Positions 1 to 20,043 of a DNA stretch of 20,043 bases are shown piece after piece. The notes below the pieces were generated by a model. It saw nothing but the letters and a program-made list of their open reading frames with translations, was not told the DNA's origin and ran no database searches. This stretch comes from a virus. The stretch lies in the IMG/VR virus record IMGVR_UViG_3300012920_007653, positions 1 through 20,043 of that record. One strand, written 5' to 3'. A program made the translations under genes and the position numbers. Within the stretch, counting starts at the first letter, position 1. The number at the start of each line of letters is the position of its first letter.

Positions 1-2132
1 CCTTGTGAGTCTGTTGGACCTTTAGCTTTTAATGGGTGTCCTGTTGGGAACAAATCTGTATCATGCTTACCACCTTGAAATCTGCCACGTCTTAAGGCAA
101 ATAAAAACGAGTTCGTTCTGGCATATGCCCAACGATCAGCTCCACCTTGTCTCCTTACTCCAGGCCTTACTGAAGATGGGTTGGTATTGAATGCACCTAC
201 ACCTCTACGGAACACCTTTTCTAACATGCCTAAGGTTGCCCTTTTGGTTTTATCATCTCCATACTTATCGTTATGCTCTTTTACTTTATTTTTTAGAGCT
301 TCTTTTACTCTTGCTGAAACTTGTTTTTCTTCTTCTGCAATTTCAATATGCACATCACTTGATAAAGGTTCTTCTTTTTCTTCTGGTTCTTTTCTACCCT
401 CAAGCTTCTTTGTAAGTTCAAGAATTACATCTTTCATACCTTGTTGCCCTAGTTTTGGATTTATTACACCCCATTTCATAAGTGCAACAACACCAGCTAC
501 GTTTGATAGGTTTGGTTCTTTACCACCAACGAATTGATTGCCGTCAACCACAGAATGTCTAGCCGCCCATGCTTCCCTTTCTTTTATCCATTTTCTTATT
601 GCAGGTGTATCATCACCAGCTTTAGCTCTACCCCATAATGTAAATGCTTCATTACCTCTAATGTTGCCACCAGCTTTCCAGATTTGTTTTCCTACACTTC
701 CACCATCTTCTTTTACGTTTTTTGCAAAGTCGTAATCAAACTGTGGGTAGTTACTGTTTCTTAAAGATATTTTTTTATCTTCGCCTCTTTTTGGAAAGTT
801 TGTAGCTTTTGTTTCATTTTTGAAATCATCTTCTAAAACATCATCTAATTCATCGTATTCATCAAAGTCCTTTTCATTATCAGGTGGCGGTAATGGTTCA
901 CTACCCAACGGAAACAAATTAGCTGAGATGTAAAGCTCATTACCACCGTCAACAGGGGAAAGACCTAATCTTTCTCTTGCTTCATTTCTTGTAATAATTC
1001 CTTCTCTTACAGCATTTGTTACATTTGCATAAATTATTCTTCGCCTTTCTGCTAATGCAGGAATGTTATCTGTCTCAAAACTAAAATCTAAATTTTCACC
1101 AAACATTGGCAACAACCATTCGTTTAAATCAGAAGATACTTTTCTTAAATAAGGAATTATTGTTTCCTCGTATAAAGCAAGTCTTGCTTCTGCTACATTT
1201 GAATAAGTTTGTGAGTCAGGCACACCTACAAGTTGGGACGGAACCCCAAAACAAAGTGCAATATCTGTAGCACTCATATGTTTTAAATTAATAAAATCCA
1301 TGTCTTTAGGGCTCAGCCCCATCTCTTTCCAGTCAAAGTCTCCTTCTAAGAGTAGAGGACGACCTGCATTACTGGCTCCAGAAAATCTATTGTTTAAATC
1401 TGTAAGTAATTGTTGTCTTTGTGATTCTGTTAAGTTTACTGATAACCCTTGATCATCTTTAGGTTTAAATACAACTGCACCACTCGGTCTTGCACCATTG
1501 TTTAGTAAATTAACATTGTGTTTGCTAGATAGGTTATGTTGATCAATTTCCATAGCTGCGGCCGTTAAAGGTGAGCAACCATAATAATCATCTAATGGAT
1601 TCCATAGTTTTATATGTTTTACTTCGCTAAATCCATTTTCTTGATCAACTGGGTAAACCTTATCTATTCTTCCATTGACCATATATTCATATCTTTCAGG
1701 TATGTAATTTGTACCACCCTTGATAACAATTCTATCTGGTCTTAAAAGATGAAGTTCTTTTGGTGGTCCGTTTTCTGAACCAACTTTAAGTACGTAAGCA
1801 TTTCCAGAAAGCAATAAGTAGCCATAAAGACTGTTAAAGAACTCTGAGTATGATTGTAATGGATTCGGTCTGTCTAATAATCTATGTAAATCAGTATCTT
1901 CTAAAACATTATCTTCAATTTTAATTTGGTAAGGTACTGCACTTGCCCCTTTTGATATTTCATTTACACATCTGTAAACAATTGCATTCTTCATGTACCC
2001 TTCTTTGGCTAAATCTTGGTACTTGTACATTTTTTCTTGAGTACCTACATTGAAGTAACCCATCAACGAACCGTTTTGCTTTTTTTCTGTTTGTAAACCA
2101 AACATTTTTCTTATGTCATCTATTATTGCCAT
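1..2132 (-). CDS. HK97-type portal protein with extra C-terminal modules (partial, runs off left edge)
   Basis: The frame is open from an ATG at 2130-2132 to the window edge, giving 710 residues without a stop; the true C-terminus lies outside. Residues about 1-415 read as an HK97-family portal, the dodecameric ring through which DNA enters the capsid: an early YRCVNEIS segment, DRPNP, a SGNAYV strand, a GVPSQLVG motif and a late REGIITRNEARERLGL helix. An acidic linker follows (about 415-430). A second module at about 455-570 contains WIKEREAWAARH and VVALMKWGV. After a Glu/Lys-rich stretch comes a third module from about 630 (KVFRRGVGAF, WAYARTNSFLFALR, HDTDLFPTGHP), which recalls a conserved phage domain of the DUF5824 type; that name is from memory. 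The start overlaps the terL stop by one base (TAATG), so translation is coupled. Portal identity is secure; the function of the extra modules is unknown. Confidence 0.9.
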   Translation of the reverse strand, partial: MAIIDDIRKMFGLQTEKKQNGSLMGYFNVGTQEKMYKYQDLAKEGYMKNAIVYRCVNEISKGASAVPYQIKIEDNVLEDTDLHRLLDRPNPLQSYSEFFNSLYGYLLLSGNAYVLKVGSENGPPKELHLLRPDRIVIKGGTNYIPERYEYMVNGRIDKVYPVDQENGFSEVKHIKLWNPLDDYYGCSPLTAAAMEIDQHNLSSKHNVNLLNNGARPSGAVVFKPKDDQGLSVNLTESQRQQLLTDLNNRFSGASNAGRPLLLEGDFDWKEMGLSPKDMDFINLKHMSATDIALCFGVPSQLVGVPDSQTYSNVAEARLALYEETIIPYLRKVSSDLNEWLLPMFGENLDFSFETDNIPALAERRRIIYANVTNAVREGIITRNEARERLGLSPVDGGNELYISANLFPLGSEPLPPPDNEKDFDEYDELDDVLEDDFKNETKATNFPKRGEDKKISLRNSNYPQFDYDFAKNVKEDGGSVGKQIWKAGGNIRGNEAFTLWGRAKAGDDTPAIRKWIKEREAWAARHSVVDGNQFVGGKEPNLSNVAGVVALMKWGVINPKLGQQGMKDVILELTKKLEGRKEPEEKEEPLSSDVHIEIAEEEKQVSARVKEALKNKVKEHNDKYGDDKTKRATLGMLEKVFRRGVGAFNTNPSSVRPGVRRQGGADRWAYARTNSFLFALRRGRFQGGKHDTDLFPTGHPLKAKGPTDSQ

Positions 2133-3439
2133 TAGCTTATTCTCCAATTTGCTTGTCCTGAAGATTTGCTTAGTTCAGATAAACCCCAAACTAATGCATC
2201 TAGTCTATCAGGACTTGGTGTTGTTTGCCCTGTGTATGTACACATTTGTGATTCTAATTCTGGGAATGTTCCCATGTGGTGTACTCTGTTTTGCTCATAC
2301 AAAGCTGATATTGGTTCTGCCCTTACAAGTTTACCTCTAGTTGCTTTAACTGCTCTATAAGGAACATTAGGGTCTGAGTTTCTAATTAGCCTTTCCACCA
2401 AATCTCCACCATTGTTTACTTCAGCTACAATTCTATCTGCTTCCCAATCATAAAAAGCATTTATTGCTATTCTAGCCCATTTATCTGCAGTATGTCTTCC
2501 TGATAAATCTTCTAATACATAAAAGTTATTCAAATGGTCTCTCCCAACTACCACAATGCCTGTTTCATCACTATTCTCTGTAGCTGTTACTGCTGGATCA
2601 ATAGCCACAATAATTTGCGATAATTCCCTTTCTGTGTCTTGTGATATTCTGCTTTCTTCAATTATTTGTGGACTCCACAATGCGCCTTCTACATCTTCTA
2701 TTATTTCTGCATAAAGTTCTTGTCTCCCAAGAGTCGTGCCTTCATATCTTTGTTTCATCATTTCTAAAGCTGAATCTGAAAGGTTTGCTTGGTTTTCAAA
2801 GGTAGAACCCCTTGTCACGTGTACGTCATCACGTTCTAACAGCTTCTTTATAATCGGTAATGGTTTTGGTGTAGTAGTTATGACAGCCTGTGGTTTTTCG
2901 CCTAATCTTAGACCGAACATTAATTGATCAAATGCTTCAGGATATTGCCATGCGGCTAACTCATCACACCATGCTCTATGGAACTGTGGTCCTCTTAACC
3001 TCTCTGGATTGACAGCAGCGAAACCAACTATTTTAGAACCATTGTGTAATCTTATTTCAGCAATACTACTGGCATACCCATCTGTTCCAAATGATTTATC
3101 AAAACATTCAGATGGTATTATTGAAAGCAATCCTGACGGCCCATTGAAGCAAACCCTACGTAAGTCTCCAAATGTTGGTGCAACTACAGCACATATTGTG
3201 TTGGGATTTCTTAAAGCAAACAAAGCTATATCTTGGGCACCTGTTCTTGTCTTTCCCCAACCACGACCAGCAAGTATCAACCATATGTTAAATGATTCGG
3301 CTGGTGATATTTGTTTTTCTCGTGCCTGTTTGAGCCAATTAGTGTAAAGGACTATCGCTTCTTTGTCTGCGCTGTTCTGCAACCGAGTCAAGCAATTCCA
3401 TAGCTTCTCTGAAGGCATCTGTGTCGCTGATTTCTGCAT
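2132..3439 (-). CDS. terL: Terminase large subunit (ATPase/nuclease)
   Basis: This is the 435-residue motor that packages DNA through the portal and cuts the concatemer. Walker A is AGRGWGKTRTG (residues 57-67), Walker B ends in CDE (D159, E160), and the ATPase coupling motif is TTTPKP (188-193). The RNase H-like nuclease has Asp281 in VAIDPA and two C-terminal aspartates in DRLDAL (D411, D414). The AGRGWGKTRTG signature is close to the GTA/alphaproteobacterial Terminase_6 group. The start is uncertain: the ATG at 3439 overlaps terS by about 100 bases, Met8 shortens that only slightly, and TTG codons near residues 15-19 would give a more usual junction. The family-conserved part begins around residue 30, so all options keep the enzyme intact. 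Confidence 0.96.
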   Translation of the reverse strand: MQKSATQMPSEKLWNCLTRLQNSADKEAIVLYTNWLKQAREKQISPAESFNIWLILAGRGWGKTRTGAQDIALFALRNPNTICAVVAPTFGDLRRVCFNGPSGLLSIIPSECFDKSFGTDGYASSIAEIRLHNGSKIVGFAAVNPERLRGPQFHRAWCDELAAWQYPEAFDQLMFGLRLGEKPQAVITTTPKPLPIIKKLLERDDVHVTRGSTFENQANLSDSALEMMKQRYEGTTLGRQELYAEIIEDVEGALWSPQIIEESRISQDTERELSQIIVAIDPAVTATENSDETGIVVVGRDHLNNFYVLEDLSGRHTADKWARIAINAFYDWEADRIVAEVNNGGDLVERLIRNSDPNVPYRAVKATRGKLVRAEPISALYEQNRVHHMGTFPELESQMCTYTGQTTPSPDRLDALVWGLSELSKSSGQANWRIS

Positions 3440-3917
3440 TTAGTTTCATATTCTCCGTTGATTCACCGAGAGCAAGTTTGCCAAGTTTCTGTGCTGATAG
3501 TGCGGCATTAGAAAGTTGTGCTACTGCTTGTGGTGTTAAAAGTTTAGGTGATTGTGGGTCTTGTGTACGTGCTTGTGAATTCATTGATAGTGATATACCT
3601 ACTTCATTGAGAAGAAATTTTGCAACTCTTAAAGCATTGCTATCAAATTGTTTGCTTTCTTGTACTAATTCTTTTTGTCTTACAGCATCTAATTTTTCTA
3701 AATACTCTGTATGGAATCTTTCTTGTTGTGTTTTCCAGTTTTCTTTTTGTGACCATCTATACAAAGTGCTTTTAGCTACATTGAACTCTACAGCAAGTGC
3801 ATCTAAACTTAGGTACTTCTTATCACCAGTTTCTTCATTGATACCTTGTACAAATTTGTTCCTTATTTTTTCCAATAAGTCTTTTGTTATTTTGTTGTAG
3901 CTTGTTTTTTTGTTCAC
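3339..3917 (-). CDS. terS: Terminase small subunit
   Basis: A 192-residue protein directly upstream of and overlapping terL, the expected place for the DNA-recognition subunit of the packaging complex. Residues about 36-61 form a helix-turn-helix (LSLDALAVEFNVAKSTLYRW), as in terminase small subunits that bind the packaging site. The remainder is helical, with a charged C-terminus. The start is GTG at 3915-3917 with a weak GAGAA Shine-Dalgarno-like stretch; an overlapping ATG just upstream is out of frame and hits a stop at once. Identity rests on the HTH and on position; overall sequence in this family is poorly conserved. Confidence 0.82.
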   Translation of the reverse strand: MNKKTSYNKITKDLLEKIRNKFVQGINEETGDKKYLSLDALAVEFNVAKSTLYRWSQKENWKTQQERFHTEYLEKLDAVRQKELVQESKQFDSNALRVAKFLLNEVGISLSMNSQARTQDPQSPKLLTPQAVAQLSNAALSAQKLGKLALGESTENMKLNAEISDTDAFREAMELLDSVAEQRRQRSDSPLH

Positions 3918-3939
3918 ATTTTCTCAGTTATTCTCATGT

Positions 3940-3968
3940 AGTCTAAACATCTTATTTATATAAGTAAA
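3940..3968 (-). promoter_or_regulatory. Putative promoter for terS-terL-portal
   Basis: On the minus strand TTTACT (3963-3968) and TAGACT (3940-3945) are separated by 17 bases, placing a start site near 3933, about 16 bases before the terS GTG. The match to a sigma70 consensus is moderate. Operator copy 1 (3967-3980) touches the -35 box. Confidence 0.35.
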
Positions 3969-3980
3969 TACAATATGGGT
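3967..3980 (+). promoter_or_regulatory. Operator copy 1 (degenerate left half)
   Basis: AATACAATATGGGT matches the consensus AACCCAATATGGGT at 12 of 14 positions and keeps the right half-site intact. It lies between the divergent terS and 4051 genes, overlapping the suggested terS -35 and upstream of the plus-strand promoter. Confidence 0.5.
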
Positions 3981-3990
3981 TATTTAGGAC

Positions 3991-4018
3991 TTGCAATACT
4001 ATATGTGTTTGCTAATAT
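3991..4018 (+). promoter_or_regulatory. Putative promoter for the 4051-5799 operon
   Basis: TTGCAA (3991-3996) and TAATAT (4013-4018) have a 16-base spacer, predicting transcription from about 4025. The gene at 4051 then has a normal leader with AGGAGA at 4039-4044. Confidence 0.5.
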
Positions 4019-4050
4019 AACTATATCAAAACTTGAATAGGAGAAATTTA

Positions 4051-4383
4051 ATGAAAAGAAATTTGATAAACGATACAACAAATAAAATTGTTGATCATCT
4101 TACGTATAACCAAATATGCTACAACTATGTAGATTTTTTAAAGCATCACTCTGAAGAGTTCACTATCAAGTCTATGGAAAGACTGTTTGGTGATTCTTGG
4201 AGAAAACACAGTATCAGTATTAGAGAAATGTGTGATCAAATAAATCACGAGCAATTCCTTGCTACTTCTCTTTCAGATATGGTTGAGTTTCTAAACGTTA
4301 CTGTTGAGGAATTATCTACTGTGCCTACTCTTGATATTGTAGAAATGTATCAAGAGAAGAACGAATCTTATATTGAGTCATAA
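4051..4383 (+). CDS. Unknown 110-residue protein
   Basis: First gene of a rightward operon of four. An in-frame TTG at 4033 exists, but AGGAGA at 4039-4044, six bases before the ATG at 4051, marks the real start. The protein is soluble, mostly helical by composition and acidic towards the C-terminus (ending MYQEKNESYIES). I recognise no domain. Its stop overlaps the next small gene as TAATG. Position beside a promoter and opposite terS suggests an early or regulatory role, but nothing in the sequence shows one. Confidence 0.7.
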   Translation: MKRNLINDTTNKIVDHLTYNQICYNYVDFLKHHSEEFTIKSMERLFGDSWRKHSISIREMCDQINHEQFLATSLSDMVEFLNVTVEELSTVPTLDIVEMYQEKNESYIES

Positions 4384-4490
4384 TGAAGTTCACATATAGG
4401 AATAAAAATCGCAATCTAGTTCTTAAGAAACGTCTTAGGAACTATTTTGTGTTTCTCGTTATTGGTATTTTGATAGGAGTTACAATATGA
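4383..4490 (+). CDS. Small single-pass membrane protein, 35 residues
   Basis: The ATG at 4383 overlaps the preceding stop (TAATG) and the TGA at 4488-4490 overlaps the next start (ATGA), so it is coupled on both sides, which is strong evidence for a real gene despite its size. The first 20 residues carry a high positive charge (Lys/Arg-rich, RNKNR and KKRLR), followed by a hydrophobic run from about residue 21 to the end (YFVFLVIGILIGVTI). By the positive-inside rule the N-terminus should be cytoplasmic. Function unknown; a host-membrane effector or a membrane anchor for the neighbouring proteins is possible. Confidence 0.6.
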   Translation: MKFTYRNKNRNLVLKKRLRNYFVFLVIGILIGVTI

Positions 4491-5608
4491 ACAATCTTGT
4501 CCTTCAAAAACTTTTGCATGGCTATCAATTAATTACACCGAATGAAGCAAATTTTGGTGAAACAGAAACTAAGAAGGTTGATAGTTTTGAATATACTGCC
4601 TTGAAAGAACAGAATAAATTAATTAGTTCTTTTGACAGAAAATGGGTGAGTGGTTTTCACTTTGCAAGACACATCAATGATGGTACGAAACTTAATCCAA
4701 GAGGTGATCATTGGCTTAGAAATGATTTTACTGATGAAAATGGTATTGCCAAAGAGAGGGTTAGTATTTGTCCAAAGATGTTGCATGACGTGATGAAAAT
4801 GTATTCAAGAACTGTAACTCAAGCAGGCAAGTTTTACATTAATGAACAAGCCAATAACTGTGTAACAGCAGAAGAGACTAAAGCTCTTGTGAATGAAATA
4901 AAGTTTTTTGCACCATATCAAAACACCTTTCTGCAAGTGGAAGATGAACATATGATTGGAAATATTCTTGTTACTGATGGAATTGAAAGCAGTGGTGTCG
5001 TAAAAGAAGATAAAAAATCAAATGGTGATTTCAAAGATGTTGATGCTACCACTCTGCATATGACCATGAATATTTATTTTAAAGGAGAAAATAAAGTAAT
5101 TTTAGACCCCAACATCTATGAGGTTGCATTTTCAGATGGTAGTTATGGTTTCAAAGTAATCAATTCAAAATTCAGAAGTATGACTGACGTCAGAATGACT
5201 GATGATGGAAACTTTGAAAACGAAGATTTGAATGAATGGGTTTATAAAATGGTGAACTACTATTTTAAATTTATGGTTTATTTACAGTTTCCACAGATTT
5301 GTGATGTACAAAAAAGGCAAGGTCGTAGTAATGATAACTGGTATGACATACCCACTAAATATTCTACAAGCCACCTGAGAAAAAAACCTAAGTTTGAGCA
5401 TAAAGAACTTGTTATCAATATGTTTGGAGATTCTAGTTCTAGCAATGTTAATCCTCTTGCGAATGGTAATACAGGGGGAACAGCATTCCATAGTGTTAGA
5501 AAGCATTTAAGACGTTTGCCTAATGGAAAAATGACTTGGGTAAAAGCACACTTTAGAGGTTCTAAAAGTGCAGGTATAATAACCAAAGATTATAGGATAG
5601 AAGAATGA
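4487..5608 (+). CDS. Unknown 373-residue protein with basic C-terminal motif
   Basis: The largest gene of this operon, starting at an ATG eight bases after AGGAG and overlapping its neighbours at both ends (ATGA junctions). I do not recognise the bulk of it. It has no membrane segment and no obvious nucleotide-binding loop. The last 40 residues are strikingly basic: HSVRKHLRRL, a GKMTWVK segment and HFRGSK, followed by an acidic tip. Similar H-x-V-R-x-H-x-R ... G-K-x-x-W-V endings occur in unassigned phage and plasmid proteins, from memory. A nucleic-acid-binding role is plausible but unproven. Confidence 0.72.
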   Translation: MNNLVLQKLLHGYQLITPNEANFGETETKKVDSFEYTALKEQNKLISSFDRKWVSGFHFARHINDGTKLNPRGDHWLRNDFTDENGIAKERVSICPKMLHDVMKMYSRTVTQAGKFYINEQANNCVTAEETKALVNEIKFFAPYQNTFLQVEDEHMIGNILVTDGIESSGVVKEDKKSNGDFKDVDATTLHMTMNIYFKGENKVILDPNIYEVAFSDGSYGFKVINSKFRSMTDVRMTDDGNFENEDLNEWVYKMVNYYFKFMVYLQFPQICDVQKRQGRSNDNWYDIPTKYSTSHLRKKPKFEHKELVINMFGDSSSSNVNPLANGNTGGTAFHSVRKHLRRLPNGKMTWVKAHFRGSKSAGIITKDYRIEE

Positions 5609-5799
5609 CTTTGAAAGAATATATACAAGATATTTTAGAAGCAGTAGACGAGCAAGAGGTTGATCAATGGCTCTCAGACTTACGTCAAGTAGCTGAGAAA
5701 CATAATCTTTCTCCATTTCAAGTAATGATTGATCTCTTGCAATTTAAACAAAGAGAAGAACGTGATGCTTATTACCAAGATAAGCACAACATTCACTAA
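5605..5799 (+). CDS. Unknown 64-residue helical protein
   Basis: Last gene of the operon, beginning inside the stop of the previous one (ATGA). It is short, highly charged and likely all-helical (LKEYIQDILEAVDEQEVDQWL). No family recognised. Its stop (5797-5799) interlocks with the stop of the opposing gene at 5796-5798, with no terminator between the two convergent operons. Confidence 0.6.
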   Translation: MTLKEYIQDILEAVDEQEVDQWLSDLRQVAEKHNLSPFQVMIDLLQFKQREERDAYYQDKHNIH

Positions 5800-6332
5800 T
5801 CAAAACTTCTCTTGCCATCATCAGGCACCCAACCTTGACTGAATTCGGAATCACTTCCCTTTTCAGTCATAGGTCGGTAATCATATAGACGATCAATTTC
5901 TTCTTGTTCCATTCCTAAGAATTCTTTTATTTGATCATCAGACCATTCGTGTTTTTCTTTAAGGTCTCTAACAATGTCAGTCATTGGTAAAATTAAATGA
6001 TTACCTCTAGCCCTATTATGTACAATTGTTGCGGCTTTCTGTTCTGCTAAATCTATTTCATCAGATAGAAATACAACTGGAACCATGCCATCTGTAAGTT
6101 CAAATATTTCATCGTCCCCTGAGACTGTCCATCTATGAAAACCATCAACTATTTCTTTGTTAGACCTAGCAACTATAGGTTGTGTCCAACCACAAAGTTT
6201 GATTGATGTCTTAAGCAGATCAAGTTCTATCGGTGAAACCTTATTGGGGTTATAGTCATTTGCTTTCAATTCAGTTCGGTTGACCCATTGAAATGTATTT
6301 ATCGGTTGTTTTTCTTTGCCTTTATTTGCCAT
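5796..6332 (-). CDS. ParB/Srx-like protein, IbrB-like partner of the PP-loop gene
   Basis: 178 residues from the ATG at 6330-6332. An ATG 18 bases upstream is in frame, but AGGAGA sits between the two, so the downstream codon is preferred. Residues about 12-110 carry the ParB N-terminal-type fold: NPNKV (28-32), the GFHRW phosphate-binding motif (64-68) and NRARG (106-110). The C-terminal third is charged (WSDDQIKEFLG, EEIDRLY). It overlaps the preceding PP-loop gene by 11 bases. An IbrA-family PP-loop protein immediately followed by a ParB-like IbrB is a known pair; IbrA/IbrB of Escherichia coli raise expression of immunoglobulin-binding genes, and the biochemistry is not settled as far as I know. 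Some ParB-fold proteins bind or hydrolyse nucleotides; activity here is unknown. Confidence 0.82.
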   Translation of the reverse strand: MANKGKEKQPINTFQWVNRTELKANDYNPNKVSPIELDLLKTSIKLCGWTQPIVARSNKEIVDGFHRWTVSGDDEIFELTDGMVPVVFLSDEIDLAEQKAATIVHNRARGNHLILPMTDIVRDLKEKHEWSDDQIKEFLGMEQEEIDRLYDYRPMTEKGSDSEFSQGWVPDDGKRSFD

Positions 6333-7536
6333 TAAATCTCTCCTTATCATAAAGTCTTTTCATGTTTTTTATAGTTTGTGGATCAGTTGAAAAACTTGGT
6401 GACTTTCTGTCTTTGAAATCACCGCGCATTGCTATTCTTAAAAGGAACTGCCAACTCATGCCTGTGTGATAATGTGGGTTTTCTAATATAGGGTCAGATG
6501 TTTTACTCTTATGCCATTTTATCCAATGCTGTATCTTTTCAGCAATGAGTGACCTATATGGGTTTGGGTGTTTCATAACGTAATATTTTATGTAGTCTAG
6601 CCACTCAATATCATCAGGTTTTTTTGGCACACCATTAAATGCATAAAGTTCTGTGTTGGCATATCTTGCAGCAGTTGCAGAACCTTCAACTCTGCTTTGC
6701 ATCTTATCCCAAATATCAGGGAAAGCAATTGAATACTGCCACAAGCCCCTCATTGGTTCTTCTCCATATGGTGGAGCACACCTTTGTTGCAAATGAGTAA
6801 GACCAAGTTTTTCTAAGATGTCATATGTTGTGTTGTAATCCCAATTGTAAAGATGAGGTGCAGTCCATACATCAACTGTTTTCATATCATATATTGGACA
6901 TACTTTCCAAACATTAGCTAAAGCTGTTTTGCTTTTCAAAGGTATCATGTATGGTTCATATCTTTTGCCATGCCCTGTTTGCAGAATTGTTCGGTATCTC
7001 GTTAATGATTCTTCTGATCTTATGCCCATAATGACACCAACTTCTCCAACTTTTTCAGGTGGAAATAAAAGTCCGTTACATTCTGGAACAGCTGGTCTTT
7101 TATCAATATCTATTGGGAACATGTCAATATCTTCCCATGTAATTACTGATTCATGCTTAGGCATGGGCCTTACCCATTTATCTATATCTTCTGGTGCCCA
7201 AGGAAACCAATAAGGTTGCTTTCTACTACAACCATTCCTATGTTTTATTGGAACGCACAACCAATGCATATTGACTTCAGGCAAGTTGGCTACCCTTTCT
7301 ACATAATCAATAGTTTCATATGGAATTGCTTCTTCATCAAAAAAGTAAACATCTAATGGTAATTTATTTCTTTCTTTGGCAACCTGTAAAGTAAGGTTCA
7401 GACAGACAGTTGAGTCCTTGCCACCTGAAAACATAACAACAACAGAATCAAATATGTCATAAGTTCTGTTAATTCTTTCAAGCGCTAAATCATAGACGTT
7501 TTGATCAATTGTTCTTTTTTTATGTACTTTGCTCAT
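6322..7536 (-). CDS. PP-loop / PAPS-reductase-family protein, IbrA-like
   Basis: 404 residues. The ATP-pyrophosphatase loop SGGKDS is at 37-42 after a hydrophobic strand, and the family arginine motif GIRSEES...R at 171-180; a PIYDMKTVDVW segment follows at about 214-224. The C-terminal part (RCAPPYGEEP near 252, RVEGSATAARY near 282-292) matches the IbrA/DUF3440-type extension rather than a plain assimilatory reductase. The ECGxH-type C-terminal catalytic cysteine of true PAPS reductases is absent, so sulfate reduction is unlikely; adenylation-type chemistry, as in DndC and tRNA thiolases, fits the motif better. AGAGGA precedes the ATG at 7534-7536. It sits between the cupin and the ParB gene it overlaps. 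Confidence 0.88.
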   Translation of the reverse strand: MSKVHKKRTIDQNVYDLALERINRTYDIFDSVVVMFSGGKDSTVCLNLTLQVAKERNKLPLDVYFFDEEAIPYETIDYVERVANLPEVNMHWLCVPIKHRNGCSRKQPYWFPWAPEDIDKWVRPMPKHESVITWEDIDMFPIDIDKRPAVPECNGLLFPPEKVGEVGVIMGIRSEESLTRYRTILQTGHGKRYEPYMIPLKSKTALANVWKVCPIYDMKTVDVWTAPHLYNWDYNTTYDILEKLGLTHLQQRCAPPYGEEPMRGLWQYSIAFPDIWDKMQSRVEGSATAARYANTELYAFNGVPKKPDDIEWLDYIKYYVMKHPNPYRSLIAEKIQHWIKWHKSKTSDPILENPHYHTGMSWQFLLRIAMRGDFKDRKSPSFSTDPQTIKNMKRLYDKERFNGK

Positions 7537-7603
7537 TTTTTTGTCCTCTGACTTGCCCTCTAAGAGCTTTTTTGTGTGCTAGGAATACCCTAACACCCCC
7601 CAT
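7520..7603 (-). CDS. Possible 27-residue ORF bridging cupin and PP-loop genes
   Basis: The ATG at 7601-7603 begins two bases after the cupin stop, preceded by AAAAGG at a suitable distance, and the ORF ends inside the first codons of the PP-loop gene (17-base overlap). The peptide is basic (FLAHKKALRGQVRGQKNEQ). It closes the only real gap in the cassette. It may be a genuine small protein or just a coupling leader; size alone cannot decide. Confidence 0.4.
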   Translation of the reverse strand: MGGVRVFLAHKKALRGQVRGQKNEQST

Positions 7604-7605
7604 AT

Positions 7606-8292
7606 TTAGCCTTTTCCATGATCAATGTAAGTTCTATTGAGCATTGGGTGATTAGTGTCTGTAGGCCCAAAATCACTATCAGGGTGATATGCAATTATAT
7701 CCATAAAGTTTTCAGATGTTCTAAAGCTATGAACTTCTCCTTCCTCTAAACAAAACATTCTGCCCTTCACTAAATCTTTTTCCCAACCCTCTCTTTTACC
7801 ATCAGGTTTTTGAAATGCTTCACCTTTTCCGTCAATAACAATGCCCATTCTTATGCTTGGGTGTAAATGTTGTGTTTGATCTATGCCCATTGGAAAGTGC
7901 AGATAGTTTAGACAAGGGTCGCCTAATCTTGGTGGCATAATTAAAAGTGAATCTGTACAACCGTCAATATAGGAAAGCCTACCTCTTTTTTCTGATTTAC
8001 CAACTAGATCAATTCCTTGAAAACCATATCTTTTTATTAAAAACATTTTTGAATCCAAAGAATTTGACCAGATTGTAAAAGGTGTTTTCAGACTAAAGAA
8101 ACTACCTTCTGTAATGATGTAAGTGTCTTTACCTTTTTCTATTGTAAAAACACCGTCAGTTACAAAACCATAAGCATTGTTTGCTGTGTCAGAAACAGTA
8201 AAGTCACCCTCAATACAAGTCATATCTGTAGGGTACATAGTTTCAGTTTGATCTATTTTGTCTCCGTGTTTAGGGTTATCAATCAGAATCAA
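7606..8292 (-). CDS. Bicupin-like protein in the ParB/PP-loop cassette
   Basis: 228 residues with two cupin-like halves. The N-terminal half (about 40-75) has the strand pattern of a cupin barrel (GFVTDGVFTIEKG, then EGSFFSLKTPF) but no metal ligands. The C-terminal half has the metal-site pattern: H142-x-H144 in QHLHPS, GIVIDGKGEA, then LEEGEVHSF with H188 in the motif 2 position. The usual motif 1 glutamate is not present (Arg/Met there), so the site is a three-histidine type or divergent. Cupins include dioxygenases, isomerases and small-molecule sensors; the substrate cannot be read from sequence. Its start overlaps the stop of the preceding ParB gene by 14 bases, tying it to the cassette. 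Confidence 0.72.
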   Translation of the reverse strand: MILIDNPKHGDKIDQTETMYPTDMTCIEGDFTVSDTANNAYGFVTDGVFTIEKGKDTYIITEGSFFSLKTPFTIWSNSLDSKMFLIKRYGFQGIDLVGKSEKRGRLSYIDGCTDSLLIMPPRLGDPCLNYLHFPMGIDQTQHLHPSIRMGIVIDGKGEAFQKPDGKREGWEKDLVKGRMFCLEEGEVHSFRTSENFMDIIAYHPDSDFGPTDTNHPMLNRTYIDHGKG

Positions 8293-8878
8293 TTTTATAT
8301 CTCCTTACAAGCTCCATCAGAGCCTGTGTTTTAGTATCTAAGTGTAAATCTCTACGAATGATTTCTATGCAGTCCATAACTGCTTTTCTTTCTTCTTCTT
8401 CCATGTAAAAAATTAATGGCACTTGGTTTGTCAGTTCTTTTGCAGAATAACCAGCTTCGTCTAGTTTTATATCTTTATCTATTAAATCATCAAACGAATC
8501 AAAGGCATCATCATCTTGAAAATTAAAACCAGCGACTTCTATTTCCAAATCTTCTAGTTTTTTTAATTCTTGTTTTAGAAAATTATCTTCCCATTGTGTA
8601 AGTTCACCAACCTTATTGTCTGCTAATCTGTATGCATCAATTTTTTCTTGTGTATCGTCATAGACAAGACAAGGAACTTCTTTCATGCCTAGTGATTTAC
8701 AAGCCAGTAATCTTGTGTGACCAGCAATAATAATATTATTTTTATCAATAGAAATAACTTGTCTCATGCCATGATTCTTTATTGATTTGGCACATTCTTC
8801 TATAGCTTTATCAGATATAATTCTTGGGTTCTGATAATAGGGAATAAGGTCATCTACATTTTTGCTAACTACTTCCAT
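8279..8878 (-). CDS. ParB-like protein, first gene of the cassette
   Basis: 199 residues. The N-terminal ParB/Srx domain shows YQNPR (15-19), SIKNHGMRQVI (32-42) and the GHTRLLAC motif (53-60), followed by YRLADNKVGELTQWE (83-97). The last segment is typical of ParB domains found fused to or beside phage DNA methyltransferases; no methyltransferase is present here. The C-terminal region is acidic then helical (MDCIEIIRRDLHLDT). It is distinct from the second ParB protein at 5796-6332. The ATG (8876-8878) has no Shine-Dalgarno sequence but lies eight bases after a -10-like box and overlaps operator copy 2. Confidence 0.86.
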   Translation of the reverse strand: MEVVSKNVDDLIPYYQNPRIISDKAIEECAKSIKNHGMRQVISIDKNNIIIAGHTRLLACKSLGMKEVPCLVYDDTQEKIDAYRLADNKVGELTQWEDNFLKQELKKLEDLEIEVAGFNFQDDDAFDSFDDLIDKDIKLDEAGYSAKELTNQVPLIFYMEEEERKAVMDCIEIIRRDLHLDTKTQALMELVRRYKIDSD

Positions 8879-8886
8879 ATTGGGTT
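8873..8886 (-). promoter_or_regulatory. Operator copy 2, over the ParB start codon
   Basis: Read on the minus strand, AACCCAATATGGAA matches the consensus AACCCAATATGGGT at 12 of 14 positions; its first 12 bases are identical to copy 4. It covers the ATG of the ParB gene, so bound protein could block initiation. Confidence 0.55.
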
Positions 8887-8914
8887 AGTTTAGCATCTAA
8901 CATTTGAATATCAA
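8887..8914 (-). promoter_or_regulatory. Putative promoter for the ParB/cupin/PP-loop cassette
   Basis: Minus strand: TTGATA (8909-8914), 16-base spacer, TAAACT (8887-8892). A start near 8880 would leave a leader of about two bases before the ATG. It lies in the 37-base gap after the primase-helicase gene. Confidence 0.5.
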
Positions 8915-8915
8915 A

Positions 8916-10592
8916 CTACCAATCTACACTTTGATTTCTTTCTACAAATATTTTTTTAGCTAGGTCAAAATCAAAAGTTACTGAACCTATTTTTCCATAC
9001 AAATCTTGTTCTCTGATTTTTCTTGTCATAACCTCTGTAGAGTTATCGTCAAAATCTCTATGTACTGTAAGTATTACATCACTCTGATTATGCCAATGAC
9101 TAGCGCCTGAAATATCATAAGCTGTTGGTGGTGCATAACCACCGTCATTTGCTTTAGGAAGTTTTGTTGGGTGCGCAACAACCCATACGACCACGTCATG
9201 AATTCTAGCGAATCTTTTACACTTAGATATAAAATCTCTGATGTGTTCATCTTCTCTTGCATTTCCTTTTCTTGATGCATTTACTTCATTGTAAGGGTCA
9301 ATAACAATACCATTAACTCCGTATTTCAAAATACTGCTCTTTGCAATATCTAAAATATAATCAATTGTAGGAACTTCTTCTTTTGTTTCTATAAAGTAAT
9401 AATGGTTAGTAATAAAGTCTAATGCTTCATCTAATTCAGTTTGTGACATTCTGTTTGTAAAACCTTCATCAAAAGACTTTTCTTTCACCATTTGCACAAG
9501 CCTACGTATATGCATACCTGTTGAATGTTCAGGTGAAAATAAAGCAAATTTCCAATTATGGTTCTGTGCAATTCTTAGGAGCAACTGATCTAGGAAATAA
9601 CTTTTACCATGATTTGGAATACCTGTGACTGTATGAAATGTGCCTTTTAATATTTTGTAAATTTCGTCAAGTTTCCCCATACCAGCTTCTATGGGTTTTA
9701 CATAGTTACCATTATACAAGTCATAGATGTTGCCTATGTAATCATTAACTGAATGTAAACCGTCTACTGGATAAGGTATTGCATTTCTAATAAGTTCTTC
9801 TAATTTTTGTTTTCCATGTTTGATCAAAACATCATTAGCATCTTTACAATCAGGTGGTGTTTGTACATACCAACACAAATCTTTACCAAATCTATGTAGT
9901 AATTCATCATGTAATGCTTTACCAGCAGAATCATTATCAGTAAACAAAATTATTTTTTTTGCATTCAACGGACAATTACTTAATGCTTTGAAACGTGCAT
10001 CATTAGTTTTGAATGTTGCTTCTTTCGGTGCCCCATCAGGTAAACTTGTAGCATTAGTAAAACCAATTTCGTAAAGCGATAACACATCAATTTCTCCCTC
10101 AACAAAAATAACTTCATCTTTATCGTGTATGCGATCATAATTAAAAAGAGTTCTTTCAGTTTGTTTTTCCTGTTTGAATTTTTTATCAGTTGTTCTGTAC
10201 TTTATGTTTACCAGTTCGTTTTCTTTGTTTCTGTAAGGTAGTGCTATCCAATACCCATCAGTAGTGATTTCAAAGTCATCAACTGTACCTTTTGAAATAT
10301 GCCTGTTTGCAAAGTATTGATACATTTCTGTGCTTTTTTCTACAATTTTTGGTTTTTCAGGTCTCCGTATTTCGCTTCTAACGTTTTTTGTTGGGTTAAA
10401 CCCTGTATTACCCTTAATGCCTTTGAAACCACAATGATGGCAATTCCAAAGAACTGTACCGTCATTATTTTTGGTTAAAGTAAGTGGGTTATCGTGTTTG
10501 TTGTGTGGTGGTTGGCATTGTGGACATTTAGTTTTCACAGAACCAAATTCAACCATATCAACATTTAGATTATCAAAATCAAGATTATTCAT
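8916..10592 (-). CDS. Primase-helicase (T7 gp4/Twinkle type)
   Basis: A 558-residue bifunctional replication enzyme. The N-terminal zinc ribbon has four cysteines (C23, C26, C51, C54; CPQC and CHHC). The TOPRIM primase core has E165 in VEGEID and D219/D221 in FTDNDSAG. The DnaB-like helicase has Walker A GIPNHGKS (324-331), an acidic Walker B at IVIDPYN (429-435) and VVAHP (471-475), with a C-terminal KIREQDLYGKIG segment. It lays down primers and unwinds DNA at the phage fork. AAGGAG precedes the ATG, 14 bases after the initiator gene, so the two form one operon. Length and domain order fit the family. Confidence 0.94.
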   Translation of the reverse strand: MNNLDFDNLNVDMVEFGSVKTKCPQCQPPHNKHDNPLTLTKNNDGTVLWNCHHCGFKGIKGNTGFNPTKNVRSEIRRPEKPKIVEKSTEMYQYFANRHISKGTVDDFEITTDGYWIALPYRNKENELVNIKYRTTDKKFKQEKQTERTLFNYDRIHDKDEVIFVEGEIDVLSLYEIGFTNATSLPDGAPKEATFKTNDARFKALSNCPLNAKKIILFTDNDSAGKALHDELLHRFGKDLCWYVQTPPDCKDANDVLIKHGKQKLEELIRNAIPYPVDGLHSVNDYIGNIYDLYNGNYVKPIEAGMGKLDEIYKILKGTFHTVTGIPNHGKSYFLDQLLLRIAQNHNWKFALFSPEHSTGMHIRRLVQMVKEKSFDEGFTNRMSQTELDEALDFITNHYYFIETKEEVPTIDYILDIAKSSILKYGVNGIVIDPYNEVNASRKGNAREDEHIRDFISKCKRFARIHDVVVWVVAHPTKLPKANDGGYAPPTAYDISGASHWHNQSDVILTVHRDFDDNSTEVMTRKIREQDLYGKIGSVTFDFDLAKKIFVERNQSVDW

Positions 10593-10606
10593 ATTTCACT
10601 CCTTAG

Positions 10607-11188
10607 TTATCCTGCAATTGAATTCAAAGTATTAACTTTTTGACTAATGTAATCAAGAAATCTTTTTTGTCTTAACCAAGTTGTTGCATGAGGAATGTAT
10701 TGTTGTTCAACATTGTCTCTTAAAACAACCTCTCTAAAATTTTTAACACCTTTCATAACAGTCTGTATTTCATCTTTTTTAAGTTTTCCGAAAACTTTAG
10801 CTGATTCAAACTTACTAACTTTTCTTGGATAGAGTTTCCAAAACTTATCAAAACTTTCACCATATAATTCTTTTGTTTGTTCTTTAGTATTATTGGTCAC
10901 AAGTGTCCTATTGTTTTGGTCATAGGTGTCCTGTTGTTTACATAAAATTTGATATTCATTTGAATTGAAGTTTCTCATTTGCACTTTTATCAAATTGCTT
11001 TCTTTTAAAATTTTTATGCATCTACGTATTGATCTCTCTGAAACTCCACAAATTTTGCCTAAATGTTTTTCACTTGGAAAACAAATATTCTCAACATTTG
11101 CATAGTTACAAAGCACAAGTAAAACAAGTTTACTGGTTGGAGTTTGGGTGTTTTGTTTTATACCCCAAGATAATGCTTCTATACTCAT
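10607..11188 (-). CDS. Replication initiator / replisome organiser
   Basis: 193 residues in two parts. The N-terminal winged helix-turn-helix (about 15-85) contains the CFPSEKHLGKICGVSERSIR recognition segment common to phage replication proteins. The C-terminal part has FWKLYPRK (116-123) and YIPHATTWLRQKRF (164-177), a signature seen in phage helicase-loader or O-like proteins. Such proteins bind the origin and bring in the helicase encoded next door. A strong promoter-like sequence overlaps operator copy 3 just before the ATG, and no clear Shine-Dalgarno sequence is present. The phage origin might be inside or beside this gene, but I see no clear iteron set. Confidence 0.8.
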   Translation of the reverse strand: MSIEALSWGIKQNTQTPTSKLVLLVLCNYANVENICFPSEKHLGKICGVSERSIRRCIKILKESNLIKVQMRNFNSNEYQILCKQQDTYDQNNRTLVTNNTKEQTKELYGESFDKFWKLYPRKVSKFESAKVFGKLKKDEIQTVMKGVKNFREVVLRDNVEQQYIPHATTWLRQKRFLDYISQKVNTLNSIAG

Positions 11189-11192
11189 AACT

Positions 11193-11206
11193 AACCCATT
11201 ATGGGT
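11193..11206 (+). promoter_or_regulatory. Operator copy 3, over the initiator -10 box
   Basis: AACCCATTATGGGT contains a perfect 13-base palindrome (ACCCA TTA TGGGT). It covers the -10 hexamer of the minus-strand promoter driving the initiator and primase-helicase, the classic position for a repressor. An outer inverted repeat, ACTCATA (11183-11189) and TATGAGT (11206-11212), brackets it. Confidence 0.65.
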
Positions 11207-11226
11207 ATGAGTTTTGAAATTGTCAA
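11198..11226 (-). promoter_or_regulatory. Promoter for the replication operon
   Basis: Minus strand: perfect -35 TTGACA (11221-11226), 17-base spacer, CATAAT (11198-11203). This is the best sigma70-like match in the window. Transcription from about 11191 would leave only 2-3 bases before the ATG at 11186-11188. The -35 lies across the 3' end of the regulator gene. Confidence 0.68.
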
Positions 11227-11429
11227 TTTAGATTATAGAAGTCATTAGGTTTTACTTTCTTGTTTGTAAGGGCATATATTTTTTCCATTTCTTCTTTTCT
11301 TGGTATTCTTTGTCCATTGCACCATTTCTGTAATGCGCCCTTACTTATCTCTAAACCCTGTTTTTTTGATACATTGATAAAGTCTTGTTGTGTTATTTTT
11401 TTTTGTTTGAGCCAATCAGTAATTTTCAT
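11223..11429 (-). CDS. Cro/CI-like helix-turn-helix regulator
   Basis: 68 residues, nearly all one XRE-type DNA-binding domain: TQQDFINVSKKQG, EISKGALQKWCNGQRIP and a tail KVKPNDFYNLN that resembles small Cro-like proteins. There is no dimerisation or RecA-cleavage domain, so it is closer to Cro than to a full CI. It lies between operator copies 3 and 4, and the palindromes flanking it are the natural candidates for its binding sites (inference). Its own probable -10, TATTAT at 11441-11446 on the minus strand, is followed by the ATG after about 11 bases, and its -35 region falls on operator copy 4, so it could regulate itself. Confidence 0.82.
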   Translation of the reverse strand: MKITDWLKQKKITQQDFINVSKKQGLEISKGALQKWCNGQRIPRKEEMEKIYALTNKKVKPNDFYNLN

Positions 11430-11454
11430 ATTTCCAGTCTATAATATTTCAATT

Positions 11455-11482
11455 TTGATTTCTACCCATATTGGGTTATACT
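11455..11482 (+). promoter_or_regulatory. Promoter for the recombination operon
   Basis: TTGATT (11455-11460) and TATACT (11477-11482) are separated by exactly 16 bases, and the spacer is filled by operator copy 4. Transcription from about 11489 would give a leader of about six bases before the ATG at 11495, matching the lack of any Shine-Dalgarno sequence. Confidence 0.62.
11464..11477 (-). promoter_or_regulatory. Operator copy 4, in the promoter spacer
   Basis: Read on the minus strand this is AACCCAATATGGGT; it contains the perfect 13-base palindrome ACCCATATTGGGT. It fills the spacer of the plus-strand promoter and overlaps the probable -35 of the divergent regulator gene, so one bound dimer could govern both. 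Confidence 0.66.
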
Positions 11483-11494
11483 TTTGTCTGACAT

Positions 11495-12292
11495 ATGAAA
11501 ACCAACGTATTTGAAAAACATGGAGTGGAAAAACTTTCGCCCTCATCAATCAATAAATTTAGAGCAAATCCAGCAAAGTGGCTAGTGAATATTGCTGGTT
11601 ATAGAGATAAAGTGTATTCCCCTGCTATGACCTTTGGCAATATTGTAGAGCTTGGTATTACACATTGTTGCTTGAAACCAAATGCCGATATTGAAGAAGC
11701 CATACATATGTGTATGGATAGATATGATGTTGTTCATAAAGAAATAATGGATGCTGGAATTTGGAAAGATTATGATTCTGACGGTTGTTTCAAACGACAA
11801 CAAATGATTCCTGAAATTCTTAGAATGGCAGTTCCTATTTACAGATCATTTGGTAATTTAGAACAAGCACAACATGAGGTTGAATATAAGTTTGATGATA
11901 TGCCAATACCAATACGTGGCTTCATAGACATGGAATACTCAGATACCATTAGAGACTTAAAGACAACTGGTACTGCAGTAAAAACTAGAAGTGATCATTT
12001 GAGACAAGTTTCTTTCTACAGTTTAGCCACAGGGAAAAAAGCAAAGCTAGATTATGTCTATGCAACAAAATATAAAAAGGAATTAATAACAAAAACTGTT
12101 CATGATGTAGAAACACACATCAAGGACATTCACAGAATTGCGAAGAAGATGATGCAAATGCTTTCATTTTCTAGTGATATTCATGAGGTGGCTCGTATGT
12201 CTTGCTTAGAGCCTGATACTACGAATGAAAACTTTATGAATCAATGGGGGCCTACAGAAATCAAAGGCGCTCAAATTTTATTTAAGGAGTAA
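11495..12292 (+). CDS. PD-(D/E)XK nuclease, RecB/Cas4-like
   Basis: 265 residues. The catalytic core is visible as E130 (HEVEYKF), D145 in IRGFIDM, D154-L-K156 in IRDLKTTG, and a following Q171 helix motif (HLRQVSFYSLA), the standard order of the RecB-type PD-(D/E)XK fold. The C-terminus lacks the three-cysteine cluster of Cas4/AddB-type iron-sulfur nucleases. It is the first gene of the recombination operon, four bases ahead of ERF; such exonuclease plus annealase pairs process phage DNA ends for strand annealing, as in lambda Exo/Beta. No Shine-Dalgarno precedes the ATG, consistent with a near-leaderless mRNA. Confidence 0.85.
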   Translation: MKTNVFEKHGVEKLSPSSINKFRANPAKWLVNIAGYRDKVYSPAMTFGNIVELGITHCCLKPNADIEEAIHMCMDRYDVVHKEIMDAGIWKDYDSDGCFKRQQMIPEILRMAVPIYRSFGNLEQAQHEVEYKFDDMPIPIRGFIDMEYSDTIRDLKTTGTAVKTRSDHLRQVSFYSLATGKKAKLDYVYATKYKKELITKTVHDVETHIKDIHRIAKKMMQMLSFSSDIHEVARMSCLEPDTTNENFMNQWGPTEIKGAQILFKE

Positions 12293-12295
12293 TAT

Positions 12296-12772
12296 ATGAA
12301 AAAAGATTTTCATTTGATAAATGCATTGATCAAGGCACAGTCCGAGATTGAGAACGTAAAAAAAGATGCTGAAAACCCATACTTCAAAAGTGGTTATGCA
12401 ACTTTAGAATCTGTGCTTGGAACAGTAAAAAAACCATTAAACGATAATGGTATTTACTTTCAACAAGTAGCACATGAGAGAGAAGGCGGTGTTGGTATAG
12501 AAACAATCCTTTACGGACACGGAAGCTCTATCAGTAGTGGTATTCTTTTTATCCCTGCTGTCAAGAATGACCCTCATGCTTATGGTAGTTCACTAAGTTA
12601 TGGTAAAAGATATTCTCTTTTGATGGCTTGTGGTCTTGGTAGTCAAGATGATGATGATGGTAACAAAGCAGTTGATGCTATGAAAAAAACAACACCAAAA
12701 TCAAGCTATACAAGCAATAAACCTGCATATGCACCAACGAATAAACCTGAATCTAAAGAGAGTCCTTTCTAA
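12296..12772 (+). CDS. erf: ERF-family single-strand annealing protein
   Basis: 158 residues. The ERF superfamily signature is clear: ENPYFKSGYATLESVL near 26-41, the GSSLSYGKRYSLLM stretch (97-110) and the acidic run DDDDG (118-122) after CGLGSQ. ERF proteins anneal complementary single strands and work with the adjacent exonuclease in phage recombination or concatemer formation. A Ser/Thr/Pro/Lys-rich disordered tail (about 130-150) ends in KESPF, which recalls the acidic-Pro-Phe tip of SSB. AAGGAG precedes the ATG by seven bases. Its stop overlaps the next start (TAATG). Confidence 0.88.
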   Translation: MKKDFHLINALIKAQSEIENVKKDAENPYFKSGYATLESVLGTVKKPLNDNGIYFQQVAHEREGGVGIETILYGHGSSISSGILFIPAVKNDPHAYGSSLSYGKRYSLLMACGLGSQDDDDGNKAVDAMKKTTPKSSYTSNKPAYAPTNKPESKESPF

Positions 12773-13035
12773 TGAGTAAAGGGCTTTCAATAAATGACTG
12801 TTTATATAAATGTATGCAAGATGGTAGATGGTGGACTTTTTGGCAGTTACAAACAACTATCAAAGAAAAAGCTGGTAAGTTTTATGGCGAACCATCTATC
12901 TCTGCTGGTATAAGAGATTTTAGAAAAATGCCGTATCGTTTGAAATATGATCTTTCATTAGTAAAAGAAGTTATTGAAAGAAAAAGAATCACAGGCGGTA
13001 AAGGTTATAAATATAGATTAATAAAGGAGAAATAA
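12772..13035 (+). CDS. Small basic protein, probable winged helix
   Basis: 87 residues, coupled to ERF and to the next gene by TAATG junctions. The arrangement WTFWQLQTTIKEK, then EPSISAGIRDFRK and a C-terminal GGKGYKYRL hairpin resembles a winged helix-turn-helix with a basic wing. DNA binding within the recombination operon is plausible. No specific family is recognised. Confidence 0.6.
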   Translation: MSKGLSINDCLYKCMQDGRWWTFWQLQTTIKEKAGKFYGEPSISAGIRDFRKMPYRLKYDLSLVKEVIERKRITGGKGYKYRLIKEK

Positions 13036-13373
13036 TGAGTGAAAATGATTTTGAAAAAAAAGGTCGTATGTGGCCTGAGAATGAAGCTAAAATAATTCGT
13101 AAAGGTTCAATGACTTTGCAAGGACAAAAAAAGTATATTGCAATTGTTGAAACATTTATTAATGGTGAGCATAAGTATGAATTGATGATGTCTGTCGGTT
13201 TACTAAGTTTACAAGATGACAAACCATCACCAAAACACCCTGATATAAAAGGACCAATCACAATTGACGGTGTAAAATATCGTTTTAGTGGTTGGAAACA
13301 TGAATCTGATACAGGTGTTCCTTATACTAATGTTGGGTTATTGATAGCTGATGAAAAAGAAACGAAATTCTAA
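13035..13373 (+). CDS. Unknown 112-residue protein, beta-rich, possibly ssDNA-binding
   Basis: Third coupled gene after ERF. The pattern of short strands (KKYIAIVETFI, KYELMMSVGLL, ITIDGVKYRFSGWKH, YTNVGLLIAD) and the closing aromatic/glycine-rich segment resemble DUF736-like or OB-fold proteins. In this operon position a single-strand DNA-binding or accessory role would fit. This is fold-level inference only; no diagnostic motif is visible. Its last 23 bases overlap the HNH gene. Confidence 0.55.
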   Translation: MSENDFEKKGRMWPENEAKIIRKGSMTLQGQKKYIAIVETFINGEHKYELMMSVGLLSLQDDKPSPKHPDIKGPITIDGVKYRFSGWKHESDTGVPYTNVGLLIADEKETKF

Positions 13374-13719
13374 AAAAAGATTTGAGGACAAAAACCATTT
13401 AGAAATGGTCGCTAATATGCAATGTATGATGCGAACCTTTGGAGCTTCCAAAAGTGAGATAGGTGGTTGCAGTGGACCAACACAAGCACACCATCTATTA
13501 CGTCCTTATGATGGTATAAGAGGTATGGGCATGAGGAGTAATGATAAAAATGTTATTCCTTTATGCCAAAACCACCATACCTTATTACATACTAAATACG
13601 GAAGTGAAAAGGCTTTTTTTACAGCTTATGGAATGCCTGAAGATATGGGAAAGAAAATTGCTGAATCCCTTTATATAACCAACTCTCCAATGAAAACTAC
13701 AGACGATTCTCCTTTTTAG
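13351..13719 (+). CDS. HNH nuclease-like protein, Ref/DUF968-like
   Basis: 122 residues. The HNH/zinc core reads QAHHLL (H47, H48), a central GMGMRSNDKNVIPLC with C72, and NHHTLLH (H75, H76, H80), with upstream cysteines C25 and C40 as possible further ligands. This arrangement resembles the RecA-dependent nuclease Ref and DUF968 proteins of phage recombination modules. The C-terminus is TTDDSPF, close to the DDIPF tip of bacterial SSB. The start at 13351 lies inside the previous gene and lacks a clear Shine-Dalgarno sequence, so translation probably relies on coupling; Met18 or Met22 are alternatives. The stop codon lies in the stem of the operon's terminator. Confidence 0.8.
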   Translation: MKKKRNSKKRFEDKNHLEMVANMQCMMRTFGASKSEIGGCSGPTQAHHLLRPYDGIRGMGMRSNDKNVIPLCQNHHTLLHTKYGSEKAFFTAYGMPEDMGKKIAESLYITNSPMKTTDDSPF

Positions 13720-13742
13720 CCCAAAAAGGGCTACTTTTTTTT
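13717..13742 (+). terminator. Intrinsic terminator of the recombination operon
   Basis: A perfect 6-bp stem (TAGCCC / GGGCTA) with an AAAAA loop is followed after one base by eight T residues (13735-13742). The HNH stop codon TAG is the first triplet of the stem. A textbook rho-independent terminator. Confidence 0.9.
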
Positions 13743-13745
13743 AAT

Positions 13746-13767
13746 AAACAGTTGTTTTGATAAACAA
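13746..13767 (+). promoter_or_regulatory. Inverted-repeat operator candidate upstream of the amidoligase
   Basis: A 16-base perfect palindrome, TTGTTT TGAT AAACAA (13752-13767), overlaps a second inverted repeat, AAACA GT TGTTT (13746-13757), giving three alternating half-sites. The only other regulator nearby is the XRE protein at 15351. A promoter probably lies here (TTGTTT as -35 with TAATAA at 13777 as -10, but a long 19-base spacer), so the exact promoter is not firm. Confidence 0.4.
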
Positions 13768-13814
13768 TACATGGTCTAATAACTATGTTGTTAAGAAAAA
13801 AGGAGATTTGAAAA

Positions 13815-14654
13815 ATGACATTTGATACCAAAAGAAAGTTCGGAGTAGAAGTAGAGTTCTTATCTGAATATCAAAGCCAAAGACAAGTAGTTAATTTGGT
13901 AAATTCGTATTTAACTAATCATGATGCTGATTTCAGAATGGAATATGCATATTATAGTGACACATCTAATGCTTGGAGAATCAAGTCTGATTCAAGTGTG
14001 TCAGGCAATTATTCTCATGGTTTAGAATTGGTCACACCTGTTCTACATGGAACAAGAGATTATGAAAGATTAATGCTTGTGCTTGATGCTATCAACAACA
14101 TTGATGGAATTACTGTAAACAGAACTTGTGGTTTACACGTTCATGTTGGTGTAGAAAATTGGGAAGTGAGCAACTTCAAAAATCTTGTTAAAAGATATGC
14201 TAAGTTTGAAAAGGCTTTAGATTCAGTTATGCCAAATTCAAGAAGAAGAAGCAATGGTTCTTATTGTGAATCAAACTTTTCTCATTCTTATACTTTGAAA
14301 AACATCTACAAAGAAATTGACAAACAAAAAACAATAAGACAATTGACTGATGAATGTGCTCATTCAAGATACACAAAACTTAATTTACAAAGTTTTTGGA
14401 AACACGGAACAGTTGAATTCAGACATCACAGTGGTACAACCAATCCTGATAAAATTAGTAATTGGTTAAAAGTTTGTTTAGCAATGTGTGAAGCTGGTGA
14501 CACAAAAAGAATTGTCAAGGTTGATCAAGACTCTAACCTTCAAGTAAACAACTACACATTACAAGTTTTCTTTAACGGACTTGCTAAAGCTAGTGATCTT
14601 ATTACTACCGATTTAAGACTTTTCTATAACAGAAGAGCGAGGAGTGTTGCATGA
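13815..14654 (+). CDS. Amidoligase-family enzyme (COOH-NH2 ligase)
   Basis: 279 residues with the Amidoligase_2-type, glutamine-synthetase-like core: FGVEVEF (9-15, E12 and E14 as metal ligands), W-R-I-K-S-DSSV (54-62), GLELVTP (69-75), TCGLHVHV (104-111) and RYTKLNLQSFWKHGTVEFRH (185-204, written in parts: R185, N190, E201, R203). The family joins a carboxylate to an amine using ATP, in peptide tagging or small-metabolite synthesis. AGGAG lies eight bases before the ATG. The stop overlaps the following 82-residue gene (ATGA), and a gamma-glutamylcyclotransferase-like gene follows, a combination described for phage amidoligase operons. The natural substrate is unknown. Confidence 0.86.
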   Translation: MTFDTKRKFGVEVEFLSEYQSQRQVVNLVNSYLTNHDADFRMEYAYYSDTSNAWRIKSDSSVSGNYSHGLELVTPVLHGTRDYERLMLVLDAINNIDGITVNRTCGLHVHVGVENWEVSNFKNLVKRYAKFEKALDSVMPNSRRRSNGSYCESNFSHSYTLKNIYKEIDKQKTIRQLTDECAHSRYTKLNLQSFWKHGTVEFRHHSGTTNPDKISNWLKVCLAMCEAGDTKRIVKVDQDSNLQVNNYTLQVFFNGLAKASDLITTDLRLFYNRRARSVA

Positions 14655-14899
14655 AGCAACTAAGGTATCAAATGGTGGGGGATTCGTCCCCCCTCCTCGG
14701 TCTCACTAAAGATGATATTGCTAGAGAGATTTATGATCGTTCATTCATTTATGCTTTCACACATCAATCATTTGACGAGTGGATGTCATCAACTAAAAGA
14801 AGAATCAATATTCAATTTGGTATTGAAATGATTTACGAGGATTCAGACCAGTTCGTAGATCAATTAGAAAAACATGGTCTAATTAGGAGATATGAGTAA
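14651..14899 (+). CDS. Unknown 82-residue protein between amidoligase and cyclotransferase
   Basis: Coupled to both neighbours (ATGA at its start, TAATG at its end), with AGGAG eight bases upstream. After a distinct N-terminal segment there is a helical body (KDDIAREIYDRSFIYAFTHQSF, in two helices) with aromatic residues, ending HGLIRRYE. Codons 9-14 are encoded by a GC-rich hairpin, the strongest structure in this AT-rich region. No family recognised. It could be a substrate or adaptor of the amidoligase (speculation). Confidence 0.62.
   Translation: MKQLRYQMVGDSSPLLGLTKDDIAREIYDRSFIYAFTHQSFDEWMSSTKRRINIQFGIEMIYEDSDQFVDQLEKHGLIRRYE
14677..14692 (+). promoter_or_regulatory. GC-rich hairpin early in the 82-residue gene
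   Basis: GGGGGA, TTCG, TCCCCC forms a perfect 6-bp stem with a four-base loop, about 26 bases after the start codon and inside the coding frame. No T-tract follows, so it is not a terminator. A structure here could slow ribosomes or stabilise the message; the role is inferred. Confidence 0.5.
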
Positions 14900-15348
14900 T
14901 GTTGTATTTTGCTTATGGTGCTAACTTGAACAAAGAAGGTATGGAAAGAAGATGTCCAAATGCTGTTCCAGTTGGCAAGTTTATTATGCCTAATCACCAG
15001 TTGGTGTTTAAGGGAGTTGCCGATATTGAAGAACAAGATGGTTCTTTTGTAGAGGGTGTGTTATGGGATATTACCGATGAGTGTGAAAAAGCTCTTGATC
15101 GCTTTGAAGGTTATCCATATTTGTATATTAAAAAATTACATTGGAAAGAATGTAATGGATATGCTGAACCAGTCATGTTTTACGTAATGAGAAAGAGTGA
15201 GTTGAGTTCACCAAGTCAAGGTTATGTTGACTGCATTAGACAAGGTTACAAAGACTTTGACCTTGATGAAAGATGTCTTGATTATGCTCTCAAGCATACA
15301 GAAAAGAATGATAGCGGTGTAAAGCACTATTCAGTTCAATGGGGTTGA
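14899..15348 (+). CDS. Gamma-glutamylcyclotransferase-like (GGCT/AIG2 fold) protein
   Basis: 149 residues. It begins with the family phosphate-loop signature FAYGANL (4-10); the catalytic acid/base is E70 in the LDRFEGYP motif, followed by the usual Y-x-x-K segment and a later GYVDCIRQGY helix. GGCT enzymes release 5-oxoproline from gamma-glutamyl amides, so beside an amidoligase it may reverse, proofread or complete gamma-glutamyl-type linkages. This pairing has been noted in amidoligase operons of phages and bacteria. All key residues are present. The start overlaps the preceding stop (TAATG). Confidence 0.84.
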   Translation: MLYFAYGANLNKEGMERRCPNAVPVGKFIMPNHQLVFKGVADIEEQDGSFVEGVLWDITDECEKALDRFEGYPYLYIKKLHWKECNGYAEPVMFYVMRKSELSSPSQGYVDCIRQGYKDFDLDERCLDYALKHTEKNDSGVKHYSVQWG

Positions 15349-15350
15349 TT

Positions 15351-15545
15351 ATGAATGGTGATGAATTAAAAGTTCTGAGAACGAAAGCAGGTCTTTCACA
15401 ATCTCAATTAGCAGAAAAACTTGGTTACTTTTCTAAGGGCAAACCAAACAGAAGCATGATCGCTAGATTTGAAAACGGTCATGCCTCTATAAATTTTAGA
15501 ATTGGCATTCTTATAAAAAATATACTTGGAGATATGAATGAATAA
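15351..15545 (+). CDS. XRE-family helix-turn-helix regulator
   Basis: 64 residues from the ATG at 15351; another in-frame ATG at 15339 lies inside the previous gene, but a GGGG stretch eight bases before the later codon favours 15351. The domain is a standard XRE fold: LKVLRTKAGLSQSQLAEKLG, then RSMIARFENGHASINF. It is distinct from the regulator at 11223-11429. As part of the amidoligase operon it could bind the inverted repeats at 13746-13767 and control its own transcript, which is inference. It overlaps the next gene by eight bases. Confidence 0.82.
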   Translation: MNGDELKVLRTKAGLSQSQLAEKLGYFSKGKPNRSMIARFENGHASINFRIGILIKNILGDMNE

Positions 15546-15792
15546 AAAGGAATGGGTAAAACCTGAGATACACGAAATGTTTACACATATTTATGTATGC
15601 ACTAAATATGAAGAAGATGAAGAGCCTGAAATTTTAAAAGTCTCTGTAGAAAAATTTTTACATATGTTTAATCTTGAAAAGTTTACATCTGAAAATTGTT
15701 TTGTTACAAAAGATATTGAAACAATGAGGAAATCTCTTGGAGTTTCAAAAGATTATAAATTAAACATTATACAAGGAGAGGAAAATGAATAG
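15538..15792 (+). CDS. Unknown 84-residue acidic protein
   Basis: Starts four bases after GGAGAT and overlaps both neighbours. Strongly acidic in the middle (YEEDEEPEI) and at the C-terminus (QGEENE), with alternating strands and helices. No family recognised. Coupling to the XRE gene suggests the same operon. Confidence 0.58.
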   Translation: MNKKEWVKPEIHEMFTHIYVCTKYEEDEEPEILKVSVEKFLHMFNLEKFTSENCFVTKDIETMRKSLGVSKDYKLNIIQGEENE

Positions 15793-15970
15793 TGAAATGT
15801 TTGTATATGAAGATGACAGCTCATATGAAATGAATAAAATTAATTTCTTAACACAGGCTTCATTTGAAGTTAGTGAAGCAAGAAAATGTGGATTCCCTGA
15901 AAAAGATTTTGATGCTAAGAGAATTGAGAAACGATTTGACTTCTTATTTAGCCACAAGAAAATCAATTAA
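15785..15970 (+). CDS. Unknown 61-residue protein, last gene of the operon
   Basis: Starts inside the previous gene with a good AAGGAGAGG five bases before the ATG. It has an acidic N-terminal segment (YEDDSSYE), a central helix (ASFEVSEARKCGF) and a basic C-terminal half (AKRIEKRFDFLFSHKK). No domain recognised. A hairpin that may end transcription follows 12 bases after its stop. Confidence 0.55.
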   Translation: MNSEMFVYEDDSSYEMNKINFLTQASFEVSEARKCGFPEKDFDAKRIEKRFDFLFSHKKIN

Positions 15971-15982
15971 TTAACCTATACT

Positions 15983-16021
15983 AGCCCCTTACTAATGTTG
16001 TTTCTTTTCGTTAGAGGGGCT
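15983..16021. terminator. Probable bidirectional terminator between convergent operons
   Basis: AGCCCCT (15983-15989) pairs with AGGGGCT (16015-16021), and inside it CTAA (15992-15995) pairs with TTAG (16011-16014), leaving a loop of about 15 bases. T-tracts are weak on both sides, so termination may be inefficient. It overlaps the 3' end of the minus-strand gene. Confidence 0.55.
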
Positions 16022-16258
16022 TTGAGGGCTTTCCTTTTTGCCTTTTTCGCTTGAATAAAGAATATTTAGACCAGCAAGTGTGCAAAGTCTGTTTTTTTCT
16101 GAAAGACCTTTTTCAGTAAGAATATATTTTGTGCCCTTGAGTCTTGCATAATCCTGATCAATTAAATCTTTAAGAATCGGTTCAGGAAGTTTACCATCTT
16201 CAAACATTAATGATAAAAGACTGCCTAATCTTTTAGTTTGTATTTTGCTTAGTGCCAT
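15992..16258 (-). CDS. Unknown 88-residue protein, possible winged helix
   Basis: Last gene of the leftward lysis operon. The pattern LPEPILKDLIDQDYARLKG, then TKYILTEKGLSEKNRLCTLAG is reminiscent of a winged-helix recognition unit and wing, but no family is certain. The C-terminus is Lys/Ser/Pro-rich and probably disordered. The ATG lacks a Shine-Dalgarno sequence and lies within the preceding small gene (26-base overlap), so it likely depends on coupling. Confidence 0.6.
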   Translation of the reverse strand: MALSKIQTKRLGSLLSLMFEDGKLPEPILKDLIDQDYARLKGTKYILTEKGLSEKNRLCTLAGLNILYSSEKGKKESPQSPSNEKKQH

Positions 16259-16361
16259 TTTTGTTTTTATTCTTAAAAATCTTATCCCAATTTTGGTTTA
16301 TCTTTTGTCTGTTTTCTTTTCTTCTTTTATCGCCTTTGCCACCTACATATTGATCTGACAT
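16233..16361 (-). CDS. Small basic 42-residue protein after the endolysin
   Basis: The ATG at 16359-16361 shares one base with the endolysin stop (TAATG). The product starts MSDQYVGGKGDKRR and continues with a lysine/asparagine-rich helix (QKINQNWDKIFKNK). Short proteins of this kind (Gly-rich start, then R-x-E-N and NWDxI) occur near lysis genes in other marine phages, from memory. Function unknown. Overlaps at both ends support it being translated. Confidence 0.58.
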   Translation of the reverse strand: MSDQYVGGKGDKRRKENRQKINQNWDKIFKNKNKNGTKQNTN

Positions 16362-16810
16362 TAGACTTCACTCCAATCTTTGCCTTCAAATAAAAGTGCT
16401 TCTGCTTCTCTCCTACGAACAAGACCTTCTAAAACTTCACCATTAGCCTTATTCCACCTTTTAATTTCATGTGGCACATCTTCGTATAACCCAGAATTCA
16501 ACTTGGAAAGTAACGTACTCTGAACAAGGTTTGTAGGGCCTAAATTGTAGCACCATGCTACAAGACTTGAGAATTGATTTTCATTAAGAGGCACATCAAC
16601 AAGATCAGAAACGTATTCTTCATATTCTTCTAACTCAATATCTAACATTTCTTCAGCATGATCTTGAGACCATACATCACCCTCTTTCACTCCTTTGGTA
16701 AATCCAAAACCGATTGTCCAAACTCCTGCTGGACATTTGTATGCTTCTAATTCGCAACCTTCAAACTTTTTAATGAGAGCTTTGCCCTCTTCTGATATTT
16801 TCATTTCCAT
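16361..16810 (-). CDS. Endolysin, GH24 lysozyme (T4/P1 type)
   Basis: 149 residues. The catalytic pattern E17-x8-C26-x5-T32 is in FEGCELEAY, then K-C-P-A-G and VWTIGFGFT; the usual Asp is replaced by Cys as in several phage endolysins. The conserved FSSLVAWCYNLG helix and the C-terminal GLVRRREAEALLF motif complete the fold. It cleaves the glycan strands of peptidoglycan at lysis. There is no signal or anchor segment, so it must rely on a holin to reach the wall, and holin candidates lie upstream in the same operon. The start overlaps the nuclease stop by ten bases; Met3 is an alternative start. Confidence 0.93.
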   Translation of the reverse strand: MEMKISEEGKALIKKFEGCELEAYKCPAGVWTIGFGFTKGVKEGDVWSQDHAEEMLDIELEEYEEYVSDLVDVPLNENQFSSLVAWCYNLGPTNLVQSTLLSKLNSGLYEDVPHEIKRWNKANGEVLEGLVRRREAEALLFEGKDWSEV

Positions 16811-17193
16811 ACTTTTGTTTTAGTTCCACCATCATAATCTACAGCAAGAGGTGGGTTATGCGATTTTAGTAAATCTGCAATATTGCCTTTGTCACAAAAT
16901 ACATCAGCTAATATTCTGCCGTATTTGTCTGGCCCATAACTTTTGATTGTAATATTACCAACCAACCATTCTATTAATTTTCGTTTTGCTAGTAAGCCGA
17001 GTTCTTTTTCTTTTGTTCTTTCTGGATATCTTTTTGTATTGATTCGGCTTTCAGGTGTATCAATTTGTGCGATTCTTATTGATCTGTTTTGTAAAGATAC
17101 ACTAAACCCTAAGTCTATGCTTGAAACCTTGATTGTATCGCCATCTATGACACGGTCCAAAATTACATTGTAAACAAAGGGTTCAGCTGACAT
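16801..17193 (-). CDS. Thermonuclease-like (SNase) protein
   Basis: 130 residues from the ATG at 17191-17193, chosen because AAGGA lies eight bases upstream; an upstream in-frame ATG (17218-17220) lies inside the small membrane gene and has no Shine-Dalgarno sequence. SNase motifs are present: VIDGDTI (D19), RIAQIDTPE (R40, D45, E48) and DKYGRILADVF (R93). The two arginines and Glu48 are the expected catalytic set for a calcium-dependent phosphodiesterase. There is no signal peptide. Its position between lysis genes suggests degradation of host DNA or release-stage clearing of nucleic acid, which is inference. Confidence 0.87.
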   Translation of the reverse strand: MSAEPFVYNVILDRVIDGDTIKVSSIDLGFSVSLQNRSIRIAQIDTPESRINTKRYPERTKEKELGLLAKRKLIEWLVGNITIKSYGPDKYGRILADVFCDKGNIADLLKSHNPPLAVDYDGGTKTKVWK

Positions 17194-17194
17194 T

Positions 17195-17362
17195 TTATTT
17201 ATCCTTTGCTTTGTAAACATTTAAAGCCAACAAATCTATTAGGCCATAAATCTTACCAAGAAATTCATTATCTTTAGGTGTAGGTGTAATCATAGCTATA
17301 AAACTTGCAACAAAAACAACCATTGAAACAATGCCGAATATATCAATTATTATTGAGAACAT
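17195..17362 (-). CDS. Small membrane protein, 55 residues, lysis operon
   Basis: The ATG at 17360-17362 follows AGGAG by six bases, and the stop lies one base before the SNase start. Residues about 3-25 form one hydrophobic span (IIIDIFGIVSMVVFVASFIAMI), followed by TPTPKD (26-31) and an amphipathic C-terminal helix (GKIYGLIDLLALNVYKAKDK, in part). The span then TPTPKD then ALN pattern recurs in small phage proteins near lysis genes, from memory. Could be a second holin, antiholin or spanin-like part; the sequence does not decide. Confidence 0.68.
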   Translation of the reverse strand: MFSIIIDIFGIVSMVVFVASFIAMITPTPKDNEFLGKIYGLIDLLALNVYKAKDK

Positions 17363-17406
17363 AAATACTCCTCGTTATTAGTTCAGCTTAAGTCTAGCAA
17401 TTAAAA

Positions 17407-17880
17407 TTAGTCTTTGGAAGAATTAGATGCACCGAAGTAAAAAGAGATGATTGCACTAGCAAGACCACCAAGATAGCCAAGGACTAGATTAATAAGTGCT
17501 TCTGAGTTTTGTTCTGGTGGTTGTAAAGTAACTAAAAATATATAACCGAGAAAGCCACCGATGGTAGCAATACCAATAATTCGTGCAGTCCAATCTTTAG
17601 AAAAATGTTTTCTAGCATCTTGTTTTTCTTGAGCTTCAAGAGCAAAAATATCAACTTCTAGTTCTTTCATTTGTTTATCAAACTCAGCTTCAGCTTTTTT
17701 GATTTGTGCTAATTGCTCTGGTGTTGCTGTTTGTATTGCCTGTTCTATAGACTTTTGATTGTTTGGAACTCCTAGTGTTTGAGACAGAATTTTTCCTGCC
17801 ATACCACCCATAGGGCCACCAAGTGCTGTACCTATTGTTGGGGCGACTGCACCTAAAAGATTTTTTAGCATATTCTTCAT
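17407..17880 (-). CDS. 3TM holin, GTA type
   Basis: 157 residues with the layout of the gene-transfer-agent release holin family: a glycine-rich hydrophobic N-terminal region (about 9-38, LGAVAPTIGTALGGPMGG), a charged coiled middle (about 55-95), then two membrane spans at about 100-119 (RIIGIATIGGFLGYIFLVTL) and 129-150. It should open the inner membrane for the endolysin. It begins one base after the stop of the cyclase gene, so the two are probably made together. A 44-base gap separates it from the small membrane gene. Confidence 0.82.
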   Translation of the reverse strand: MKNMLKNLLGAVAPTIGTALGGPMGGMAGKILSQTLGVPNNQKSIEQAIQTATPEQLAQIKKAEAEFDKQMKELEVDIFALEAQEKQDARKHFSKDWTARIIGIATIGGFLGYIFLVTLQPPEQNSEALINLVLGYLGGLASAIISFYFGASNSSKD

Positions 17881-17881
17881 A

Positions 17882-19618
17882 TCAATTGAATGTATAAATA
17901 TTTACAGGTTTGCTTTTTCCTTTGACCATAATAGCATCTAATTTCAGCAATTCAAAAGAGCAATTCTTTTTGGTTTCCTCTCCTATCAAAACATCAACCA
18001 TTTTTTCTTTCGTATTAGATTCAAGCCTTGCACATAAATTTACGGAATCACCTAAACTTGTAAATTCAAATCTGTCATCTGACCCCATGTTTCCGACTGT
18101 TGCATATCCAGTATTAATACCAATACCGATTTTTATTGCAGGTAATTTTTCTTTTATTAACTCTTTATTCAAAGTTTCCATATTAATAATAATTTCTTTT
18201 GCAGTTTTGAGAGCTAAGTCCTGATGTTTTTCTACATCTAATGGAGCATTCCAACAAGCCATCATTGCATCACCTATATACTTATCAACCATACCTTCAT
18301 TAGACTTAACTGCATTAGCTTGTACTGTAAGAGCTTTGTTCATTAGGTACGTTACTTTTTCAGGTTCTAACTGTTCAGACATGCTGGTAAAACCTCTGAC
18401 ATCTGTAAACATATGGGGGCAGTAGCTTTTTTCTCCACCTAGCTTTAGTAACTGTGGATTGTCTTGTAGTCTTTTAACTTGTCTTGGATCAAGATAATGC
18501 TCAAACTGTTTCTTGATTTGTTGTCTTAGTTTGTATTGTTGCCTGAATCGTAAATAAAAACTTGTACTTGCAATTATAAATTGTCCAATAAGAGACCATG
18601 TTACATCTATTAATATTCCTTGTTTTATTGTCCAATAGCCATAAAGACCTGTAGAAAACATAACAAATCCACCCATAGTAAGACTAAGGGTAAGCCCAAA
18701 AGATTGTGTTAGAAGCCAAATAAGAAGCCCTGATAATATAAAAATTAGCAATTCTAGCGATAAATACCAATTTGGTATGTATGGACTGTTTTCAATTAAA
18801 ATACTTTCAGCTAAAGCAGTTTGAATTTTATGAGGCTCCAAAAGACCGACAGGTGTAGAAATCGTGGGCATTATTCCTGAAGCTGTAAAACCTACAAAGA
18901 CAAACTTATCTTTGACATCTAATTCTTTTAAATTTGTTTCAGATGTTTCTACCCAACTCACCCACTTTCGTCCTAAACTGTCCACCCTTGTTTGTGGTAA
19001 ACCTTGTACTTTTATCTCTTCAATACCTAGTTCATTTGTTTTTATGATATAAGTATCAGCACCAACTAATACTTTCAATACTTCTACAGCATATGACGAA
19101 ACCCAACCATTAGGAGTTTGATATAACAGAGGTATTTGTCTAACAAGATTATCTACGTCTACAGGTGAAGAAGCTAAACCTTCATTTGTACTTGATCTTA
19201 ATGGTTCAACATTATTTATTGTGCCTTTAATAAAATTGGTTTTTACATCTTCACCCAATATTACTGTTCCGACTGTCTGTGGATAAATGCCATTCTCATA
19301 TTCAAAGATAGATAAAACAGAATTAGTTTGACCAAGCACTTCTGCAAAAATATCATCACCACCTAATCTATCTTTGTGTGGCATAGCTAAAACCCAACCA
19401 ACACCCAAAGCACCTGCATTGATGATTTCTGCATGAATTTTAGCTAGTTCTAATCTTGGTATTGGATAACCCCCTTGATCATCAACAAACTTTTCATCAA
19501 GATTTATGACAGTAAAATATCCTGATTCTTGATACTCAGGCACAAAATAATCAAAGGTTCTTAACTTGATAAGCTGTTGATAACTATGTTGGAAAAGTAG
19601 AGGTATAGCTAAAACCAA
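17882..19618 (-). CDS. CHASE2-domain class III adenylate cyclase
   Basis: 578 residues: an extracytoplasmic CHASE2 sensor (about 15-275, with VFVGFTASGI at 240-249 and TPVGLLEPHKIQ at 255-266), three membrane spans (about 286-303, 309-328, 337-356), a short coiled linker and a cyclase domain from about 400. The catalytic set is complete: metal Asp406 in FTDVRGF and Asp450 in KYIGDAM, adenine-selecting Lys446 and Thr520, transition-state Asn527 and Arg531. It should therefore make cAMP from ATP. The start is a TTG at 19616-19618; the frame stays open upstream and would extend the N-terminal span (LFPYILVLVL), so the true start may be a non-standard codon nearby. It sits directly before the holin. 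Confidence 0.92.
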   Translation of the reverse strand: MVLAIPLLFQHSYQQLIKLRTFDYFVPEYQESGYFTVINLDEKFVDDQGGYPIPRLELAKIHAEIINAGALGVGWVLAMPHKDRLGGDDIFAEVLGQTNSVLSIFEYENGIYPQTVGTVILGEDVKTNFIKGTINNVEPLRSSTNEGLASSPVDVDNLVRQIPLLYQTPNGWVSSYAVEVLKVLVGADTYIIKTNELGIEEIKVQGLPQTRVDSLGRKWVSWVETSETNLKELDVKDKFVFVGFTASGIMPTISTPVGLLEPHKIQTALAESILIENSPYIPNWYLSLELLIFILSGLLIWLLTQSFGLTLSLTMGGFVMFSTGLYGYWTIKQGILIDVTWSLIGQFIIASTSFYLRFRQQYKLRQQIKKQFEHYLDPRQVKRLQDNPQLLKLGGEKSYCPHMFTDVRGFTSMSEQLEPEKVTYLMNKALTVQANAVKSNEGMVDKYIGDAMMACWNAPLDVEKHQDLALKTAKEIIINMETLNKELIKEKLPAIKIGIGINTGYATVGNMGSDDRFEFTSLGDSVNLCARLESNTKEKMVDVLIGEETKKNCSFELLKLDAIMVKGKSKPVNIYTFN

Positions 19619-19647
19619 AACTAATATGTATGGAAATAATTTACTAA

Positions 19648-20043
19648 TTAATCCTGTGTAATTCTTATTACTGATGAACTTCCCCCATTTACTTTTACTA
19701 TTCTTGAAATGCCATCTTGAATAAATATTACTGTATAAGAACCATCAACATTCAGGTCAACTCTAGCAAAGTTAGAAACTTGTCTTTGTAAGGTAACAGT
19801 ACCACCAGTAATGAAAGATGTTATTTGTGTATCTTGATCTTGTCCTAGTTGAGTGCCTGAAATAACTGTAGAAGTAACATCTTGTAAAGCATCTTCTTCT
19901 TCACCGAATTCATCAATTATTTGCAATAAATCCTCAAGAAAGTTTGTATCAAGAGCATCATAATCTAGCTCAGTAAACTCTAAGGAATCTTTCTCAAGCT
20001 CGTCCTCTGCTAAGTAGTCTATATCTAATTCATTAAAATCTAA
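19648..20043 (-). CDS. Acidic protein, C-terminal part (partial, enters from right edge)
   Basis: The frame is open from the window edge to a TAA at 19648-19650 (131 residues seen); a TTG at 19926 is not needed as a start because the frame continues upstream. The first 55 residues are extremely acidic and contain two related blocks about 20 residues apart (FNELDIDYLAED and FTELDYDALDTN). The C-terminal 65 residues are beta-rich (GTVTLQRQVSNF, DGSYTVIFIQDGISRIVKV). Not recognised. It lies immediately upstream of the cyclase. FecR-like proteins often neighbour CHASE2 cyclases in bacteria, but no FecR motif is visible in this fragment. Confidence 0.65.
   Translation of the reverse strand, partial: LDFNELDIDYLAEDELEKDSLEFTELDYDALDTNFLEDLLQIIDEFGEEEDALQDVTSTVISGTQLGQDQDTQITSFITGGTVTLQRQVSNFARVDLNVDGSYTVIFIQDGISRIVKVNGGSSSVIRITQD

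Follow-up and report, generated by a model that had tools for sequence, protein, structure and literature searches.

A mobile phage cassette of amidoligase and GGCT-family genes carries a small-protein family tied to the amidoligase

A putative peptidoglycan-modification cassette of the LUZ24, phiEco32 and RIO-1 phages was reportedly proposed by Iyer et al. in 2009. In the passages of the later literature considered here, pairs of an amidoligase and a GGCT-family enzyme are already known from phages, and have been annotated for more than ten years with a guessed role and no substrate named. A seven-gene cassette for peptidoglycan modification has been proposed for RIO-1-, LUZ24- and phiEco32-like phages (PMC5498523, PMC3890496, PMC11945000), amidoligase-GGCT pairs are reported from prophages (PMC11318856, PMC11253131), and OM43 phages carry an amidoligase together with a glutamine amidotransferase (PMC10580990). 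A phage with genes for an amidoligase, a GGCT and a glutathione synthase is reported to promote the growth of its host on ammonium or nitrate, and a role in nitrogen metabolism was proposed for it (PMC10945688). Within these passages on phage amidoligase-GGCT sets, a scope outside which Iyer et al. (2009) lies, the small protein that we call Mid is nowhere described.

The window analysed here is the whole of a 20,043-base virus contig, from a marine phage, in which three genes on the plus strand span positions 13815 to 15348: one for a 279-residue protein of the Amidoligase_2 family (13815..14654; PF12224, phrog_2443), one for the 82-residue Mid, a member of an undescribed family with relatives beside amidoligases (14651..14899), and one for a 149-residue enzyme of the GGCT/GGACT family (14899..15348; PF06094, phrog_2520). 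The coordinates, strand and lengths assigned to these genes in the initial annotation were exact on recheck. The amidoligase and Mid genes overlap by 4 nt (ATGA, 14651-14654) and the Mid and GGCT genes by 1 nt (TAATG, 14897-14901), and an AGGAG is found 6-9 nt upstream of each of the three (13801-13805, 14640-14644 and 14885-14889, in gene order). Since every gene has an AGGAG of its own, translational coupling is possible but not required. Upstream of the cassette, a terminator-like stem with a T tract (13717..13733, plus strand) closes the preceding ERF-HNH gene group; its stem is 6 bp long, and as the region holds two such sites against a mean of 1.1 in shuffled sequences, it lends weak support to the start of a unit. 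Downstream, the gene for a small HTH protein (15339..15545, plus strand) is co-directional and overlaps the end of the GGCT gene, and the overlaps go on, with ORFs at 15339 (HTH), 15538 and 15785 overlapping by 10, 8 and 8 nt in a stretch that runs to 15970. Tight packing alone therefore does not delimit a three-gene unit; the comparison with relatives does. A search against a defence-system library gave no match. At 17882-19618, on the minus strand, the window also encodes a protein with CHASE2 and adenylate/guanylate cyclase domains, a complete sensory cyclase on a phage contig, for which sequence identity is 31% with a protein from Pelagibacter phage HTVC008M and 29% with that of the OM43 (Methylophilales) phages Melnitz.

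The order amidoligase-Mid-GGCT is kept at 13 of 13 loci in close relatives. There the cassette is placed between the small terminase gene (TerS) and a convergent block of ParB and PAPS-reductase genes; in the window it sits between an HNH gene and the HTH gene, at a distance of about 8 kb along the conserved backbone that the phages share. In the relative G003 (locus L202), the HNH-HTH slot is filled by a gene for a 373-residue protein (17957-19042), and the 31% identical homologue of this protein in the window (373 residues, 4487..5608, plus strand) occupies the TerS-ParB slot, where the relatives have the cassette; the cassette and the 373-residue protein gene have swapped slots between the window and L202. 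A 63% identical homologue of the window's HTH protein comes after the 373-residue protein gene in G003 instead, and the HTH gene belongs to the insertion slot rather than to the cassette. In five other relatives (L011, L041, L045, L064, L068), the 373-residue protein, which has no PHROG match, is encoded immediately before the cassette. Residence in different slots of otherwise syntenic phages indicates that the three genes move as one cassette, and the relocation of exactly these three together argues for a joint function. Both the existence of the cassette and its relocation in one piece are shown, and the view of the initial annotation that the genes form one coupled unit is borne out by the fixed order in the relatives and by the joint relocation. 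The idea that the close relatives share only the three cassette genes nearby was refuted: terminase, ParB, PAPS-reductase, cupin, primase and other genes are shared with the window. The window's own ParB - PAPS reductase/DUF3440 - cupin-like - ParB block (5796-8878, minus strand) is 51-78% identical and syntenic in the relatives.

The folds and the catalytic-type residues are preserved in both enzymes. The amidoligase matches phrog_2443 with an E-value of 1e-43 and PF12224 with 1e-39 (137 bits against a curated cutoff of 22, profile positions 2-244 of 245, thus the full domain). Its AF2 model (pLDDT 90) finds YbdK as its best solved neighbours (Z 13.6-13.7 over 232-233 residues, rmsd 4.0-4.3), with glutamine synthetases, a plant glutamate-cysteine ligase (Z 12.3), Dop (Z 11.9) and PafA as further ones; the fold is common to the model and to YbdK-type ligases, glutamine synthetase and glutamate-cysteine ligase, at only 10-16% identity, and the NCBIfam YbdK model scores far under its cutoff. 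D59, E71, H108, H110, R143, E201 and R203 are invariant in 39 amidoligase sequences, and E12 and E14 are conserved in at least 90%; these polar residues have presumed catalytic roles. The predicted structure points to a glutamine-synthetase/YbdK fold with catalytic-type residues intact, and, to judge by its family, the protein would form amide bonds in an ATP-dependent manner. The proposal that a C-terminal extension of some amidoligases is a fused Mid was not supported, as the extended ligases have a separate Mid too. The GGCT-family enzyme matches PF06094 with an E-value of 4e-10 (40.8 bits against a cutoff of 22.8) and phrog_2520 with 4e-27. Its catalytic-type Glu70 is invariant in 13 sequences and aligns with the glutamate of human GGCT that is Gln in entry 3cry, which we take to be E98. 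With the human type the enzyme has in common the profile (the phage family profile matches human GGCT with an E-value of 2e-13), the N-terminal YG-N motif and this glutamate, and it differs in forming a phage subfamily. The catalytic glutamate is thus kept, and by analogy with the family the enzyme would release 5-oxoproline.

Mid itself has no significant match in Pfam, PHROG, NCBIfam or the PDB sequences, and 30 members of its family scanned against PHROG and Pfam gave isolated weak matches only. That it could be an orphan or spurious ORF is ruled out by relatives at the same position between both enzymes, which show the 82-residue ORF to be a real gene. In a near-identical contig it is 100% conserved (0 of 82 codons changed), with the amidoligase and GGCT 97% identical, and at amidoligase identities of about 42-53% every aligned relative keeps a Mid, 32-45% identical, between both enzymes. 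An iterated profile search of 132 loci yielded 94 Mid frames (44 distinct), without exception on the strand that encodes the amidoligase. By these comparisons, Mid appears to be an undescribed small-protein family, new here, that marks a minimal amidoligase-Mid-GGCT cassette. The predicted model (pLDDT 93) is compact, with a beta-beta-alpha(x4)-beta arrangement of strands (4-8, 14-17, 78-80) and helices (20-30, 33-36, 41-56, 65-74). Its comparison with solved structures gave nothing significant (best Foldseek E-value 2.1, best VIA Z 3.9), and it matches two BFVD models of unnamed viral proteins with TM 0.84-0.85. A sub-threshold MarR match (14 residues, E 0.09) and a weak structural match to DNA-bound AcrIIA15 (Z 3.9, 62 residues, rmsd 3.4) could suggest a small DNA-binding regulator of the unit; however, neither match reaches significance, the net charge in the family is on the acidic side (n=55, median -2, at most +2), and a separate HTH gene, whose product has a net charge of +4, stands next door, which leaves such a role very improbable in our estimation.

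How closely Mid follows the amidoligase was assessed in 59 phage clusters and 39 clusters from cellular contigs (85% identity), drawn from 177 amidoligase frames. These frames were obtained mainly with amidoligase queries, also with Mid or GGCT queries, and from 11 phage records (10 hand-picked from tblastn lists and one, L186, found via a Mid query); they are a non-random sample, since the scans relied on patterns and one amidoligase query set was limited to the best 80 of 151. Among the phage clusters, Mid is found downstream in 36 of 59, GGCT within 3 kb downstream in 43 of 59, and both in 32; for the cellular contigs the figures are 0/39 for Mid and 2/39 for GGCT. One locus (L087) was grouped into another cluster, and L110 stops at its contig end. 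Mid begins at most 160 nt from the ligase stop in 35 of the 36 Mid-bearing phage clusters, and in L113 it is found 1.1 kb downstream, past the GGCT gene. Searches from the side of Mid gave the same picture: all 24 viral loci reached with the Mid profile have an amidoligase directly upstream, as have 10/10 phage records reached with the Mid of a Porphyromonas phage as the sole query. The homologues beside amidoligases that had been suggested as a check are therefore present (36/59 phage clusters, 24/24 viral loci). That Mid recurs next to this type of ligase in numerous phages unrelated to one another probably marks it as a working partner, not a chance neighbour.

The association with GGCT is looser. 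In four of the 36 clusters with a Mid (L099, L134, L138, L186), the 3 kb downstream hold no GGCT gene, Mid persists beside the amidoligase in a whole 49.6-kb Porphyromonas phage record without a GGACT match, and it is likewise retained at loci whose GGCT belongs to another subfamily (L083, L105, L107, L117, L118). Conversely, the profile detects no Mid in 11 of the 43 phage clusters linked to GGCT, although one of them, in Geobacillus phage GR1, has a remote one, so that the enzyme pair can work without Mid. Operons with an amidoligase but without a homologue of the 82-residue protein, which the initial annotation had named as counting against its proposal, do occur to this extent, and also in the LUZ24, phiEco32 and Terrisporobacter cassettes. 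In a mirror-tree test on pairwise distances from the 29 loci with a close Mid and GGCT, Mid correlates with the amidoligase at r 0.89 (partial 0.82) and with GGCT at 0.73 (partial 0.49); restricted to the 16 distant loci, the partial correlations become 0.70 and 0.44, respectively. Such a correlation between gene trees would arise in any cassette whose genes are inherited together, a point against reading a partnership into it. Mid tracks the amidoligase more than GGCT, and the family is tied to the amidoligase. The suggested coupling of the small protein to both neighbours is thus true in the window, but the wider data bind it to the amidoligase more than to GGCT.

These data also bear on whether the three could be separate auxiliary metabolic genes, serving nitrogen, glutathione or amino-acid turnover and merely adjacent, with Mid an accessory devoid of joint function. 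The growth-promoting phage with its glutathione synthase (PMC10945688) would fit, as would the occurrence of the amidoligase, Mid and GGCT each without one or both of the others, but the invariant order in close relatives, the joint relocation, the co-divergence of the genes and the lack of a metabolic-enzyme match for Mid make this reading rather improbable.

Beyond the reach of the profile search, profile-profile comparison supports six remote Mids (L119, L120, L131, L132 and phages GR1 and Ottawa; probability 39-90%), with a separate profile comparison giving 87% for the aligned L119/L120/L131/L132, 79% for GR1 and 55% for Ottawa. The ORFs tested numbered 135 on the plus strand and 167 on the minus strand, and all six hits share the strand of the amidoligase; in five of the clusters concerned no GGCT was found nearby, in the sixth (GR1) there is one, and the count of 36/59 leaves the six out. 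Other candidates were rejected: gp41 of Bacillus phage 055SW001 is alike by eye and reaches 0.5% in the profile comparison, the small protein after GGCT in Heliusvirales is not a Mid, and of 12 LUZ24, phiEco32 and Terrisporobacter phage TPDSL_ph1 proteins put to the test the best reaches 2.4%. The Arthrobacter phages Salgado and Ottawa (L133 3198-3650; L136 3207-3674) have a GGCT-like protein (YG[ST]LR by eye) before the amidoligase and a glutamine amidotransferase after it.

A search of 1,191 bacterial genomes from three phyla recovered 8 Mid genes in 6 genomes. Six of these stand directly behind an amidoligase and account for all six PF12224 places in the four genomes concerned, one of the paired amidoligases being a 125-residue remnant. 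The other two stand alone on Bacteroidota chromosomes without any PF12224 (L195 6851-7075, L196 ~7473-7748) and are possible host members of the family. No Mid was found in 398 genomes of the phylum of a gammaproteobacterial MAG, which has no known positive, so that this result shows little, nor in five further genomes searched. In G1108, of a Bacillota-type phylum, an intact Mid behind the 125-residue amidoligase frame (L197 4043-4743) is accompanied by a full amidoligase-Mid-GGCT set 44 kb away.

We suggest that this transferable phage cassette would make and unmake an amide bond, most likely a gamma-glutamyl one. The amidoligase would spend ATP to join a carboxylate, probably that of glutamate, to an amine; GGCT would release gamma-glutamyl groups in the form of 5-oxoproline, so as to undo the modification or to dispose of by-products; and Mid would be a dedicated folded partner of the amidoligase, in the role of an adaptor, specificity subunit or regulatory subunit, and not its substrate. 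We infer the gamma-glutamyl chemistry, the physical contact between Mid and the ligase, and the direction of catalysis, and consider the model as a whole about evenly balanced between right and wrong.

The role of an obvious candidate substrate, which the initial annotation had given to the small protein, is weakened by the conservation pattern of the family. Only M45, R51 and F68 are near-invariant (26/27) among 27 non-redundant members, which have no conserved Lys or Cys and no invariant Asp or Glu, and whose C-termini vary in sequence and length. A Pup-like modifier has a conserved C-terminal Glu/Gln and is disordered, and a LysW-type amino-group carrier has a conserved acidic C-terminus and zinc-binding Cys. 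Like Pup with PafA/Dop, Mid is a small protein with a glutamine-synthetase-fold ligase, but unlike Pup it is predicted to be folded (pLDDT 93) and has no conserved C-terminal Glu/Gln in the 27 members; unlike a LysW-type carrier, its family is without conserved Cys or acidic C-terminus. Mid could still be a covalent substrate or carrier that the amidoligase loads and from which GGCT releases the group, in the manner of Pup, LysW or a carrier protein, given its tight linkage to the ligase, the presence of Dop and the Pup ligase PafA among the fold neighbours of the latter, and the Glu with which the Mid of the window ends. Yet the lack of an invariant acceptor side chain, the differing C-termini, the compact prediction and the persistence of Mid without any GGCT speak against it, and we consider it unlikely. 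A partner or adaptor is favoured over a Pup-like substrate because Mid is compact and has no conserved acceptor residue or C-terminus; of the carrier or adaptor envisaged earlier, it is the adaptor that fits better, the features of a LysW-type carrier being absent.

A related question is the target. The cassette could be a minimal peptidoglycan-modifying one, like those of LUZ24 and phiEco32, acting against superinfection with Mid as an adaptor for host-wall precursors, a reading that overlaps with the partner model and that we regard as a minority possibility. The same enzyme families are involved, and the proposal is a published one (PMC5498523, PMC11945000, PMC11318856), but the passages considered on a cell-wall role hold no wall experiment, the LUZ24 and phiEco32 cassettes are without Mid, and a Pfam scan of 20 proteins from the window, whose contig may be a fragment, showed no ATP-grasp, PF14395 ligase or glutamine amidotransferase. 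Extending the partner model, Mid might found a new family of ligase partners, in which the adaptor steers the ligase to a host protein or cell-wall precursor, GGCT is the eraser, and the chromosomal Mids are host proteins sharing the fold, either as its source or as what is mimicked; we offer this as a long shot. A conserved partner absent from the searched family libraries provides a concrete handle, as a Mid pull-down may reveal the target, and a protein that keeps being annotated as “hypothetical” across phages of several bacterial phyla can now be given a name.

The comparison with the described systems places the cassette of the window among, but apart from, the known amidoligase-GGCT sets. 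In gut Heliusvirales and in Terrisporobacter/Clostridium prophages, the amidoligase adjoins GGCT as it does in the window; in contrast to the window, no Mid was found in the phages examined, two of the Heliusvirales and one of Terrisporobacter, and a zinc-ribbon-like small protein (Cys pattern by eye) follows GGCT. No relative of Mid is present among the eight small or unassigned proteins tested from LUZ24 and phiEco32, whereas the window has one. The LUZ24/phiEco32/RIO-1 cassette differs further in comprising 5-7 genes, with an ATP-grasp ligase, a COOH-NH2 ligase and a glutamine amidotransferase, compared to which the three-gene minimal cassette would be simpler to reconstitute; what it has in common with the window is an amidoligase and a GGCT-like enzyme in one cluster.

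Follow-up and report, generated by a model that had tools for sequence, protein, structure and literature searches.

A CHASE2 adenylate cyclase behind FecR in a probable phage curli cassette, a candidate envelope sensor

A phage gene for a membrane-bound receptor cyclase that ends one base before a putative holin gene raises the question of which phage function it serves: lysis, as its downstream neighbours suggest, or something encoded upstream of it. It would be notable if phages steered infected cells with second messengers of their own making that act on the host. The gene lies in a stretch of 20,043 bases that makes up the whole of IMG/VR record IMGVR_UViG_3300012920_007653 and is apparently a fragment (hereafter, the window).

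A membrane sensor cyclase in phage DNA

Matches to Pfam and PHROG place portal, terminase-subunit, primase–helicase, ERF recombinase and endolysin/lysozyme genes on the window together with small phage genes, which identifies the contig as phage DNA. The GC content is uniform (0.342 overall and 0.334 in the cyclase gene). Host DNA at the cyclase locus, a possibility raised by an earlier sequence-only reading, is ruled out by the phage genes found throughout and by hundreds of viral relatives. A tRNA scan found no tRNA within the window, and a promoter scan of the cyclase region returned fewer sites than in shuffled sequences and was uninformative. The features of the locus are as follows.

17882..19648, minus strand: CHASE2 adenylate cyclase, likely full extent, 588 aa, from an ATT start overlapping the FecR stop (the earlier TTG start is at 19618)
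18725..19615, minus strand: CHASE2 periplasmic sensor domain (Pfam PF05226, E 5e-23; well ordered in the model)
18500..18766, minus strand: three C-terminal membrane helices and the helix leading into the cyclase domain (model helices 285–306, 309–332 and 340–373; hydropathy)
17894..18412, minus strand: class III cyclase catalytic domain with D406, K446, D450, T520, N527 and R531 (PF00211, E 4e-18; conservation in viral relatives; CyaC structure match)
19648..20043, minus strand: FecR-domain protein, C-terminal 131 aa, cut by the contig end (phrog_37870, E 3e-8)
17407..17880, minus strand: 157-aa small membrane protein, putative holin (phrog_1544, E 7e-25, function unknown; two clear spans; adjoins an endolysin in many relatives)
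17195..17362, minus strand: 55-aa one-span protein, conserved at the same place in relatives L002 and L003
16801..17220, minus strand: Staphylococcal-nuclease-like protein (PF00565, E 3e-7)
16361..16810, minus strand: phage lysozyme (endolysin; PF00959, E 1e-45; phrog_7 endolysin)

The open reading frame at 17882–19618 (minus strand) is intact. Its product matches CHASE2 (E 5e-23, residues 2–298) and Guanylate_cyc (E 4e-18, residues 403–575), both well above the Pfam cut-offs, and phrog_35576 over nearly its whole length; an NCBIfam search gave no useful name. The six residues that had been picked out from the sequence as catalytic or adenine-selecting are all where they were said to be, and they supply the class III set of two metal-binding Asp, an adenine-selecting Lys with Thr/Asp, and a transition-state Asn and Arg. 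Across 84 aligned viral sequences (one row of which, L084, is probably bacterial), D406, K446, D450 and R531 are invariant (84/84), N527 is kept in 83, with the single change in phage Melnitz, and position 520 is T in 63, S in 20 and D in one; the homologues thus show no decay of the catalytic residues. The AlphaFold model has a mean pLDDT of 88, and its catalytic domain matches that of the Spirulina adenylate cyclase CyaC (PDB 1WC1; about 31% identity) with a TM-score of 0.88 by target length, although the 1WC1 structure comprises only the soluble catalytic part and has no CHASE2 sensor.

The protein has the layout of a CHASE2 receptor, with an N-terminal span, an extracytoplasmic CHASE2 domain, three further spans and a cytoplasmic output, and the first span is whole only with an ATT start. 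A periplasmic sensor with three membrane spans had been proposed; the receptor layout stands, but the TTG start at 19618 truncates the first membrane helix, and four spans are likelier. In 60 of 70 relatives the cyclase start lies inside the FecR stop codon (a four-base ATGA or one-base TAATG overlap). At this point the window and L002 read TAATT and L003 reads TAATA, in frame with the cyclase. Because relatives start at this overlap, because the resulting 588 aa agrees with the length in most of them (about 580–596 aa) and because the first span is completed, the true start is probably the non-AUG ATT at 19648, 30 bases upstream of the TTG, giving a protein of 588 aa with four spans. Taken together, domains, fold and residues point to a real membrane sensor enzyme that is apparently active and predicted to make cAMP.

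The curli cassette and its FecR protein

A FecR gene lies directly upstream of the cyclase, and the window contig ends inside it, leaving the C-terminal fragment at 19648–20043. The genes past this end can be seen in the nearest long relative (L003, cyclase 73% identity), in which the order is CsgF (PF10614, E 2e-14), CsgG (PF03783, E 3e-45), a curlin-like gene, FecR (PF04773, E 9e-11), cyclase, putative holin, nuclease and lysozyme. The full-length FecR of this relative matches phrog_37870 at 4e-65, the same PHROG as the window's fragment. The order CsgF–CsgG–curlin–FecR–cyclase, with or without a second curlin, recurs in almost every IMG/VR relative whose sequence extends far enough, and at least 595 cyclase loci were found in IMG/VR viral contigs. 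By this comparison of gene order, the window cyclase is probably the last gene of such a cassette, which the contig end interrupts. In the L003 cyclase (4724–6457), the catalytic half is visibly less window-like than the CHASE2 half by pairwise alignment, which suggests domain swapping between phages.

A cassette of this type has already been published: Wittmers et al. 2022 (PMC9599517) found a type VIII secretion (T8SS, curli) module that includes FecR and an adenylate cyclase in Pelagibacter myoviruses and podoviruses. The window gene therefore probably belongs to the described pelagiphage module, to which we add comparative detail. The published order, CsgF–CsgG–CsgA/B–FecR–(CsgA/B)–AC, is represented by the Pelagibacter phage HTVC008M and the OM43 phage Melnitz, both of which carry CsgF, CsgG, curlin, FecR, a curlin-like gene and the cyclase. 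The window cyclase is 31% identical to that of HTVC008M at 97% coverage, and the viral sequences form one clade. The window differs from the published module in two respects. Its cyclase runs into a putative holin gene, whereas the words holin, spanin, endolysin and lysozyme are absent from the main text of PMC9599517. Moreover, whereas the module was published in Myoviridae and Podoviridae, the window-type lineage points to a siphovirus. In a 47-kb record (G003) with 77% terminase identity to the window, the cassette sits between the tail genes and the lysis genes. The structural genes of this record include those for a head–tail adaptor, head closure, a tail terminator, a major tail protein and a tape measure, a set indicative of a siphovirus-like lineage; the module would then be known from a third morphotype. 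New relative to the published description are FecR as the probable partner of CHASE2, the finding that the cassette usually abuts lysis genes in window-type phages, and the many cassettes, described below, that lack the cyclase.

The published module also includes a histidine kinase (sometimes two), called short, placed before CsgF (PMC9599517). In our relatives, this place is taken by proteins of 84–116 aa that combine a predicted span with a coiled tail and match phrog_18771 (function unknown), and in three of them that were tested no kinase domain was found. By position and size, these are probably the proteins called histidine kinases in the literature. Examples of one-span coiled proteins before CsgF are L003 1254–1604 and L007 4465–5015.

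Bacterial relatives of the cyclase are mostly alphaproteobacterial, at about 30% identity. In a quick tree with composition warnings for some bacterial rows, 61 viral representatives are split from 76 bacterial ones by a single branch (SH-aLRT 98). The record behind the probably bacterial alignment row (CAKLQH020000011.1, Acinetobacter phage MD-2021a by name) looks bacterial, with mfd and isc genes at this locus; it was left out of trees and neighbour counts. Among 72 bacterial cyclase loci (932 kb), a FecR gene is immediately adjacent in 20, in 12 of them upstream on the same strand, and 14 non-adjacent FecR genes were counted; no curli genes were found near the cyclases in these loci. Since bacterial cyclases often adjoin FecR with no curli genes nearby, the two together resemble an older signalling unit of cells that would later have joined the curli export system. 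Seven bacterial partner FecR proteins were examined, and three of them, of 1300–1500 aa, carry cadherin/Ig domains, one with RTX repeats as well, which suggests secreted adhesins. A similar pairing is known from the Burkholderia BiofilmReg operon (PMC5192318), in which a secreted LysM/FecR protein is encoded with a CHASE2 receptor, although there the output is a histidine kinase, whereas in the window it is a cyclase behind a curli pore. The FecR protein of the phage cassette is probably a partner of the CHASE2 cyclase and not an iron regulator.

A proposed envelope-sensing arm

The sequence and architecture of the cyclase, its intact and conserved active site, the gene order, the single viral clade and the optional presence of the gene (see below) lead us to lean towards a reading in which the cyclase is the signalling arm of the phage curli cassette, an optional FecR–CHASE2 envelope sensor. 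From these observations we infer cAMP production, FecR–CHASE2 contact, a ligand, a receptor and a benefit as follows. Periplasmic FecR and the inner-membrane cyclase would form a receptor pair, with CHASE2 sensing either FecR itself or the state of its periplasmic cargo. The signal would cross the membrane helices to a dimeric cyclase domain, and cAMP would rise in the infected cell. By analogy with bacterial FecR neighbours and with Sinorhizobium, the likeliest signal would be the state of the surface fibre or of the CsgG/CsgF export pore. Acting on a host cAMP receptor, the messenger may then alter host physiology or surface state late in infection.

The closest functional parallel is in Sinorhizobium meliloti, in which CyaD1, CyaD2 and CyaK act with NsrA and the regulator Clr. 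These CHASE2 cyclases are reported to raise cAMP when a protein signal arrives through the outer-membrane barrel NsrA (PMC13001267, PMC7529298), and CyaD1 without its CHASE2 domain makes cAMP constitutively (PMC5498481). The likeness to the window lies in a CHASE2 sensor joined to a class III cyclase and in an envelope signal leading to cAMP. The Sinorhizobium enzymes differ in being cellular, in responding to a plant-derived protein and in having a known cAMP receptor, and the passages on these enzymes report no curli cassette. Among 21 phage records, including ones of 147 and 152 kb, we found no cNMP-binding protein, so any cAMP output must act through a host receptor. Proteins of this kind are present in two 1.4-Mb marine genomes among the relatives (an uncultured alphaproteobacterium and SAR86), so streamlined marine bacteria can carry such receptors; the literature on SAR11 and CRP held nothing decisive.

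Optional presence, lysis neighbours and other readings

The cyclase is not a fixed part of the cassette. In G010, a record with 76% terminase identity to the window, FecR runs straight into spanin genes. Among 214 FecR genes with a classifiable downstream side, pooled from all samples and including searches from CsgG and from the G010 FecR (loci not picked by cyclase similarity), the cyclase comes next in 148, and in 66 spanins or a holin do so with no cyclase between, a ratio that reflects the queries and is therefore not a frequency. A quick FecR tree requires at least three changes in cyclase presence. By this comparison, the cyclase is an optional part of the cassette, and a cleanly placed one. 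Because the 66 cassettes keep the curli genes and FecR, the cyclase is not essential to the curli genes; because they also keep spanin or holin genes, it is not needed for lysis in those phages. These many otherwise matching cassettes are ready-made natural controls.

Such clean presence and absence at one place would also be expected if the end of the late operon were a hotspot that tolerates cargo, with cAMP serving general reprogramming, aggregation or superinfection control and neither lysis nor curli specifically. The differing lysis genes downstream and the spread of one viral clade across phage lineages are consistent with this. By contrast, the overlap of the cyclase start with the FecR stop suggests co-translation and not loose cargo, and the constant place of the cyclase after FecR speaks for a functional link between the two. 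Counting against such a link, the cyclase follows FecR only to a moderate degree within window-type phages, with a distance correlation of 0.50, as against 0.85 for FecR with CsgG. On balance, we consider a cargo hotspot unlikely, though worth keeping in view.

The sequence-only reading had placed the cyclase one base before a three-span holin in a lysis operon. The one-base gap is correct (TGA-T-ATG), but the three-span description of the holin did not hold. The neighbouring protein (17407..17880) has two clear spans and a weak glycine-rich one by hydropathy, its best match is phrog_1544 (function unknown), and a Pfam search gave no holin match. An assignment to GTA_holin_3TM (PF11351) was rejected, there being no Pfam match and no alignment by hhalign (E 0.21), so that holin function is putative and comes from context.

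That context recurs. By hand count, a lysis-type gene is next after the cyclase in 71 of 76 close relatives (those among L002–L081 with at least 600 bases downstream, a census biased to window-like sequences because the best 80 matches were used); the exceptions are L033, L039, L041, L054 and L080. The 166 viral cyclases fall into 61 clusters at 80% identity, so the census is not merely one of copies. The downstream genes, which often overlap or abut the cyclase stop, come in at least three kinds that are unrelated to one another: Rz-like spanin pairs (phrog_739, phrog_812), phrog_1544-type proteins usually with a lysozyme, and genuine GTA_holin_3TM proteins accompanied by an M15 or lysozyme endolysin. 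The two holin-like families are unrelated to each other, and in one relative a nuclease and a lysozyme come next.

This adjacency favours a reading in which the cyclase senses the late envelope or energy state and cAMP times or permits lysis. In further support, one pre-CsgF one-span protein weakly matches the holin family phrog_4898 (4e-5), and Buchholz et al. (PMC9004378) suggest that CsgGF takes part in lysis in Melnitz. Against it, the same kinds of lysis genes are kept in the 66 cassettes without the cyclase, no lysis gene follows the cyclase in pelagimyophages (HTVC008M-type phages), and no route from cAMP to a holin is known. Thus, the adjacency claimed earlier stands as a frequent association with unrelated gene kinds, but primary membership of a lysis operon is not supported, given the tie to FecR and curli, the pelagimyophages and the cyclase-free cassettes. 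The last of these weaken lysis timing in particular, and we think it improbable. A full trans-envelope relay in marine phages, from curli pore and fibre through FecR and the CHASE2 cyclase to cAMP, would couple phage amyloid export to the lysis decision. If true, it would explain the repeated placement against non-homologous lysis genes, yet we rate it as quite improbable. Two HTVC008M-type contigs (L139 and L150) have a spanin pair immediately ahead of the cassette.

The apparent drift of the window's start codon from ATG to ATT might suggest a non-catalytic or decaying gene. Set against this, the residues are intact and dN/dS between the window and L002 is 0.106. The median over 46 non-overlapping close pairs is 0.093, with 0.052 in the catalytic part, which supports purifying selection on the cyclase and makes decay very unlikely. 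A Pycsar-like defence or superinfection system in which the cyclase makes cCMP or cUMP is scarcely credible, because the match to the PADLOC PycC model (E 1e-27) is expected for many class III cyclases, the adenine-selecting Lys and Thr/Ser are conserved (K446 in 84/84) and downstream neighbours are not homologous across relatives; membership was rejected, as neither of the two neighbours tested matched an effector model. The preferred reading thus remains that of an optional FecR–CHASE2 sensor serving the curli cassette.

Elsewhere in the window, a 373-aa open reading frame at 4487–5608 (plus strand) has no Pfam or PHROG match. At 5796–8878, a PAPS-reductase/DUF3440 protein and a cupin protein are flanked by two ParB-like proteins, a cluster that we take to resemble IbrA/IbrB-type phage genes. 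At 13815–15348, an Amidoligase_2 gene is followed by one small gene and then a gamma-glutamyl cyclotransferase (GGACT) gene; the two enzymes may act as a pair in peptide modification.
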